A stretch of 64,000 bases of DNA from NCBI RefSeq assembly GCF_008087625.1, contig NZ_CP042997.1, positions 1,116,001 through 1,180,000 on the forward strand. Reading direction: 5' to 3'. Under the pieces are notes generated by a model, which searched no databases, was not told where the DNA came from, and saw only the letters and a program-made list of their open reading frames with translations. The translations under genes and the position numbers were made by a program. Source of the stretch: Aquisphaera giovannonii (GTDB taxonomy: Bacteria > Planctomycetota > Planctomycetia > Isosphaerales > Isosphaeraceae). Shown piece by piece: positions 1-64,000 of this stretch. Within the stretch, counting starts at the first letter, position 1; every line of letters starts with the position of its first letter.

Positions 1-154
1 CGAGGAGGTTCGTGGTGCGCATGACGTTCCTGGTCTCTCGGGGATTCGGGGCGGCGTGGCGACGATTGGTCCTCCCATCCTGACAGCCTCCCCGGGTCGA
101 GCAAGGCGGTAGTCCCCACGCACGCCCCCGGCCCGATCGGCTTTGATTGTCGCG

Positions 155-187
155 AAAGAGGTCCTTTATGCGAATCGCATCCTCTTT
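155..187. repeat. Short nested palindrome
   Basis: AAAGAGG at 155-161 pairs with CCTCTTT at 181-187, and the 11-bp palindrome TGCGAATCGCA lies inside. No T-run follows on the plus strand, so a terminator call is not supported. Its function is unknown. Confidence 0.4.
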
Positions 188-898
188 CCTGGGTAAGCCT
201 TGTGTTGATTTCGGGCGGCTTTGATGTCGGTGGGCTTTTTGCCCCCCGCTGGACTGTCCCGCACTATCCCGACCTCGCCGTGATCCGCCCGGCCGACCAC
301 CGCCGTGGCCCAGGCTCCGATCCCCGGCCAGGCCCCTCGGTGGCCTCGCTTGTCGCGCAGGTGTTTTTGCATGCGTGGCGCAGCGGTTCAACATGGAAGG
401 ACTTGTGTCGATTCTGGAATGGCTTCGCCGTCGTCATTTCGCGTGAGTCCCGCCGGCCCATGCTTCCTCCGGCCGGTCCCGATGCCCCCGGTCATCGACT
501 CTCGGGGTGCCAGATCCGGGCCGAGGGCGCCATACGCCGCCCGCGCGACGAGCCCTCCCCGGATGACGATCCGCGCGAAGACGCCGCCGGTTTCACGCAC
601 TCGGAGCGAAATCGCGCGATCTCCGCCGTCCATCGCCGCGACCCGGAGGGTCGACCGCCGGGGAGCCCGCGGGCATGGACGATCGCCCCGAGCGATCCCC
701 TGCCGTCACCCTTCCGTCCTTCGCGAATCGCGATCCCTCTATGGAGTACTGGCGCCATGTTCGTCGGTTTTCGCGGCCCGTCCGGCAAATTCTCGGTTCA
801 TCCAGCAGAAGCGCAGGCCGCCCGGGCCTTGATGCCGTGCCGTGAGGGATGATCCAGGCCGTGGGCGCGTCCTCACGGCCACATCCGAACGACACCTT

Positions 899-1080
899 GG
901 GTGGCCATGGCGAAGCGCCGGGACACCACGGTCGGTCGGGCCGGTGCGAGAGGCCGAGGCCCGCTCGCACGCCGAGGCGATCCCATGGCGTCGCTGCGCT
1001 TCCGCCCTGCGGCTGGTTCGCCAGCCCGGGTGGCTGTGGCGGAGCCCCGCGACGCCACGGTCGGTCGGGGTCGGAGCGAG
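899..1080 (+). repeat. Imperfect ~52-bp direct repeat (two units)
   Basis: Units at 899-950 and 1028-1080 share a GTGG(C/T)..TGGCG(A/G)AG start and the core CCACGGTCGGTCGGG, with a spacing of about 129 bp. Translated they give GW(P/L)WRS..TPRSVG twice, but no surrounding protein family is recognisable. It may be a degenerate copy of a dispersed genomic repeat. Confidence 0.45.
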
Positions 1081-1313
1081 GATCGAAGGCCGGCCCGCCG
1101 GCCTCAGCGAGCCCCTCGCGACGCTCCGCCTGCCGGGCCCCGGTTCGCGGCGGACCTGGGCGGGGCCGGTCGGTGCAGGTCATCGACAGAGGCCGGCGGC
1201 GTCCGGTGTACCAGCCTGCCCAAGAGCTCGACCGCATATGGCGATTTCTCCGCGATGCAATGGATTCGCGACCCTCTCGCCTTTGAGGTCGCCATTCCCA
1301 TGGTTTGCCGCTC

Positions 1314-1470
1314 ATGACGCAAGCCGACCTCGCCAATCCGGGGAGCGACGAGCTGGTGGTGCTCATCCTCAAGCAGGCCGCCTTGCTCGAGAAGCAGGCC
1401 GCCCCGGTCGCGGCGCTTCGGGCGAAGGCCGAAGAGCGGACGCGGTCGGGCAAGCGGCAGGGGAACACCC
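1314..1470 (+). pseudogene. Possible IS66-type transposase N-terminal remnant
   Basis: From the ATG at 1314 the frame reads a short leader, then SDELVVLILKQAALLEKQ, then a charged Ala/Glu/Arg coiled-coil stretch and SGKRQGNTPS. The order (DEL..LI.. helix, coiled coil, then a Ser/Asn-containing linker) is like the N-terminus of IS66-family transposases. No zinc-binding or DDE region follows, because the frame loses sense after about 1470 where the deaminase-like sequence begins in another frame. This rests on a short pattern match and is tentative. Confidence 0.3.
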
Positions 1471-1474
1471 CGTC

Positions 1475-1834
1475 GGCAGCGTCGTCGTTCTTGACGACGC
1501 GATCCTCGGCGAGGGAGTCGTGGCGGGCGCCATCACCGGCCACGCCGAGACGCTCGCCTGCCAGGTGGCCCTCGACGCCGCGGGCCGCGGGGACCTCGCG
1601 GGGGCGGCCCTCGACACCACGGCCGAGACCTGCTTCATATGCGGCTATGCGATTCCCGAGCTCCGCGTCGGCCTGGTGGTCTGCGGCAAGGACGCGCCGA
1701 TTATCGAGGCGGTTACCTCGGCCCATCCGGTCCTGACCGACCCGGCCCTCGACGGGTGGCGCCTGGCTCCGGCGGTGATCGGCGGTGAGCTGCGGGAGGA
1801 GTGCGAGGGGCTGAAGCGGAAGCCCGGCGCATGA
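1475..1834 (+). pseudogene. Truncated cytidine/nucleoside deaminase remnant
   Basis: The last 119 residues of this frame look like the core of a CMP/dCMP- or nucleoside-deaminase-type zinc enzyme: GSVVVLDDAILGEG (strand 1), GHAETLAC (the HAE zinc and proton-shuttle motif) and TTAETCFICGYAI (the PCxxC zinc motif). The C-terminus has the TSAHPVLTDP and W..P..V.G pattern seen in the family. The first helix of the domain is missing, and upstream in-frame sequence is unrelated. The Pro of PCxxC is replaced by Thr. No good start codon or ribosome site precedes it, so I read it as a 5'-truncated pseudogene. The stop is at 1832-1834. Confidence 0.6.
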
Positions 1835-1886
1835 CGACGCCCCGGGGCGACTCCCGAGGGGCTCGGAGTCGTCACCGCGGCCGGAC

Positions 1887-2117
1887 CTACGCGTCGCCTT
1901 CCTTCTTCGTGCCCTTGAGCAGCGCCACGATGGCCATGGCATGCCCGTGGCCGAGCTCGTATTCCTCCTTCAGCCATGCGGTCACCTGGCCCGCCTTGAT
2001 GTCGGTGCGGAGCTTGCCGCCCGACATGAAGCCCTTCTCATCGGCGAGTCTGCGGAAATCAGACGGCCCCTTGCCGGTCTTCGCCTGGATGTTGTCCAGA
2101 TAGGCCTGGAACGACAT
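1887..2117 (-). CDS. DUF4287 domain protein, 76 aa
   Basis: A small cytosolic protein of the DUF4287 type, usually about 70-75 residues and of unknown biochemical role. The pattern is visible: MSFQAYLDNIQAKTGK, then DFRRLADEKGF, a KAGQVTAWLKEEYELGHGHAMAI helix pair and a Lys/Glu-rich tail. The ATG at 2117 is preceded by GGAGG with good spacing, so longer upstream frames are ignored. It lies 73 bp downstream of the SRPBCC gene on the same strand and probably belongs to the ArsR-SRPBCC operon. ArsR, AHSA1-type SRPBCC and DUF4287 genes are often neighbours in bacteria, which supports the call. The family assignment is confident; its function is not. Confidence 0.85.
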   Translation of the reverse strand: MSFQAYLDNIQAKTGKGPSDFRRLADEKGFMSGGKLRTDIKAGQVTAWLKEEYELGHGHAMAIVALLKGTKKEGDA

Positions 2118-2190
2118 GCGGACCTCCCTCCTGTGGAGGAGAAATGGACGCCGCCCCGCCTCCGCGGGACGGCTGGCCCGAATTGCCGAC

Positions 2191-2673
2191 TCACCAGGTC
2201 TTGGCCAGCGCCACGAGCTGGTCCAGCGCCGCGCCCCAGCCGTGGTGGAACCCCATCGCCTCGTGCTTCGAGCGGCCATCTTCGGTGCTGTGGAGGACGG
2301 TCGCCGTGTACTTCGTCCCGGCCTCGTGCGGTTCGATCTCGATGATCGCCGTGAAGACGAACGGCACGTCGGCGCCGAGGTTCGCCGGGCGGTAGCCGGG
2401 CCGCAGCGCCCCGGTCCATACGAGCCTCCGGTCCGGCACGATCTCGAGGTAGCACCCGGTGTTCGGGAATTGCTGCCCCTCGGGCGACTCCATGACCGTG
2501 TGGAACTTGCCGCCGGGCTTCAGGTCGATCTCGCAGCCGACGGTCTTCCACGGGGCCGGGGTGAACCAGCGCTTCAGGTACTCGGGGGTCGTCCACGCCT
2601 TCCAGACGAGTTCCGGGGCGACGTCGACGACCCGTTCCAGCACGAGGTCGGTCTTGGGGTCCAGGTCCGTCAT
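2191..2673 (-). CDS. SRPBCC (AHSA1/activator of Hsp90 ATPase-like) protein
   Basis: A 160-residue START/Bet v1-like fold protein. The classic family opening is present: [20 protein letters not shown], then [25 protein letters not shown], a central FTAIIEIEP strand and the closing helix [18 protein letters not shown]. Members bind hydrophobic ligands or act as stress-related accessory proteins; no catalytic residues can be claimed. Its ATG (2671-2673) overlaps the TGA stop of the upstream arsR-type gene in an ATGA junction, so the two are probably translationally coupled. Length fits the family. The substrate is unknown. Confidence 0.9.
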
Positions 2674-3008
2674 TCGGGCGGCTCCTTGAGGCCTTGGAGG
2701 AAGGAATCGAGCTGATCGAGGCGTCGCTTCCAGAGCAGGCGCTGTGTGGCCATCCAGTCCTCGGCCGCCATCAGCGTCTCCGGGGCGAGCTCGTAGGTGC
2801 GGACCCGCCCGGACTTCCGGGATTGGACCAGGCCGCATTTCTGGAGCACGTCGAGGTGCTGGAGGAAGGACGGCAGCGCCATCCGGAAGGGCTGCGCCAG
2901 CTCGGTCGTCGCGGTCGGCCCGCGCGAGAGCCGCTCCACCACCGCTCGGCGAGTCGGGTCGGCCAACGCCTGGAAGACGAGGTTCAGCTGTGCCACTTGG
3001 TTAGGCAT
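2670..3008 (-). CDS. ArsR-family winged-helix repressor
   Basis: A 112-residue helix-turn-helix regulator. It shows the SmtB/ArsR layout: [23 protein letters not shown], the recognition region [41 protein letters not shown], and a C-terminal dimer helix. There is no Cys pair of the metal-sensing ELCVCDL type, so this is the non-metal subgroup that commonly controls an adjacent AHSA1-type gene. The ATG at 3008 is chosen because the domain starts immediately after it. It has no Shine-Dalgarno, and a -10 box lies only 7 bp upstream, which suggests leaderless translation. It probably autoregulates through the palindrome in its promoter. Confidence 0.92.
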
Positions 3009-3015
3009 GGAACTA

Positions 3016-3043
3016 ACTATAGCCGGTCGATCGGTTAGGTCAA
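3016..3043 (-). promoter_or_regulatory. arsR promoter with embedded operator-like palindrome
   Basis: On the minus strand TTGACC (3043-3038), a 16-bp spacer and TATAGT (3021-3016) form a good sigma-70 promoter. Between and overlapping the boxes is an 18-bp near-palindrome (3020-3037, 7 of 9 pairs matching), a plausible ArsR operator. A second inverted repeat, TAGGCAT (3002-3008) and ATGCCTA (3043-3049), brackets it. Transcription would begin within 1-2 bases of the start codon. Confidence 0.6.
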
Positions 3044-3049
3044 TGCCTA

Positions 3050-3485
3050 GGTGTCCGGCTGGTGGAGCGGTCTGGGTCCGCCCCCGTCCCCGGCCCGGTG
3101 ATTCGCGTCGTCCTCGGCGAGGGCCCGGAGCTTGCGATCGACCTCGATGTCCTCGGCGACGGCCTCCATCGGGCGAGTCCGGATTCGTCGGCCGCGATCG
3201 TTCCGACCCTTGATGCCGCCGGGGATAGAAATCCGTGACGAAACCCGGCGGTCCGACCAGGCCCGCAACCGGCGGTGTGCCGCCCGGCCGGAGCAGCCGA
3301 GTCCCGGCGGGCACCGGTGGTCGGGACAAGCCAGATCACTCGGGCGGCGACTCGGTGCCCGGCCCGAGGCCGGCCGCCCTTGGGGCCGGCGGGTTGCTCG
3401 GGGGAGAGGTGGTGGGCGAGGGTATCGAAGGACTCGTCCGGCACCCGGGCGCTGGCCGCGGCAGTGGCCTCCTCGACGACGGAAG
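3050..3485. other. Gene-free spacer upstream of arsR
   Basis: No supported gene. A minus-strand frame ending near 3047 contains EAVAEDIEVDRKLRALAEDD, which looks protein-like, but it has no family match I recognise, no ribosome site and no sensible N-terminus. It may be the tail of a decayed gene. Confidence 0.4.
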
Positions 3486-3811
3486 GGGCATCGTCCCGAA
3501 TGACCGGCGGGCCATCACGGGGGGGGGTGACGGTTTGCACCGCCCCGAATGTGCGGGTGACCACGATCGTCGGATCGTGGTCCGGACGCGCGAAGCCTCC
3601 AGCCTCGCACGTCGGTGCGACCCGGGACGCCGGGGCATCGAGGCGAGGACGAGGCTCCTGCCGCGGGCCGAGGCCGGCCCCGCAGATCCGGCTGACGCCG
3701 GAGGCTGGAGGCTTCGCCCGTCCGAACCACCCGCTCACGCGGGTGGTCACGTGTTCATGGATTCCCGGGCCAAGTTTCAAGTTGGGGCTCCAGCATTTGG
3801 GACGGTGCCGG
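3486..3811 (+). mobile_element. 326-bp palindromic MITE-like element, copy 1
   Basis: A non-coding element whose second copy lies inverted at 24966-25288. The outer ends are an 11-bp inverted repeat GGCAYCGTCCC. About 65-70 bp further in, a longer inverted repeat shares GAAGCCTCCAGCCTC and is preceded on each side by its own small hairpin (GTGACCAC...GTGG). Over the central ~200 bp I count about six differences between the copies. No transposase is inside, so it would have to be mobilised in trans. Confidence 0.7.
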
Positions 3812-4131
3812 CATGGCGGATGTCGCGAACATGGAGATTTCGGCGAGCCACGAGCGGACGAGATTCGCTCGTCGGACCGGGCTCACCCGGTCGCCGGACG
3901 GAGCCGGCTCCCACGGGGAGGGCATCTCCCCGGTTCGGGGCCAGTGCGGGCGGCGGGCGGAGATGGCTTCTGCGGGGGAGCGAGGTGGGACGCTTCTCTC
4001 CTCGCGTGCGGGGCCCGCACGCCGAAGAAGGCGGTAGTGCCCGTGGTGCCCTTTGGGTGCAGTCATCGAGCCAATCCCGAGCGTGTCGGACGCCGCGGAC
4101 GGCCTCCTCCTGCTCCATCCCGAAGCGGGTG
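3812..4131. other. Gene-free stretch before the kinase remnant
   Basis: No supported gene. On the minus strand a frame starting at 4142 begins MIDITRFGMEQEEAVRGVRH and then degenerates into low-complexity Arg/Pro sequence. I do not recognise it and it has no ribosome site. Confidence 0.4.
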
Positions 4132-4146
4132 ATGTCGATCATCCCG

Positions 4147-5028
4147 ATGAAACACGGCGACTACCGGTCGGAGACCGACAGCCAGCGGACCACCGCCCCG
4201 GAGCGAGGGGGCGCGGAGGCCGGCGATCCCGCGCGGGTGGGCCGCTACCGCGTCGTCCGCCGGCTCGGCCAGGGGGGATTCGGCCGCGTCTACCTGGCGC
4301 ATGACGACGACCTCGACCGGCCGGTGGCGATCAGGGTGCCCAACCCGGACCGGGTCGCCTCGCCGGGCGACGTGGAGGCCTACCTGGCGGAGGCCCGGGC
4401 TCTCGCCCGGCTCTCGCACCCGAGCATCGTGCCCGTGTACGACTTCGGCCGGACCGAGGACGGGCTCTGCCACGTGGTCTCGAAGTACATCGACGGCAGC
4501 GACCTGGCCGAGCGGCTCCGGGGGCGGCCGCCGTCCACCCGGGAGTCGGTGGAGCCGGCGGCGGCCGTCGCCGAGGCCCTGCACCACGCCCACACCCGGG
4601 GGCTCGTCCACCGCGACGTCAAGCCCGGGAACATCCTGATCGACGCGTCCGGGCAGCCCCGGGTCGCCGACTTCGGGCTGGCCCTCAAGGACGAGGACTA
4701 CGGCAAGGGGGCCCGGCTCGCCGGCACGCCGTCGTACATGAGCCCGGAGCAGGCCCGGGGCGAGGGGCACCGGGTCGACGGGCGGTCGGACCTCTTCAGC
4801 CTCGGCGTCGTTCGGGAGCAGCCCCGGATGCGGCCCGGCCGGCCCGGCCACGGGAGGATACGCGCCGTCGCGGCCCGGCCGCGAGGGGAGCCCGCCCGCA
4901 CGTCCTCGGCGCGCGACTTGTATGGAATCGTGCCGGCCCGGCGGCCGGCCCCCGGGGCGATCGGAGGCCCCGGAGGCGGGGCCGGAACGTGCGGCGGGGG
5001 TGGGCGGGATAGGCATGAATCGCGTTGA
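4147..5028 (+). pseudogene. Truncated Ser/Thr protein kinase, VAIK Lys replaced
   Basis: The N-terminal two thirds is a Hanks-type (PknB-like) kinase: GRYRVVRRLGQGGFGRVYLA (P-loop), the catalytic loop HRDVKPGN around residue 154, the DFG motif near 175, SPEQARG near 198 and DGRSDLFSLGVV near 216. After about residue 222 (nt 4812) the sequence becomes unrelated Arg/Pro/Gly-rich peptide to the stop. The C-lobe helices G-I and any sensor or membrane segment are therefore missing. The ATP-anchoring Lys of VAIK is Arg (VAIRVP, about residue 63), which normally abolishes activity. I read it as a pseudogene broken near 4812. The start could also be the ATG at 4132. Confidence 0.75.
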
Positions 5029-5054
5029 TTTGGGCCGACCTCGTCGATTATAAT
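5025..5054 (+). promoter_or_regulatory. Promoter for MMPL transporter gene
   Basis: TTGATT (5025-5030), an 18-bp spacer and a perfect TATAAT (5049-5054) lie about 210 bp upstream of the transporter ATG, at the end of the kinase remnant. The AT-rich -10 stands out in this GC-rich context. Confidence 0.6.
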
Positions 5055-5261
5055 TCGCCCGGCTGAGACAACTGTCAGCCCACCGCCTGCCGCCCCGCAC
5101 CGTGGCTCCGCGACGTTGCCCGTAACGCCGCGCGGCCTCGCCGATGCCGGCCAGCCTCCCTCGATTCGAGCGCTCTGAGTCTCCTCGCGGCCCGCCGGGT
5201 GGCCGAGCACCCGGCCGGGACGGATCGACGCGGGGGGGCGGCCTTCCAGGAGTGGGGATCC

Positions 5262-8135
5262 ATGCCGCTGGACTACGTGCAATCGTTCCTGACCCGCCGG
5301 CCGGGCTGGGTGGTGGCCGCGTGGTTGGGATTGGCGGCGGCCGTCGGTTTCGCGTCGCCCAGCTTGACCAGGCTGGCGGCGGAGGGCCAGTCCAAGCTGC
5401 TGGGCCCCGAGGCGGAGAGCCGCCGCGCGGCCGACCTGGTCCGCAAGGCGTGGCCGAAGCAGGCCTACGAGGCCACGGCGGTCCTCGCGTTGCACCGGCC
5501 CTCGGGCCTGACCGACGCGGATCGCGCCTTCGCCAGTCGGGTCCAGGGGCGGTTCGAACGCGGGGATCGGCCGAAGGAGGTCGTCCGCGTGCTCGGGCCG
5601 GACTCCGACCGGGAGATCGCCGGGCGCCTCGTCAGCGCGGACGGCACGCTCTGCCTGGTGGTCGTCCCGTTCGACACCTCGTACGTCGCCCCCTCCGCGC
5701 AGAAGGCCGTGGCCTGGCTCCAGGACGAGGCGGATGCCCTCCGCCGGGCGGACGCGGGGCAGATCGGCGGGCTCGAGCTGCGATGGACCGGCGACGCGGT
5801 GATCGGCCGCGACTACATGGCCCAGGTGCAGACCTCGCTCGACCGGGCGGCGGCCGCCACGGTGGCCCTCCTCCTGGTCGTGCTCCTGGTCGTCTATCGC
5901 TCGATCTGGCTGGCTATGGTGCCGCTGCTGACCATCGGCCTCAGCCTGGTGATCGCCCGCGGCCTGCTGGCCTGGCTCTGCCGGGCCGGCTGGGAGGTCT
6001 CGCCCCTGGTGGAGCTCTTCCTCGTGGCGCTCCTCTTCGGGACCGGGACCGACTTCTGCCTGTTCCTCTCGTGGCGGTTCGCGGAGCACTACAACGAGCG
6101 GAACCCGGCCGGCGTGATGCGGCTGACGCTCGGGCGGTCGCTCGTGCCGCTGGTCACCAGCGCGGGGACGATCGTCGTCGGCCTGCTCCTGATGGGGACG
6201 ACCAAGTTCAAGCTCTTCTCGACGACCGGGCCGAGCGTGGCCCTGGGCCTCGCCATCTCGCTGGCGGCCACCCTGACGCTGGCCCCCGCGCTGCTGGTGC
6301 TGCTGGCCCGGTACCGGCCGAAGGCGTTCCGCGGGTTCGCCGCCCCCTCGGGGGACCTCTGGGATCGGGCCGGCCGCGTCGCCATGTCCCGCCCGCTGCG
6401 GAGCTGGGGGCTGGCCCTGCTGGCGATGATGCCGCTGGCCGTGCTCGGGACCCAGACCCGCTTCGTGATGGACCTCCTCTCGGAGATGCCCCGGACGACG
6501 GAGTCCGGCGAGACCCTCCGCCTGGTCGCCTCGCGGTTCGACCCGGGGATGATGGCCCCCTTGACCGTGGTCCTGGAGTCGGACGCCGACCTGAGGCGGT
6601 CCGAGGGCCTGGCCCTGATCGACGACGTGAGCCGGCTGCTGTCGCACCAGCGGCGGCTGACCGAGGTCCGCTCCGCCACCCAGCCGCTGGGCTCCCCCGA
6701 GCCGCTGGCGAGGGCCCGCCTGTCGTCGCGGCTGGGCGAGGTCAACGACGGCTTCCGGCAGCTCGCCGACGGGGCGGGCACGCTGAACCGGGGGCTGACC
6801 GAGGGGGCGGCCAAGCTCCGGGCCGCGCTCTGGCTGGGGCGCCGGGTGGGCCTGAACGTCGGCGGGGCCCTCGGGGCGGCCACGGGCAGCGGGGCCGGCT
6901 CGCCGTCGTCACCGGCGGCCCGGGCGATGGCCTCGGGCCTGGGCAAGGCGGCCGCCGCCGGCATGGCCCGCGGCGGGGCCCCCCCGTGGGACCTGGCGAA
7001 CTACGCCAGGGCGTTCGACCTCCTCTCCCCCGCGGGGCCGCCGGCGGGGCCGGGCGCGCCCGTCGCCGCCGCCGCCGCGGCCGCCCCCGCCGGCAGCGCC
7101 GACCCGTCCGTCCGGAGGGCCGGGGGGAGTACGCCCGCCGAGGGCCCGCCGCCGACCGCGGCCGCGGGGACCGGGCCGGCCGAGGTGCTCCTCGCGGAGA
7201 TCACCCGCGCCGCCGACGGCGCGGACCAGATCGCCAAGGGGGCCCGCCGGGCGCATCGCGAGGTCTCGGCGATCCTCGAGGATCCGGTCGGCCGCCGCGC
7301 CCTGGACCGGCTGCTGATCACGCCCCAGAACATCGACGAGAACCCCGACCTGCGCAAGAGCTTCGGCGTCTACATCACGGACGACGGCCACCGCGCCCGG
7401 ATCGACGTCACGCAGGGCGACCGCGTCTTCTCGGACAGCGCGATGAACCAGGTGGAGGTGCTCCGGAGGCGGCTGCGGGAGTACCTGGGCGAATACGAGG
7501 GGATCGACGTGAGGGCCTCGATCGCCGGGGCCAACGCCGAGTCGGCGGACGTCCGCCTGCTCACCCACGACGACCAGGTCAAGAGCTGGTTCGTCGTGCC
7601 GATCGGCGTGTTCCTCGTCCTGCTGCTGGCCCTCCGCGACCCCTGGGCCTGCTTCAACCTCGTCGCCACGATGGTCCTCACCTACCTCTTCGCCCTGGGC
7701 GCGACGCACCTGCTGTTCGTGACCATCCTGGGCGCCGAGGGGCTGGACTGGAAGGTGCCGTACTTCCTGTTCGTCCTCCTGGTGGCCGTGGGCGTGGACT
7801 ACAACGTCTTCCTGATGGCGAGGCTCCACGAGGAGACCGCGCGGCACGGCTTCCGCGGCGGCATCGTCCGGGCGATCGGCCAGACCGGCGGCCTGATCAG
7901 CTCGGCCGCGGCGATCACGGCGTGCAGCTTCGCCTCGTTCCTCTCCAGCCCGCTCGCCTCGCTCCGGCAGCTCGGCTTCGCCCTGGTCGTGGGCATCACC
8001 GTGGACGCCCTGCTCGTCCGGCCGCTGCTGGTCCCGTGCGGACACTGGCTGCTCCGGCGCTCCCGCGAGGTCCTCGGCCCGGGACAGCCGGCCCTGGCTC
8101 GCAGCGACCGGCTGCTGTCCCGCGTGCCGGATTAA
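5262..8135 (+). CDS. MMPL/RND-family membrane transporter
   Basis: A 957-residue inner-membrane transporter of the MMPL branch of the RND superfamily, which exports lipids or hydrophobic compounds using the proton gradient. The two-fold layout is visible. TM1 lies at about 17-33, then a periplasmic loop, a TM cluster at about 195-350 with the FGTGTDFCLFLSWRFAE motif, TM7 near 377-397 and a second loop. A final TM cluster at about 776-933 contains VAVGVDYNVFLMARLHEE. The GTD and GVD acidic positions correspond to the proton-relay Asp residues. The second loop has an Ala/Pro-rich insert (about 536-620) that looks disordered. The ATG at 5262 follows an AGGAG site and begins right before TM1. The true substrate is unknown. 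The next gene on the other side is convergent. Confidence 0.9.
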   Translation: MPLDYVQSFLTRRPGWVVAAWLGLAAAVGFASPSLTRLAAEGQSKLLGPEAESRRAADLVRKAWPKQAYEATAVLALHRPSGLTDADRAFASRVQGRFERGDRPKEVVRVLGPDSDREIAGRLVSADGTLCLVVVPFDTSYVAPSAQKAVAWLQDEADALRRADAGQIGGLELRWTGDAVIGRDYMAQVQTSLDRAAAATVALLLVVLLVVYRSIWLAMVPLLTIGLSLVIARGLLAWLCRAGWEVSPLVELFLVALLFGTGTDFCLFLSWRFAEHYNERNPAGVMRLTLGRSLVPLVTSAGTIVVGLLLMGTTKFKLFSTTGPSVALGLAISLAATLTLAPALLVLLARYRPKAFRGFAAPSGDLWDRAGRVAMSRPLRSWGLALLAMMPLAVLGTQTRFVMDLLSEMPRTTESGETLRLVASRFDPGMMAPLTVVLESDADLRRSEGLALIDDVSRLLSHQRRLTEVRSATQPLGSPEPLARARLSSRLGEVNDGFRQLADGAGTLNRGLTEGAAKLRAALWLGRRVGLNVGGALGAATGSGAGSPSSPAARAMASGLGKAAAAGMARGGAPPWDLANYARAFDLLSPAGPPAGPGAPVAAAAAAAPAGSADPSVRRAGGSTPAEGPPPTAAAGTGPAEVLLAEITRAADGADQIAKGARRAHREVSAILEDPVGRRALDRLLITPQNIDENPDLRKSFGVYITDDGHRARIDVTQGDRVFSDSAMNQVEVLRRRLREYLGEYEGIDVRASIAGANAESADVRLLTHDDQVKSWFVVPIGVFLVLLLALRDPWACFNLVATMVLTYLFALGATHLLFVTILGAEGLDWKVPYFLFVLLVAVGVDYNVFLMARLHEETARHGFRGGIVRAIGQTGGLISSAAAITACSFASFLSSPLASLRQLGFALVVGITVDALLVRPLLVPCGHWLLRRSREVLGPGQPALARSDRLLSRVPD

Positions 8136-8139
8136 TACG

Positions 8140-8186
8140 GGACTAACCACAGAGGCACAGAGGGCACAGAGAAGACGGGAAGAGAA
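8140..8186 (+). repeat. Left terminal inverted repeat of GxxExxY cassette
   Basis: Begins GGACTAACCACAGAGGCACA and continues AG-rich; it matches the reverse complement of 8851-8898. It begins 5 bp after the MMPL stop codon. The following GA-rich tract to about 8285 has degenerate repeats of the type GAGAGAAGACGAGAGGGGGA. Confidence 0.75.
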
Positions 8187-8328
8187 TACGAGAGGGGGGA
8201 GGAGAGAAAACGAGAGAGAGAAGAAGACGAGAGGGGGAGGAGAGAAGACGAGAGAGAAGAGAAATGAGAAGACAGGAAGGAGAGTACTTAAAGGAAAAAT
8301 TTGTGCAGACGTGATTCGATCGGCTTCC

Positions 8329-8703
8329 TCAGAGGGCCATGCGCTTCAGGCCGTCTTTCAGGACCGGGACGTTGAAGTTGATGAGGAGGCCGAGGTGGGT
8401 GCGGCTGAGCTTGAGATAGGTGAGGAGTTGAGCTTCGTGGATGGGCAGGAGCTGCTCGGCGGACTTCAGCTCGACGACCAGCCGGCCCGGGATGAAGACA
8501 TCGATGATCAGCGGATCCTTGAGTGCCTTCCCCTTGTAGACCAGAGGCAGGGGATGCTGGGAGAGAAACTCGACCCCGGCCGTCCGCAACTCTTCCTCGA
8601 AGCACGCCTGGTAGATCGACTCCAGCAACCCCGGCCCCATCTGCCGATGGACCTCAATCGCCGCACCAATCACAACCCGCGTTAACTCCCCGTCCTCTCC
8701 CAT
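8329..8703 (-). CDS. GxxExxY protein (PD-(D/E)xK-like fold)
   Basis: A 124-residue protein of the GxxExxY family (TIGR04256-type), named for the motif seen here as GLLESIY at about residues 25-31. Downstream are IIDVFIPGRLVVELKSAEQL, giving the D...ExK core expected for a PD-(D/E)xK nuclease fold, and the QLLTYLKLS helix. The C-terminus LGLLINFNVPVLKDGLKRM is also family-typical. Length is normal. Biochemical function is not established for the family. The gene is the only cargo of the inverted-repeat cassette. Its promoter and ribosome site must lie inside the pyrimidine-rich right arm, where only a weak AGAGAACGAG site precedes the ATG. Confidence 0.9.
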   Translation of the reverse strand: MGEDGELTRVVIGAAIEVHRQMGPGLLESIYQACFEEELRTAGVEFLSQHPLPLVYKGKALKDPLIIDVFIPGRLVVELKSAEQLLPIHEAQLLTYLKLSRTHLGLLINFNVPVLKDGLKRMAL

Positions 8704-8850
8704 CTCGTTCTCTCTTCTGGAGTCTCCCTCTCTCTAATCCTCTTCTCTTCCTCCCTATCCTCTCCCTATCTTCTCTCTCTCTCTAATCCTCCCTATCCTC
8801 TCTCTCTCTCTCTCTAATCCTCTACTCTTCTTCCCTCTCCTCTCCCCGTC
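8704..8850. repeat. Pyrimidine-rich tract with CTCTCTAATCCTC units
   Basis: Nearly pure pyrimidine on the plus strand, with repeated (TC)n-TAATCCT and CCCTATCCTCT units. It mirrors the purine-rich tract inside the left end. It looks like expanded subterminal repeat DNA and could adopt triplex structures, but that is inference only. Confidence 0.65.
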
Positions 8851-8898
8851 TTCTCTTCCCCGTCTTCTCTGTGCTCTCTGTGCCTCTGTGGTTAGTCC
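8851..8898 (-). repeat. Right terminal inverted repeat; supplies fabF stop codon
   Basis: Reverse complement of the left end, beginning GGACTAACCACAGAGGCACA at 8898 on the minus strand. The fabF reading frame crosses into it: the last codon (Asp, GAC) and the TAA stop at 8892-8894 lie within this repeat. Confidence 0.75.
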
Positions 8899-10139
8899 AC
8901 GTATTTCCCGATCAGCAAGCTGGCGTTATGCCCGCCGAAGCCGAAGCTGTTGGACATGACGTGGTCGACGCGTGCCTCGCGGGCGACGTTGGGGATGTAG
9001 TCGAGGTCGCAGCCCTCGCTGGGCTGCTCGAGGTTGATCGTCGGCGGGAGGACGCCGGTCCGGAGGGCGAGCACGGAGGCGACCAGCTCGACGCCGCCGG
9101 AGGCGCCCAGGAGGTGGCCGAGCTGGCTCTTGGTGCTGGAGACCATGAGCTTGCGGGCGTGGTCGCCGAAGACGCACTTCATGGCGACGGTCTCGGCGAG
9201 GTCGCCCAGCGGGGTGCTCGTGCCGTGGGCGTTGATGTAGCCGACGGCCTCGGGGGGGAGCTGGGCGTCGGCCAGGCAGCGCTTCATGGCGCGGGCGGCG
9301 CCGCGGCCCTCCTCGTCGGGGGCGGTGATGTGCCAGCCGTCGGCGGACATGCCGTAGCCCTTCAGCTCGGCGAGGATGCGGGCGCCCCGGGCGCGGGCGA
9401 CCTCCTCGGCCTCGAGGACCAGGATCCCGGCGCCCTCGCCCATGACGAAGCCGTCGCGGTCGCGATCGAAGGGGCGGCTGGCCCGCTGCGGGTCGTCGTT
9501 GCGGGTGGACAGGGCGCGCATCGCCGCGAACCCGCCCAGGCCCATGTGGGTGATCGCGGCCTCGCTGCCGCCGGTGATCATGACGTCGGCGTGCCCGGAC
9601 TGGATGAGCTTGTAGGCGTCGCCGATGGCGTTGGCCGCGGAGGCGCAGGCGGTGGCCACGGCCGAGCACGGGCCCTGGAGTCCCCAGCGGATGGAGACCT
9701 GGCCGCTGCCGGCGTTCACCATGAGCTTGGGGATGGTGAACGGGCTGATCCGCGAGGGGCCCTTGTGCACCAGCGTCGAGTGCTGGGCCTCGAACTCGCT
9801 GAGCCCGCCGATGCCGGAGCCGATGAACACGCCGCACTGGTCGGCCGGCAGGCGGGCGAAGTCGATGCCCGAGTCGGCCACCGCGGCCTCGGCGGCGACG
9901 AGCGCGAACTGGGCGAAGCGGTCCAGGTGCCGCGCCTCCTTCACGCCGAAGCGGGCGGCGGCGTCCCAGTCGCGGACCTGGCCGCCGAAATGGACCTTGA
10001 AGTCGGTCGTGTCGAACAGCGTCAGCGGGCCCACGCCGCTCCGGCCGGCGCAGAGCGCCCCCCAGAACGCGTCGAGGCTCTCGCCCAGCGCCGTGACCAC
10101 TCCCATGCCCGTGATGACGACGCGGCGCGAATGTCCCAT
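8892..10139 (-). CDS. fabF: Beta-ketoacyl-ACP synthase II
   Basis: A 415-residue condensing enzyme that extends acyl-ACP with malonyl-ACP in type II fatty-acid synthesis in the cytosol. The thiolase-fold Cys-His-His triad is complete: C165 (TACASA), H305 (NAHGTSTPLGD) and H342 (STKSQLGHLLGA with K337). The C-terminal SNSFGFGGHNASLL motif is present. The ATG at 10139 follows GGAAGGA, and length is normal for FabF. It lies downstream of acpP (137 bp gap) and fabG on the same strand, the usual order. The final two codons (Asp, stop) fall inside the terminal repeat of the neighbouring cassette, so the original C-terminus may have been altered. FabF is preferred over FabB from length and context. 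Confidence 0.97.
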   Translation of the reverse strand: MGHSRRVVITGMGVVTALGESLDAFWGALCAGRSGVGPLTLFDTTDFKVHFGGQVRDWDAAARFGVKEARHLDRFAQFALVAAEAAVADSGIDFARLPADQCGVFIGSGIGGLSEFEAQHSTLVHKGPSRISPFTIPKLMVNAGSGQVSIRWGLQGPCSAVATACASAANAIGDAYKLIQSGHADVMITGGSEAAITHMGLGGFAAMRALSTRNDDPQRASRPFDRDRDGFVMGEGAGILVLEAEEVARARGARILAELKGYGMSADGWHITAPDEEGRGAARAMKRCLADAQLPPEAVGYINAHGTSTPLGDLAETVAMKCVFGDHARKLMVSSTKSQLGHLLGASGGVELVASVLALRTGVLPPTINLEQPSEGCDLDYIPNVAREARVDHVMSNSFGFGGHNASLLIGKYVD

Positions 10140-10276
10140 TGGTCCTTCCCGATCTCTCCCCTCGTGGGATGGCATCGCGCAGCGGCCCGACGTCGTCCCG
10201 ATCCGCCCCGTCGCGTCGCGCGAGGCCGTCGATCCGGCCCCCGGGCCGCGCGGCGCCATCCGAATCGGCCCGCGGC

Positions 10277-10516
10277 CTACTTGGCGTTGCCGTGCTGCTC
10301 GATGTAGTCGATCGCCTGGCCGACGGTCTGGATCTTCTCCGCCTCGTCGTCGGGGATGGTGATGTCGAACTCCTCCTCGAATTCCATCACCAGCTCGACG
10401 GTGTCGAGCGAGTCGGCGCCCAGGTCGTTGACGAACGAGGTCTCCCGGTTCACCTGATCCTTGGAGACGCCCATCTGCTCGCTGACGATTTCGATCACGC
10501 GATCTTCCACGGCCAC
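10277..10516 (-). CDS. acpP: Acyl carrier protein
   Basis: A 79-residue acidic four-helix protein that carries growing acyl chains on a phosphopantetheine arm. The attachment serine is S36 in the invariant [14 protein letters not shown] motif. The helix III region [23 protein letters not shown] is canonical. The start codon is GTG at 10516, chosen because AGGAGG lies 8 bases upstream and the family N-terminus begins here. It sits between fabG and fabF, separated from fabG by a 410-bp gap that may hold its own promoter; ACP genes are often transcribed more strongly than their neighbours. Confidence 0.97.
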
Positions 10517-10926
10517 GGCCCAACCTCCTCATCTTCGCGAACGGTCGGTCGGCCACGCCCGGCGGCTCCCCGGCTGAAAAGCCGTCCGGGATCCCGGGCG
10601 TGGCGAAAGTTCATCGGAATCAAGTCCGGGACGCCGGTCCTGAGCACGGACCGGCGACGCATTATGCATCGACGCCCTGCACCCGGGGACATCCCTCGGG
10701 GAGCCCCGGGCCGCCGGCCCGAGTGTCTCTTCTCCTGGCTTGGCTGGATCCTGCCGAACGGGGCGGGCGACCCGGCCCGGGGGCCGGAGGTCGCCGGACT
10801 GCCTCATTCGAGGGAATGTGTCAAGTTAGCATGGCAAGGTCGGATTGTCCATCCGGGCGTGATCGCCCCTCGCGGCCGATCGTCCGGCGCCGCCCCGGTC
10901 CGCCACGCCCCTCGACGTCCCCGGGG
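10517..10926. other. fabG-acpP intergenic region
   Basis: No gene seen in 410 bp. It contains a promoter candidate for acpP near 10823-10851 and an acpP ribosome site close to 10525. Shadow frames here lack motifs. Confidence 0.5.
10823..10851 (-). promoter_or_regulatory. Candidate acpP-fabF promoter
   Basis: Minus-strand TGGACA (10851-10846), a 17-bp spacer and TAACTT (10828-10823). A second TTGACA lies just downstream without a good -10. It would give a leader of about 300 bases for acpP, so the assignment is moderate. Confidence 0.4.
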
Positions 10927-11709
10927 CTAGACGGTCATGCCGCCGTCGACCGCGATGACCTGGCCGGTGACGTAGCTGGCCCCGGGGCTGGACAGGTAGC
11001 AGACGACGTCGGCGATGTCGTCGGGCGTCCCGAACCGCTTCAGGGGGATCCGCTCCTTCACCTCCGCCTTGACCTTCTCCGGCAGGACGTTGGTCATGTC
11101 CGTGGTGATGAACCCCGGAGCGACGACGTTCACCGTGATCCCCCGCGACGCCAGCTCCCGCGCCACCGTCCGGCTGAAGCCGATGACGCCGGCCTTGCTG
11201 GCGGAATAGTTGGCCTGGCCGGGGTTGCCCACCAGGCCCGAGACGCTGCTGATGTTGACGATCCGGCCGTACCGCGCCCGCATCATGACGGCGCCCACGG
11301 CCCTGCAGAAGAGGAAGGTCCCCTTGAGGTTGGTGTCGATCACCTCGTCCCAGGCCGAGTCCTCCATGCGGAGGACCAGCCCGTCGCGGGTGACGCCCGC
11401 ATTATTCACCAGGACGGAGATCTTCTGATATTTCGCCTCCACGTCCTCGACGACCTTCTTCACCTCGTCGGAGTCCGCGACGCTCGCGGCATACGGGGCG
11501 AACGTGCCGCCCAGCGCGCGGATCGCATCCTCCGTCTCCTTCAGGGCTTCGAGCGATCGGGCGACCCCCGCGACCGTCGCGCCGCAGGCGGCCAGGCGGA
11601 CCGCGATGGCGCGGCCGATCCCCCGGGAGGCCCCGGTCACGAGCGCGACCTGCCCCGTCAAATCCACCGCAAAACTCGCCCGCGCGGGGGCGGCTGCACC
11701 CTCGGCCAT
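10927..11709 (-). CDS. fabG: 3-oxoacyl-ACP reductase
   Basis: A 260-residue short-chain dehydrogenase that reduces beta-ketoacyl-ACP with NADPH in fatty-acid synthesis. The dinucleotide motif TGASRGIG spans 25-32, NNAG 102-105, and the catalytic residues are S155, Y168 and K172 (YSASK), with N127 upstream. It ends [10 protein letters not shown], the standard FabG C-terminus. An extra ~15 residues precede the Rossmann fold. ATG 11709 is the first start that gives a normal protein. It is first in the fabG-acpP-fabF order; fabD and plsX, normally just upstream, are instead at 44-46 kb on the other strand. Confidence 0.95.
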
Positions 11710-12034
11710 GATCTCGAATCCTGATCTCTGTGGGTATCCGCCCCGGCCCGACGCCCGCGGGCCCGGCACGGGGGCCCCTTCGCATCGGGCCGTCTCGGCC
11801 CCGGGGACGCCGGGCATCCCGGAGCAAATCGATGCCATCCCTGGACCCGCCGGCGGGAAATTGGGATTGTTTATAGTCTCGCCCGCGTCGGATGAGCAAC
11901 CCCAGATGGCGTGCCGTCCGGTGTCGATCGGTGCTCGAGTTCAGGTGCTTCCCGAGCGTGGTCGGCTGCCTCCAGCTCAGCGTCGAGGCGGAGCCGGCGG
12001 CCCGGCGTCTTGCTCCCGGCGAGGTGCCATGAGC
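11710..12034. other. fabG upstream region
   Basis: No gene supported. It contains the fabG promoter candidate near 11870-11899 and then sequence leading into the Phd-like remnant. Confidence 0.45.
11870..11899 (-). promoter_or_regulatory. Candidate fabG promoter
   Basis: Minus-strand TTGCTC (11899-11894), an 18-bp spacer and TATAAA (11875-11870) in a locally AT-rich patch, about 160 bp before the fabG ATG. Confidence 0.45.
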
Positions 12035-12236
12035 CATGCGATTCGCGATCGCTTCCCTAGCTGCCCGAGATCGTCGCGGGCATGGTCCCCGGCTAGGAGC
12101 TCGTCCTGACGGCCGACGGCGAGCCAGTCGCCATCGTGCCCCGGCTGCCTCAGACGAGTTGGACCTGACGGCCGGGATCGGCCAGGGACCGGTCACTCTG
12201 GATGGCCCCTGAGTGACTTCGCGGAGTCCATCGAGC
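12035..12236 (+). pseudogene. Phd/YefM-type antitoxin remnant
   Basis: Pieces of an antitoxin appear in order but in shifting frames: MRFAIASLAA near 12036, LPEIVAGMVPG from 12061, then an in-frame TAG, then ELVLTADGEPVAIVPRL to about 12158. PLSDFAESIE follows near 12206-12235. Intact Phd proteins read (L)PEII..v.aGEE(l/v).iT.dG.PvA.l and end with an acidic ...PL.DF.e.. segment. At least one frameshift and one stop make it non-functional. It is followed at once by a PIN-toxin-like remnant, the usual antitoxin-toxin order. Confidence 0.5.
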
Positions 12237-12240
12237 GACG

Positions 12241-12303
12241 TTGCCCCTGGACGCGCACACGGCCCTCCGGTTCTGGTGGGCCAGCCCACCGAGGATCTGG
12301 TGA
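12241..12303 (+). pseudogene. VapC/PIN toxin N-terminal remnant
   Basis: LPLDAHTALRFWWASPPRIW then a stop matches the start of VapC PIN-domain toxins, which typically read LLLDTH..lWw...p.rL with the first catalytic Asp in LDTH. Only about 20 residues survive. Position directly after the antitoxin remnant is the main support. Confidence 0.45.
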
Positions 12304-12539
12304 TCTCCATCCGCCGCCGGCCTGCGGATCGCCCGCGGGACATCGCGTCCCGTCCGCGGGGAGCCACCCGCGGCCGTAGCCCGGGGGGCGCCCCGTGTGG
12401 GCCATGGCCATGGAGGGGGAGCATCCTCGGCGCGACGGGCCTCACAACACCACCATCCGCGGAGGAGCCCGAAATGCTGGGCGACGGCCTCGCGAGGAGG
12501 ACGAGGCGACAACCGCCCGCAAGGCGGGGCGCCGGCACC
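12304..12539. other. Spacer after toxin-antitoxin remnant
   Basis: No gene supported; possibly further decayed PIN-toxin sequence beyond recognition. Confidence 0.35.
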
Positions 12540-12568
12540 TTGATGTTGTCCGACATTTGTCTTATCCT
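12540..12568 (+). promoter_or_regulatory. Promoter of thioredoxin-like gene
   Basis: TTGATG (12540-12545), a 17-bp spacer and TATCCT (12563-12568). The predicted transcript would start about 40 bases before the ATG at 12617. Confidence 0.5.
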
Positions 12569-12616
12569 CCAGCCTTCCGTCGGACAGTCGCCCGAGTTCC
12601 TGGTCGAGGTTCCCCA

Positions 12617-13849
12617 ATGACTTCGCTACTGGTTGCATTCGTCCTGGCGGGGTTTGCGGACGATCCGGTGAAGGCCGACGGGTCGGCGATGCGCCGTTAC
12701 GAGGCGTTCGTCAAGGAATACGACGCGGCCCTGAAGGCCTGGGACGAGCGATACTCCCCGGGCGGCAAGCCGACGCCGGAGGACCGGGCGATCGACCGCT
12801 ATCGGGATTGGCCGGGCTGGTCGTTCCTGCCGCGGGCGGCGGCCATGGCCGGGGGGAAGGCCGACGATCCGGGGACCGTCGCCGCGTTCTTCTGGGTCGG
12901 CGAGCAGGTCCGGAGCGTCGGGCTGAACGACGACGCCATGTACTCGACGTTCGAAAGACTCCTGGGGCGGCTGACCCCCGACGACCTCGCGCGGTTCGAC
13001 GGCGGGGAGCGGCTGCGGGACGGCTTTCGATATGTGTTCATGAGGCCCTCGCCCGCGACGGAGGCGTTCCTGGAGAAGGCGATGGCCGACGGGCCGGACC
13101 GGTCGGCCCGCGGACGAGCCGGCCTGGCCCTGGCCAAGCTGCTCAAGGCGAAGGTCATGATGCGCCGCGACCCGTGGTACGAACGGCCCGACCTGACGCC
13201 CTTCCAGAAGTACCTCGCCTCGCGCCGGGACCGGCGGCTCGACGACTACTTCCGCGGCTGCGACCCGTCGAAGACCCGGGCCGCCGCCGTGGCGGCCCTG
13301 CGACGCACGATCGCGGAATTCGCCGACGTCGTCTACACGCCGCGCCTCAAGGGGGAGCCGATCACGGTCGGCGACGTCGCCGAGATGGAGCTGAATGAGC
13401 TGGACAACCTCCAGGTCGGCATGGTCGCCCCGGACACCCGGGGCGTGGACGTCGACGGCAAGCCGCTCAGGCTTTCCGACTCTCGAGGCAAGGTGGTCCT
13501 CCTGAGCTTCTGGGGGAGCTGGTGCGGGCCCTGCATGGAGATGGTCCCGCACGAGAGGGCCTTGATCGAACGGCTGAAGGGCAAGCCGTTCGCGATCCTG
13601 GGCGTCAACAGCGACGACACCCCGGAGAAGGCCCGCGCCGTCATGGCCCGCGAGAAGATGACGTGGCCGTCCTGGTTCGACGGCGGCCGCGTCGGCGGCC
13701 CGATCGCCGGGGCCTGGAATGCGGGCCCGTGGCCGACGCTCTATGTCCTCGATGCCGAGGGGAAGATCCGCTTCAAGGGGCACGGGCCGACCGGCCTCGA
13801 CGCCGCCGTCGACGCGGCCTTCGCACCCATCCCGGCCGCCGGACGCTGA
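12617..13849 (+). CDS. TlpA/ResA-like thioredoxin-fold protein
   Basis: A 410-residue protein with a short hydrophobic N-terminus (MTSLLVAFVLAGFADD, a probable signal peptide). An alpha-helical ~270-residue region without a known domain follows. The C-terminal AlkC/TlpA-type thioredoxin domain reads VGMVAPDTRGVDVDGKPLRLSD, GKVVLLSFWGSWCGPCMEM with the CxxC active site near 301-305, GVNSDD, then WPTLYVLDAEGKIRFKG with the cis-Pro. Such proteins reduce or isomerise disulfides outside the cytoplasm. The planctomycete habit of fusing a long helical N-terminal part to TlpA is seen here. It stands alone, behind its own promoter. Confidence 0.85.
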   Translation: MTSLLVAFVLAGFADDPVKADGSAMRRYEAFVKEYDAALKAWDERYSPGGKPTPEDRAIDRYRDWPGWSFLPRAAAMAGGKADDPGTVAAFFWVGEQVRSVGLNDDAMYSTFERLLGRLTPDDLARFDGGERLRDGFRYVFMRPSPATEAFLEKAMADGPDRSARGRAGLALAKLLKAKVMMRRDPWYERPDLTPFQKYLASRRDRRLDDYFRGCDPSKTRAAAVAALRRTIAEFADVVYTPRLKGEPITVGDVAEMELNELDNLQVGMVAPDTRGVDVDGKPLRLSDSRGKVVLLSFWGSWCGPCMEMVPHERALIERLKGKPFAILGVNSDDTPEKARAVMAREKMTWPSWFDGGRVGGPIAGAWNAGPWPTLYVLDAEGKIRFKGHGPTGLDAAVDAAFAPIPAAGR

Positions 13850-13965
13850 CCCCGTCCACGTCTCGCGACGAGCCCCGCTCGCCCGGCCGCCCCGACGCCT
13901 CGGGGGCCCGCGCGGCGACTCCGCCCCGGCTCCGGATGACCCGGGTCGGGGGCGGAGCCGCCGTC

Positions 13966-16248
13966 TCACCCGTCGGATTCCGTCACCTCGATCGCGGCGG
14001 GGGGCTCGCCCGAGGCGTGCCGCCCCCAGATGGCCAGGTAGGCGCGCTCGAGGTTGCGGACGAACCGCGGCGGGTCGAACGGGGGCGCGGTCGTCCGCAG
14101 TGTCGCCAGCCGCGTGCGGAGCCGGTCCAGGCGGTCGGGATCGTGGGCCAGTTCGACGGCCGTCCGCTCGTAGTCCGCGACGTCCCGCGCGACGAGTTCC
14201 GGGAGGCCGACCGCGCCCACGATGCTGGCCCCGACGCGCGAGGCGAACGTCTCGCCGGGGCACGTCAGGACCGGCACGCCGGCCAGGAGCGAGAGGGCGG
14301 CCGTGGCCGCGGCGTTGTACAGGAGCGTGTCCAGGAACAGGTCCGCGGCCGCGTGCCGGCGCAGGTGCTCGGGCCGGGGGACGAAGGGGGCGAACACGAG
14401 GCGGCCCGGGTCCACCCCGCGGGCCGACGCCTCCCGCCGCAGGTTCTCCTCCACGACCGGCCCGGCCGAGCAGAGCCAGAGCACGCCCCCGGGCACCTGC
14501 GAGAGGATCCGCATCCAGGCGTCGAACGTCCGCGGCTCGAACTTGTAGGCGCTGTTGAAGCAGCAGAAGACGAAGCCGTCATCGGGATCCGGCAGGCCGT
14601 ATCCACGTCGACTCATGCCGCGGGCGCCCCGGGTCGCGTCCCCTCCCGCAGCCGACTCCGACGCCGGCTCGGGCTCGGCGACCAGGTAGCTGTGGGGGAG
14701 GGTCACGAACCGCTCGGTGAACCACGGGGCGAAGTTTGCCGGGGTGGTGACCGGGTCGGTGATGAGGTAGTCGATGAAGTCGGCGCCGGTGGTGCCCAGC
14801 ATGCCGAGGAAGCTGACCTGGACGGGCGCGGGCCGCATCGCCAGGGTCGCGAGGCGGTTGACCCCGGTGTGGCCCATCAGGTCCACGAGGATGTCGATCC
14901 CGTCGGCGGCGATCCGGCGGGCGAGGTCAACCGCGGTCAGCGAGGAGACCTCCTCGAAGTGCTCGCATTCGGCGGCGATCCGGCGGCGATAAGGGCTGCC
15001 GTCCGGCGGGCCGAACGAGTAGGCGAACACCTCGAAGCGCCCGCGATCGTGGCGGCCGAACAGGCCGTGGATCAGGTGGGCGATCGGGTGGTCGGAGAAG
15101 TCGCCGGAGAGGTACCCGATCCGGATCCGGCCGCCGGACGCGGCGGGGGGGCGGGCGGACCGGGAGGCCACCGACGCCAGGCCATGGACGCCGAGATGGT
15201 GGGCCAAGCCATCGCTGTAGCTGCGCGCGACCGCGAGTTGCCGGGAGAGCGGCCAGGGAAGGCCCAACGCCTGGAACGGGGTCACGGCCGTCGCCTTGCC
15301 CGCGGCGAGCTGGCGCTCGGCGTCGGCCCAGAGCCTTTCCAGGTCCGAGTCGTAGGTGCGCCAGTCGCAGACCTGGTGGCGGGCGCAGACCAGGCTGGCG
15401 AAGGGCACGGGCTCGTCCGGCTCGATGGCGACGGCGCGTTCGAGCGCCGACAGGGCGGCGGGCCAGTCCTTCTTGAGGACCAGGTGAATGCCCAGGCGGC
15501 GATGCATCTCGGCGTCGCCTGGCTGGAGTCGGGCGGCGGCCTCGTAACACCTCAATGCGTCGTAGTCGCGACGGGATTCCTCGAGGACCTGGCCGAGCTG
15601 GAAAAGGGCGCGAGCATAGTCCGGCTTGAGCCGGATCGCCTCCCGGAACCGCTCCGCCGCCGCCGCGAGCTCGCCCCGCGCCTGGAGGGAGCAGCCCAGG
15701 TTGAAGTGGGCCTCCGGGTAGTCGGGCCGCGCCGCCAGGGCCTCTTCGAAGCGGGCGATGGATTGCCGGTGGTCCCCCAGCGCCCGGAGCACCGCGCCCA
15801 GGTTGTTCAGCGCGGTGGCGTATCGCGGATTGAGCCGGACGGCCTCCTCGAAGCTGGCCCTCGCGGCGTCCAGGTCCCCGCGGGCGTGCAGCGCCCGGCC
15901 CAGGTTGTTGTGGCCGCGCTCGTAGTTCGGGTCCAGGGAGGTCGCCCGCCGGAAGCAGGCCTCGGCGTCCCGCACGCGGCCGGCATCGAGGTGGACCTCG
16001 CCCAGCGTGCTGACGAAGACCGCGTTCTCGGGTGCCAGCCCCACCGCCTGCTCGAAGCAGCCCCGCGACCTCTCCGCCTGGCCTCGCCCCAGCGCGATCG
16101 CGCCGAGCAGGTGCCAGGCCTCGGCATGGCCCGGGCCCGGGGCGGCCCGGAGCAGCTGGGCGCAGTGCCACTCGGCGGCGTCGAGGTCGCCCGAGCGGTA
16201 GAAGGCCGCGGCGCGTTCGAGCGGATGGATCGTCACGTCGGGGGACAT
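13966..16248 (-). CDS. TPR + GT41 (SPINDLY/OGT-like) glycosyltransferase
   Basis: A 760-residue protein. Residues ~10-290 are about eight tetratricopeptide repeats (e.g. YERGHNNLGRALHARGDLDAA). Residues ~350-740 are the GT41 O-linked GlcNAc-transferase-type domain: RIRIGYLSGDFSDHPIAHL, DILVDLMGHTGVNRL, RPAPVQVSFLGMLGTTG, IDYLITDP, FCCFNSAYKFEP, RLVFAPF and DLFLDTLLYNAAATA with SLLAGVPVLTCPGETFASRVGAS. These are the standard SPINDLY motifs; a UDP-sugar is the expected donor and protein the acceptor. An internal Ala/Gly insert near 570-590 is unusual. It is downstream of the TIGR03032 gene on the same strand (127 bp), a pairing seen elsewhere. Confidence 0.92.
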   Translation of the reverse strand: MSPDVTIHPLERAAAFYRSGDLDAAEWHCAQLLRAAPGPGHAEAWHLLGAIALGRGQAERSRGCFEQAVGLAPENAVFVSTLGEVHLDAGRVRDAEACFRRATSLDPNYERGHNNLGRALHARGDLDAARASFEEAVRLNPRYATALNNLGAVLRALGDHRQSIARFEEALAARPDYPEAHFNLGCSLQARGELAAAAERFREAIRLKPDYARALFQLGQVLEESRRDYDALRCYEAAARLQPGDAEMHRRLGIHLVLKKDWPAALSALERAVAIEPDEPVPFASLVCARHQVCDWRTYDSDLERLWADAERQLAAGKATAVTPFQALGLPWPLSRQLAVARSYSDGLAHHLGVHGLASVASRSARPPAASGGRIRIGYLSGDFSDHPIAHLIHGLFGRHDRGRFEVFAYSFGPPDGSPYRRRIAAECEHFEEVSSLTAVDLARRIAADGIDILVDLMGHTGVNRLATLAMRPAPVQVSFLGMLGTTGADFIDYLITDPVTTPANFAPWFTERFVTLPHSYLVAEPEPASESAAGGDATRGARGMSRRGYGLPDPDDGFVFCCFNSAYKFEPRTFDAWMRILSQVPGGVLWLCSAGPVVEENLRREASARGVDPGRLVFAPFVPRPEHLRRHAAADLFLDTLLYNAAATAALSLLAGVPVLTCPGETFASRVGASIVGAVGLPELVARDVADYERTAVELAHDPDRLDRLRTRLATLRTTAPPFDPPRFVRNLERAYLAIWGRHASGEPPAAIEVTESDG

Positions 16249-16375
16249 CCCGGGCCCTCTCGCGGGTGAAGTCGCGGACCGCGGCGACGCCGGGCGTTCT
16301 CCCGGTCGCGTCCGCCGGGAAGGTCGGGCCGCCCCGGCCGCCGTGGGCGATGCGCGGCCCGCGCGCCGACGGCGC

Positions 16376-17482
16376 TCAGAGCACCCCCTCGGGGCCGACG
16401 GCGATGGTCCGCTGGATCTCGTCCGTCTTGAAGCCGAGGACCATGGGCCGTCGCACGCCGGGCAGGACGCCGACGTCGTACAGCTCGCGGACCAGGCCCT
16501 CGACCCTCAGCCAGTGGGCGACGGCGCCGGTGCGGGTGTCGATGACGAGCAGGCCGCAGCGGGCCTCCGTGTCGCGGCGGGCGAGCTCGGCCTCGAGCGC
16601 CAGCCCGCCGAACGTCTTCGCCTCGCGCGACCGGGACAGGCCGACGACCGCGTGATCGCCCACGAAGGCGAGCCCGCGCAGGTAGCCCGGGCAGAACGCG
16701 ACGGGCTCGAACCGGCCCCCCCTCGGGTCGATGAAGCCGAATTCGCCCGTGCCCGAGTTGTGCAGCCAGAGCCGGTCGCCATGCCAGCGGGGCGAGTGCG
16801 GCATGGAGAGGCCCTCGGCGACCACGCGGCCGTCCGGCACCTCGAGCACGACGCCGCCGTCGCGACGGCGGTCGCGCCAGCCGTCGACCACGTCGCTCCG
16901 GCTCACGGCGGTGACGTAGCGGGGCCGGCCGTCGACCAGCGCCAGGCCGTTGAGGTGGCAGCGGTCCTCGGCCACCAGCCCGCTCAGGAACGGCGGCCGC
17001 CAGAGCGGCGTGAAGCTCGCCCGATCCGACAGGGTGGCGAGGCAGCCGAAGCCGGTCGCGACGAAGACCACCCGGCCGTCGCCGTCGACGGCGACGTCGT
17101 GGATGTCGAGGTCGCCGGTCGTGTGGCCGACGAGGGGGACGTAGCAGCGGTCGTGCCCCTCGTGGAGCACCCCGGGGGCCAGCAGGTTCTCGAACCGCCA
17201 GAGCTGATACGCGGTGCTCAGCCACATCGCCCGGCCGTCCGTCCACAACCCCATGGCGCGGTTGAACGTGCGCTCGAGGACGGAGAGGCCGCCGGTCGGC
17301 CCGCACCCCAGGAGGAAGAGCTTCCCGGTCTGATACGTCGTGAAGGCGAGGCTGACCTCCTGCCGGGCCAGCCAGGCGGCCAGGTCGGGGGAGCCGGTCA
17401 CCTCGAGCCAGGGCTCGTCCCTGGCGGCGGTTGCAGCGGGGGTCCGCGATTCCATGAGGCCCATCCACGACTCGCGAGGCAT
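16376..17482 (-). CDS. TIGR03032 family protein (beta-propeller-like)
   Basis: A 368-residue protein with the TIGR03032 signature: LAAWLARQEVSLAFTTYQTG followed by KLFLLG, RTFNRAMGLW, WLSTAYQLWRFEN, DIHDVAVDGDGRVVFVAT, FLSGLVAEDRCHLNGLAL, YVTAVSRSDVVDGWR, SMPHSPRWHGDRLWLHNSGTGE and YLRGLAFVGDHAVVGLS. The repeated four-stranded pattern suggests a propeller. No enzymatic role is known; genes of this family often sit beside TPR glycosyltransferases, as here. The ATG at 17482 is preferred because GGAG lies 7 bases upstream; an earlier ATG at 17506 has no ribosome site and abuts the promoter. Confidence 0.88.
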   Translation of the reverse strand: MPRESWMGLMESRTPAATAARDEPWLEVTGSPDLAAWLARQEVSLAFTTYQTGKLFLLGCGPTGGLSVLERTFNRAMGLWTDGRAMWLSTAYQLWRFENLLAPGVLHEGHDRCYVPLVGHTTGDLDIHDVAVDGDGRVVFVATGFGCLATLSDRASFTPLWRPPFLSGLVAEDRCHLNGLALVDGRPRYVTAVSRSDVVDGWRDRRRDGGVVLEVPDGRVVAEGLSMPHSPRWHGDRLWLHNSGTGEFGFIDPRGGRFEPVAFCPGYLRGLAFVGDHAVVGLSRSREAKTFGGLALEAELARRDTEARCGLLVIDTRTGAVAHWLRVEGLVRELYDVGVLPGVRRPMVLGFKTDEIQRTIAVGPEGVL

Positions 17483-17515
17483 CGGGAGCTCCACTCGGAC
17501 GACCATGACACGGTC

Positions 17516-17521
17516 AATATA
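17516..17521 (-). promoter_or_regulatory. Candidate -10 box for TIGR03032/GT41 operon
   Basis: TATATT on the minus strand, about 35 bp before the preferred start. No convincing -35 is seen, so this is weak. Confidence 0.3.
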
Positions 17522-17849
17522 AACCACCGCCGGCCCGCGTGGGCGTCGTTCCCGAGATCGCCCGAGGATTCCGTCCCCGAATCGGCCACAGGCCCCCGAT
17601 GGAGATGGCCCCGGTCCCGTCGCCGCCAAATCGATGCGCCACGCCCGACCGCGTTCTATGGTGTGTGGTACTGGGGGGACGCAATCAGGCGGCACCGTCG
17701 GACGAGGGGCGAGCCCCTCCTCCTCATTGACGTTCCCCCGGCCCGTTGCGTTTTCCACGACGCGAACTCCCCCCGATGAGCCGGCGACGACGCCCCGGGC
17801 GCATCGGGATCGACCACCAGATCGGCACCGAACCCGGGAAGGTCTTCCG
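17522..17849. other. Divergent intergenic region
   Basis: 328 bp between the TIGR03032 gene (leftward) and the giant surface-protein gene (rightward). It must hold the promoter of the latter, but I see no clear sigma-70 pair and no ribosome site better than GGAAGG about 8 bases before the ATG at 17850. Confidence 0.4.
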
Positions 17850-20800
17850 ATGGGCGAATCTCGCCGCCGCCGACGCGTGAGCACCTCGTTGAGCCGGCCG
17901 GTCGGAACGGCCTCGCCGGACCGGCCGGGCCCCCGTCGCCGCGGCGCCGATCGGCGGGCGTACCGGACGTCGATCCTGGAGCGGCTGGAAGGGCGTCTCC
18001 TGCTGGCGTCATCGCTCTCGGTGGGCAATACCACGTTCAACCTGGCCGCCGGGGCCGCCGGGTTCCAGGTCACCCGGAGCGGCGACCTGACGCCGACGGT
18101 CGACGTCGGCTACTCCGTCACGGCGGGCACGGCGGTCAGCGGCACGAACTATTCGTCCGCGGCCCCGACGGGCACCCTGCACTTCGCCTCGGGGCAGACG
18201 ACCGCCACCATCCCGCTCACGATCCTGTCGAACAACTTCGCCGAGGCGACGCGCGCGTTCACCGTCGACCTGACCGGCGTGGTCGACGCGTACGGCCCCT
18301 CCACCACGTTCTCCGCCAGGCAGACCTTCGCGGCCGGCAAGTCCTATTCGGCGGCGGTCGCCGACGTCAACGGCGACGGCCTGCCCGACATCGTCAACCT
18401 CAACTACGCCAGCAACACGGTCTCGGTGCTGCTGAACACCACGACCCCGGGCGCCACCGCGCCCAGCTTCGCCGCCCAGCAGACATTCAGCACGGGGTCG
18501 CGGCCCCTCTCGGTGGCGATGGAGGACGTCAACGGCGACGGCTTGCCGGACATCATCGTCGCCAACGGGAGCGCCAACAGGGTGTCGGTGCTGCTGAACA
18601 CCACGACCCCGGGCGCCACCGCCCCCAGCTTCGCCGCCCAGCAGACCTTCGCGACAGGCACCTCTCCCCGCAGGGTGACGGCGGCGGACGTCAACGGCGA
18701 CGGCCTGCCCGACATCGTCGTCGCCAACCGCAGCTCCGCCAATGTCTCGGTGCTGCTGAACACCACGGCCGCGGGCGCCACCACGCCCAGCTTCGCCGCC
18801 CAGCAGACCTTCGCGGTGGGCACCGCCCCCTATGCCGTGGCGGCGGCGGACCTCAACGGCGACGGCAAGCCCGACCTCGTCGCCGCCAACTACAACTCCG
18901 GCAGCGTGTCGGTGCTGCTGAACACCACGGCCGCGGGCGCCACCACGCCCAGCTTCGCCGCCCAGCAGACCTTCAGCACGGGGGCCATCCCCCAGGGCCT
19001 GGCGATCGCCGACATCAATTCCGACGGCAAGCCCGACGTCGCCATCACCAACAAGTCCTCCAAGGCCCTGTCGGTGCTGCTGAACACGACCGCGACCAAC
19101 GCCACGACGCTCACCTTCGCCGCCCGTCAGTCCTTCGCCACCGGCACCGCGCCCTACGCGGTGACGGCGGCGGACCTCAACGGCGACGGCCGCCCCGACC
19201 TCGTCGTCTCCAACTTCGCATCCAGCTCCGACTCGGTCCTGCTGAACACGACCGCCCCGGGCGCCACCGCCCCCAGCTTCGCCGGCCAGCAGACCTTCTC
19301 CGTCGGCACCAATCCCTACGACGTGGCGATCGCCGACCTCAACGGCGACGGCCTGCCCGACCTCGTCAACGCCCTCTTCAGCGCGAATGCGGTCTCCGTC
19401 ATCCTGAACACGACGTCGCATGCCGAGTCGACGACGGCGGGCGTGCCCTCGCCGAGCTTCCCCAGGAGCGGCACGTTCTCAACGGGCTCCTCGCCCTATG
19501 CGGCGAAGGCGGCGGACCTCAACGGCGACGGCCTGCCCGACATCATCACCGCCAACTTCGCCACCAACTCGGTGTCGGTCCTGCTCAACACGGGCACCCC
19601 CGGCGCCTCCACGCCGAGCTTCGCCGCCGGCCAGTCCTTCTCGACCGGGAGCATCCCGGCCGACATGGCCGTGGCCGACGTCAACGGGGACGGCCTGCCG
19701 GACCTCGTCGTCGCCAACTACGGGACGACGTCGGTCTCGGTCCTGCTGAACACGACCACGCCCGGGGCCACCACGCTCACGTTCTCCGCCAATCAGACCT
19801 TCGCGGCCGGCGTCCGTCCCATCTCGGTGGCGATGGCGGACCTCAACGGCGACGGCAGGCCCGACGTCCTCGTCGCCAATGAATCCGCCGGCAGCGTGTC
19901 GGTCCTGCTGAACACCACGGCCGCGGGCGCCACGACCCCCAGCTTCTCCGCCCGGCAGTCCTTCGCCGTCGGCTCCATCCCCTATTCGGTGGCCGTGGCC
20001 GACGTCAACGGCGACGGCAAGCCCGACATCGTCGCCGCCAACGACACCTCCGGCAGCGTCTCGGTGCTGCTGAACACGACCGCCGCGGGCGCCACCGCCC
20101 CCAGCTTCGCCGCCCAGCAGACCTTCGCCGCCGGGACCGACTCCATGTTCGTGGCGGCGGGGGACGTCAACGGCGACGGCAAGCCCGACCTCGCCGTCGC
20201 GAATCGCAGCGTCGGCAGCGTGTCGGTGCTGCTGAACACGACCGCGACCGGCGCAACCACCCCCAGCTTCGCCGCCCGGCAGACCTTCGCCGTCGGCTCC
20301 CACCCCTATGCGGCCGCCATCGCCGACGTCAACGGCGACGGCAAGCCCGACCTGATCGCCAGCAACGCGGGCTCGGCCTCGGTGTCGGTGCTGCTCAACA
20401 CGACCACCACGGGCAGCACGACCCTGAACTTCGCCGCCCAGCAGACGTACGGAGCCGGGAACTTCCCGCGGTCGGTCGCGGTGGCGGACCTCAACAAGGA
20501 CGGCTGGCTCGACATCCTGGTCCCGAACATGAACGGCAGCGCGGTGTCGGTGCTGCTCAACACGCCCGCCGTCCTCGGGAGCCACCCCGCCGCCGGCACG
20601 ATCGCGGGCGCCCCCGTGGTGTCCTCGATCGCCCTGGCGGATGCCAATCCCACCGGCGCGGCGACGGTCCACTTCACGGTCACCTTCAGCAAGGCCGTGA
20701 GCGGGGTCGCCGCGGCCAACTTCATCCTGTCGGGCACGTCCGCCTCCGGCCTGAGCGTCGGCACGCCCACCTCGTCCGACGGCGGAACCACCTGGACCGT

Positions 20801-23800
20801 GCCCGTGGCCACCGGCGGCGGCGGCGGGACCCTCGGGCTCACGCTCGACGACCGCACCGGGATCACCGACGCCGACGGCAACATCCTCTACGACACCACG
20901 TCCGACGACGGCACGACGTTCACGGCCGTCGTCGGCCCCCAGTACACGATCGCGACGGCCACGACGACGTCGGTCGTCTCCTCGCTCAGCCCATCAACCT
21001 ATGGTCAGTCGGTCACGTTCACGGCGACCGTGACCGACCCCTCCAGCTCCGGCGTCCCGACCGGAAGCGTCGCCTTCTACGACTCGACGACGCTGCTCGG
21101 CGCGGGCACATCCCTCAGCGGCTCCGGCTCCAGCGCGACCTCGACCTTCACCCTCTCCACGCTGACGGCGGCCGGCCATTCGATCACCGCCGTCTACACG
21201 GCGACCGGGGACTTCCTGGGCAGCACGTCGTCCATCCTCACCCAGACGGTCAACGCGGCGCCGCTGACGATCACGGCCGACGACCAGTCCAAGGTCTACG
21301 GCGCCAACTTGCCCACGCTCACCGCCAGCTACAGCGGCTTCGTCAACGGCGACACGTCGGCCAGCCTCACCACCCTGCCGACGCTCACGACCACGGCCAC
21401 GGCGGCCAGCTCGGTCGCGGGCGGCCCGTACGCGATCACGGCCAGCGGCGCCGTCGACACCAACTACACCATCACCTACGTGCCGGGCTCCCTGACCGTC
21501 ACGGCGGCGCCCTTGACCATCACGGCCGACGACCAATCCAAGGTCTACGGCGCGACGCTGCCCACGCTCACCGCCAGCTACAGCGGGTTCGTCAACGGCG
21601 ACACCTCCGCCAGCCTGACGACCCAGCCGACCCTCACCACCGCGGCCACCGCCGGCAGCCCGGTCGCCGGCAGCCCCTACGCCATCACGGCCAGCGGGGC
21701 CATCGACGGCAACTACAGCATCACCTACGTGCCGGGCTCTCTCACCGTCAACGCGGCGCCGCTGACGATCACGGCCGACAACCAATCCAAGGTCTACGGC
21801 GCCGCCCTGCCCACGCTCACGGCCAGCTACAGCGGGTTCGTCAACGGCGACACGTCGGCCAGCCTCACCACCCTGCCGACGCTCACGACCACGGCCACGG
21901 CCGGCAGCCCGGTCGCGGGCGGCCCCTACGCCATCACGGCCAGCGGGGCCGTCGACGGCAACTACAGCATCACCTACGTGCCGGGCTCCCTGACCGTCAC
22001 CGCGGCGCCCTTGACGATCACGGCCGACAACCAATCCAAGGTCTACGGCGCCGCCCTGCCCACGCTCACGGCCAGCTACAGCGGGTTCGTCAACGGCGAC
22101 ACGTCGGCCAGCCTCACGACGCTTCCGACGCTCACCACGGCCGCCACCGCGGCGAGCCCGGTCGCGGGCGGCCCCTACGCCATCACGGCGAGTGGCGCGG
22201 TCGACGGCAACTACACCATCAGCTACGTGCCGGGCTCGCTCGCGGTGACCGCGGCCCCGCTGACGATCACGGCGGATGACCAGTCCAAGGTCTACGGCGC
22301 CGCCCTGCCTACGCTGACGCTCAGCTACAGCGGCTTCGTCAACGGGGATACCGCGGCAAGCCTCACGACCCAGCCCACGCCCACGACCGCGGCCACGGCC
22401 GGCAGCCCGGTGGCGGGCGGCCCCTACGCGATCACCGCCGCCGGCGCCGTCGACAGCAACTACAGCTTCACCTACGTGCCCGGCTCGCTCACGGTCACGG
22501 CGGCGCCGCTGACGATCACGGCCGACAACCAATCCAAGGTCTACGGCGCGGCCATCCCGTCGCTGACGGCCAGCTACAGCGGGTTCGTCAACGGCGATAC
22601 CGCGGCAAGCCTGACGGCCGCGCCGACGCTCACGACCGCGGCCACGGCCGGCAGCTCGGTGGCCGGCGGGCCCTACGCCATCACGGCCGCCGGCGCCGTC
22701 GACAGCAACTACAGCTTCACCTACGTGCCCGGTTCGCTCACGGTCACGGCGGCGCCGCTGACGATCACGGCCGACAACCAGTCCAAGGTCTACGGCGCCG
22801 CCCTGCCCACGCTGACGGCCAGCTACAGCGGCCTCGTCAACGGCGACACCCCCGCAAGCCTCGCCACGCCGCCGACGCTCACCACATCCGCCACGGCGGC
22901 CAGCCCGGTCGTCGGCGGGCCTTATGCGATCACCGCCGCCGGGGCCATCGACAGCAACTACACCATCTCCTACGTGCCGGGCTCTCTGGCCGTCTCCGCG
23001 GCCCCCTTGACCATCACGGCCAATGACCAGACGAAGGCCTATGGCGCCGCCCTGCCCCCGCTGACGGCGAGCTACAGCGGCTTCGTCAACGGCGACACCC
23101 CCGCCAGCCTCACCGCCCTGCCGACGCTCGCCACCGCGGCCACCGCGGACAGCCCGGCCGGCACTTACGCCATCACCGCCGCCGGCGCCGTCGACTCGAA
23201 CTACGGCATCAGCTATGTTCCCGGGACGCTGACGATCCAGGCCCCCCTCGGCATCAGCCCGACGACCCTGCCGGCGGGGACGGTCGGCGTGGCCTATCTC
23301 CAGCAGCTCACGGCCTCGGGCGGCTCGGGTTCCGGCTACCAGTTCACCGCGACCGGGCTCCCGCCCGGCCTGTCGCTGACCGACCTGGGCCTGCTGGCGG
23401 GGACGCCGACCGCCGCGTCCGACTTGCCGTTCACGGTCGTCGTCTCGGTGGGCGACGGCGACGGCAACACGGCGACCCAGGCCTATTCGCTCACGATCGA
23501 GGCGCCGTCGACGACCGGGAGCGTGGCCCCCTCGACGACCCAGTCCTACTACGGCCAGCCGGTGATGCTCACCGCGACGTTCACCGCGACCCAGGCGGGC
23601 TCCGCCCCCATGACCGGGACGGTCGCCTTCTACGTCGGGGACACGTACCTGGGGACCGCGCCATTGATGGCCCCGGGCGCCTCCGGCCTCGCCGCGGCGA
23701 GCCTGGTCGCCGGCGCCCCGACGGCGACGGTCTCGGGCACGGCCACGCTGCCGACGTCCGCCCTGCCCGTCGGCGACTCCAGCATCACGGCGGTCTACTC

Positions 23801-24629
23801 GGGGGATGCCAACTATCCCGCCGCTTCCGCCGTCTCCACCGCGACCGTCCAGGTGCTCGCGGCCACGACGAGCGTCAACCTGACCGCCTCGAACACGGCG
23901 CAGGGGGTGGTACTCGTCGCCACGGTCTCGGTGACATCCCCGGGCGATCCGCCGATCGAGGGCGTGGTCTCCTTCTACGACAACGGCACGCTCCTCGGGA
24001 CCGAGCCCGTGTCGAACGGGCACGCAACCCTGAACGTCGGGACCCCCGCTCCCGGCCCCCACGCGTTCCTGGCGGTCTTCTCCGGCGGGGGGACGTTCTC
24101 GGGCAGCGCGGCGCCGGCCGTCGTACCGACGCCCTTGCACGTGACGGGCCTCGCACGCTACGGCTACCACATGCAGCCGACATACCTCCTGCTCAGCCTC
24201 GATGGCCCCGCCGCGAGTGCCGCGGCCCAGGACCCGTCGAATTACCGGGTCGTCGGTCCCCTCGGCGGCCGGGTCCGGGTCGTCAGGGCCGTCTACGACC
24301 CGGCGTCCCAGACGGTGACCCTGGCCATGGCCGGCCGGTTGAAGCTCCATGCTCGATACCGACTGACCGTCCACGTCGCCGCCCTGTCGGGGCCGACGGG
24401 CGGCGGTCAGCCCGGGGCGGATGACGTCCTTTCCGTCACCTGGAGGAACCTGGCGGGGCGGGCCGGCAAGCTGCCGACCCGCGCCCTCCTCGACGAGGCG
24501 CGGCAGCAGGCGGTCTTGACCGGGACGCCCCGCCACCAGGTCGCGGCGCGTCCTCATGCGGTGGCCATCGATCACCTGCTGGCGACGGACTCCATGCCCG
24601 CGAGGCCTCGGCGGCCCCCCGGGCACTGA
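17850..24629 (+). CDS. Giant secreted FG-GAP/MBG repeat surface protein
   Basis: A 2259-residue extracellular protein. The N-terminus is Arg-rich, then LERLEGRLLLAS at about 43-54, an LEPR-XLL-like segment found at the start of large planctomycete exported proteins. Domains in order: Calx-beta-like (about 70-150); 14 FG-GAP/VCBS repeats of 54 residues, each with a D(V/L)NGDG.PD calcium-loop motif (about 170-905); a domain like those with DDRTGITDADGN; an Ig-like repeat (TYGQSVTFTATV). Eight MBG repeats of 83 residues follow (APLTITAD.QSKVYGA; about 1137-1795), then a putative-Ig domain (LPAGTVGVAYLQQLTASGG), two more Ig-like repeats and a Pro/Arg-rich tail. It probably mediates adhesion or matrix binding. 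The ATG at 17850 is chosen because the LEPR-like segment follows. Confidence 0.88.
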   Translation: MGESRRRRRVSTSLSRPVGTASPDRPGPRRRGADRRAYRTSILERLEGRLLLASSLSVGNTTFNLAAGAAGFQVTRSGDLTPTVDVGYSVTAGTAVSGTNYSSAAPTGTLHFASGQTTATIPLTILSNNFAEATRAFTVDLTGVVDAYGPSTTFSARQTFAAGKSYSAAVADVNGDGLPDIVNLNYASNTVSVLLNTTTPGATAPSFAAQQTFSTGSRPLSVAMEDVNGDGLPDIIVANGSANRVSVLLNTTTPGATAPSFAAQQTFATGTSPRRVTAADVNGDGLPDIVVANRSSANVSVLLNTTAAGATTPSFAAQQTFAVGTAPYAVAAADLNGDGKPDLVAANYNSGSVSVLLNTTAAGATTPSFAAQQTFSTGAIPQGLAIADINSDGKPDVAITNKSSKALSVLLNTTATNATTLTFAARQSFATGTAPYAVTAADLNGDGRPDLVVSNFASSSDSVLLNTTAPGATAPSFAGQQTFSVGTNPYDVAIADLNGDGLPDLVNALFSANAVSVILNTTSHAESTTAGVPSPSFPRSGTFSTGSSPYAAKAADLNGDGLPDIITANFATNSVSVLLNTGTPGASTPSFAAGQSFSTGSIPADMAVADVNGDGLPDLVVANYGTTSVSVLLNTTTPGATTLTFSANQTFAAGVRPISVAMADLNGDGRPDVLVANESAGSVSVLLNTTAAGATTPSFSARQSFAVGSIPYSVAVADVNGDGKPDIVAANDTSGSVSVLLNTTAAGATAPSFAAQQTFAAGTDSMFVAAGDVNGDGKPDLAVANRSVGSVSVLLNTTATGATTPSFAARQTFAVGSHPYAAAIADVNGDGKPDLIASNAGSASVSVLLNTTTTGSTTLNFAAQQTYGAGNFPRSVAVADLNKDGWLDILVPNMNGSAVSVLLNTPAVLGSHPAAGTIAGAPVVSSIALADANPTGAATVHFTVTFSKAVSGVAAANFILSGTSASGLSVGTPTSSDGGTTWTVPVATGGGGGTLGLTLDDRTGITDADGNILYDTTSDDGTTFTAVVGPQYTIATATTTSVVSSLSPSTYGQSVTFTATVTDPSSSGVPTGSVAFYDSTTLLGAGTSLSGSGSSATSTFTLSTLTAAGHSITAVYTATGDFLGSTSSILTQTVNAAPLTITADDQSKVYGANLPTLTASYSGFVNGDTSASLTTLPTLTTTATAASSVAGGPYAITASGAVDTNYTITYVPGSLTVTAAPLTITADDQSKVYGATLPTLTASYSGFVNGDTSASLTTQPTLTTAATAGSPVAGSPYAITASGAIDGNYSITYVPGSLTVNAAPLTITADNQSKVYGAALPTLTASYSGFVNGDTSASLTTLPTLTTTATAGSPVAGGPYAITASGAVDGNYSITYVPGSLTVTAAPLTITADNQSKVYGAALPTLTASYSGFVNGDTSASLTTLPTLTTAATAASPVAGGPYAITASGAVDGNYTISYVPGSLAVTAAPLTITADDQSKVYGAALPTLTLSYSGFVNGDTAASLTTQPTPTTAATAGSPVAGGPYAITAAGAVDSNYSFTYVPGSLTVTAAPLTITADNQSKVYGAAIPSLTASYSGFVNGDTAASLTAAPTLTTAATAGSSVAGGPYAITAAGAVDSNYSFTYVPGSLTVTAAPLTITADNQSKVYGAALPTLTASYSGLVNGDTPASLATPPTLTTSATAASPVVGGPYAITAAGAIDSNYTISYVPGSLAVSAAPLTITANDQTKAYGAALPPLTASYSGFVNGDTPASLTALPTLATAATADSPAGTYAITAAGAVDSNYGISYVPGTLTIQAPLGISPTTLPAGTVGVAYLQQLTASGGSGSGYQFTATGLPPGLSLTDLGLLAGTPTAASDLPFTVVVSVGDGDGNTATQAYSLTIEAPSTTGSVAPSTTQSYYGQPVMLTATFTATQAGSAPMTGTVAFYVGDTYLGTAPLMAPGASGLAAASLVAGAPTATVSGTATLPTSALPVGDSSITAVYSGDANYPAASAVSTATVQVLAATTSVNLTASNTAQGVVLVATVSVTSPGDPPIEGVVSFYDNGTLLGTEPVSNGHATLNVGTPAPGPHAFLAVFSGGGTFSGSAAPAVVPTPLHVTGLARYGYHMQPTYLLLSLDGPAASAAAQDPSNYRVVGPLGGRVRVVRAVYDPASQTVTLAMAGRLKLHARYRLTVHVAALSGPTGGGQPGADDVLSVTWRNLAGRAGKLPTRALLDEARQQAVLTGTPRHQVAARPHAVAIDHLLATDSMPARPRRPPGH
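18360..20575 (+). repeat. 14 tandem FG-GAP-coding repeats, ~162 bp each
   Basis: Each unit encodes about 54 residues with VNGDG(L/K/R)PD and VSVLLNTT. Nucleotide similarity between units is high (for example the repeated CTGCTGAACACCACG-type core), which points to expansion by duplication or frequent recombination. Unit 5 has NSDG and unit 14 has NKDG in the calcium loop. Confidence 0.85.
21258..23240 (+). repeat. 8 tandem MBG-coding repeats, ~249 bp each
   Basis: Units begin at 21258, 21507, 21756 and so on, each coding APLTITAD(D/N)QSKVYGA and ending NY.I.YVPGSL.V. Units 3 and 4 are nearly identical over long stretches. The last unit is slightly shorter and more diverged (QTKAYGAALPP). Confidence 0.85.
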
Positions 24630-24638
24630 GAGTCCTTC

Positions 24639-24779
24639 CCATAAGCAACGCTTCCTGCAATCCCTCTCAAGAAGGCGAGCCGATCCCGGTCCTCCCCCTT
24701 ACGAAGGGGGAGCTAGAGGGGGTGTATGGATCCAGGCCGAGGCGATCGAAATCACCCCCCTTTATCCCCCCTTCGTGAG
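24639..24779 (+). repeat. Dispersed palindromic repeat family A, copy 1
   Basis: Starts CCATAAGCAACGCTTCCTG, then AGGCGAGCCGATCCCGGTCC, CCCCCTTACGAAGGGGGAG, AGAGGGGGTG, AGGCCGAGGCGATCGA and CCCCCCTTCGTGAG. Other copies lie at 35001-35150, 50423-50560 and 60801-60891. The right end is interrupted by the next element (24784-24958). Confidence 0.75.
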
Positions 24780-24783
24780 CTTT

Positions 24784-24958
24784 GCTTTACCCACGAGTCG
24801 AACGTGCGGGCTCCCGGGTAGGGTGGGTCAGCCGAGCTTGCGAGGCGCAACCCACCGCATTTCGGTGGGTTGCGCCGACTCCGTCGGCTGACCCACCCTA
24901 CTCCGATGCGACCCCGCAAGGGCCTGGCCGGAAAGAACTTGCGACTTGTGGGTAAAGC
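24784..24958. mobile_element. 175-bp nested palindromic element (GTAGGGTGGGT type)
   Basis: Three nested inverted repeats: outer GCTTTACCCACRAGTCG (24784-24800 and 24942-24958, one mismatch); middle 18-bp perfect pair starting GTAGGGTGGGTCAGCC (24818-24835 and 24884-24901); inner 14-bp perfect pair GGCGCAACCCACCG (24844-24857 and 24863-24876) around a CATTT loop. It is non-coding and appears to have landed in the right end of repeat A. Confidence 0.7.
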
Positions 24959-24965
24959 ATAGCCT

Positions 24966-25288
24966 GGCACCGTCCCAACTGCTGGAGTCCCAACTTGACA
25001 CTTCGCCGGGGAACCCATGGACACGTGACCACCCGCGTGAGCGGGTGGTTCGGACGGGCGAAGCCTCCAGCCTCCGGCGTCAGCCGGATCTGGGGGGCCG
25101 GCCTCGGCCCGCGGCAGGAGCCTCGTCCTCGCCTCGATGCCCCGGCGTCCCGGGTCGCACTGACCTGCGAGGCTGGAGGCTTCGCCCGTCCGAACCACGA
25201 TCTGACGATCGTGGTCACCCGTGCATGCGGGGCGGTGCCAACCGTCAACCTCCCCGTGATGGCTCCCCGGTCCTTTGGGACGATGCCC
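24966..25288 (-). mobile_element. MITE-like element, copy 2 (inverted relative to copy 1)
   Basis: Reverse-complement match to 3486-3811 over its full length, about 97% by eye across the ~200-bp core. It has the same GGCAYCGTCCC ends and internal inverted arms. It lies 7 bp after the preceding palindromic element. Confidence 0.7.
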
Positions 25289-25670
25289 ATAGCCTTCGTA
25301 GTCGGGGAAGCGGATCCGGACCTTCCTCCTGCCGGAGGCTGGTCGCGACGAGACGCCGCTTGGGGGACAGGACTTGTGGGAAAGTCACTGAGCGAGACCG
25401 GGCCGGAGAGGATCGCCCCGGTTCGCATGGGGCGATCCGATGGGGGGGATGCGAGCCGACGAGGGGGCACACGAAGGTGAGGCCGGCCCGTCCGTCCCCG
25501 GGCAGGATGGCGGCGCGGCACCCTTGCGGATGATGACCCTCCGGCGCCCCGCCGGCCGCCCGGGGGCCTCGCCGGGACGACGAGTCGAGCCTTGATCCGG
25601 CGACCGGGGCCTGGGTCTACTGATTGGCCGCGGGATGAGGCCGGATGGGTTCGAAGGCGGGGGCGGGATG
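25289..25670. other. Gene-free spacer
   Basis: No supported gene or clear signal between the MITE copy and the next membrane-protein gene. Confidence 0.4.
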
Positions 25671-26381
25671 ATGGCCCGGTTCGTGGAGCGAAGATCGTCG
25701 ACGGCGCTGAACGCCCTGCTGACGGTCTGCGGCTCCCTGCTCGTGCCGCTGCTCGCCGCGGTCCTGGTGATCGGCGAATGGATCTCGCTGGCGGGATTCG
25801 CGATCCTCGTGGCGGCGGGGGTCGTCGCGTCCCTCCTGCTGATCGACCGGTCGGAGCGTCGCAGCCGGACGACGCGGGAGGTGCCGTGCGGGAAGAAGGC
25901 CGCCGAGGGCCCCGGCGGCCGCGACCCGCGGGTCTTCCCCGAGACCGTGGGGCTGCCGCTCCTCGTCGCCATGAGCCTCGGCCTCGTCGGGCTCGCGCTG
26001 ATCCTCACGATCCCGGCGGCCCTCGGGCCCGGCCGCCCGGGCCGGCCCGCGTCCCCCCTCCTCGCGATACCGGCCGGGATCTGCGTGGTCGTGATCTGGG
26101 CCTCCCAGGTCCGGCTCATCGTCGCGGGGGACGAGGTCCGGACGTCCCATCCCTGGCTCCGGCTGGTGAAGGACCGGGCGTGCCGGTTCGGCGACATCGA
26201 CACCGTCGAGACGCGCGAGGTCGGCCGGGGCGGTTGGCAGGTGACCATCAAGCCCCACCACGGCCCCGGCCTCACCTACCGGAGCACGGACCGCGCGACG
26301 ATCGACGCCCTCCTGGCCGCGCTGAGCGAGGGCGTCGCCAGCTCGAAGCCGCGATCGGCGGACCTGGGCGAGCTCCTGTGA
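25671..26381 (+). CDS. Four-TM membrane protein, paralog A
   Basis: A 236-residue protein I do not recognise as a named family. Two N-terminal TM segments (about 12-32 and 38-58), a charged cytosolic linker with RERR-type residues, two further TM segments (about 95-120 and 128-150), then a PH-like C-terminal region: QVRLIVAGDEVRTSHPWLRLVKD, FGDIDTVETREVGRGGWQVTI and the DRATIDALLAAL helix. That tail resembles bacterial PH-type (DUF5673-like) domains after a TM pair. It is about 60% similar by eye to the protein at 28019-28726 and has the same ADL(G/D)ELL end. The start is aligned to that paralog; ATG 25668 is one codon earlier. Confidence 0.7.
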   Translation: MARFVERRSSTALNALLTVCGSLLVPLLAAVLVIGEWISLAGFAILVAAGVVASLLLIDRSERRSRTTREVPCGKKAAEGPGGRDPRVFPETVGLPLLVAMSLGLVGLALILTIPAALGPGRPGRPASPLLAIPAGICVVVIWASQVRLIVAGDEVRTSHPWLRLVKDRACRFGDIDTVETREVGRGGWQVTIKPHHGPGLTYRSTDRATIDALLAALSEGVASSKPRSADLGELL

Positions 26382-26403
26382 ACGGCCCCGCCCGCTCGAC
26401 GGA

Positions 26404-27828
26404 TCAATCCGCCTCGAGGAGCGTCCCGCCCCCCTCGCCCCAGCGGTCGAGCGCCCAGCGGGCGACGCGGCGGAGCTCCCGTTCGCCCGGCGAACGGCCC
26501 GCGCCGTGCCGACCCTCGATCGCGCGGAGCCGCTCCAGGGCGGCGCGGTAGTCGGCCTTCTTCCTCGTTGTCAGCTCGCCGCGCTCCTTCATCGCCCGGA
26601 CGCGTTCCGGGCTCGTCACGGGCGACGGCTGGCACCAGGTCCGCTCGGTGGCGAAGATGGCCTGGAGCTCCAGGGCGTCGTCCACCGACTGCGTGGCGGA
26701 CGACGCCCCGAAGAGCTCGCGGCCGAGGACCCGCTTGTAGTCCTCGAACGGCAGGTCGGGGTTGCGGCTGAATTCGCGGTAGGCGATCCGATTGACCCGC
26801 ATGGGCAGCTCGTCGTAAGGGGGATCGCCGGGGGCCAGCCAGCCGTAGCCGAGCGGCACCTGACGCTTGCCCTTGAGCCAGGCCTGGCCCTCCTCGGCCT
26901 CGGTGGTGACGAACGTGAAGGCCTCCAGCGAGGGGACGTAGCCCGAGACGCCGAGGTCCCTCGCCTTCCTGGCGCCGGCCCGGATGTCGCGAGGGCCGTG
27001 CAGCGCGAGCGAGTCGTCCCACCAGAGGCTGCCCCGGGCCTGCTTCATGAGGGAGGGCTCCGGGTTGGAGCTGTGCGGGGTGAAGACGAGCGACCAGCGG
27101 CGATCGAAGGGCAGCCGCGCGGCCCTCACGCCGAAGCCCGGCACCTGCGCCCCGCTGAAGTAGTGCGGGAAGACGACGATCGTCGCGTCCGGCCTCCTCG
27201 CCCAGAGCTCGTCGGAGATCTGCCGGACGAACGCGAATTCGCGCTCGAAGAAGTGCCCGCCGCAGTCCTTGCAGTGGCAGATGGCGTAGTCGGACGACTC
27301 GATCAGCAGGCCGTCGGCGTTGGGGTAGAAGTCGAACGCCATCTCCCGGGCGTATTCGATCATGAACCGCCGGGATTCGGTCCGCGACGGGCAGAGGTTG
27401 TACCCCCAGCAGCCGATGCCGAACGCCGCGGCCGGCTTCCCGTCCTTGCCGACCGCCCGCGTCTCGGGATGCTCCAGCGGGTACTGGTTCACGCCGTCGT
27501 AGCCGAAGGGCGTGAAGCCGAGCAGCACCCTGATGCCCCGCCCGTGGGCGTGGTCGATCAGCTCGCGGACGAAGTCATGGCGGACGTTCTCGTGCTCCTC
27601 GTTGTACCGCCAGGTGATCGGGTATTTCTCGCTGCGGAAGGCGCCGCCCACCCACAGCAGGAGCGTGTTGCCGCCGTCGTCGCGGATGCCGTCGAGGATC
27701 CGTCGCCAGTCCGCCAGGTCGTAGGTCGGCATCCTCATGAACGTGATGTAGTAGCCCCGCTGGGCGAACGGGCCGTCGGCAGAGGGCCCGTCGGGCGGGG
27801 ATGCCAGCAGGGCGAGGGCGATCAGCAT
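26404..27828 (-). CDS. Secreted TIM-barrel glycoside-hydrolase-like protein
   Basis: A 474-residue protein with a short hydrophobic start (MLIALALLASPP). It reads like a (beta/alpha)8 barrel of the type seen in GH20/GH10-like or DUF4838-like proteins: DWRRILDGIRDDGGNTLLLWV (strand 1), HDFVRELIDHAHGRGIRVLLGFTPFG, FMIEYAREMAFDFYPNADGLLIESSDYA, a CHCKDC cluster followed by FVRQISDELWARRPDATIVVFPHY, and later VSGYVPSLEAFTF. E in LIESSDY is a candidate catalytic acid. The substrate cannot be assigned. It is transcribed opposite to and sandwiched between two paralogous membrane-protein genes. Confidence 0.65.
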   Translation of the reverse strand: MLIALALLASPPDGPSADGPFAQRGYYITFMRMPTYDLADWRRILDGIRDDGGNTLLLWVGGAFRSEKYPITWRYNEEHENVRHDFVRELIDHAHGRGIRVLLGFTPFGYDGVNQYPLEHPETRAVGKDGKPAAAFGIGCWGYNLCPSRTESRRFMIEYAREMAFDFYPNADGLLIESSDYAICHCKDCGGHFFEREFAFVRQISDELWARRPDATIVVFPHYFSGAQVPGFGVRAARLPFDRRWSLVFTPHSSNPEPSLMKQARGSLWWDDSLALHGPRDIRAGARKARDLGVSGYVPSLEAFTFVTTEAEEGQAWLKGKRQVPLGYGWLAPGDPPYDELPMRVNRIAYREFSRNPDLPFEDYKRVLGRELFGASSATQSVDDALELQAIFATERTWCQPSPVTSPERVRAMKERGELTTRKKADYRAALERLRAIEGRHGAGRSPGERELRRVARWALDRWGEGGGTLLEAD

Positions 27829-28018
27829 GGTCGACAAGGCATCATCTCCCCGGCACGTCCCGCGAAGGCGTCGGATGGACGAGCCGATCAGGATAACCGC
27901 GCCGACGGCCCCGGGGCAGCGGCGAGCGGCGATCCGAGGTATAGTCAGGGGCCGCGAAGGCCGGCATTGCGGGCGGCGTTGCCTCGAAGGATGGCCTACT
28001 CGGAGGGGGGAGCCTGCC

Positions 28019-28726
28019 GTGGCATGGTTCGTGGAGCGACGATCGTCGCCGGCGGCCGCCGCCTTCTCGGTGATCGGCAGCTCCCTGCTCGTGCCGATCC
28101 TGGCGGCGGTCCTGTTCATCCGGGAGTGGATCTCGGCCGCGGGCTTCGTCCTCCTCACCGCGTCCGGGGTCTTCGCGTCCGTCTTCCTCAACGGCTGGGT
28201 GGAACGCCGCAATCAGACGGTTCGCGAGGTCCGGCCCGGCAAGAAGGCCGGACACCCGATGGAGCGAGGACACGTCGAGGTCTTCCCCGAGGCGATCGGC
28301 CTGCCGCTCCTGGTCACGATGAGCGTGGCCGTCGGGGGCATCCTGCTGGCCGACCTGCTCGCCATGGCATCCGGGGCGGGACGGGGGAAGGCGGTGACGG
28401 CCCCGCTCGTCCTGCTGCCGGCCGCGATCGTGCTCGTCGCAGTCTGGGGCAGCCAGGTCCGGCTGATCATCGAGGGCGACGAGGTCCGCACGCTCCATCC
28501 CTGGCTCCGGCTCACCAGGGACCGGAGGTTCCGGTTCGCCGAGATCGACGCCGTCGAGGCGAGCGACGTCGGGCGGGGCAACCGCCAGGTCGCCATCAAG
28601 CTCCAGGACGGCTCGACCGTCCGCTACTCCGCCGATCCGAAGACGATCGATCGCCTCGTGGCGGCCCTGACCGACGGCGTCGCCCGCGCGAAGCCGCGGC
28701 CGGCGGACCTGGACGAGCTGCTCTGA
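28019..28726 (+). CDS. Four-TM membrane protein, paralog B
   Basis: A 235-residue paralog of 25671-26381. The shared framework is FVERRSS at the N-terminus, two TM pairs, the cytosolic (T/V)REV..GKKA linker, (F)PE(T/A)(V/I)GLPLLV, then the PH-like tail QVRLI(V/I).GDEVRT.HPWLRL, (I)D.VE...VGRG..QV.IK and ADL(D/G)ELL. The start codon is GTG at 28019 with GGAGGGGGGA upstream. Function is unknown. Duplication around the hydrolase-like gene suggests the two copies arose with or before an insertion of that gene. Confidence 0.7.
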   Translation: MAWFVERRSSPAAAAFSVIGSSLLVPILAAVLFIREWISAAGFVLLTASGVFASVFLNGWVERRNQTVREVRPGKKAGHPMERGHVEVFPEAIGLPLLVTMSVAVGGILLADLLAMASGAGRGKAVTAPLVLLPAAIVLVAVWGSQVRLIIEGDEVRTLHPWLRLTRDRRFRFAEIDAVEASDVGRGNRQVAIKLQDGSTVRYSADPKTIDRLVAALTDGVARAKPRPADLDELL

Positions 28727-28770
28727 CGCGGACTCCGCCCGGCCCGGGATCGAGTCGGCTGGCACCTCGA

Positions 28771-29943
28771 TCAGGCGCGGAAGAGTGGGAGGCGTGCGGC
28801 CTGCCGGCCGGGGATCACGGCCGACGGATCGACGCCCAGCCAGTCCGCGAGGACCCCGGCGTAGACGTCGCGGAAGTCGACGGCGAAAGGGACGTCGCCC
28901 TCGATGGTGTTCTTCAGGTCGGGGACGCCGCCGGCGAGGCCGGGGGCGACGGGGGAGCCGAGGACGAGCAAGGGGGCCGCGGCGCCGTGGTCGGTGCCCT
29001 TGGATCCGTTCTCCTCGATCCGGCGGCCGAACTCGGAGAAGACGACGACGGCCACGCGGTCGTCCAGCGCCTTCTCGGCGATCCCGGCCTGGAAGCGGGC
29101 GAGGGCCTCGGAGAGCCTCCGCAGCAGATCCTGGTGGGCGAACTGCTGGCCGGCGTGGGTGTCGAAGCCGTCGAGCGACGTGTAGTAGACCCGCGAGCCG
29201 ACGCCCGCGGCGATCAGCCCGGCGATCGTCGCGAGTCGGGCTTCGAGGCCCCCCTGCTCCGTCACCGTCGCGCCGGGCCGCGCGGTGGCGGCTCTCTTGC
29301 TGATCATCTCCGCCGCGGCGAGGGCCCGCGCGACGCGATGCGCCGGGTCGACCGGGTCGTCACCGGGGACGTCCGAGGTCCCCAGGCGGGCCCCGGGCCG
29401 CAGCGCCAGGCCCTCGATGTCCGCGATCGCGAACGGGGCGACGGCCCGCCCCTGGACGGCCAGCGGCGAGGTCCCCTGGCCGACGAAGCACGGGGGCGAG
29501 CCTCCGGGGCGGGCGTCGGCGGCGAGGCCCAGCCAGCCGGCCGTCGGCGTCGGCCCCAGGCCGCCGGACTGCCAGATCTCCATGGACCGGAAGTGGGAGC
29601 GGTTCGGCCGCGGGTAGCCGGCGTTCATCACCACGCGCAGCTTGCCGGCCTCCCAGAGTTTGTGGAGGTCCTTCATGGCCGGGTGCAGGCCCAGGTGGTC
29701 GTCCAGCTTCAGGACCTTATTCGGTTCCACCCGCAGGGTCGGCCGGGCTTTGTGGTAGAGGTCGTCCCGGTAGGGGACCACCATGTTCAGGCCGTCGTTG
29801 CCGCCGGTCAACTCGACGACCACGAGCACCCGATCGTCCCGCCCCGGCCCGGCCGCCCTCGCCGCGCGGGCCCAGAGGCCCGGCAGGGCGCCGCCGATCG
29901 CGGCCGTCGCGGGGGCATTGGTGAGGAACTGGCGACGATTCAT
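28771..29943 (-). CDS. DUF1501 family secreted protein
   Basis: A 390-residue DUF1501 (sulfatase-like fold) protein. The N-terminus NRRQFLTNAPATAAIGG is a twin-arginine type signal. Typical motifs follow: VLVVVELTGGNDGLNMVVPYRD, HPAMKDLHKLWEAGKLRVVMNAGYP, SHFRSMEIWQSG, GFDTHAGQ, VVVFSEFGRR and GTDHGAAAPLLVLG. These are the metal-site-like residues of the alkaline-phosphatase superfamily, though activity is unproven. Length is normal. It is downstream of DUF1800, the partner with which it is nearly always paired; a palindromic element lies between them. The ATG at 29943 starts the Tat signal. Confidence 0.93.
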   Translation of the reverse strand: MNRRQFLTNAPATAAIGGALPGLWARAARAAGPGRDDRVLVVVELTGGNDGLNMVVPYRDDLYHKARPTLRVEPNKVLKLDDHLGLHPAMKDLHKLWEAGKLRVVMNAGYPRPNRSHFRSMEIWQSGGLGPTPTAGWLGLAADARPGGSPPCFVGQGTSPLAVQGRAVAPFAIADIEGLALRPGARLGTSDVPGDDPVDPAHRVARALAAAEMISKRAATARPGATVTEQGGLEARLATIAGLIAAGVGSRVYYTSLDGFDTHAGQQFAHQDLLRRLSEALARFQAGIAEKALDDRVAVVVFSEFGRRIEENGSKGTDHGAAAPLLVLGSPVAPGLAGGVPDLKNTIEGDVPFAVDFRDVYAGVLADWLGVDPSAVIPGRQAARLPLFRA

Positions 29944-30095
29944 GGCGGTCTCCTGTTTCGGGTCGGATTCGAATTCTCGAGCGTGACGCGTCAACCGGCT
30001 ACATCGGCCCGGTATGCACAAACGAAGCACTGAGCATTTCAGGGCACGTTCGTCTGATTGTGGATGGACATGATCCACGAGCGGGGATGCTCCAA

Positions 30096-30280
30096 TCCTG
30101 TCCCCTCCCCCCACCGTGGGGGAGGGCTAGGGAGAGGGGGCGACCGCCTCGGACATGCGAGAATGCCCCGGGATCATCCGTCGATGCCCCCTCCTCACGG
30201 TTGGTTCGCGAGGCGATCAAAGGCCCGCCCGCCGGACCCTCTCTCCCTAACCCTCCCCGCGGCGGGGGGAGGGGACAGGA
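30096..30280. mobile_element. 185-bp inverted-repeat element in DUF1800-DUF1501 gap
   Basis: Arms at 30096-30139 and 30237-30280 begin TCCTGTCCCCTCCCCCC and continue through (G)GGGAGGG(C/T)TAGGGAGAG with a few mismatches. The ~97-bp centre has no coding potential. It may act as a partial transcription barrier between the two genes, or as a MITE. Confidence 0.6.
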
Positions 30281-30373
30281 AGGACCGCTCGGCTCGAGTC
30301 GTGAGTCACGATAAGACCACGGTGAGGACTGGGTACTGGGGCCTGACCGTGCTCAGGGAGCGTGTAAGGATCC

Positions 30374-31744
30374 TCATGCCAGATGGGCCTCCGGGAACGA
30401 GGCCACCAGCCGCAGGGCCTCGACGCGGCCCTTCGGCGAGGCCGCGCGGATGTCGTCCGCGCGAGACCGGCCGCCGGCGAGGAACGAATCCGCGACGGCG
30501 GCGGCCCACTCGGCGGGGGAGACCCGTCCCTCGCTCTCGGGGCCGCGGAGGTGTGACTCGACCCCCTGCCCCGCGGTGACCTCGGCCGCGAAGTTGGCCC
30601 GCGCGATCAGCAAGGGGGCGCCGAGCCAGGCGAGCCCACCCGGCCAGCCGGCGACGCTCGGCGGGTCGAGGAGCGTCTGGCCCATCCGCGTGAGGTGGAC
30701 GTCGATCGTCGCCGGGTCGGGCGTCGGCCGACGCCAGCCGCTGGAGCGGATCAGGCCGACCGCATAATCGACGGCCGATTTCACACGCCTGCCTCGCACG
30801 GCCTCGGAGTGGAACAGCCGCGAGTTCAGGACGACCTCGATCCCCTGGCGGACGTCCACGTCGCCCGGCGTCCGGATGCGGTCCGCCAGGGCCGCGACGA
30901 GCGCCGCGGGGGGCGGCTCGACGTCGTCGACGAAGGTCACGTAGAGCCGCCTCGCGATGCGTCTCGCCGCCGCCGGATGCGCCGAGGCGATCCGGACGAG
31001 GTCCGCGGGACCCCAGCGGCCGGTCCGTCCGAGCAGCGTCTTCTCGCCGTCGTCGTGCCGCCCCGGGTCGAAGACGACGTGCTTGCGGAGGTCGTCGCGG
31101 TTCTCCGAGCGATATCCGGTGAGGGCCCTCGCGGCGGCCTTCACGTCCGCCTCGGAGTAGGAGCCCTCGCCCAGGGCGAAGAGCTCCAGGAACTCGCGCC
31201 CGAGGTTCTCGTTGGGCTTCTCGTTGTCGCTGTCCACGCCGTCGAGCCAGATTTGCAGGCCGGCGCCGTCGATCATCGCCCGGTGGAGCTTCGAGATCGG
31301 GGCGTCCCAGAGGGATCGCATCGCCTCGATCTGCTCCAGCATGGCGAGCGGGTTCTCGACCTTGCGGGCGCCCGTGGCGTAGTGCCCGTGCCAGGCGAGC
31401 GTCATCCGCTCCCGGAGCGGGTGCGGGTTGTTCAGCAGCCGGAAGATCCAGGCCAGGCGGACGCGCCCCAGCGACGGGTCGCGCCGCGCCGAGTCCGCCA
31501 TCGCCGCCGCGATCTCCTCGACCTCGCTCCGCGACCGCCCGCCGGGCCCCTCGGGATCCCCCTCCAGCACCGCCCGGATCGCCGCCTCGTGCCCGGCCTT
31601 CGCGTCGTGGGCCACCCGCCCCGGCGTCGCCCCGAACCCCGCCCTCCGGTGCAGGTGCGCCGCGCGGGCGAGGTCCCACGCCCCGTCCCTCGCCGGGGAG
31701 TACGGCTCCCACGCCGCGGCCGGATCCTTCTCCCAGGTCGTCAT
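30374..31744 (-). CDS. DUF1800 family protein
   Basis: A 456-residue DUF1800 protein. The signature is clear: AAHLHRRAGFGATPGRVAHDA, RMTLAWHGHYATG, NPLAMLEQIEAMR, AMIDGAGLQIWLDG, NENLGREFLELFALGEGSYSEADVKAAARALTGYR and the C-terminal PSVAGWPGGLAWL. Function is unknown; in planctomycetes these are predicted exported partners of DUF1501. No classical signal peptide is seen with the ATG at 31744, which follows AGGTGA. The upstream M56 gene ends at 31749, only 4 bases away, so the two are co-transcribed. A TTG start at 31759 is possible. Confidence 0.92.
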   Translation of the reverse strand: MTTWEKDPAAAWEPYSPARDGAWDLARAAHLHRRAGFGATPGRVAHDAKAGHEAAIRAVLEGDPEGPGGRSRSEVEEIAAAMADSARRDPSLGRVRLAWIFRLLNNPHPLRERMTLAWHGHYATGARKVENPLAMLEQIEAMRSLWDAPISKLHRAMIDGAGLQIWLDGVDSDNEKPNENLGREFLELFALGEGSYSEADVKAAARALTGYRSENRDDLRKHVVFDPGRHDDGEKTLLGRTGRWGPADLVRIASAHPAAARRIARRLYVTFVDDVEPPPAALVAALADRIRTPGDVDVRQGIEVVLNSRLFHSEAVRGRRVKSAVDYAVGLIRSSGWRRPTPDPATIDVHLTRMGQTLLDPPSVAGWPGGLAWLGAPLLIARANFAAEVTAGQGVESHLRGPESEGRVSPAEWAAAVADSFLAGGRSRADDIRAASPKGRVEALRLVASFPEAHLA

Positions 31745-31748
31745 GACA

Positions 31749-34700
31749 TCACCTGCCAAGGTCGGCTCCCTTCTCGCTGGGACGGATGTCGCCGAGGTCG
31801 CGGTCCTCGCCGGGCTTGAGGGGCTCGACCGCGGCCCGCCACTTGTCTTCGGAGGCGGAGTCGTTCACGGTGTAGCGGACACCCGGGATCAGGCCGACGT
31901 AGCGGAAGTCGGCCGGGTTGTCCCGCTCCTGCGGCCGGACGCGGGGGAAGCAGGTGTAGGCCGTCAGCGCGAAGTCGGTGATCTGGGGCATGCTGCAATC
32001 GGGCGCCTGGCTCTTGAGGGTCAAATTGTGGGACTGCCCCTTCTTTAGCGGCTGGCCGTTGCCATCGAGGAGCCGCCCGTGCATCGAGGCCGTCGGCCGA
32101 AGCTTCACCTCGGTGGCCCAGGTCCTGGCGGGGTCGGCCTGGATCTCGGCGACCGCGCCGTACTTCAGGTCGTCGGTGAGGAAGAAGACGCGGTAGGTCC
32201 GCCCGGGCTCGGCGCCGGGCAAGCGGAAATGGCCGTCACGGGGCGGCTGCTCGGTGAGCCAGGAATCGGTGTGGAATCGCGGCGCGAGCTGGGCGCACCA
32301 GGCTCGCGCATCCTCGGCCGCGGTGCCGTCCGGGCGGACGGCCTTCGCCTGGAGCGCGAGGCCCTTCTTCAGCTTGATCGTGACCTCGGGCGGCACCTCA
32401 GTCCCTTCGGCGGGGACGACGACCTGCGCCTGGCCGTGGATGTAACGGGACGGCCAGACTCCGTAGTCGACCGGCCCCGGGTCGAAGCGGACGTAGCCGC
32501 GATTCGAGGCGTCGACCCTGACGACCCCGGGCCCCGTCGCCGCGGCGATCGCGAAGCGGCCCCGGGAGTCGGTGGTCGTGAAGGGCGCGAAGTAGTCCCC
32601 GCTTCGCCTCACGTCGGAGCGCGGGTCGAGATTCTGGTATCCGATGGTCGCGTCCGGCACCGGGACGCCGGTCGCCTCATCGATGACCTCGCCGCGGACC
32701 ACGTGCGCCCGTCGCAAGGCCACATCAATCTTCAGCTCACGTTCCCCGGCGGGCCACCCGTAGACGGTTCTCTCGAATCCTTGGTAGCCGAAATCCGCGT
32801 CGGGGTACGCGCGTAGGTCGTAGTCGGCGGCCTCCTTGAGAGAGAACCGGTAGCGGCCCTTCGCATCGGTCGTCGTGAAGATGGCCGTGCCGCTCTTTTC
32901 GTACCTCGTGCCGTGCATCGGGGTCAGCCCAACCTTGACGCCTGCGAGGGGCTCGTGCGAGACCTCGTCCGTGACGGTCCCCACGACCGGCCGATCCTCG
33001 GCGAGCGTGTGCGTGAACTCCTGGGGGAGCGGCCGAGAGTTGGCGAATCCCTCGAGCTTCAGCAGCCCCGTCGCGTCCCCGGCGGCCACGGTCAGGCTCT
33101 CCGGGGCATAGCCGGCGGGCCGCACGTCGATGCTCGCGAGCCTCCCGGCGGGGACGTATCCGTCGATGACGAACCGGCCCGAGGCATCGCTCCGGAACTC
33201 GCCCGGGAGGAAACCGGGACGGTCCCTCCATGTCGCATTCCGATCCTCGACATCGAACTGGCAACGTCCCCTGGCGCCGTCGTATCTCGTGAGCCGGACG
33301 GCGACGTCCGCGGCCGGCTCGCCCCCCGGCGTCAGGAGATGGCCGACGATCGGGACGGCCGGCTCCAGGACGACCTCGAGCGCCCGGTCCGTCGGTGCCC
33401 ACCGGAATCCCGGCGCGAGGCCGGGCTTGTGGGCGATGACCTCCGTGAATTCGTAGTTGCCCGCCCAGAGCCGCTTGATCCTCGCCCGGAGGGTGAACCG
33501 TCCCTGGCCGTCCGTCACGCCCCGGGCCATCGTCAGGAAGGCCCGCTTGTCGTGATCGGGATGACCGAGCGGCCGCTCGATATGGCCGGGCAGGAATCGG
33601 TCATCGCCGATCCAGACGACCTCGGCGCCGGGGATGGGTCTGCCCTTGTCATCGCGGACGATCCCCTCGACCGTCGTCTCCGGGCCCGTCGCTTCATCGC
33701 CCTCGGCGAGGCCCTTCGCCTGCCGCGTCTGCGCCAGGGCGAGGGTCGCGACCAGGCCGATGCACGCCGCGGCGATGGTCGCGTTCCACAGTCTTCCGGT
33801 TCGGGGCATGGAGCTTCCTTCCTCCAGGATGTGCCGGGCGCGGGCGACGAGGCCCGAGCGGCCGGATGCGGCCGCGGGCACGAGCGGCCGGCGGCGGCCG
33901 GTGGCGAGATTCAGCAGGGCCTCGACGTAGTCGTCCGGCGAGACGGAGCGGGCGTGGGCCAGCGCCCAGTCGTCGCAGGCGAGCTCGGCCAGGGCGGCCA
34001 TGCGGTGCCGCGCCAGCCAGGCCAGCGGCTGCCAGGGCATCAGGCACGTCAGCAACTCGGCGGCGAGGGCGGAGAGGTGGTCGGCGCGCATCCAGTGGGC
34101 CAGCTCGTGGCAGAGGATGGCGGCGAGGCGGCCGTCGGGTCGTGCATCGTCGCGGTCGGGCACGATGAGGACGGGCCGTCGCCCCCAGCACCAGACGGCG
34201 GGGCAGCGGACGTCGGCCGAGGCGCGGACCCGCGGCGCGAAGGGCAGGCCGAGGTCGCGTGCGGCGGCACCGGCCGTGGCGAGGATCCCGGGATCGACCA
34301 CGGGCCTCGACCGGGCGCGGATGCGCACCGCCGCGACGAAGGACGCGACGATCCTCGCGAGCCCGAGGGCGGCCGCGAAGGCCCATGCGACGATGAGGAT
34401 GTCCGCGTCGAGGCCGAGGCGCCAGGGCCTCGCGTCTCGAGGCGGAGGCATCGGGGTCGCCGCCGTCTCCGCGGCCGGGATCGGCTCGGGGGCGACGGTC
34501 GGCGGGGCGGCCGGGACGGGCGCGGGGATCGGTGCGGCCGGTGCCGGGGGCCCGGGGTCCGAGGTCTGCGCCGCGTTGCCCTTCGGCACGGGTGCTGGCG
34601 TCGTCGCGGCCTGGAAGAGCCCGACGTCGAGCCTCCTCGCGGCGAGCGAGGCGGCCGGGACGATCAGGCACGCCAGCGTCGCGGCCAGCAGGATCCGATG

Positions 34701-34847
34701 CGCCCGCGCGGGGCGCATCGGGATCAGGCGGCCCGCGGCCAGGCCGGGGGCCAGGATCGCCGTGGACTGCCAGGCCGCCCGCCAGGCGAGCCCGGCCCAT
34801 TCGGACGAGCCGGGGTCAAGGAGATCAACATAGTGCATCGTGGTCAC
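31749..34847 (-). CDS. M56 (BlaR1-like) metalloprotease receptor, copy 2
   Basis: A 1032-residue membrane protein. The N-terminal ~350 residues are a BlaR1/MecR1-type M56 module: TM helices around 15-30 and 45-65, a Pro/Ala-rich loop, a third TM, PRVRASADVRCPAVWCWGRRPVLIVP, then the zinc motif HELAHW near residue 245 with ELACDDWALAHA as the downstream acidic ligand region. After a TM near 380 come several carboxypeptidase-regulatory-like beta-sandwich repeats (VEGIVRDDKGRPIPGAEV, VRGEVIDEATGVPVPDATI and others) to the end, instead of a penicillin-binding sensor. The GTG start has AAGGA upstream. It is a tandem paralog of 35158-38271 and presumably signals to the BlaI-type repressor. Confidence 0.88.
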   Translation of the reverse strand: MTTMHYVDLLDPGSSEWAGLAWRAAWQSTAILAPGLAAGRLIPMRPARAHRILLAATLACLIVPAASLAARRLDVGLFQAATTPAPVPKGNAAQTSDPGPPAPAAPIPAPVPAAPPTVAPEPIPAAETAATPMPPPRDARPWRLGLDADILIVAWAFAAALGLARIVASFVAAVRIRARSRPVVDPGILATAGAAARDLGLPFAPRVRASADVRCPAVWCWGRRPVLIVPDRDDARPDGRLAAILCHELAHWMRADHLSALAAELLTCLMPWQPLAWLARHRMAALAELACDDWALAHARSVSPDDYVEALLNLATGRRRPLVPAAASGRSGLVARARHILEEGSSMPRTGRLWNATIAAACIGLVATLALAQTRQAKGLAEGDEATGPETTVEGIVRDDKGRPIPGAEVVWIGDDRFLPGHIERPLGHPDHDKRAFLTMARGVTDGQGRFTLRARIKRLWAGNYEFTEVIAHKPGLAPGFRWAPTDRALEVVLEPAVPIVGHLLTPGGEPAADVAVRLTRYDGARGRCQFDVEDRNATWRDRPGFLPGEFRSDASGRFVIDGYVPAGRLASIDVRPAGYAPESLTVAAGDATGLLKLEGFANSRPLPQEFTHTLAEDRPVVGTVTDEVSHEPLAGVKVGLTPMHGTRYEKSGTAIFTTTDAKGRYRFSLKEAADYDLRAYPDADFGYQGFERTVYGWPAGERELKIDVALRRAHVVRGEVIDEATGVPVPDATIGYQNLDPRSDVRRSGDYFAPFTTTDSRGRFAIAAATGPGVVRVDASNRGYVRFDPGPVDYGVWPSRYIHGQAQVVVPAEGTEVPPEVTIKLKKGLALQAKAVRPDGTAAEDARAWCAQLAPRFHTDSWLTEQPPRDGHFRLPGAEPGRTYRVFFLTDDLKYGAVAEIQADPARTWATEVKLRPTASMHGRLLDGNGQPLKKGQSHNLTLKSQAPDCSMPQITDFALTAYTCFPRVRPQERDNPADFRYVGLIPGVRYTVNDSASEDKWRAAVEPLKPGEDRDLGDIRPSEKGADLGR

Positions 34848-35000
34848 CGCATCCTTTCCCGTCCGATGCGACGCGGCTCCGAGCGGGCGGAGCGTGGCTT
34901 GCATCCGGTCGCGTCTCGCTCATTGACTGTCTCATAAGCCCGCGCCGAGGGCCCCGGACTCCTTCGGAGTGCCCCGGTCATCGCGGAGGGCCGGATCCGC

Positions 35001-35150
35001 TTCCCCCCTTGCGAAGGGGGGATGCAGGGGGGTGATCTCGATCGCCTCGGCCTCGACCAACTCACCCCCTCTGACTCCCCCTTCGTAAGGGGGAGGACCG
35101 GGATCGGCTCGCCTACTTTAAAAGGCTTCCAGGAAGCGTCGCTTATGGGT
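35001..35150 (-). repeat. Dispersed palindromic repeat family A, copy 2
   Basis: Reverse complement of the 24639-24779 sequence, with both ends preserved: CCATAAGCGACGCTTCCTGG and AGGCGAGCCGATCCCGGTCC down to CCCCCCTTCGCAAGGGGGG. It lies between the two M56 genes and abuts the stop codon of the first. Confidence 0.75.
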
Positions 35151-35157
35151 CAGGCTC

Positions 35158-38100
35158 TCAGTTGCCGGCCTGGCCGCCCTTCTTGGTGGAGCGGACGTCG
35201 CCGAGGTCGCGGTCCTCGCCGGGCTTGAGGGGCTCGACGGCCTTCCAGGAGTGGCCGGCGTCGGGGCTGTACCAGGTGATGAAGTAGCGGACGCCCGGGA
35301 TCAGGCCGTTGTAGCGGAAGTCGGCCGGGTAGACCTGCTTCAGCGGCTCCCCCGTGAACTGGACGTAGACCTCGGTGAGGAGGTGGTCGAAGCGATCCGC
35401 CTCGGTCAGCTCCGGGCCCCGGTCCGCGAGCTGGATGTTGGGGAGGATCTGGGCGCCCTGGAGGGGCTTGCCGTCGGGGCCGAGGACCCGCCCGTGCATC
35501 GAGGCCGTCGGCTGGAGCGTCACCTCGAGGGGCGCCTTGCGGGCGGGGTCGGCCTTCAGCTCCGCGACGGCCCCGTGCTTCTGGTCGTCGGCGAGGAAGA
35601 AGACGCGGTAGGTCCGCCCGGGCTCGGCACCCCTGAGGCGGAAGAGGCCGTCGGGGAACTCCTGCGGGGAGGTCCAGTTGTCGAAGAGCCGCGCGGTGAG
35701 CTCCGGGCACCAGGCCTTGAAGGCGCCGGCCGTGGAGCCGTCGGGGAGGACGGCCCTGGCCTGGAGCGTGAATCCCCTCTTCAGCTTGATGACGGTTTCC
35801 GGCGGGCTCCCCTTCCCCTCCTCGGGGACGTCGACCCGGGCGAAACCGTGCACCTGGACGGCCGACCGATAGCCGAAGTCGGCCGGTTGGACCGCGTGGC
35901 GGATGGTGTCGCGGTCGGGGGACTCCGCGGCGATCACGCCGGGGCCGGCCGCGCCGGTCAGCGTGAAGCGGCCGTCGGCGTCGGAGAGCGAGGGGCTGCG
36001 GAAGTCTTCGCCGTCCTTGACGTGGGCGTTCTTCCGGGTCGGCGAATACTGGACGCTGACGTTCGGGAGGGGCCTGCCGGTGTCCTCGTCCACGACCCTG
36101 CCGCGGACCACGATGCCCCGCCGCAGGGCCAGGTCCACCCGCAGTTCGGCCTCGCCGGCCGGCCACCTGAGCATGCCCTTCCGCGCCGGCATGTAACCGG
36201 AGCCCGACGCGGGGTAGACGTGCACCCAGTAGGTCTCCCCCTCCTTGTCGGCGACGCGGTAGCGCCCGTCCGCGTCGGTCACGGCGCGGATGGGCATGCC
36301 GCCGTGCTTCCGCATCGGCGTGACCTCGACGGTCATGCCCGCGAGCGGCTTCTTCGTGGCCGCGTCGGTGACCGTGCCGACGACGGGCCGGGCCGCGACG
36401 AGCGCGTGCGAGAACTCGCGCGGGACGGGCTTGATGCTGAAGGCCTCCTGCCAGGGCGTGGGCTTGGTGTCCTCGCCGGTGGAGACGGTCAGCTCCTCGA
36501 CGGCGTAGTCCGGGTGGTGCAGGGAGATCGTCGCGAACATGCCGGCCGGGACCAGGCCGTCGATGACGAACTTGCCCGAGGCGTCGGTGCGGAAGTCGCC
36601 CGGGTAGAAGGCGGGGCGATCGTCCCAGGCGACGTCCTTCGCGAAGTTCATCATCCGGAGCTGGCTGACGTTCCGGTAATCGCCGTTGGAGTAGTCCGAG
36701 ATCCGGACGGCCACGCCCGCGGCGGGCTCGCCCCCCGGCGTGAGAAGCCGGCCGACGATCGGGACGGCGGGGTCGAGCCGGATCTCCACCGGCTTGCCGT
36801 CGAGGGCGACCATGGCCGCGCCCGGAGCGAGACCGTCCTTGTGGGCGACGACCATGGACCATGGCTCGTTGGTCCCGGGCTTCGTGACCCGGGCGCGGAG
36901 CGTGTACCGGCCCTGGTCGTCGGCCGTCGCGCGGGCCAGCGTCTTCATGACCCGTTTGCCGTAATCGGGGTGGTCGTGCGGCAGGGTGAGGTTCGATTGC
37001 AGCGAGCCGTCGGCGCCGACCCAGGCGACCTCCGCGCCGGCGAGGGGTTCGCCCTTCGCGCCGCGGACGACCCCCTCGATCGTCGTCTCCTTGCCCGGCG
37101 CTTCGGGCTGGTTGGCGGTGCCCTTGTCGGGCGGGGCCTCGCCCGCGGCGAGGGCCTTCGCCTGCCGGGCCTGGGCGAGGGCCAGGATGGCGACGATTCC
37201 GAGGCAGCAACCGGCGGTCAGCAGACTCCACAGTCGTCCCGTGCGCGGCATGGGCGTTCCCTCCTCGAGGATGTGGCGGACCCGGGCGACGAGCCCGGAC
37301 CGGCTGGAGACGGCCGCGGGCACGAGCGGCCGGCGGCGATGGGCGGCGAGGCTCAGCAGGGCCTCGGCGTAGTCGTCCGGCGAGACGGAGCGGGCGTGGG
37401 CGAGCGCCCAGTCGTCGCAGGCGAGCTCGGCCAGGTCGGCCATCCGCGAGCGGAGCAGCCAGGCCAGCGGCTGCCACGGCAGGAGGCACGTCAGCACCTC
37501 CGCGACGAGCGCGGAGGCGTGGTCGGCGCGGAGCCAATGCGCGAGCTCGTGGCAGAGGATCGCCGCCAGGCGCTCGCCCGCCAGGGAGGCCTCGGCCTCG
37601 GGGACAATGAGGACGGGCCTGCGCCCCCAGCACCAGACGACCGGGCAGCGGACCTCGCGGGAGGCGCGGACCCGGGGCGACCAGGGGAGGCCGAGGTCCC
37701 TGGCCGCCTCCTCGGCGGCGGCGAGGACCGACGGGTCGTCGAGGAGGCGGGCCCGCGCCTTGACCTTCGCCGCCGTCGCGAAGGAGGCGAGCAGCCGCAG
37801 GAGGCCCAGGGCCGCGAGCGTCGCCCAGGCCGCCACGAGGAGCGTCGCGGGCGAAGGCATGGTCGGGCGGGACGGCGGCGAGGTTCGCGGCGCCGGGGCT
37901 GCGTCCGGTGGTCGCGCCTCCCCGATACCGGAGCGGACGCCGGGGCTCGCGACGGGCGTCGGCCGGGGGGCCATGGCGACCGACGGTTCGGGCATGGCGG
38001 GCGGCCGGATGGCCTCGACGGCCGTCGGCCCGGACCTCGGGGCGAGGAGGCCGACGTCGAGCCGCCTCGCCACGAGCGCGGCGGGCGTCACGACCAGGGC

Positions 38101-38271
38101 GGCGAGGGCCGCGGCGAGCAGGAGGCGATGGCCCCGCGACGGCCGCAGCCGCACGAGGCGCTCGGCGGCCAGGCCGACCGCGAGCACGACGGTGGATTGC
38201 CAGGCGACCTGGAGGGCGATCGCCGGCCATGAGACGGATTCCAGCCCCGGGACGCTCGTCATGGCGATCAC
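35158..38271 (-). CDS. M56 (BlaR1-like) metalloprotease receptor, copy 1
   Basis: A 1037-residue membrane protein, paralog of 31749-34847. TM segments are at about 20-35 and 50-65; then AAKVKARARLLDDPSVL, CPVVWCWGRRPVLIVPEAE, zinc motif HELAHW near 239, and DLAELACDDWALAHARSVSPDD. A TM near 370 precedes carboxypeptidase-regulatory-like repeats (VEGVVRGAKGEPLAGAEVAWVG, VRGRVVDEDTGRPLPNVSVQY). BlaR1 relatives cleave or trigger cleavage of a BlaI repressor on ligand sensing. The GTG start overlaps the TGA stop of the blaI-type gene (GTGA), so translation is coupled. The sensed ligand is unknown. Confidence 0.88.
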   Translation of the reverse strand: MIAMTSVPGLESVSWPAIALQVAWQSTVVLAVGLAAERLVRLRPSRGHRLLLAAALAALVVTPAALVARRLDVGLLAPRSGPTAVEAIRPPAMPEPSVAMAPRPTPVASPGVRSGIGEARPPDAAPAPRTSPPSRPTMPSPATLLVAAWATLAALGLLRLLASFATAAKVKARARLLDDPSVLAAAEEAARDLGLPWSPRVRASREVRCPVVWCWGRRPVLIVPEAEASLAGERLAAILCHELAHWLRADHASALVAEVLTCLLPWQPLAWLLRSRMADLAELACDDWALAHARSVSPDDYAEALLSLAAHRRRPLVPAAVSSRSGLVARVRHILEEGTPMPRTGRLWSLLTAGCCLGIVAILALAQARQAKALAAGEAPPDKGTANQPEAPGKETTIEGVVRGAKGEPLAGAEVAWVGADGSLQSNLTLPHDHPDYGKRVMKTLARATADDQGRYTLRARVTKPGTNEPWSMVVAHKDGLAPGAAMVALDGKPVEIRLDPAVPIVGRLLTPGGEPAAGVAVRISDYSNGDYRNVSQLRMMNFAKDVAWDDRPAFYPGDFRTDASGKFVIDGLVPAGMFATISLHHPDYAVEELTVSTGEDTKPTPWQEAFSIKPVPREFSHALVAARPVVGTVTDAATKKPLAGMTVEVTPMRKHGGMPIRAVTDADGRYRVADKEGETYWVHVYPASGSGYMPARKGMLRWPAGEAELRVDLALRRGIVVRGRVVDEDTGRPLPNVSVQYSPTRKNAHVKDGEDFRSPSLSDADGRFTLTGAAGPGVIAAESPDRDTIRHAVQPADFGYRSAVQVHGFARVDVPEEGKGSPPETVIKLKRGFTLQARAVLPDGSTAGAFKAWCPELTARLFDNWTSPQEFPDGLFRLRGAEPGRTYRVFFLADDQKHGAVAELKADPARKAPLEVTLQPTASMHGRVLGPDGKPLQGAQILPNIQLADRGPELTEADRFDHLLTEVYVQFTGEPLKQVYPADFRYNGLIPGVRYFITWYSPDAGHSWKAVEPLKPGEDRDLGDVRSTKKGGQAGN

Positions 38272-38666
38272 CCCTTCCTTTCCGATTTCTTGCGTTCGAG
38301 CATCTTGCGGATGGCCGCGAGGTCGCCGTCGGACAGGTCCTCGTCGGCGATGAGGTGCTGGAAGAGGCGCAGCGGGTCCCCGCCGAAGACCCGGCGCAGG
38401 AGCGCCCGGGCCGTCGAGGAATCCGCCTCGTCCCGCGACCTCGTCGGCTTGTAGACGTACACCCGGCCCTCGGCCCGGTGGCCGAGCCAGCCGGCCTTCT
38501 CCAGCTTCTGCATCACGGAGAGCACCGTCGTGTAGGCGAGCTCCCCGCGGCCGGCCTCGGCGACCCGGTCCCGCACCTGCTGCACCGTCGCCTCGCCCAT
38601 CCCCCAGACCGCCTCCAGCACCGCGCGCTGGAGCTCCCCCAGGTTGTCGAGCGTCTCCTCGTCCAT
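38268..38666 (-). CDS. BlaI/MecI-family transcriptional repressor
   Basis: A 132-residue winged-helix repressor. LGELQRAVLEAVWGMGEATVQQVRDRVA forms the first helices, AYTTVLSVMQKLEKAGWLGHRAEGRVYVYKPT the recognition helix and wing, and the C-terminal helices carry LRRVFGGDPLRLFQHLI, the dimerisation and protease-target region. It matches BlaI/MecI in length and order. The ATG at 38666 follows AAGGG; a palindrome just upstream (38681-38697) is the likely operator, so it should repress itself and the two M56 receptor genes downstream. Its stop overlaps the first receptor's start. Confidence 0.93.
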   Translation of the reverse strand: MDEETLDNLGELQRAVLEAVWGMGEATVQQVRDRVAEAGRGELAYTTVLSVMQKLEKAGWLGHRAEGRVYVYKPTRSRDEADSSTARALLRRVFGGDPLRLFQHLIADEDLSDGDLAAIRKMLERKKSERKG

Positions 38667-38680
38667 GGCGATCCCTTCAA

Positions 38681-38697
38681 TACTAGATGTCGTAGTA
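38681..38697. promoter_or_regulatory. BlaI-type operator palindrome
   Basis: TACTAGATGTCGTAGTA: 5-bp arms TACTA/TAGTA around a 7-bp centre, similar to the TACTACGACATNTAGTA-type operators of BlaI/MecI relatives. It is 15 bp before the blaI-type ATG and overlaps the probable -10 TAGTAT (minus strand). Confidence 0.65.
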
Positions 38698-38825
38698 CTT
38701 CGGTGGATAGTAGATGGCGGCCGGCGCGGAGTCAAGCGGAAATTCCGCGGAAAACGCTGGCCTCACTTTTGTCGGAGGCCTGGCCGAGTCGATTCCGTGC
38801 GAGACCGCCTGGTGCCCGGGACTGG

Positions 38826-38971
38826 CTCTCGTAGGGTGCGTCTCGACGCACCGGACCGGCTCGTCACCACGAAGGGCCCCGGCCGTCTTGCACGGCCGGG
38901 CACGCTTCTTATCTCGCTGCGTCGTCTCCATGACGCGGCGGTCCGGTGCGTCGAGACGCACCCTACGAGAG
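38826..38971. mobile_element. 146-bp element with 33-bp perfect inverted ends
   Basis: 38826-38858 is the exact reverse complement of 38939-38971 (CTCTCGTAGGGTGCGTCTCG onwards). An 80-bp non-coding centre lies between. After it, 39010-39050 ends in another GACGCACCCTAC, resembling half of a second copy. GTAGGGTGCGTC hairpins are a common dispersed repeat type in bacteria. Confidence 0.65.
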
Positions 38972-39132
38972 GCGGGTCGGTGCATCCCGGCTAAACTTGA
39001 TGCCTCTGCGTCCGCGCTGCGCTTGACGCACCCTACAAGTGCAGATTGTCCAATGTAAGGAGGCCCCTGTAGAATCGCGGGGCACGCGGGTCGAGGATGG
39101 GGGCGGGGCCCGGATTGGAGGCTCGTGGCGGC
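38972..39132. other. Spacer with partial palindrome copy
   Basis: The sequence GCGCTTGACGCACCCTACAAG at about 39029-39050 looks like a remnant of the preceding element's right arm. No gene. Confidence 0.4.
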
Positions 39133-39879
39133 ATGGGGGACTGGGGGGCGGGCATTCGGCGATGGACGCGGTCGCGGTCCGGCTCGGCGCTGCTGGCCGT
39201 CGTCGAGGCGACGGCGGTCGGGCTGGCGTACGGGATCGCGGATACGCGCATCTCGGGCGATGAGGGCCGGCATTTCCTCGCCTTCCTGGCCGCCGGGGTG
39301 GCGCTCGGGTTCCGCCATGCGGGCCGGGCCATGCTCTGCTGGCTGCCGCTGGGCGTGGGCCTGTACCTGGCCCATGTGGTCGCCATCGCCCGGGGCGCGA
39401 GGCCGCCGTTCGTGGAGGAGAATGTGCGGTTCTCCGAAGCCTGCCTCTTCGCCCTCATCCCGGCGGGATTGTCGCTGATGCTCGGGGCGCTGGTGCGTGT
39501 TTCCCTGGCGTCGAACGGGGTGCTCCGCCGGGAGGCAGGCCCGCCCGTGCGGTTCCTGCCCAGGACCACCCGCGATGTCCTGGTCGCGGTCGCCTGCCTC
39601 GGCGTCGGCCTCGGTCTCCTCCGCCGCGCGGCCTTCCCGCCCACCATCTACGCGCCGGGCTTCACGGAAGCCCGCTTCGCTCAGATCCGCGAAGGCATGA
39701 CCGCGGGGCAGGTCCTCTCCATCCTCGGCCCGCCGCTCGACAGGCGGCCCTGGGGCGAGGGGGTCGAGGCGTGGCGCTACAGCAACCAATATACCTACAC
39801 GTCCGACTTCGACCGCCGCTGGCTGTTCCTCAGGGACGGCGTCGTCCAGTCCATCGCGAACGACTACTGGTGGGATTGA
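39133..39879 (+). CDS. Membrane protein with BamE/SmpA-like C-terminal domain
   Basis: A 248-residue protein. The first ~170 residues have about four hydrophobic segments (LLAVVEATAVGLAYGI, FLAFLAAGVALGF, MLCWLPLGVGLYLAHVVAIA, ACLFALIPAGLSLMLGALV) and a fifth at VLVAVACLGVGLGLL. The last ~75 residues read FTEARFAQIREGMTAGQVLSILGPP ... WRYSNQYTYTSDFDRRWLFLRDGVV, the beta-alpha pattern of SmpA/OmlA (BamE)-type domains (GMt..qV...lG.P). The role is unknown. The start could be the ATG at 39097; 39133 is preferred because GGAGG is nearby. Confidence 0.65.
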   Translation: MGDWGAGIRRWTRSRSGSALLAVVEATAVGLAYGIADTRISGDEGRHFLAFLAAGVALGFRHAGRAMLCWLPLGVGLYLAHVVAIARGARPPFVEENVRFSEACLFALIPAGLSLMLGALVRVSLASNGVLRREAGPPVRFLPRTTRDVLVAVACLGVGLGLLRRAAFPPTIYAPGFTEARFAQIREGMTAGQVLSILGPPLDRRPWGEGVEAWRYSNQYTYTSDFDRRWLFLRDGVVQSIANDYWWD

Positions 39880-40011
39880 GGGCTGCAAGCCTTCCACCCC
39901 ATCCTCCGTTGCGAGTCGTCCTCGGCGGCTGGGCCCCGTCGATTCCCGAATTTTGCGGGAGGAACGCTTGAAGGACGCAGCCCCCTTCACTACATTGAGA
40001 TCGTGTCGCAA
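39880..40011. other. Spacer before the Fur-like box
   Basis: No gene. TTGAGA at 39996-40001 could be a -35 with the Fur-like box covering the -10 region. Confidence 0.35.
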
Positions 40012-40030
40012 ATGAGACTGAGTCTCATTC
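40012..40030. promoter_or_regulatory. Fur-like box
   Basis: AATGAGACTGAGTCTCATT is a perfect palindrome with a single central base and the 7-1-7 form TGAGACT-G-AGTCTCA, close to Fur boxes (TGATAAT-N-ATTATCA, including TGAGA-type variants). It lies about 145 bp upstream of a DUF1559-lipoprotein-PepSY operon, suggesting iron-responsive repression. Confidence 0.6.
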
Positions 40031-40174
40031 TGAAGCGCGGCACGCCGGCCATCGCTCGATGGCTCCCGGGTTGGTCCCCCGGAGGCGTCCGGCTTTTGGG
40101 CCTCCCCGCAGCCTGCGGGAGTCGTTGCGACCTCCTCCCGATCCCCCGCCCGGAACCTCGTCCCGGAGACCCCC

Positions 40175-41089
40175 ATGACCGGCCGTCGAAGCCTGAGTCC
40201 TCGCCCACGTCCCCGCGCGTTCACGCTGATCGAGTTGCTCGTCGTGATCGCGATCATCGCGGTCCTGATCGCCTTGCTGCTCCCGGCGGTGCAGTCGGCC
40301 CGCGAGGCGGCGCGGCGGGTGCAGTGCGTGAACAACCTGAAGCAGCTCGGGCTGGCGATGCACAACTATCAGGACGTGAATGGTGTGCTGCCGACGACCT
40401 TCCTGGGCAACGTGGCGGCGCCGTACGTGGCGGTCCTGCCGTTCCTCGAGCAGGCGCCGCTGGCCAACGCGTACAACTTCAACCTGGCCTGGGGCGTCGC
40501 CCCCAACTCGACGGTGGCCGGCACGCTCGTGAACGCGTATCAGTGCCCGGCGAACCCGCACGCGGGGACGCTCGCCGCCAGCGGCTTCGCCACGACGGAC
40601 TACACGGTGATCCGCAACGCCACGGCGTGGGACACGCACCATGCGATCTTCGAGGCGGGCAAGTCGTGCAAGTTCAGCCAGGTGACCGACGGCCTCTCCA
40701 ACACGGTGATGCAGTACGAGTCCGCCGGGCGGCAGCACTGGTACGTCTACCGGACGATGGACCCGACCGACCCGCCCTGGAATTATTACGGCAGCCCGAA
40801 GTGGGGCTGGGACATCGAGGCCATGGCCGGCGAGGACAACGGCGGCTGGTTCTTCCCCGTGGCCGTGACGCTGAAGCCGGGCAACGCGACGCCGGACATC
40901 GCCTGGTCGGCGGGGTCGTCGATCGTCAACGTGAGCAACTGGTACGGGGCGCCCTATTCGTTCCACCCCGGCGGCGTGAACGTGGGGATGGGCGACGGCT
41001 CGGTCCGGTTCGTGAAGGAGTCCGCGCCGGTGTCGGTCCTGAGCGCCCTCAGCTCGCGCGACGGCGGCGAGATCGTCTCGGAGTTCTGA
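40175..41089 (+). CDS. DUF1559 family prepilin-like protein
   Basis: A 304-residue planctomycete DUF1559 protein. The N-terminus is a type IV prepilin/pseudopilin signal: [33 protein letters not shown], with cleavage after the residue before F and the E5-type Glu. The rest shows [27 protein letters not shown] and the C-terminal [18 protein letters not shown] motif. Function is unknown; many paralogs exist per genome. GGAG precedes the ATG. It is the first gene of a tight three-gene operon (4-bp gap, then a 1-bp overlap) behind the Fur-like box, which is what makes this copy interesting. Confidence 0.95.
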
Positions 41090-41093
41090 TCCG

Positions 41094-41651
41094 ATGGACA
41101 ACCGCATGTTCAAGGCTGCCGGCGTCCGGGCGGCCTCCCTGGCGATCGCCGTCGCGCTCGCGGCCTGCGCGGGCTGCCGGCGGGACTGGGAGGCGAGGAC
41201 GTACCCGGCCTCGGGGAAGGTCTCGGTCAACGGCAAGGCGGCGGCCGGGGCGCTCGTGCAGCTCACCCCGATCGGCCCGAAGACGCCGGACGTCCGCGGG
41301 TCGAAGCCCTGGGGCGTGGTGAAGGAGGACGGCTCGTTCGTGCTGACGACCTACGAGCAGTCCGGCCCGGGCGCACCCGCCGGCGAGTACGCGATGACGA
41401 TCACGTGGCCGCCGGACGTGGCGGTCCCGTCGAAGGAGGACCGGCTCGGGGGCAAGTACGCGAGTCCCGAGCGGTCGCCGTGGAAGGTCACGATCAAGGA
41501 GGAGGCCAACGTCCTGGACGAGGTGAAGATCGACGCCCCGGACCTCGACGCCCCGCCGAAGGCGGCCCCCGCGAGGAAGAAGGGGGCGGCCCCGCAGGTG
41601 AACCCGAACGACCCGAGCGTCTTCCGCAAGGACGCGAGGAAAGGATCGTGA
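41094..41651 (+). CDS. Predicted lipoprotein, carboxypeptidase-regulatory-like
   Basis: A 185-residue protein with a lipoprotein signal (hydrophobic ASLAIAVALAAC, lipobox LAAC with C25; C28 follows). The mature part reads YPASGKVSVNGKAAAGALVQL and DGSFVLTTYEQSGPGAPAGEYAMTITWP, the layout of small planctomycete transthyretin/carboxypeptidase-regulatory-like proteins that follow DUF1559 genes. The C-terminus is Pro/Lys-rich and disordered. It lies 4 bp after DUF1559 and overlaps the PepSY gene by one base. Function is unknown, probably an envelope-anchored partner. Confidence 0.8.
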   Translation: MDNRMFKAAGVRAASLAIAVALAACAGCRRDWEARTYPASGKVSVNGKAAAGALVQLTPIGPKTPDVRGSKPWGVVKEDGSFVLTTYEQSGPGAPAGEYAMTITWPPDVAVPSKEDRLGGKYASPERSPWKVTIKEEANVLDEVKIDAPDLDAPPKAAPARKKGAAPQVNPNDPSVFRKDARKGS

Positions 41652-43024
41652 TGCCCACGGCCGCCGGGACCGACGTCGGGCCGGCCCGCGGGCTCGGGCG
41701 CGGGGGGCCCGCGTCCTCGCCTTCGCCCCCGTCCCGCCCGCGGCTCGCGGAGGGCCTCTATCGCGTCGTCTGGCGTTGGCACTTCTACGCCGGCCTGCTC
41801 GTCACGCCGGTGCTCCTGGTGGTGACGCTCACCGGCGCGGCATACATCTTCCGGAGCGAGATCGAGGACGCGATCCACGCCCGGCTCCGGTTCGTCGAGC
41901 CTGGCCCGTCGCGGGTGGGGGCCTCGACGCTCGTGGACCTGGCGAGGGCCTCGCGGCCGGGCGAGGTCCCGACGGCCCTGGAATTGCGCGCCGACCCCCG
42001 CCGCAGCGCGGTCGTCCGGTTCGACGGGCCGTCGCCGCGAGGGCAGTCGGCGGTGTACGTCGACCCGTACAACGGCCGCGTGCTGGGGGCGAGCGGCGAG
42101 GACGCGACCGGGGCCTTCTTCCAGGCCGTGCTGGACCTCCACCGCACCCTCTTCCTGGGGACGACCGGCCGGATCGTCAACGAGCTGACGGTCGGCTGGA
42201 CGATCCTCCTGATGGTCACGGGCTCCTACCTCTGGTGGCCGCGCAAGAAGGAGAAGGTCCGGGGCGTCTGGTGGCCCCGATGGCGGGGCAAGCCGTACGT
42301 CGTCCTCCGCGACCTGCACACGGTCTTCGGGTTCTATCTGATGGCCCCGATGGTCGTGATCCTCGTCACGGGGCTCTTCTACGCGGCCGTCTGGGGCTGG
42401 GGATTCGACCGGGTTACGCGCAACCTCCGCGGCAAGGCGGAGGCGGCGGGCGCCGGCCCGAAGCGGGAGGGGCCGGAGGGGCCCGCGGTGGTTCCGCGGC
42501 GGTTCGACGGGCTGGTGGCGGCGGCCCGCGATCGCTATCCCGACCGGGACCTGTCGCTCACCCTCGCCCCGGCGGGCCGGCCGGTGTCGGTCATCGCCAG
42601 CAACGACTGGAATGGGCCCTACGGCGAATACGTGATGGCGCGGTTCCAGCTCGATCCGGCGACCGCGGAGATGATCTCCCACCGAACCCTGGCGGAGGAT
42701 GACCATTACTGGTGGCACGGCTGGGTCTACCCCCTGCACGTCGGGAGCATCTATGGGCCGGCGACGAAGGTGATCTGGATGGCCGCCTGCCTGGTCCTGT
42801 CGGCCCTGCCGGTGACCGGGATCTGGATGTGGTGGAGTCGCCGGCCGAAGGGCCGCACGGGCTTCCCCCGGAGGCCCGAGGCCCCCCTGCCCCGGAGCTG
42901 GATCGCCCTGATCACGGCGCTGGCGGTCCTCCTGCCGGTGGCCGGCGCGAGCATCGTTTTGATCCTCGCCGGCGAGTGGACCTTCCGCGCGGTCCGTCGG
43001 GTGTCCACGGGGCCGCTGGTCTGA
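41651..43024 (+). CDS. PepSY-associated TM (PiuB-like) membrane protein
   Basis: A 457-residue inner-membrane protein of the PepSY_TM family, linked in other bacteria to siderophore uptake or iron reduction. It shows TM1 WRWHFYAGLLVTPVLLVVTLTGAAYIFRSEIE, a PepSY-like periplasmic segment (SAVYVDPYNGRVLG), LHRTLFLGTTGRIVNELTVGWTILLMVTGSYLWWPRK, LRDLHTVFGFYLMAPMVVILVTGLFYA, a second PepSY-like segment, then HGWVYPLHVGSIYGPATKVIWMAACLVL and a final TM pair. Conserved His residues in TM starts fit haem/metal-linked electron transfer, which is inference. It ends the operon behind the Fur-like box. Confidence 0.88.
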   Translation: MPTAAGTDVGPARGLGRGGPASSPSPPSRPRLAEGLYRVVWRWHFYAGLLVTPVLLVVTLTGAAYIFRSEIEDAIHARLRFVEPGPSRVGASTLVDLARASRPGEVPTALELRADPRRSAVVRFDGPSPRGQSAVYVDPYNGRVLGASGEDATGAFFQAVLDLHRTLFLGTTGRIVNELTVGWTILLMVTGSYLWWPRKKEKVRGVWWPRWRGKPYVVLRDLHTVFGFYLMAPMVVILVTGLFYAAVWGWGFDRVTRNLRGKAEAAGAGPKREGPEGPAVVPRRFDGLVAAARDRYPDRDLSLTLAPAGRPVSVIASNDWNGPYGEYVMARFQLDPATAEMISHRTLAEDDHYWWHGWVYPLHVGSIYGPATKVIWMAACLVLSALPVTGIWMWWSRRPKGRTGFPRRPEAPLPRSWIALITALAVLLPVAGASIVLILAGEWTFRAVRRVSTGPLV

Positions 43025-43278
43025 GCCGGCCCGCACTACCGGGCGAAACGGACGGGGGTCCGCAACATTTCGCCCCGGCCGCCGAATGCCCGTCCGGATG
43101 ATGACCGGGAGGGTCCAGGAACATCCCGTCGGTCTCGACGCCGGATCGCGCCGCCTTACCTCGCTCACCGAGCCCCGGCGCCGGCGTCGGCCTGACCGGC
43201 CCCCTCTCGCGGCATCTCCTGATCGCTGCCGTGCGCGTCGCGACTCGCTCCCTGTCGTACCCTTCCGGAGGCTCTCCC

Positions 43279-43725
43279 ATGCGGCGACCCCGAACGCTGA
43301 TCGTCCTGGTCCTCCCCGTCGCGGCCCTCGTCGCGGCGGCCGCGGGCGACGAACCGAAAGCGGAGGCCGGCGCGCGACGGGAGCTCGTCGGCACCTGGAG
43401 GCTGGTGAGCGCGCGATACGGGGGGCAGGAGTACAAGGCGCCCGAGGGGACGACGACGATCAAGCACGTCACCCCGACGCAGTTCATGTGGGCCAGCTAC
43501 GACGCCGAGGGCAGGGTCTCGCGGGCGGCGGGCGGGCGTTACTCGCTCGACGGCGACGCGTACGTGGAGACGCCCGAATACGGGCTGAGCGAGGACTTCG
43601 ACGTCATCAAAGGCAAGCCGCAGGCGTTCCGCTGCAAGGTCGAGGGGAAGACCTGGCACCACGACGGGAAGCTCAGCAACGACCTGACCATCGAGGAGGT
43701 CTGGGAGCGGGTGGAGCCGAAGTAG
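43279..43725 (+). CDS. Secreted lipocalin-like protein
   Basis: A 148-residue protein. The first ~20 residues are a signal peptide (TLIVLVLPVAALVAAAAG). The mature part ELVGTWRLVSARYGGQEY ... THVTPTQFMW-type strand ... GGRYSLDGDAYVETPEYG ... LTIEEVWERVE looks like the small lipocalin-like/DUF4488-type beta-barrels common in planctomycetes. The ATG at 43279 has GGAGG 8 bases upstream. It is a lone gene between two operons. The ligand is unknown. Confidence 0.7.
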   Translation: MRRPRTLIVLVLPVAALVAAAAGDEPKAEAGARRELVGTWRLVSARYGGQEYKAPEGTTTIKHVTPTQFMWASYDAEGRVSRAAGGRYSLDGDAYVETPEYGLSEDFDVIKGKPQAFRCKVEGKTWHHDGKLSNDLTIEEVWERVEPK

Positions 43726-43792
43726 CCGGGGACCTCCCGGGGCCCGTCCTTCCGGCCCGGCGAGGGCCAAATCCTCGCCCCCGGCCGCATCC

Positions 43793-43822
43793 TTGACAGT
43801 GCCGGGAGGTGTCTCCTACCAT
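43793..43822 (+). promoter_or_regulatory. Strong promoter of plsX-fabD operon
   Basis: Perfect TTGACA (43793-43798), an 18-bp spacer and TACCAT (43817-43822). It is the best -35 in the window. The predicted start near 43829 leaves a ~145-base leader before plsX. Confidence 0.7.
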
Positions 43823-43828
43823 GGAGCC

Positions 43829-43972
43829 CATCTGGCACCGGCCGCGCCGGGCCGCGTGGGGATGCAGTCCGATGCGACTCGGGATGCGAGGCCGGGGAAC
43901 CCCCCGGCCGGGGCATCCCGTGCTTTTTTGTGTCCGTGTCCGGCAGGATAGATAAAGACGGAGATTGATGCG
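43829..43972 (+). ncRNA. Structured leader or small RNA ahead of plsX
   Basis: From the predicted transcription start to the plsX ATG. It includes a two-part hairpin with CGGGATGC (43880-43887) pairing with GCATCCCG (43913-43920), and GGCCGGGG (43890-43897) with CCCCGGCC (43902-43909). A T6 run follows (43924-43929), the pattern of an intrinsic terminator. It could be an attenuator of plsX-fabD or the end of a ~100-nt RNA. The plsX ribosome site GGAG follows. Confidence 0.5.
43880..43929 (+). terminator. Terminator-like hairpin with T6 in plsX leader
   Basis: Two stacked 8-bp stems separated by small bulges, then TGCTTTTTTG. It lies between the promoter and plsX, so full termination would silence the operon unless antitermination occurs. 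Confidence 0.65.
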
Positions 43973-45046
43973 ATGCGGATTGCGCTGGACGCGATGGGCG
44001 GGGACTTCGCCCCGGGGCCGATCGTCGCCGGGGCCGTGGAGGCGGCGATCGACCTGCCGGAGCTGACGGTCGTCCTCGTCGGCGACGCCGAGAAGGTCGA
44101 GGCCGAGCTCGCCAAGGCCCCGCAGGCGCCCCGCGACCGGCTCCCCGTCGTCCACGCCAGCCAGGTCATCGGGATGGAGGACAAGCCCGTCGAGGCCCTC
44201 CGCAAGAAGCGGGACAACTCGATCTCGAAGTGCTGGGGCCTGCTCGCCGCCGGCGAGGTCAAGGCCGTGGTCTCGGCCGGCAACACCGGCGCCATGGTGG
44301 CCTCCGCCCTGTTCAACGCCAAGATGTTCCTGCCGGGCGTGCGGCGGCCGGGCATCGCCGCGATCTTCCCCTCGCACCAGGGCCCGATCGTCATCATCGA
44401 CGTCGGCGCCAATATGAACGCGAAGGCCGAGGACCTCTACCAGTACGGCATCATGGGGTCGATCTACGCCGAGGAGATCCTGGGCGTCACGCACCCGAGG
44501 ATCGGCCTCCTGAACGTGGGCACCGAGGACGAGAAGGGGACCGACCTGACCCGGGCCACCCGGTCGCTGTTCGCGGAGAGCCCCTGGGCCAGCCGGTTCG
44601 TCGGCAACGTCGAGGGCCGGGACATCTACGAGGGCCACGTCCGCGTGGTGATCTGCGACGGGTTCGTCGGCAACGTCCTGCTGAAGGCCGGGGAGGGGGC
44701 GGTCGAGTTCCTCTTCTCGATCCTCCGCGAGGAGCTGGCGCGGATGCTGCCGGAGCTCCCCGGGGGCGCCGGCCAGAAGGTCGCCGGCAGCCTGGGCCGG
44801 CTCAAGAGCCGGTTCGAGTACGAGGAGTTCGGCGGCGGCCCGCTGCTGGGCATCCGCGGCGCCTGCATCATCTGCCACGGGGCGAGCGGCCCCCGCGCCA
44901 TCAAGAACGCCCTGCGGGTCGCGCACTCGCTGGCCGACGACCGCCTGAACGCGCGGATCGTCGAGCAGCTCGGCGCGAAGCTCGAGCCGGGCGAGGCCCC
45001 GACCCCGGGGGCCGCCCCTTCCGAGGCCGGCACCGCCGCCGGCTGA
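43973..45046 (+). CDS. plsX: Phosphate acyltransferase PlsX
   Basis: A 357-residue enzyme that makes acyl-phosphate from acyl-ACP for phospholipid synthesis. The signature MRIALDAMGGDFAPGPIVAGAVEA is at the N-terminus, with SAGNTGAMVASALF, PIVIIDVGANMNAKAEDLYQYG, LLNVGTEDEKGTDLT, FVGNVEGRDIYEGHVRVVICDGFVGNVLLKAGEG and the C-terminal GGGPLLGIRGACIICHGASGPRAIKNAL. The last ~20 residues (Pro/Ala-rich) are an extension. The ATG at 43973 follows GGAG. It is usually preceded by rpmF and followed by fabH-fabD; here fabD follows after 47 bp and neither rpmF nor fabH is present in the window. Confidence 0.97.
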   Translation: MRIALDAMGGDFAPGPIVAGAVEAAIDLPELTVVLVGDAEKVEAELAKAPQAPRDRLPVVHASQVIGMEDKPVEALRKKRDNSISKCWGLLAAGEVKAVVSAGNTGAMVASALFNAKMFLPGVRRPGIAAIFPSHQGPIVIIDVGANMNAKAEDLYQYGIMGSIYAEEILGVTHPRIGLLNVGTEDEKGTDLTRATRSLFAESPWASRFVGNVEGRDIYEGHVRVVICDGFVGNVLLKAGEGAVEFLFSILREELARMLPELPGGAGQKVAGSLGRLKSRFEYEEFGGGPLLGIRGACIICHGASGPRAIKNALRVAHSLADDRLNARIVEQLGAKLEPGEAPTPGAAPSEAGTAAG

Positions 45047-45093
45047 CCGGCCCGCCGCGACCGCCCGCGGCCCTTCCTTCGAGGTCATCCGAG

Positions 45094-46005
45094 ATGCCCA
45101 AGATCGCCTTCCTGTTCCCCGGCCAGGGCGCCCAGGCCGTCGGCATGTGCAAGGAGCTCGACGCCGAGCTCCCCGCGGTCCGCGAGCTGTTCGACCGCGC
45201 CAACGAGGTCCTCGGCTTCGACCTGCGGGCCCTCTGCTTCGAGGGGCCGGCCGACGCGCTGGAGGCCACGGACGTCAGCCAGCCGGCGATCTTCGTCGCC
45301 AGCCTGGCGGCCCTGGAGAGCCTGAAGGCGACCGACCCGGCGGCCGTCGAGGCCTGCGCCGGGGCCGCCGGGCTCTCGCTGGGCGAGTACACCGCGCACG
45401 TCTTCGCCGGGACGATGGACTTCGCCTCCGGCCTGGAGGTCGTCCGCCGCCGCGGCCAGGCCATGCAGGCGGCCTCGCTGGCCACCCCCAGCGGCATGAC
45501 GAGCGTCCTGGGCCTGGACGAGGCCAAGGCGGACGAGCTCTGCCGCCTGGCCGCGCCGCACGGGAGGCTCTGGAAGGCCAACATGCTGGGCCCCGGCAAC
45601 ATCGTCGTCTCCGGCGAGGCCGCCGCGCTGGCCGCCGTGCCGGCCCTGGCCGAGGGGCTCGGCGCCATGAAGGTCGTCCCCCTGTCCGTCGCCGGCGCCT
45701 TCCACTCCGAGATCATGAAGCCGGCCGACGAGCAGCTCGCCGAGGTCCTCTCCCGGGCCGACCTGAAGGCCCCGCGGATCCCGGTCTACTCCAACGTCGA
45801 CGCCCGCCCCCACTCCGACCCCGAGGAGATCCGCGGCACGCTCGTCACCCAGGTCCTCCACGGCGTCCGCTGGGAGGAGTCCATGCGGAACATGATGGCC
45901 GACGGCTTCGACGCCTTCTACGAGATCGGCCCCGGCCGCGTCCTGACCGCGTTGCTCAAGCGGATCGACCGCAAGACCCCCTGCACCCACATCCCCGCGC
46001 GGTAA
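45094..46005 (+). CDS. fabD: Malonyl-CoA:ACP transacylase
   Basis: A 303-residue enzyme that charges ACP with malonate. It has MPKIAFLFPGQGAQAVGM (oxyanion-loop Gln), catalytic S95 in GLSLGEY, R120 (VVRRRGQAM) and catalytic H204 in SVAGAFHSEIM. The usual GHSLGE motif has Leu in place of His here. Length is normal. GAGG precedes the ATG at 45094. It is second in plsX-fabD and partners functionally with fabG-acpP-fabF at 9-12 kb, which would normally be directly downstream of it. Confidence 0.97.
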   Translation: MPKIAFLFPGQGAQAVGMCKELDAELPAVRELFDRANEVLGFDLRALCFEGPADALEATDVSQPAIFVASLAALESLKATDPAAVEACAGAAGLSLGEYTAHVFAGTMDFASGLEVVRRRGQAMQAASLATPSGMTSVLGLDEAKADELCRLAAPHGRLWKANMLGPGNIVVSGEAAALAAVPALAEGLGAMKVVPLSVAGAFHSEIMKPADEQLAEVLSRADLKAPRIPVYSNVDARPHSDPEEIRGTLVTQVLHGVRWEESMRNMMADGFDAFYEIGPGRVLTALLKRIDRKTPCTHIPAR

Positions 46006-46083
46006 GATGGAAGGCGCGGGCCCCGGGATCACGCCCGCGACCCCATCCGCACCCGCCGCACACGGCGGCGAGAGGGACCGCCC

Positions 46084-46761
46084 ATGAGCACCGCGCGCAC
46101 CCGCCGATCGTCCCAGCCGCCGGCCCCGCGGCGTCCCAGTCGGCGGCCGATCGGCCGCCACTCCAACGGCATGCTCATGACGCCCGAGGAGTTCGACCGG
46201 CGGAGCGATTTCGACGACCGATATCGCTATGAGCTGATCCATGGAGTCCTGGTCGTGAGCCCGGCACCGGGGATATCCGAGCGTGACCCGAATGGAGAAC
46301 TCGAATACCTTCTTCGCAACTACAAATGGAACCACCCTTCTGGCACCTTGATCGATAAGACGGTGTCCGAAGAATACATCTACCTTCCCGACGGACGCCG
46401 CCGCGCGGATAGGGTGGTTTGGATTGGTCTGGGGCGCATCCCCGAGCCTGGGAAGGATGTGCCGGCCATCGCTATCGAGATCGTCTCGAATCGCCAGCGT
46501 GACCGCGTGCGGGATTATGAAGAGAAGCGCAGGGAGTACCTGGCCGCTGGAGTGCAGGAATACTGGGGCATTGATCGATTCCGTCGCACCATGACGGTCT
46601 ATCGCAAGGAACCCGCCGAGCCGGCTGAGGTCGTGGTCAAGGAGGGCGAGGTGTACGCCACGCCGCTGCTGCCCGGCTTCGAGCTGCCCCTGGCCAGGCT
46701 GTTGCAGGCGGCGGACGATTGGAAGCGACCTGCCGCCCCGGCGCCCGCGGATCCCAAGTAA
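46084..46761 (+). CDS. Uma2 family (DUF820) protein, copy 1
   Basis: A 225-residue Uma2 protein, a PD-(D/E)xK nuclease-fold family very common in planctomycetes and cyanobacteria; activity is unproven. Core elements: MTPEEFDRRSDFDDRYRYELIHGVLVV, GTLIDKTVSEEYIY, RRADRVVWIGLG (Asp) and AIAIEIVSNRQRDRVRDYEEKRREYLAAGVQEYWGID. It starts with an Arg/Pro-rich tail. The first 120 bp are identical to those of the next gene, while the rest diverges and is visibly less GC-rich, implying gene conversion or chimera formation. It follows fabD by 78 bp. Confidence 0.88.
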   Translation: MSTARTRRSSQPPAPRRPSRRPIGRHSNGMLMTPEEFDRRSDFDDRYRYELIHGVLVVSPAPGISERDPNGELEYLLRNYKWNHPSGTLIDKTVSEEYIYLPDGRRRADRVVWIGLGRIPEPGKDVPAIAIEIVSNRQRDRVRDYEEKRREYLAAGVQEYWGIDRFRRTMTVYRKEPAEPAEVVVKEGEVYATPLLPGFELPLARLLQAADDWKRPAAPAPADPK

Positions 46762-46782
46762 GCACATCGGAGGATCGGGCCC

Positions 46783-47514
46783 ATGAGCACCGCGCGCACC
46801 CGCCGATCGTCCCAGCCGCCGGCCCCGCGGCGTCCCAGTCGGCGGCCGATCGGCCGCCACTCCAACGGCATGCTCATGACGCCCGAGGAGTTCGACCGGC
46901 GGGCCGACTTCGACGGCCGACACACCTATGAGCTGATCCATGGAGTCCTGATCGTGAGCCCGCCGCCGGGGAGGGCGGAGCGGGGGCCGAATGATCGGCT
47001 GGCCCAGCTCCTGCTGAACTACAAGGACGATCATCCGCATGGACACGTCCTGGACGACACCTTCTCCGAGGAGACGTTCGCTTGCGGCGAAACCCGCCGC
47101 CGCGTCGACCGAGCGATCTGGGCGGGGTTGGGACGCGAGCCGGAGCCCGACAAGGATCCACCGACGATCGCCATCGAGATCGTCTCCAATCGCCGGCGGG
47201 ACCGCGTGCGGGACTACGAGGAGAAGCGTCGCGAGTATCTGGCGGCGGGCGTCCGCGAGTACTGGGTCATCGACCGCTTCCGCCGCATCATGACGGTCTA
47301 CCGCAAGGAGCCCGCGGAACCGGCCGAGTCGGTCCTGAAAGAGGATGAGGTCTACGCGACTCCGCTGCTGCCGGGCTTCGAGCTGCCGCTGAGCAGGATC
47401 TTCCGGGCGGCTGACAAATGGACCGCGGCGAAGCGTTCGAAGAAGCCGGCCGATACGCCCCCGGCGCCGGAGCAACCCGGCGAGGCCGGAGGCATCCCCC
47501 CCGAGCGAGGCTGA
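46783..47514 (+). CDS. Uma2 family (DUF820) protein, copy 2
   Basis: A 243-residue paralog of the preceding gene with the same N-terminal 40 residues. The core reads YELIHGVLIV, HVLDDTFSEETFACG, RRRVDRAIWAGLG, TIAIEIVSNRRRDRVRDYEEKRREYLAAGVREYWVIDRFRR. The C-terminal tail is longer and Lys/Pro-rich. Only 21 bp separate the two genes and 3 bp separate this from the KDPG aldolase, so all three appear co-transcribed, perhaps with plsX-fabD. Confidence 0.88.
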   Translation: MSTARTRRSSQPPAPRRPSRRPIGRHSNGMLMTPEEFDRRADFDGRHTYELIHGVLIVSPPPGRAERGPNDRLAQLLLNYKDDHPHGHVLDDTFSEETFACGETRRRVDRAIWAGLGREPEPDKDPPTIAIEIVSNRRRDRVRDYEEKRREYLAAGVREYWVIDRFRRIMTVYRKEPAEPAESVLKEDEVYATPLLPGFELPLSRIFRAADKWTAAKRSKKPADTPPAPEQPGEAGGIPPERG

Positions 47515-47517
47515 ACC

Positions 47518-48168
47518 ATGGGCCGTGATGCGACCTTGAAGCGGATCCTGGACGGGGGCGTCGTGGCCGTCGTCCGGTCGGAGTCGAGCGAGTCCCTGGT
47601 GCAGGTCGTCAAGGCGCTGGCCGACGGCGGGGTCACCGCGGCGGAGATCACCTTCACGGTGCCCGACGCGATCGAGGTCATCCGCCGCGTCCGGCATGAG
47701 GTCGGCGACGCGGTGGTCCTGGGCGCGGGGACCGTGCTCGACCCCGAGACCGCCCGCGCGGCGCTGCTGGCGGGCGCGGAGTACATCGTCTCACCCATCG
47801 TCAACGCCGACGTCATCCGCCTCTGCCGCCGCTACGACAAGGTCGTCATGCCCGGGGCCTTCACCCCCACGGAGGTCGTCGCCGCCTGGGAGGCCGGCGC
47901 CGACGTCGTGAAGGTCTTCCCGGCCGAGGTCGGCGGGCCCCCCTACCTCAAGGCCCTCCGCGGGCCGCTCCCGCAGGTCCGCCTGATGCCGACCGGCGGC
48001 GTGGACCTGGACACCGCCGAGGCCTTCCTCAAGGCCGGCGCCTGCTGCCTGGGCGTCGGCGGCTCCCTGGTCGAGCCCAAGGCCGTGGCCTCCGGCGACT
48101 ACGGGCGCATCCGGGACCTCGCCGGCCGGTATGCCGAGATCGTCCGCAGGTTCCGGGCGGCCGACTGA
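47518..48168 (+). CDS. KDPG/KHG aldolase
   Basis: A 216-residue class I aldolase, 2-keto-3-deoxy-6-phosphogluconate or 4-hydroxy-2-oxoglutarate aldolase (Eda-like). Visible: GGVVAVVRSES, the catalytic Glu in AAEITFTVPDAIEVI, LGAGTVLDPETARAALLAGAEYIVSP, MPGAFTPTEVVAAWEAGADVVKVFPA (Schiff-base Lys in VKVFPA), YLKALRGPLPQVRLMPTGGVDL and CLGVGGSLV. It splits the aldol substrate to pyruvate plus an aldehyde in the Entner-Doudoroff or hydroxyproline pathway. The start 3 bp after the Uma2 stop points to co-transcription. KDPG versus KHG specificity cannot be told. Confidence 0.92.
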   Translation: MGRDATLKRILDGGVVAVVRSESSESLVQVVKALADGGVTAAEITFTVPDAIEVIRRVRHEVGDAVVLGAGTVLDPETARAALLAGAEYIVSPIVNADVIRLCRRYDKVVMPGAFTPTEVVAAWEAGADVVKVFPAEVGGPPYLKALRGPLPQVRLMPTGGVDLDTAEAFLKAGACCLGVGGSLVEPKAVASGDYGRIRDLAGRYAEIVRRFRAAD

Positions 48169-48402
48169 ACCGCCGGCCCGGCCTTCGCGTCCGGATCACC
48201 CAGGGCGGATCACGTCTTCCCCGCTTTGCCCAGATCTCCTTGCCCCTGTGGAATAGCCGGCATCCCCGGAATCTTTCGCCGGATCGCTTCAAGCCGGGCC
48301 GGAAGACGGGACGATAGAGACGCCATAAGCCGAAGACCGCGCCGGTTCTTGAGGACCTATCGGCGGGGCGTTCGCCCTGCGGCGGGTCTTCGGCGGGTCG
48401 TG

Positions 48403-50319
48403 ATGGTGGGCCGGTCCTCGCCGGCCCGAGACGTGGGGAGTCGATCCGTGGGCCGAGCGAGACGTCAGGCGACTGGTCTTCGCGACGGACGTGGCCGAGG
48501 GGCCTCGGGCCCGGGCCTCCGCCCGTGCGCGGGGCTCGTCGCGCTGGTCGCGGTCGTCGGCCTGTCGGCGGGCTCCGCGGCGTGGGGGCAGGCGTCGCGC
48601 GACGAGGCGCGGGTGCCGCTGCTCTACCAGCAGAAGCGGTCGTTCCGGATCCCGTTCAAGATCGACAAGCAGAGCCAGTCGCAGCTCAAGCAGGTGGAGC
48701 TCTGGGTCTCGGAGGATTCGGGCTACAACTGGGAGGGGAAGAGCCAGACGACGCCCGACCTGGGCCACTTCGTCTTCCGGGCGCGGCACGACGGCGAGTA
48801 CTGGTTCGCCACGCGGACGAAGTCGCTCAACGACGAGTACTCGCCGCCCCTGAACCAGCAGGTCGAGCCGAGCATGAAGGTCGTGGTGGACAGCATGAAG
48901 CCCACGGTCGTGCTCGAGTCCGACGGCCGGCGGGGGAGCCGGGCGGGGGTCCGCTGGGAGGTGAAGGACGAGCACCTCGACCCGAGTTCGCTGACGATCG
49001 AGTACCAGACGGCCGGCGCCCGGGAGTGGCGCAAGGCGCCGATCCGGCGGCTGGGCCTGATCGGCTCGACGAGCTGGGACGCGGGGACGGCGGACGAGAT
49101 CAGGGTGCGGGCCTCGGTGCTGGACAAGGCGGGGAACCGGGGCGAGCACGAGATCACGCTGCCGGAGGGCACCGCCGGGGCGGCCGATTTCGCGGCCGCC
49201 GACGCCGAGCCCGCCGGAGGGCCGGGCGAGGCCGCGGGATCGGGCTCGGCGGTGATCGTCGGTGGCTCGGGATTCCCGCCCGTGCAGGAGGGGCCGGAGC
49301 CCTCGCCCGCATCGGCCCCGGCCCCGGCGTCCGGGGGGATGACCCGCCGCGTGAACGCCTCGCGCCGCGAGCTGGCGGCGACGCCCAGGCCCTCGGCCGC
49401 CGCGGGGGAATGGGCCAACCCCGGCGGGGCTCCCAGGGGGGCGAATGCGGCCCGGCCCAACGATCCGGGCTGGTCTTCCTACGGGAACCCGTCCCCGTCC
49501 GGGAACGGCGGCTACGGGCCGGTCGCGGGCTTCGCGGCGGGGGCCGGGCCGCAGGCGGCCCCCGACGCGGGCTTCGGGCCGGGCCCCGCCGCGGGCTACG
49601 CCTCGGCCGCCGGCGCCGGCATGGGGGCGGTCGCCGGCGGCAACGGCGGGCGCGTGTCCCTGCTCCCCAGCCCGCGGTTCAAGCTCCAGTACGCCGTCGA
49701 GGACGCCGGCCCCAACGGCCCGACGGCCGTCGAGCTGTGGGTCACCCGCGACGGCGGCAACAACTGGCAGAAGCTCGCCGAGGACGCCGACAGGGTCTCG
49801 CCGTTCGACGTCGACCTCGGCGGCGAGGGCCGGTTCGGGCTCTGCCTGGTGGCCCGCTCCGCCTCGGGCCTGGGCGAGCAGCCCCCGGCGCCCGGCGACC
49901 CGCCCCAGAGCTGGGTCGAGGTGGACGCCACGCCGCCGACGGTGCAGCTCAACCCGCCCCAGATCGGGACCGGGGCGAACGCCGGCAAGGTGCTGATCTC
50001 CTGGCTGGTCAGCGACCGCCACCCGGCCCAGCGGCCCGTCACGATCTTCTGGCGCCCGGACCAGCCCGGCGCGAGCTGGCAGCCGGTCGTCGAGGGCCAG
50101 GAGGCGATGGGCCAGTACATCTGGACGGTGCCGCCGAGCTACCCCTCCCGGCTCCAGATCCGCGTCGAGGCCGCCGACGAGGCCGGGCACCGCGGCGGCG
50201 CCGAGACCACCGAGACCGCCCCCGTCATCGTCGACCGCAGCCGGCCCCGCAGCCGGATCATCGGGCTGGACCCCAACGCCCGCGCCGGCGACGGGCCGGG
50301 CGCACGGCCGCTGCGGTAG
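48403..50319 (+). CDS. Secreted Ig-like planctomycete protein
   Basis: A 638-residue exported protein I do not recognise as a named family. After an Arg-rich start a signal peptide is seen (LVALVAVVGLSAGSAAWGQ). Then a repeated Ig-like pair: RSFRIPFKIDKQ...VELWVSEDSGYNWEG ... VVDSMKPTVVLESDGRRGSRAGVRWEVKDEHLDPSSLTIEYQ ... VRASVLDKAGNRGEHEITLPEG, a ~190-residue Gly/Ala/Pro-rich linker, and a second pair FKLQYAVEDAGPNGPTAVELWVTRDGGNNWQK ... VDATPPTVQLNPPQIG ... AGKVLISWLVSDRHPAQRPVTIFW. The start is uncertain (ATG 48403 or a later GTG). It is probably structural or envelope-associated. Confidence 0.6.
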   Translation: MVGRSSPARDVGSRSVGRARRQATGLRDGRGRGASGPGLRPCAGLVALVAVVGLSAGSAAWGQASRDEARVPLLYQQKRSFRIPFKIDKQSQSQLKQVELWVSEDSGYNWEGKSQTTPDLGHFVFRARHDGEYWFATRTKSLNDEYSPPLNQQVEPSMKVVVDSMKPTVVLESDGRRGSRAGVRWEVKDEHLDPSSLTIEYQTAGAREWRKAPIRRLGLIGSTSWDAGTADEIRVRASVLDKAGNRGEHEITLPEGTAGAADFAAADAEPAGGPGEAAGSGSAVIVGGSGFPPVQEGPEPSPASAPAPASGGMTRRVNASRRELAATPRPSAAAGEWANPGGAPRGANAARPNDPGWSSYGNPSPSGNGGYGPVAGFAAGAGPQAAPDAGFGPGPAAGYASAAGAGMGAVAGGNGGRVSLLPSPRFKLQYAVEDAGPNGPTAVELWVTRDGGNNWQKLAEDADRVSPFDVDLGGEGRFGLCLVARSASGLGEQPPAPGDPPQSWVEVDATPPTVQLNPPQIGTGANAGKVLISWLVSDRHPAQRPVTIFWRPDQPGASWQPVVEGQEAMGQYIWTVPPSYPSRLQIRVEAADEAGHRGGAETTETAPVIVDRSRPRSRIIGLDPNARAGDGPGARPLR

Positions 50320-50348
50320 GAGTGGGCCGTCGAAGACCCTCACCCCGG

Positions 50349-50373
50349 CCCTCTCCCGCCGAGCGGGAGAGGG
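50349..50373. repeat. Perfect hairpin downstream of the Ig-like gene
   Basis: CCCTCTCCCGC pairs with GCGGGAGAGGG around a 3-base loop, followed by a GGGAGA-rich run but no T-tract. Possible transcript-end structure or part of a dispersed CCCTCACCCCGGCCCTCTCCC repeat. Confidence 0.5.
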
Positions 50374-50422
50374 AGAGGGAGAGGGATGGCGGCCGGGCAG
50401 GATCGGTGGCCTGGCGTGCTTC

Positions 50423-50560
50423 CCCCGTTTCGAGGGGGGATATGCGGGGGATGGGACCGCCTCGGCTTGCGCCATCCACCCCCTCTGACTCCCCCTTGGT
50501 AAGGGGGAGAACCGGATTTCGCTCCCCGCTCGTAAAGCGGGGTTCCGAAGGAATTGGTCA
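50423..50560 (-). repeat. Dispersed palindromic repeat family A, copy 3
   Basis: Minus-strand match to the family core: CTCCCCCTTACCAAGGGGGA, GTCAGAGGGGGTGGATGG, GCCGAGGCGGTC and CCCCCCTCGAAACGGGGG. It is more diverged than copies 1 and 2 and lacks the ATAAGC..CGCTTCC extension. It lies between the Ig-like and malate dehydrogenase genes. Confidence 0.65.
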
Positions 50561-50570
50561 CCTGCCCCGC

Positions 50571-51566
50571 TCAGGCCGCGGGGCCGAGGAGGTCCTTCAC
50601 GGCGTCGCGCTCGCTGGCGAGCTCGGCCGCCGAGGCGTCCAGGCGCTTGCGGGCATCGTCGTCGATCGGCAGGCCCTGGACGACGGACCAGCGCGACTCG
50701 CCCTTGGAGACGAGCGGGAAGCTGTAGATGAGCCCCTCGGGGATGCCGTAGCTGCCGTCGGAGACGACGCCGGCGCTGAACCAGTCGCCCGCGGGCGTGG
50801 GGACGAAGAGCGAGCGGACGCTGTCCAGCGCCGCGTTGGCGGCCGAGGCGGCCGAGGACGCGCCGCGAGCCTTGATCACGGCCCCGCCGCGCTTGGCGAC
50901 GGTCGGGATGAAGGTGTCGGCGAACCAGGCGTCGTCGCCGATGACGTTGGGCGCGGGCGAGCCGCCGATCTCCGCGTTCTTGTAGTCCGGATACTGGGTG
51001 TCGCTGTGGTTGCCCCAGATGGTCATCTTCTTGACCGACGCCACCGGCACGCCGGCCTTCTGGGCGAGCTGCGAGGCGGCGCGGTTCTGGTCCAGCCGGG
51101 TCATGGCGAACCAGCGGTCCGCCGGCACCTTCGGGGCGTGCGACCGGGCGATCAGGGCGTTCGTGTTGCACGGATTGGCCACCGTGAGGATCCGGACGTC
51201 CGGGCCCGCGGCGTCGTTGATGGCCTTGCCCTGGCCGGTGAAGATCGGGCCGTTGGCGCGGATCAGGTCGGCCCGGCTCATGCCGTCCTTCCGGGGCAGG
51301 CCGCCGACCAGGATGACCCAGTCCGCCCCCTCGAAGGCGACCTCGGGCTTGTCGCTGGCCTTCACGCCCGCCAGAAGCGGGAAGGCGCAGTCGTCCAGCT
51401 CCATGATGGTGCCGTTCAGGGACGGCAGGGCGGGCGTGATCTCGAGCAGTTGCAGGGCGACCGGGCGGTCGGGGCCGAACACCGCCCCGGAGGCCAGGCG
51501 GAACAGCAGGGCATAGCCGATCTGGCCGCCGGCGCCGGTCACCGCCACGCGAATCGGGGTCGTCAT
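50571..51566 (-). CDS. mdh: Malate dehydrogenase
   Basis: A 331-residue NAD-dependent dehydrogenase of the TCA cycle. The Rossmann motif [17 protein letters not shown] is at 11-27, [16 protein letters not shown] and [15 protein letters not shown] provide the substrate Arg loop, [11 protein letters not shown] follows, [15 protein letters not shown] carries the catalytic Asp/Arg, and the catalytic His is in [14 protein letters not shown]. It belongs to the cytosolic/type-2 MDH group (331 aa). AAGGAGA precedes the ATG at 51566. It follows the MFS gene by 11 bp on the same strand. Confidence 0.95.
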
Positions 51567-51577
51567 TCCAGGTCTCC

Positions 51578-53062
51578 TTATTTCTGAGTCGGGGGCTTCA
51601 ATGGGTGGAGGCGTCGGGGCACCGCGCGGAGGGTGGCGAGCATGAGCGCCCGCTCCCGCGGCAGGTGCCTGGCGCCGGACAGCAGGACGACGCCCGCGAT
51701 GGCGATCGCCGGCGCCGCCGCCAGCAGCGCGGCGGCGTAATTCAGGGGGCCGGCGTCCGGCCCGGCCTCGACGGGCACGGCGCCGGCGGCGGCGAGCACC
51801 CGGCCGAAGGCCGTGGCCATGGCGTCGGGCTCGCCGAACTCGCCGGCGACCCAGGCCATCAGGCCGGGCGACCAGATGTCGCCCAGCAGGTGGGCCGCGG
51901 CGACGGCCACGGCGGCGGCCACGCCCCGCATGTTGGGCATGACCACCGAGGCGAGGATCGCGAAGCACGGGACGATGGTCGTGAACAGCAGGCCGACGGT
52001 GCCCGCCGCGCCGACGAGGACCGCGCGCTCGCCGCGGCCCAGGGCCGTCAGCGCCAGCAGGGGCAGCGACGCCAGCACCGCGAGGCCCGGCACGAGGAAG
52101 AGCAGGCGCGGGCGGGGGACCTCCCGCGAGGCCGCCCAGCCCCCCGCCGCGATCCCCGCGGCCGCCGCGGCCGGGACGATCAGGCCGATCACGCCGGCGA
52201 CCCGGGCGTCGGGGAGCCCGTGGACGGCCCGCAGGAACGCGGGGAGCCAGTACACCAGGCCGCCGATGGCGAACATGGCGAACGCCAGGCCGAAGACGGA
52301 GTAGGTGTAGGACGAGTTGACCATCAGGTCCTCGTAGTCCTCGCGGCTGGGGCCGGCGGCCTCGTGCCGGCGGAGGCGGGCCTCGTCGATCCCCTCGGCC
52401 CGGCCCCGCGTCGGCTCCGGCAGCAGCAGGGCCGCGAGCGCCAGGGCCAGCCCCGGCGCGCCCACCAGGAGGAAGGCCATCTGCCACGCCGTCGCCCCGG
52501 CGAGGGCCGCGCCCGGCCCCATGCCGATCGCCGCGCCGGCCGGCATCCCCAGGTAGTAGGCGGCCAGGGCCGGGCCGCGTCGCCCCGCGGGGAACAGGTC
52601 CATGATCAGGGTGAGCGACACCACGCCGGCCGTCGCGCCCCCCGCCCCGACGAGGGCGCGGGCGACCTGGAGCTCGTCGTAGCTCCTCGCCAGCCCGGTC
52701 CCCACCGCCGCCAGGCCCCAGACGGCGATCCCGACCGCCAGCAGCCGAGGGCGGTGGATGCGGTCGGCCAGGTAGCCCGCCACCGGGCTCCACGCCGCGT
52801 AGCTCAGCAGCAGGAGCGTGGCCAGCCAGCCCCCCTGGGCGTCCCCCAGGTTGAGCTCCTCGCAGAGCGGCCTCGCCACCGCCGGCAGGAGCCAGCGATC
52901 GGAGGAGTCCAGCAGGTGGACGGCCGCGGCGACGGCGAGCACGGCCCACGCGCCCGGCGCCGCGAGCCCGCGGCGCACGCCCTCGGCCGGCGGCCCGCCG
53001 GGGCTTGCTCCGCCCGATTCCTCGCCCTGCACGGCCAAGATACCACTCCAGGTGCCGCCCAT
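51578..53062 (-). CDS. MFS transporter (Spinster-like)
   Basis: A 494-residue major facilitator with about 12 TM segments. The motif [66 protein letters not shown] contains the MFS motif A ([12 protein letters not shown]). R132-like ...[41 protein letters not shown] follows. A large central cytosolic loop lies after TM6 ([10 protein letters not shown]...). This is the Spinster/SLC63-like subgroup by pattern. The substrate is unknown; being directly upstream of mdh suggests a carboxylate but does not prove it. The N-terminal start is uncertain. Confidence 0.82.
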
Positions 53063-53229
53063 GCGTGCCCGCGGCCGCGGCCGGGCGAGGCGTGCGCCCG
53101 GCCGTCCCGCGACCTCGCGCCGCAGCGTCGCGTCGCGGCCCCGGCTTTCGGCGCCGTCACGCCGATCCTACGCCAGCGACCCGGGCCCGTCCAGGGGGCA
53201 GCGCCCGCCCGGCGGCCCCCCGCGCCCCG

Positions 53230-53895
53230 TCACTGGTTGCGGAGCGTGTCGAACAGGTTGACCGTGCCGATCGAGCCCCGGAAGATCACGCCGAGGTTCC
53301 CCGTGCCCCTGGCCTGCTTCACGTTCTGGACGCCGGGGTACTTGCCCGGGGAGTAGATCAGGGTCATCGTCCCGGTCGCCGCGCCGTTGGTGAAGCTCCC
53401 CCCGCTGGAGTCGGCCTGGGTGAAGGCGAACTGCGTGGGCCGGCCGCGGCGGTCCACGGCGCCGGGCACGGCGGTCAGGTCGAGCACCAGCTCGTTGCCC
53501 GTGTTCGAGATGTCCTTGAGCATGATCACCGCCTGGCCGACGGTCGGCAGCGAGGGATCCGCCGGCGTCGACAGCCCGAGCTGCAGGTCGGCGTGCAGGA
53601 AGGCGTTGGAGTTCCCCCCGCCGAACATGTAGAGCTGCGACCGCTCGACCGGCGCCCGCGGCCCGCCGATCACGTACCCGCCCTGGAACCGCGCCTGGAA
53701 GCGGCTCATGCGGAGCGGGATCGTGTACGAGGCCGAGGAGGGCGAGCCCGCCGAGGGGGCCGCGGCCCTGGAGGCCGGGAGCAGCGCCCCGGAGGCGAGC
53801 ATCGCGGTGGTGGACGGCACCTCGCGGGCCTCCAGGCCCTCCAGCCTCGGGAGGAAGCCGCGCCTCGCGCGGTCGGCGGGATGTTCGGGACGCAT
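53230..53895 (-). CDS. Small secreted protein with LExREVPS-type N-terminus
   Basis: A 221-residue protein. It opens with basic residues and FLPRLEGLEAREVPSTT, a short N-terminal motif seen on many planctomycete exported proteins. The mature part has beta-rich sequence: YTIPLRMSRFQARFQGGYVIGG, QAVIMLKDISNTGNELVLDLTAVPG, AFTQADSSGGSFTNGAATGTMTLIYSP, NLGVIFRGSIGTVNLFDTLRN. No enzymatic motif is visible. The ATG at 53895 has GAGG at good spacing. It is 72 bp after the TolC-like gene and may be co-transcribed. Confidence 0.7.
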   Translation of the reverse strand: MRPEHPADRARRGFLPRLEGLEAREVPSTTAMLASGALLPASRAAAPSAGSPSSASYTIPLRMSRFQARFQGGYVIGGPRAPVERSQLYMFGGGNSNAFLHADLQLGLSTPADPSLPTVGQAVIMLKDISNTGNELVLDLTAVPGAVDRRGRPTQFAFTQADSSGGSFTNGAATGTMTLIYSPGKYPGVQNVKQARGTGNLGVIFRGSIGTVNLFDTLRNQ

Positions 53896-53966
53896 CGGGG
53901 AACCTCGCTGGATACGGTTCGGGCCCGGGCCGGTCCGGGCCCGGATCATCAGTCCGCGGCCGACGG

Positions 53967-55601
53967 TCAGGGGAGCAGCCGCGCGCCCACGGCCGTGTTC
54001 AGGTCGAGCATGGCGCGGCGGTGCCGCACCAGGGCGTCGCGATAGTCGCGGACGCGCTCGTTGTAGTCCTTCCTGGCGTCCAGGAACTCGAGGATCGTGT
54101 TGCTGCCGCCGATGTACCGCTTCCAGGCGGCGTCGAGCACCCGCCGCGAGGCCGGCAGGATCTCCCGCTCGATCTCCAGGAACGCGTCGCGGCTGAGGAC
54201 GAACTCCCGGGCCGCCTCCGCCACCTCGTCCTGGACCTGCCGCTCGAGCTGCATGAGCTGGACCTGCGTCTGCGTGACGTTGATCTTGGCCCGCTCGATG
54301 TTCCCCTGGTTGCGGTTGTAGATCGGCATCGGGGCCGTGAGGCCCACCGCCCAGGACGTGGGGCTCTTCAGGCCGAAGGGCCGGTTGTCCTGGAGGGTGT
54401 AGGGCTGGTAGAGCAGGAAGAAGTCGGAGAGCCGCTCCCGCTTGGCGAGCTGGACCTCGTGCTGGGACCGGTGCAGGCCCATCCGCATGGCGGTCAGGTC
54501 GGGCCGGCTCTGCATGGCCGTGTCGATGAGCTGCTCCTCGGACTGCGGCAGCGGGCGGTCGTCGCGGATCCGGTCGTGGATCCTGGTGGAGAGCGCCTGG
54601 GCCCGCGGGACGTTGAGGATCTGGGCCAGCGTCCGCGTGGCCCGCGAGACGGCCTGGGCGGACTCCCGCACCTGGAGCTGCGCCTGCTCGAGCTGGGCGG
54701 TGAGCTGGTCGATCGGGTCGCGGGGGATCTGCTGCTTGCTGAAGAGCTCGCGGTTGAGGGTCAGGAGGCGGGCGATCCCCTCGGCCTGCTTCTGGCTGTA
54801 GACCCGCGTCAGCTCGGCCGCGGCCACGTCCACGTAGGCGGTGTAGAGGTTGTCCACCTGCTGTCGCACCGCGTCCTGGAACTGCGCCTCGACCGTCTGC
54901 TTGGCGGCCCTGGCCACGACGGTCCGCGCCTGCCGCTTGCGGTTCAGGTCCAGGGGGTGCGTGATGTTCACGTCATACTGCGTCTGGCCGCCGGGGTTGG
55001 CCCGGCTGTACCGGCCGTAGGGGACGAGCTGGGTGTCGGCGTAGAAGACCGGGTTGGCCCTCAGGCTCGCGGTCAGGACGTCGGCCTCCGCCATCGGGAT
55101 CTCGTACCGCATGGCGATGAGGCCCAGGTTCTCGCGGATGAGGAAGTCGATCGCGTCGCCGACGGTGAGGCCCCCCGCCGCCCCGACCTCCGCCCCCGCG
55201 CCGAGGTCCCCCTCGGAGCCGGGGAGGTCCAGGTCGCCGTAGGCCGGGATGTTGGCCGTCGGCAGCGCCGGGACCCGGAACTCGGGCAGCCCCTCGCGCC
55301 TCGGCTGCGACGTCCGCGGCATCAGGGCGCTGACCGGCGCCCGGCTCACCGAAGGGCCCGCCCGGCCCCCGATCGGGATGTCCGACGAGCCCGGCGTGTT
55401 CTGGAACAGCGAGGTCCCCGAGGACCCCAGCGCCGAGCCGACCATGCTCGACCCCTTCGGGATGCCCGGCGGATTGTCCACGTCGAAGGTCGGCCCCTGC
55501 GCCCGGACCCCCGCCCCGGCCAGCCCGACGACGAGCCCGGCCATGAGCCAAAGCCGGGGCCCCGGCCCACCTCGCCCCTTCCCCGCCGGAGAGCCGTCCA
55601 T
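53967..55601 (-). CDS. TolC-like outer-membrane channel protein
   Basis: A 544-residue outer-membrane efflux protein (OEP/TolC family). The signal peptide is LWLMAGLVVGLAGAGVRAQ. After a Pro/Gly-rich N-terminal stretch comes the paired coiled-coil domain: DAIDFLIRENLGLIAMRYEIPMAEADVLTASLRANPVFYADTQLVPYG, a long helix from TVVARAAKQTVEAQFQDAVRQQVDNLYTAYVDVAAAELTRVYSQ, then the second repeat SRPDLTAMRMGLHRSQHEVQLAKRERL ... VGLTAPMPIYNRNQGNIERAKINVTQTQVQLMQLERQVQDEVAEAAREF, ending in EFLDARKDYNERVRDYRDALVRHRRAMLDLNTAVG. No inner-membrane partner pump is adjacent. ATG 55601 follows AGGAG; 55619 is an alternative. Confidence 0.9.
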   Translation of the reverse strand: MDGSPAGKGRGGPGPRLWLMAGLVVGLAGAGVRAQGPTFDVDNPPGIPKGSSMVGSALGSSGTSLFQNTPGSSDIPIGGRAGPSVSRAPVSALMPRTSQPRREGLPEFRVPALPTANIPAYGDLDLPGSEGDLGAGAEVGAAGGLTVGDAIDFLIRENLGLIAMRYEIPMAEADVLTASLRANPVFYADTQLVPYGRYSRANPGGQTQYDVNITHPLDLNRKRQARTVVARAAKQTVEAQFQDAVRQQVDNLYTAYVDVAAAELTRVYSQKQAEGIARLLTLNRELFSKQQIPRDPIDQLTAQLEQAQLQVRESAQAVSRATRTLAQILNVPRAQALSTRIHDRIRDDRPLPQSEEQLIDTAMQSRPDLTAMRMGLHRSQHEVQLAKRERLSDFFLLYQPYTLQDNRPFGLKSPTSWAVGLTAPMPIYNRNQGNIERAKINVTQTQVQLMQLERQVQDEVAEAAREFVLSRDAFLEIEREILPASRRVLDAAWKRYIGGSNTILEFLDARKDYNERVRDYRDALVRHRRAMLDLNTAVGARLLP

Positions 55602-55886
55602 GCTGATTTGACTCCTCATCCCCCCCGCTGCCGCGGGAGAACGATCGGCCGATGCGCCGCGCGTCCTGCGAGGCCGGTCCCGACCGTCTGACTTATCGGC
55701 GTCGCGGGTTTGACCAGTTTAGCGGGTCATGCACAGGCTTCGTTTCTTGCCCAGGCAGCCTGCGCAATCGTTCTGCGCCCTACCCCTTGCCCGCTCGGGG
55801 AGCCTTGCCATCCCGGTCCTTGGAGATGCGGCTCAGAGGCGCGGGGGGGGCCACGAGGAGCCCGACGCCCATGGCCGCACCCCTCT

Positions 55887-56600
55887 CTACTTCCGGACTT
55901 CCAGGCCCGACTTCCTCCTGGCGACGATCGTCCGGACGATGCGGAGGCCGTCGCGGAGCGGGCTGAGCTTGCTGACGGTGCCGGCGATCCGCGGCCGGTA
56001 GGGGACGGGGATCTCGAGGGTGGGGAGGCCCAGCATGGAGGCGGCGATGGCGAGCTCGGTCTCGATCTCGAAGCCGGCGGAGGTGAGGCGGACGGAGTCC
56101 ACGAATCGGCGGCTGAAGGCCCGGTAGCCGGAGAGCAGGTCGCCGCTCGGCCGGCCGACGAGCAGCCGGAAGGCGGACCGGATCAGGGCGTTTCCGAGCC
56201 CGCGGACCGGGGACATCGCCCCCGCGCCCGCCTCCGGACGGCGGGCGCCGACGACCATGTCCGCGGTGCCGTCGAGGACCGGCGCGACGAGCCGCGGGGC
56301 GGCCTCGGCCGGGTAGGTGCCGTCGCCGTCGACGAGGACGACGACGTCGCGGTCGGCCAGCCGGGCGAACGCCGCGCGGACGGCGTGGCCCTTGCCCTGC
56401 TCCGGGACGGGCACCACCTCGGCCCCGGCGCGGCGGGCCTCCTCCGCGGTGCCGTCGGTGGAGTTGTTGTCGAAGACGACGACCTCCGCGCCCGGCAGCG
56501 ACGCGCGGAAGCCGGCGATCACCGAGGCCACGGCCGCGGCCTCGTTGTAGCAGGGGATCGCCACGGCGATCCGCGGGGGCTCTGGGCTTCTGGTATCCAT
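55887..56600 (-). CDS. Family 2 glycosyltransferase (dolichyl-P-mannose-like)
   Basis: A 237-residue GT2 enzyme with the classic motifs: RIAVAIPCYNEAAAVASVIAGF, EVVVFDNNSTDGTAEEARRAGA, VPEQGKGHAVRAAFA, VVLVDGDGTYPAEAAPRLV (the DxD-type metal site DGDGT), VVGARRP, GDLLSGYRAFSRRFV and the ETELAIAASMLGLPTLEIPVPYRPR region. It transfers sugars from a nucleotide or lipid donor to lipid or polysaccharide acceptors; no C-terminal TM pair is present, so it is soluble or peripheral. The ATG at 56600 begins right before the fold. It is 145 bp downstream of the haem-binding protein gene on the same strand. Confidence 0.88.
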   Translation of the reverse strand: MDTRSPEPPRIAVAIPCYNEAAAVASVIAGFRASLPGAEVVVFDNNSTDGTAEEARRAGAEVVPVPEQGKGHAVRAAFARLADRDVVVLVDGDGTYPAEAAPRLVAPVLDGTADMVVGARRPEAGAGAMSPVRGLGNALIRSAFRLLVGRPSGDLLSGYRAFSRRFVDSVRLTSAGFEIETELAIAASMLGLPTLEIPVPYRPRIAGTVSKLSPLRDGLRIVRTIVARRKSGLEVRK

Positions 56601-56745
56601 CGCGGTGCGGGGTCGTTTCCGTTCGCCTCGACCCGGCCCCCGGCGAGTCGCGGCGGGCCGGGTCGGGTGGGGCCAGTCGGGGGATGTTGCGGGCGACGTC
56701 GCCCGCCATCCGCCTCCCGTCGGGTGCATCGACGGGGGCGGTCTG

Positions 56746-59700
56746 TCAGCGTGGTGGCGCGGCCTCGGTCGTCGCGAACGAGACCGGCTGGGCGCTCACG
56801 AAGGTCGTCACCAGCGAGGCCGCCCGCGTGCCCGCGGCCTCGCCGCCGGCGCTCTTGCCGTTGCCATTGCCATTGCCGCTGCCGTCGCCGCCGGGGCCGG
56901 CCAGGCGGAGCAGCAGCGTGCTGGTGCCCCGCGGCAGGGTCAGCTCGACCTCGCGGGGGCCGCCGGAGGGGGCGGCGGGGGCCTCGGCGAGGACCGTCTT
57001 GCCGTCCAGCCAGGCGGTCAGCGACGCGCCGGACTCGACCACCAGGCGGGCCTTCTGCTCGACGGGCGAGGTCACCGCGGTGAAGGCGTAGGCGGCGTTC
57101 CGCGCCGGGTCCGCGGCCAGGTCCGCCAGGTCGGCGAGCCCCTCGGCGTTGGCGTCGACCCGCCGCCAGGCGAGGTCGCCGGCGGCCGGCCGCTTGCGGA
57201 TCGCGTCCAGGTCCACCTTCGCGGTCGGGTCGATCGCCCGGGCCGCGCCCTCCTCCGCGACCGGGCCGAGCACGTGGTACTGGCCGACGATGCTGACCGG
57301 CTCGCGGAGCGCGGAGAGGAACGCCAGCAGGTCCACCAGCTCGTCCGCCGTGAGGCCCTGGGCCAGGCCCTCCGGCATCAGGGAGACGTCGCTGGTCTTG
57401 CGGGCCTCGACGTCGGCCGGCCGGACGGCGATCCGCCGGCCCTCGGCGGTCTTGATCACGAGCCGGTCGGGCGTGTCCTCCACGGGGAGCCCGGTGAGCA
57501 CGCGGCCGTCCTCCATGGCCAGGATCAGGGCCCGGTAGTTGTAGCCGATCGCCGCGCTCGGGTTGAGGATCGAGCGGAGCAGCTCGTCCTTGCCGTACTT
57601 GGTGCCGATGGTGGAGAGGTCCGGGCCGACCCATTGCCCCTGGCCGCGGACGCGGTGGCAGCCGGCGCACGCGTTCTGCCCGGCGCGGAAGAAGGCGATC
57701 CGGCCCTTGCCGGGGTCCCCCTCGCGGCGGAGGAGGAAGCCCACCGGCGGCAGGGGCCGGCCGCCGGCGGCCTTCGGCATCGGCAGCACCGCGGCGGCCT
57801 CCTCGCGGAGCGCCCGTCCGATCGAGGGCGTGGTGTGCAGGAGCGTCGTGGCCTCGGTCTTCAGGTCCTCCGGGAGCGACCCGGACTTCGCCATGTCGAG
57901 GATCGCCCGGGCCCCCCCGTCACGCTGGCCGAGCGACCGCAGCGCCTCGCGGCGGACCCCGAGGGGATAGTCCCTTGCCACGATCAGCTCGCGGAGCCGG
58001 TTGGTCGCGTCGTACACCCGGGCGGACGCCCGCACGGCCGCCTCGGCGATTGCGTCCGAGTTCGGCCGGCCCTTCGACTCGCCGATGAGCCGGTCCAGCA
58101 GCGTGGCGGCGCGGGGGGCCTTGATCGTGGCGAGGCCCTCCACGGCGGCCGCCCGCAACGGCTCCGGCAGGGCGGGATCCAGCGCCACGCCCTCCAGGGC
58201 CTGGCCGTACCGCGGGTCACGCGAGGCCACCGCCAGGCGGACCCCCCGCGGCTTCCCGGCGGCGTCGGCGAGCTCCGCCCCGATCAGGGCGACGACCGGC
58301 TCGGCGTCGCGGCCCGCGTTCCAGCCGCCCTCGAGCTTCCGGGCCAGGATGTCCACCAGCTCGCCGCGACGCGCCGGCGCCGACTCCCGGGAGGCCAGCT
58401 CCGCGAGCGCGGCCGCGGCCCTCGGGTCCTTGACCTGGCCCAGCACGTCGTCGGCCGCCTGCCGCAGCTCGGGCGCCGCCAGCGCCGGCAGCAGGGAGCC
58501 GACGAGCCGCGTCGACTCGAGCCGCCGCAGCCGCCAGGCCAGCCCCAGCGCCTTGCTCAGCGCCGTCGTCGGCAGGTCCGGCGAGCCCGCCGGCAGGAAG
58601 GCCTCGTTGCGGTCCACGGGGAAGTACGGCGGCAGGGCGACGGAGCCCTCGCGCCCCTCCTTCGCGACGTCCATCGGGCCGTACAGAGAGCCGTCCAGCA
58701 GCCTCGCCAGGAAGGTCTCCTCGCGGCGGTCCAGCGCCAGGCCGAGCGTCTCCAGGTACCACCGATCCTGGCCGTCCCAGGACGCGGCGAGCGCCCGCAG
58801 CGCCTCGCCGACCCGCTCCGTGGGGAGGTTCCGGATCGCCGAGATCAGCTCGCGGCGGACGCCCGCGTCCGGGTCGTCGGCCATCGGCAGCAGGGCGTCC
58901 AGGTGGGCGAGCGCGGCGGGCGGACGCTTCGCCTTCGGGTCGTCGTAGCTGACGACGCCGTTCTCGCGGCAGTCGCGGCCGAGCAGCCGGACGGCCAGCT
59001 CGCGGATCCGCGGGTCCTGGTCCTTCAGGGCCGCGAGCGCCGGGGCGTCCCCCTTCATGCCGGCCAGGACCTGGAGGGCCCTCGCCCGCATCATCGGGTC
59101 GCCGTCGCGGTAGAGCGCCTCGAGGGCCGCGACCCCGGACTCGCCCTCCGCGATCAGCGACCGCCGGGCCGCGTCCCTCGCGGCGACGACCGGCGACTTC
59201 AGGGCGGCGATCCGCCCGGCGGTCGTCCCGAAGTCGGGGGCCGCGGGCTTGCCGGCCTTGTGGCCCTTCGGGGCCACGCGGAAGATCCGCCCGGTCGTCT
59301 GGTCGCTGAAGGCGTGGCCGCCGACCCCGGCGTCGTACCAGTCGGCCACGAAGACCGAGCCGTCGGGCCCGACGCACGCGTCCACCGGGCGGAACCACGG
59401 GTCGTCGCTGGCGAGGAGGACCTTGTACTCGGTCCGGTAGCTCGCCCCCTTGCGGTCGATCGGGAAGGCGTTCACCTGCCGGCTGCCGGCGTCCACCTCG
59501 AGCACCGCGCCCTCGTAGCCCCGCTCCTTCGGCAGGAGGGGGCCCTCGTAGACGAGGATGCCGGCCGGGCTGCCGTTGCCGGTGCCGACGAGCTTGGGGA
59601 TCGTCCCCGGCACGTCCTCGCCCCAGTGCCTCGGCGAGCCGGGCGTGTGGTAGCCGTAGTGGCCGCCGTCGATCGTCCAGATCACCCGGCAGCCGCGGTT

Positions 59701-60540
59701 GCCGTCGTCGTCGTTGTCGCTGACGAAGATGGTCCCGAACGAGCTGAGCGCCGCCTCGTAGTTGTTCCGCTGGCGGTCGCAGATGATCTCGAACTCGGTG
59801 CCATCCCGGTTGACCCGCAGCGTGTTGGCGAGCTGGTCGGTGCGGACGCGGCGGCCGGATTTGTCCACGACGTCGAAGTTCTGCTGCCGCTCGGAGCGGT
59901 CCGACTGCACCGAGCAGCAGCCGTCGCCGTGCGTGAAGTAGAGCTTGCCGTCGAGGCCCAGCACCATGCCGTGGACGCCGTGGTCGGAGTCCACGCCGCC
60001 GAAGCCGGTCAGCAGCGGATACCGCTTGTCCACCCGGTCGTCGCCGTCGGTGTCCTCCAGGACCAGGAGGTTCGGGCTGTTGCCCACGAAGACGCGGCAG
60101 CCGGTGTACTTGCCCGAGGCGTCGTAATGGTCCTCGACGGCCAGCCCCATCGGCACGGGGAAGATGTTGTCGGCGAAGACCGTGGCCTTGTCGGCCCGGC
60201 CGTCGCCGTCGGTGTCCTCCAGGATCTTGATCCGGTCCGCGCCGTCCATGCGATGGAACCGCGCGTTGCCGCCGCGGGTGAGGCGGTAGTTCTGCCCCTC
60301 GGAGACCCAGACGCGGCCGCGGGAGTCGACGTCCATGTTGGTCGGGTTGACCAGCAGCGGCTCGGCCGCCCAGAGGGTGGCCTCCAGCCCCTCGGCCGGC
60401 TTCAGCTTGCGGGCGGACTCCTCGGCCGGCATCTGCGCCCCGGCCCCCGGCGGCGAGGCCAGCCAGGGCCCCAGCGCGAGGGCCATCGCGATCGCGATCG
60501 AGCGGGACCTGGACGCGGGGGCGGGCACAAGCGGCACCAT
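56746..60540 (-). CDS. PVC-type haem-binding CxxCH protein
   Basis: A 1264-residue exported protein of the PVC-type (planctomycete cytochrome-like) family. A signal peptide (SRSIAIAMALALGPWLASPPGAGAQ) is followed by a beta-propeller with LLVNPTNMDVDSRGRVWVSEG, DRIKILEDTDGDGRADK and MGLAVEDHY ... GVDSDHGVHGMVLGLDGKLYFTHGDGC. Then an adhesion-like region with HEAT-like Ala/Leu repeats, and the cytochrome c motif CAGCH near residue 957-961 (GQNACAGCHRVRGQGQWVGPDLSTIG) with the distal DLLAFLSAL helix. The C-terminus has another beta domain. Such proteins are probably periplasmic or surface electron-transfer or scaffold proteins. Length is typical for the family (>1000). Confidence 0.9.
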   Translation of the reverse strand: MVPLVPAPASRSRSIAIAMALALGPWLASPPGAGAQMPAEESARKLKPAEGLEATLWAAEPLLVNPTNMDVDSRGRVWVSEGQNYRLTRGGNARFHRMDGADRIKILEDTDGDGRADKATVFADNIFPVPMGLAVEDHYDASGKYTGCRVFVGNSPNLLVLEDTDGDDRVDKRYPLLTGFGGVDSDHGVHGMVLGLDGKLYFTHGDGCCSVQSDRSERQQNFDVVDKSGRRVRTDQLANTLRVNRDGTEFEIICDRQRNNYEAALSSFGTIFVSDNDDDGNRGCRVIWTIDGGHYGYHTPGSPRHWGEDVPGTIPKLVGTGNGSPAGILVYEGPLLPKERGYEGAVLEVDAGSRQVNAFPIDRKGASYRTEYKVLLASDDPWFRPVDACVGPDGSVFVADWYDAGVGGHAFSDQTTGRIFRVAPKGHKAGKPAAPDFGTTAGRIAALKSPVVAARDAARRSLIAEGESGVAALEALYRDGDPMMRARALQVLAGMKGDAPALAALKDQDPRIRELAVRLLGRDCRENGVVSYDDPKAKRPPAALAHLDALLPMADDPDAGVRRELISAIRNLPTERVGEALRALAASWDGQDRWYLETLGLALDRREETFLARLLDGSLYGPMDVAKEGREGSVALPPYFPVDRNEAFLPAGSPDLPTTALSKALGLAWRLRRLESTRLVGSLLPALAAPELRQAADDVLGQVKDPRAAAALAELASRESAPARRGELVDILARKLEGGWNAGRDAEPVVALIGAELADAAGKPRGVRLAVASRDPRYGQALEGVALDPALPEPLRAAAVEGLATIKAPRAATLLDRLIGESKGRPNSDAIAEAAVRASARVYDATNRLRELIVARDYPLGVRREALRSLGQRDGGARAILDMAKSGSLPEDLKTEATTLLHTTPSIGRALREEAAAVLPMPKAAGGRPLPPVGFLLRREGDPGKGRIAFFRAGQNACAGCHRVRGQGQWVGPDLSTIGTKYGKDELLRSILNPSAAIGYNYRALILAMEDGRVLTGLPVEDTPDRLVIKTAEGRRIAVRPADVEARKTSDVSLMPEGLAQGLTADELVDLLAFLSALREPVSIVGQYHVLGPVAEEGAARAIDPTAKVDLDAIRKRPAAGDLAWRRVDANAEGLADLADLAADPARNAAYAFTAVTSPVEQKARLVVESGASLTAWLDGKTVLAEAPAAPSGGPREVELTLPRGTSTLLLRLAGPGGDGSGNGNGNGKSAGGEAAGTRAASLVTTFVSAQPVSFATTEAAPPR

Positions 60541-60800
60541 GGTCGACTCCCGATGGAGGGCGAGGATGTCGGTCGGCTGGGATCGATCCGGCACGAGTCG
60601 GCGGATGCCGGCGGCTGTAGGGACGCGCCGGGCGGCCGGGGCACGGGGGAAGAGGGATCGTCGAGGTATCTTGCCACGCCGCCTCGCGAGCGTCCAGCGT
60701 GGAGGGGGGGGGCGGCCGGCCGCCTCCTCGAGCCTGACGCCGGCAGCCATGCCGACGAATGCCCTGAATCCTACGCCGGCAACGGGGCAGTCAATCCGGT
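60541..60800. other. Upstream region of the haem protein gene
   Basis: No gene. The upstream promoter was not resolved; the region is GC-rich with no clear -10. Confidence 0.35.
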
Positions 60801-60891
60801 TCTACCCCTTGCGAAGGGGGAGTTAGAGGGGGTGGATGGTGCAGGCCGCGGCGATCGAAGCACCCCCCCGTATCCCCCCTTCGTGAGGGGG
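60801..60891 (+). repeat. Dispersed palindromic repeat family A, copy 4
   Basis: Plus-strand family core: CCCCTTGCGAAGGGGGAG, TTAGAGGGGGTGGATGG, GGCCGCGGCGATCGAAGC, CCCCCC...CCCCCCTTCGTGAGGGGG. Compact copy lacking the upstream extension found in copies 1 and 2. It lies between the haem protein and DUF6263-like genes. Confidence 0.7.
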
Positions 60892-60958
60892 CAATGAATC
60901 CGGATTCCTCCGCCTCCCGGAGGATGCCGGGGCTCGTCCGTCACGCCCGGCCCCGCGG

Positions 60959-61963
60959 TCACTTGGCGTCGCCGGCGCCGCCGAGGGTCATGGTGTTGAC
61001 GGTCTGGGTGACCTGCCGGATCTCCCGGGACTGGCCGGTCTGCGGGTCCTTCATGGTGAACGTCGCCTGGAGCCTCTCGGTGACTTTGGAGCTGACGATG
61101 CGGCCGGCCTCGGCGTCGAAGGAGTAGTCCCCCTTGCCCTCGTAGGAGTCGATCTTGATGGCGCCCACGGCCCCGGCGGCCGGCTCCACCTTGAAGTCGC
61201 TCTTGAGCGTGAAGGTCACGATCCGGGGGTCGCTCGCGGACGGGCCCTGGAAGGTGTAGTGCTTGTCCATGATGCTGGTGCCCACGTTCGCCTGGGAGAC
61301 GCGGGACTGGTTGTCCCAGGTGGCCCCCTTGTCGATCGGCCCCTGCGGGAAGGCGAGCCGGGACTGGGCGATCAGGTTCTTCAGGCCCTCCTCGGAGAAC
61401 ATCCCGCCCGCCGCGGCCCCGGGGTTCACCTCCTGGATCGACTCCAGGAGCTTCCGGGGGACCTGGATGTCGGACATCTCGCCGCGGGGGTCCATCTTGA
61501 ACGTGAACTCGGCGCCGGCCAGGGCCCGGATCAGGGGCATGAACTGGGCGGCGCCCTGGGAATCGGGGACGTTGGGGTCGGCCGAGTCGATCGAGACGGA
61601 GTCCCCCGGCGTGGTCAGCTTCCATCGGATCCGGTCGATGGTCTGGGACATGTCGGCGACCCCGGCGGCGTCCACGCCGCGGACCGTCCAGTGCATGTCC
61701 ACCGTCTGGAGCGCGCTGTTGGTCATCTCGCCGCCGGTGATCCGCGTCTCCTGCTTCTGGTCCTGCACCAGGGTGTAGCGGAGCGTCTCGCCCGCCTTGA
61801 ACCGGTAGCGGAGCGGCCCGGCGGCCGGGGCGGCCGGGGAGGCGCCGGCGGCGGCGATCGCCGCGAGGGCCAGGGCCGCGAACCATCGGCCGGCGCGGGG
61901 CGTTGCCGGACTCGCCGGCGGGGCCGGCGTCCTTCCCGTCGAGTCGATTCCCGTCATCATCAT
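60959..61963 (-). CDS. Secreted DUF6263-like protein
   Basis: A 334-residue exported protein. The signal peptide is GRWFAALALAAIAAAGASPAAPAAG. The mature part GPLRYRFKAGETLRYTLVQDQKQET ... MTNSALQTVDMHWTVRGVD ... MSQTIDRIRWKLTTP ... LAGAEFTFKMDPRGEMSDIQVPRKLLE ... GATWDNQSRV ... YTFQGPSASDPRIVTFTLKS ... GKGDYSFDAEAGRIVSSKVTERLQATFTM follows the DUF6263-type layout common in planctomycetes. Function is unknown. Three consecutive ATGs (61963-61957) follow GGAAAGGAC. Confidence 0.7.
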   Translation of the reverse strand: MMMTGIDSTGRTPAPPASPATPRAGRWFAALALAAIAAAGASPAAPAAGPLRYRFKAGETLRYTLVQDQKQETRITGGEMTNSALQTVDMHWTVRGVDAAGVADMSQTIDRIRWKLTTPGDSVSIDSADPNVPDSQGAAQFMPLIRALAGAEFTFKMDPRGEMSDIQVPRKLLESIQEVNPGAAAGGMFSEEGLKNLIAQSRLAFPQGPIDKGATWDNQSRVSQANVGTSIMDKHYTFQGPSASDPRIVTFTLKSDFKVEPAAGAVGAIKIDSYEGKGDYSFDAEAGRIVSSKVTERLQATFTMKDPQTGQSREIRQVTQTVNTMTLGGAGDAK

Positions 61964-62128
61964 GTCCTTTCCGCTCCACGCGGCCGCGGGCGGCCGGTGC
62001 GAGGCCCCCGGGCGTGGGGCCGGATCCGAGGTCGAGGCCCGGGCGATCCAGCACGCCAGCATAGCCGCGACCGGCCCCGAAATCAGCCCCGGGCGGGCCG
62101 ACCCGGCCGGCGGGCCGGCCCGGGCGGA

Positions 62129-62881
62129 TCAGTGGTCGATGTCCTCGTGCGGGTCCACGGGGGGGATCGACTCGCCCTGCCGGCCGCGGTATCGCCACCG
62201 CAGCAGGTAGGCCATCAGGGCGAGGTCGTAGGTCGCGTGGGTGATCATCGGGGCCAGCAGGTTGCCGGTGAGCAGGTAGAGGGTCCCGAGGTAGGCGCCC
62301 AGCACCATCGTGAGGACGACGTAGGGCATCGAGATCGGGTGCAGGATGCCGAAGACGACGCTGGAGACGGCGATGCCCCCCGCGTCCCCCATCCAGGCCG
62401 CGAGCGTCCCCTGGATCACGCCGCGGAAGAGCAGCTCCTCCCCCACGCCCGCGGAGATGGAGACCAAAAGCATGTCGGACCAGGAGCTCCCGCTCAGCAG
62501 CGGGACGAACTCCTCCTCGCAGAAGGACCGGATCTGCCGCAGCGGGCCGACCGGCCGGTGCAGGATCAGCACGAACAGGCCGACCAGCGGCAGCATGGCC
62601 GCGAGGCCGCACAGCGCGTCCTCCAGGCGCCAGGAGAACCGCTCGAGCGGATTGTGCCCCAGCCACCAACCCAGCAGGAGGGAAAGGAAGGCCAGGCCGC
62701 CCTCGAAGAAGGCGGCGAAGATGATGATCACGTCAGGACCGGGCAGGTCGTCCGGGCCTTCGGAATCCCGGAGTTCCTCCCGATCCTCCACGGGGGTGGG
62801 TGGCTCCAAGTGTCCGTCCTGAGCGTTGCGCTTCGGGAATCCCGGCCCGGCGAGGTGGGCCCAATCGGGTTCCGACTGCAT
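62129..62881 (-). CDS. CPBP family intramembrane metalloprotease
   Basis: A 250-residue CAAX protease/bacteriocin-processing (CPBP, ABI) membrane protease. About six TM segments are seen (e.g. VIIIFAAFFEGGLAFLSLLLGWWLG). The three family motifs are present: EELLFRG near residue 146 (Glu-Glu and Arg), FGILHP near 170 (second His site) and ITHATYD near 215 (third His site). It has a 45-residue soluble N-terminal tail. Members process prenylated or secreted peptides or act as regulators; its target is unknown. The next gene downstream is the DUF6263-like one, 165 bp away on the same strand. Confidence 0.9.
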   Translation of the reverse strand: MQSEPDWAHLAGPGFPKRNAQDGHLEPPTPVEDREELRDSEGPDDLPGPDVIIIFAAFFEGGLAFLSLLLGWWLGHNPLERFSWRLEDALCGLAAMLPLVGLFVLILHRPVGPLRQIRSFCEEEFVPLLSGSSWSDMLLVSISAGVGEELLFRGVIQGTLAAWMGDAGGIAVSSVVFGILHPISMPYVVLTMVLGAYLGTLYLLTGNLLAPMITHATYDLALMAYLLRWRYRGRQGESIPPVDPHEDIDH

Positions 62882-63162
62882 TCAAGCTAGCGGGTGGGGT
62901 CCCGGGTGTCGATGCTCTGCCGCTCTCCGTCGAACAAAATGGTCCGACGGCCGGCGCCCCGTGGCGAGAAGTCGACGGCCGCGGGCGCGGGGGCCGCCGG
63001 TCGGAGGGTCGTGGTGGGTGGGGCCGAGGGCCGCCGGGGAGGGGCCGTTGCACTCGGTTCTAACCCGGGCGAGGTGCCGCGGAGAAGCCCCGAGGCCGGG
63101 AATTAACACGCCTCGGGGGGCGGGCCGGCGCCGAGGTCCCGGGGGCCCGCCCCCGACGCCCC
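62882..63162. other. Spacer
   Basis: 281 bp between the HtrA-type gene and the CPBP gene, both leftward; no supported feature. Confidence 0.4.
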
Positions 63163-64000
63163 TCACCGGCTGGACACCTTCCGGGCGCGGGGCTCGGCCA
63201 GGGTGATCTTGCACGGCTGGAGCTCGTTCTTGCGGATCAGGAGGAGCACGGCGCCGCCGCTCTGGATGGCCTCCGGCTGGCGGAGGACGTAGAGGATGTT
63301 GTCCGGGCGGATCGTCTCCCAGTTCCGCGTGCCGACGTTCATCCCGACGAGGATGTCCCCCTTCTGCACGGCGGCCGCGGCGGCGGGGCTGCCCGGCAGG
63401 ACGGCCTCGATGTAGAGCCCGCCCCGGAGCTTCCGCGAGACCGTGGCGACCCATTCCGGCGAGACCGGCATCGTCTTGACCCCGAGGCGCTCCCAGACCT
63501 GGTCGGTCGGCTCCGCGGCGGCCACGGTCATCCCCCGGGGCAGCGGCTGCACGTCCAGGGGGAGCGGCTGCTCCACGCCCCCGCGGCGGACCGTCAGCCG
63601 GGTGGGGTGCCCCGGCCGGGCGTCCAGCAGGCCCCGCTCCAGGTCGATCATGTTGGCGACCGCCAGGTCGCCCACCCGCACCAGCTCGTCCCCCGGCTTG
63701 AACCCGGCCGTCTCGCCGGGGCTGCCGGGCTGCACGCTCGCCAGCACCACGCTCCGCTGCGCGCCGCGGACGAGGTCCTCGGCCACGAGCCCGTGCCACG
63801 TCGAGGCGATCCGGCGGGTGCTGAGCATCTCCGCCGCCACCCGCTTCACCTCGTCGATCGGCAGGGCGAAGCCGATCCCCTGCGCCCCCGCCCTCGTGGC
63901 CACGTTGATCCCGATCAGCTCCCCGTCCACGTTCACCAGCGGCCCGCCCGAGTTCCCCGGGTTGATGCTGGCGTCGGTCTGGATCAGGTTGCGATAGACC
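63163..64000 (-). CDS. HtrA/Deg-like trypsin protease with PDZ domains (partial)
   Basis: A partial gene: the 5' part runs off the window. The visible C-terminal part begins [19 protein letters not shown], with the catalytic Ser in GNSGGPL, then [11 protein letters not shown] and [12 protein letters not shown], as in DegP/HtrA. Two PDZ-like modules follow: [30 protein letters not shown] and [29 protein letters not shown] ...[16 protein letters not shown] end closes it. It is a periplasmic quality-control protease candidate. His and Asp of the triad lie outside the window. Confidence 0.9.

Follow-up and report, generated by a model that had tools for sequence, protein, structure and literature searches.

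What does the RNA between a strong promoter and the first codon of plsX do, and does it act on the transcript of two lipid-synthesis genes? The question is raised by the window, a stretch of 64,000 nucleotides from a 10.5-Mb genome of the family Isosphaeraceae. A preliminary description had pointed here to a near-consensus promoter and to a leader with two stacked 8-bp stems and a T6 run ahead of the plsX ribosome site, and had taken the arrangement for an attenuator or a short RNA. Both the promoter and the leader were confirmed by comparison with relatives, and the functional reading was partly supported. The locus is laid out as follows.

43793-43798, + strand: -35 box TTGACA, part of the sigma-70-type plsX promoter
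43817-43822, + strand: -10 box TACCAT, 18 bp from the -35 box
43793-43822, + strand: whole sigma-70-type plsX promoter, 10 of 12 consensus matches
43829-43972, + strand: predicted 5' leader of the plsX-fabD mRNA, deduced from the promoter; leader fold z -3.0
43880-43887, + strand: lower stem, 5' arm CGGGATGC, nearly invariant in 23 genomes from 8 genera
43890-43909, + strand: upper stem-loop GGCCGGGG-AACC-CCCCGGCC, letters varying between genera, pairing mostly kept
43890-43897 and 43902-43909, + strand: upper-stem arms GGCCGGGG and CCCCGGCC
43913-43920, + strand: lower stem, 3' arm GCATCCCG, pairing with CGGGATGC
43921-43929, + strand: 3' tail TGC-TTTTTT; family consensus NNN-T-Y-R-T-Y-T
43960-43963, + strand: Shine-Dalgarno-like GGAG of plsX, 9 nt ahead of the ATG
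43973-45046, + strand: plsX, phosphate acyltransferase (TIGR00182, 314.5 bits, cut-off 243.4; PF02504)
45094-46005, + strand: fabD, malonyl-CoA:ACP transacylase (TIGR00128, 286.5 bits, cut-off 260.9)

A promoter scan of positions 42500-45500 returned the plsX promoter as its sole sigma-70-like site (shuffle mean 0.1), and the pattern CTTGACA-N17-19-TANNATG matched only there in the 64-kb window. Judging from the position of the -10 box, transcription would start near 43829, about 7 nt downstream; the plsX start codon is the ATG at 43973, and the 47-base gap between the two genes makes it likely that fabD lies on the same transcript. Within 400 nt upstream of plsX, TTGAC-N17-20-TANNAT was present in 44 of 45 Isosphaeraceae genomes, where dinucleotide shuffles expect 0.10, with a spacer of 18 in 38 genomes and 17 in six; the exact hexamer TTGACA was found in 42. 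Kept family-wide in this way, the pattern is a candidate expression signal for Isosphaeraceae. A promoter-like match also preceded plsX at 7 of 27 loci outside the family. At 18 of these 27 loci, a motif of the L32 gene (rpmF) was found within 500 nt upstream of plsX, compared to 0 of 45 in Isosphaeraceae. The outside set comprised 22 loci that are planctomycete by title or kinship; L060 and L087 hold less than 500 nt upstream, and L029, which has no recognisable start, was dropped, reducing the set from 28 to 27. The promoter may have arrived when plsX left the rpmF-plsX arrangement. Ahead of it in the window lies a 148-aa gene (43279-43725) that has an LVGTWRLVS motif and no match in Pfam or NCBIfam at E 0.001, and fabD is followed by tandem genes of the Uma2 family (PF05685; 46084-46761 and 46783-47514), whose first 40 residues are almost identical.

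The leader folds at -74.3 kcal/mol, a value equalled by one of 200 shuffles. Its T6 run occupies 43924-43929, three bases past the lower stem, and the hairpin before it is the strongest one preceding any of the 10 T-tracts in the window (4 consecutive T's, 5 of 7; both strands), at -35.4 kcal/mol versus -22.8 for the next. A terminator scan of 42500-45500 omitted this hairpin and reported one other site, with 1.0 expected; the scan tolerates a gap of at most 2 bases between stem and T's, and the gap here is 3.

We found the hairpin between promoter and plsX, on the plsX strand, in 23 of the 45 Isosphaeraceae genomes and in 8 of 21 genera. All 23 carriers form a stable GC-rich hairpin (-26.1 to -36.8 kcal/mol), and CGGGATGC...GCATCCC is exact in 21, with one G-U change each in G050 and G017. 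A covariance model built from the 22 distinct sequences recovered the 23 at E <= 1.6e-8, as it should by construction. With strict filters and a limited number of candidates scored per genome, under which weak copies may be missed, searching the 45 genomes returned no second copy comparable to the plsX hairpin. The best other place reached E 3e-4 (G050:C1), followed by G059:C406 at 6.4e-4, and both of these resemble coding stretches by eye. An equally restricted class-wide search of 297 genomes, 252 of them outside the family, gave matches in 12 outside genomes at E 3e-6 to 6.7e-3. No PlsX-like sequence was present in the 13 stretches around these matches, each covering about 1 kb on either side, or more where the contig permits, and a control locus was positive. 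The best outside match, in G226, was set aside as a GGAGGTCGGAATGCGG-type repeat by eye.

The letters of the lower stem alone, in turn, are not specific to plsX. Among 40 genomes, 18 contained the bare pattern CGGGATGC-N10-40-GCATCCCG, at 25 places in total, of which 8 are at plsX and 17 are not; a reversed control gave 0. Where a hairpin also matched on the minus strand, that match was not taken as a further copy. One of the 17, G000:C1:4825743-4825779, was rejected as a further element, having no PlsX within 1037 bases and an E-value of 0.02; by eye it resembles a long hairpin.

Taken together, a promoter in 44 of 45 genomes against 0.1 in shuffles, a hairpin in 23 of 45 and the lack of a comparable second copy speak against chance, and we are highly confident that the plsX leader element is real. 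We describe it as a predicted, conserved cis-acting RNA element ahead of plsX-fabD for which no prior description was found. Many of the relatives' genomes are drafts or come from metagenomes, the model's E-values are rough, and the sequences compared are related to one another.

In a PlsX tree of 41 family members, omitting four of the 45 loci with too little PlsX (L144, L145, L146 and L148), all carriers except G017 formed one group (support 81) that also contained the hairpin-less G006, so placed that at least three changes are needed. A single group including both G017 and G006 was not rejected (p-AU 0.43), and the element was probably gained about once within Isosphaeraceae. Since the hairpin is missing in G006, which retains plsX and the promoter, and was not found in 21 further family genomes, it is not generally required for plsX expression, and these genomes count against the reading favoured below. 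In the G006 leader (L004) we noticed two copies of ATGCCGNAAGGCGTTGA, as if repeats had replaced the element.

The two stems are under different constraints. Between genera, the 16 nt of the lower stem are 98.4% identical, versus 53.9% at fourfold-degenerate sites of plsX (220 between-genus pairs). Among the 22 distinct sequences, double compensatory changes affect 0 of its 8 pairs, and the entire variation consists of one end pair lost and two one-sided changes that preserve pairing; the lower stem varies too little for covariation to be seen. The upper stem, in contrast, changes its letters and mostly keeps its pairing, as terminator stems do. Sixteen of 23 upper stems were more stable than 95% or more of the shuffles made from them (mean z -2.5), whereas 7 of 23 did not, G017 clearly so. 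In 345 of 440 cases the stem's own halves beat between-genus chimeras, and 84 of 40320 permutations of eight genus representatives matched or beat the real pairing, in a test that uses related sequences. Of the compensatory changes that the preliminary description had proposed to look for, the lower stem shows none, and in the variable upper stem pairing is mostly kept. The alignment of carriers comprises 22 of 23, G043 being identical to G044 and omitted.

Two further ideas were rejected. The 5' arm holds AUGCGGA, as the plsX start does, which would suit start-codon mimicry; however, the start differs in 9 of 23 carriers (AUGCGCG in five, AUGCGUG in three, AUGCGCA in one), and the 3' arm shows no matching change. 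A second upstream copy of GGGATGC is confined to G000 and two g13 genomes and is not general.

The tail behind the hairpin is conserved in its own right: T at +4 in 23 of 23 carriers, Y at +5 in 23, R at +6 in 21, T at +7 in 23, Y at +8 in 23 and T at +9 in 21. The T6 run itself is not. The longest run reaches 6 in the window's genome only; it is 5 in G014, and the remaining 21 carriers have 1-4. T occupies +1, +2 and +3 in only 12, 7 and 2 of 23 carriers, so that the tail has no conserved U tract adjacent to the stem and lacks the proximal U's of most terminators in the same genomes. The mean stem-proximal T content was 0.30 in the plsX element as opposed to 0.61 in 29 hairpins downstream of tmRNA and 5S genes; these controls were chosen by energy, and some (L186, L193, L197-L202 and L227, by eye) are not the terminator or have swallowed its U tract, so 0.61 probably understates the proximal U's. 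No clear terminator was seen by eye downstream at L198, L201 and L202. Over the whole tail (+1 to +9), 3 to 7 of the 9 positions are T, with a mean of 5.0, comparable to the weaker controls such as the 5S hairpins of G051 (5 of 9) and G002 (4 of 9). Proximal U's are not universal among the controls, the tails of the G049 and G002 5S terminators being weak. By eye, the tmRNA and 5S terminators of these genomes have varied GC-rich stems followed mostly by immediate U's, for example TTTTTTCGTTTT and TTTTCTTTT, and their stems differ between genera, unlike the plsX lower stem. The tmRNA terminators at L187, L192, L194, L199 and L200 share a common tail, TTTTTTCGTT, with a CGACGAAACCCC flank in four of them and differing loops.

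Compared to an intrinsic terminator, the element therefore has the stable GC-rich hairpin and the U-rich stretch that follows it, and differs in its missing stem-adjacent U's, its fixed stem letters and its location upstream of the gene that it would silence. When polymerase pauses or terminates, its RNA-DNA hybrid covers the region 4-9 nt past the stem. The conserved pyrimidines lie there, a position compatible with a hairpin-stabilised pause. A U-rich stretch displaced by three bases suggests pausing or weak, factor-dependent termination rather than efficient release. In Bacillus subtilis, passages of PMC8060035 report that 2 nt added between hairpin and RNA end converted a terminator to a pause, and passages of PMC12288461 place pause hairpins 10-13 nt from the RNA end.

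We therefore favour, tentatively and short of calling it probable, a hairpin acting in cis, at which RNA polymerase would pause or weakly terminate and which is probably recognised via its fixed lower stem. RNA polymerase would start at the conserved promoter and transcribe the leader, and a very stable hairpin would form in each transcript, followed by three free bases and the U-rich UYRUYU at +4 to +9. Hairpin and displaced U tract together may then hold the polymerase or weakly terminate it 37-150 nt before the plsX start codon. A putative factor, either an RNA-binding protein or an elongation factor, would read the lower stem and set the flow of polymerase into plsX-fabD. Such a factor is suggested by the letters of the lower stem, and not just its pairing, being fixed. 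The same observation cuts the other way, as pause and terminator hairpins need no fixed stem letters and near-invariance requires an extra binder. In G011, only 37 nt separate the hairpin from the plsX ATG, so plsX must be read through the hairpin there.

A bolder version, which we regard as doubtful, would make the element a lineage-specific class of leader RNA, in which a dedicated factor on the lower stem switches between polymerase pausing or termination and read-through, thereby setting the supply of acyl-phosphate and malonyl-ACP from which Isosphaeraceae make membrane lipids. This would be factor-controlled pausing at a lipid-synthesis operon.

Instead of acting on transcription, the hairpin might serve the finished message, as a protein-binding, stabilising or processing structure that affects translation, half-life or cleavage of plsX-fabD mRNA. 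This is unlikely in our estimate, though far from negligible. Fixed letters in the lower stem suggest that they are recognised as such, by prediction the hairpin forms constitutively (ddG 14.5-20.9 kcal/mol) and its distance to the start codon, 37-150 nt, varies in a manner that stability elements tolerate; yet the conserved NNN-UYRUYU tail would go unexplained unless the protein reads the tail too, and stability hairpins have no need of fixed letters. The classical attenuator of the preliminary description, a premature intrinsic terminator opposed by an antiterminator, a leader peptide or an aptamer, is improbable. What stood of this claim is the conserved, structured leader with its paired upper stem; the window's hairpin and T6 do look terminator-like and outrank every other hairpin before a T-tract in the window, and the T content of the tail equals that of some terminators of the clade. 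The remainder of the claim fell with the unconserved T6, the missing stem-proximal U's, the lack of any Rfam match at threshold and the lack of an antiterminator: forbidding the lower stem costs the above 14.5-20.9 kcal/mol in 23 of 23 leaders, with no competing fold. Moreover, only 24-34 nt of RNA precede the hairpin in G014, G017, G046 and G047 (g13/g16), which leaves insufficient room for an aptamer or an ordinary leader peptide. Hairpin lengths of 40-46 include every remainder modulo 3, so that a conserved frame through the hairpin is excluded. With no competing fold and, in those four genomes, no such room ahead of the hairpin, a switch, if any, would have to be thrown by a protein or another factor.

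The other half of that description, a separate small RNA roughly 100 nt long that has a promoter and a terminator to itself, is very improbable, even if promoter and terminator-like hairpin lie about 100 nt apart in the window. Twenty-one genomes keep the promoter yet lack the hairpin, the sequence ahead of the hairpin varies in length (about 24 to 135 nt) and from genus to genus, Hfq (PF17209) was found in 0 of 45 family genomes by a search whose control was positive in 5 of 14 known genomes, and the short gap in G011 leaves no space for a second promoter. Nor do we give much credence to a DNA operator with the two CGGGATGC arms as transcription-factor half-sites: letters are indeed fixed in both arms, but all total lengths between 40 and 46 occur, which precludes helical phasing, the upper stem retains its pairing and the tail is conserved on one strand. 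Hardly any weight falls on control by CsrA, which would have to bind GGGAUGC in the newly made 5' arm ahead of hairpin closure. In its favour, GGAUG is similar to the consensus site of E. coli CsrA, the protein is present in 45 of 45 family genomes, GGA occurs in 22 of 23 lower stems and GGGATG occurs elsewhere in carrier leaders 4 times versus 1.4 in shuffles (9 of 200 shuffles had as many). Against this, the lower-stem GGA is predicted to be base-paired in 22 of 22 and a GGA at the tip exists in some carriers only; GGA elsewhere in carrier leaders is not enriched (50 versus 63.7), and if anything enrichment is seen in hairpin-less leaders (GGA 48 versus 40.5, GGATG 6 versus 2.3), whose genomes encode CsrA as well. 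Independently of the leader, CsrA, a global RNA-binding regulator, is unusually multiplied in these bacteria, with 4 to 13 matches (PF02599) per genome across all 45 Isosphaeraceae and 7 in the window's genome.

In 8 of 8 genomes examined, the main NusG carries F/Y-x-V/I-R-E-T-P, with E at the N81 position when set against the letters around N81/T82 of B. subtilis NusG. The TTNTTT-like tail is suggestive of NusG as a partner, but neither the spacing nor these residues fully fit. None of Hfq, CsrA and NusG is supported enough to be named as the partner. As far as described in PMC12288461 and PMC8060035, the NusG/NusA-stimulated leader pauses of B. subtilis, such as that of trp, resemble the plsX element in that an RNA hairpin in a 5' leader precedes a non-template stretch rich in T, and the TYRTYT of the plsX tail resembles TTNTTT. 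In these pauses, however, TTNTTT lies at -11 to -6 and the hairpin 11-12 nt from the RNA end, while the plsX motif starts 4 nt past the stem, a geometry that would imply 14 nt between hairpin and RNA end, and its second position is mostly C.

Among known systems, the nearest precedent, going by its description in Naville and Gautheret 2010 (PMC2965389), is the fabH-leaders, candidate attenuators apparently of bacilli. They share with the plsX element a terminator-like leader before a fatty-acid synthesis gene, recognised by comparative analysis, and differ in gene (fabH), in phylum and in having been chosen as premature terminators; the comparison is by description rather than alignment. Rfam gave no match at the gathering score anywhere in the window; four sub-threshold matches, the best at 18 bits against a gathering score of 62, look like chance. 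In Firmicutes, plsX-fabD is controlled by FapR, a DNA-binding repressor that acts on a short palindrome. The likeness lies in the genes controlled; FapR acts on a DNA palindrome, whereas the plsX element is a predicted RNA hairpin of varying length. Limited open-access searches of titles and abstract openings found no description of the plsX element, and the main texts of two RNA-discovery surveys (PMC11109978, PMC8632094) mention neither planctomycetes nor plsX. Leader control of lipid genes had been put forward as new for planctomycetes, and this claim withstood these limited open-access searches.

Fatty-acid and phospholipid synthesis starts with PlsX and FabD, and the inner membranes of planctomycetes are unusually extensive. 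To our knowledge, control of lipid-synthesis operons has so far been by DNA-binding repressors as a rule. Both a pause or weak termination read by a factor and the regulation of lipid synthesis by the leader element are what we infer from comparative evidence. A conserved leader RNA ahead of plsX-fabD would be a first handle on how planctomycetes set their membrane-lipid output, and a case in which control of lipid synthesis at the RNA level could be tested.
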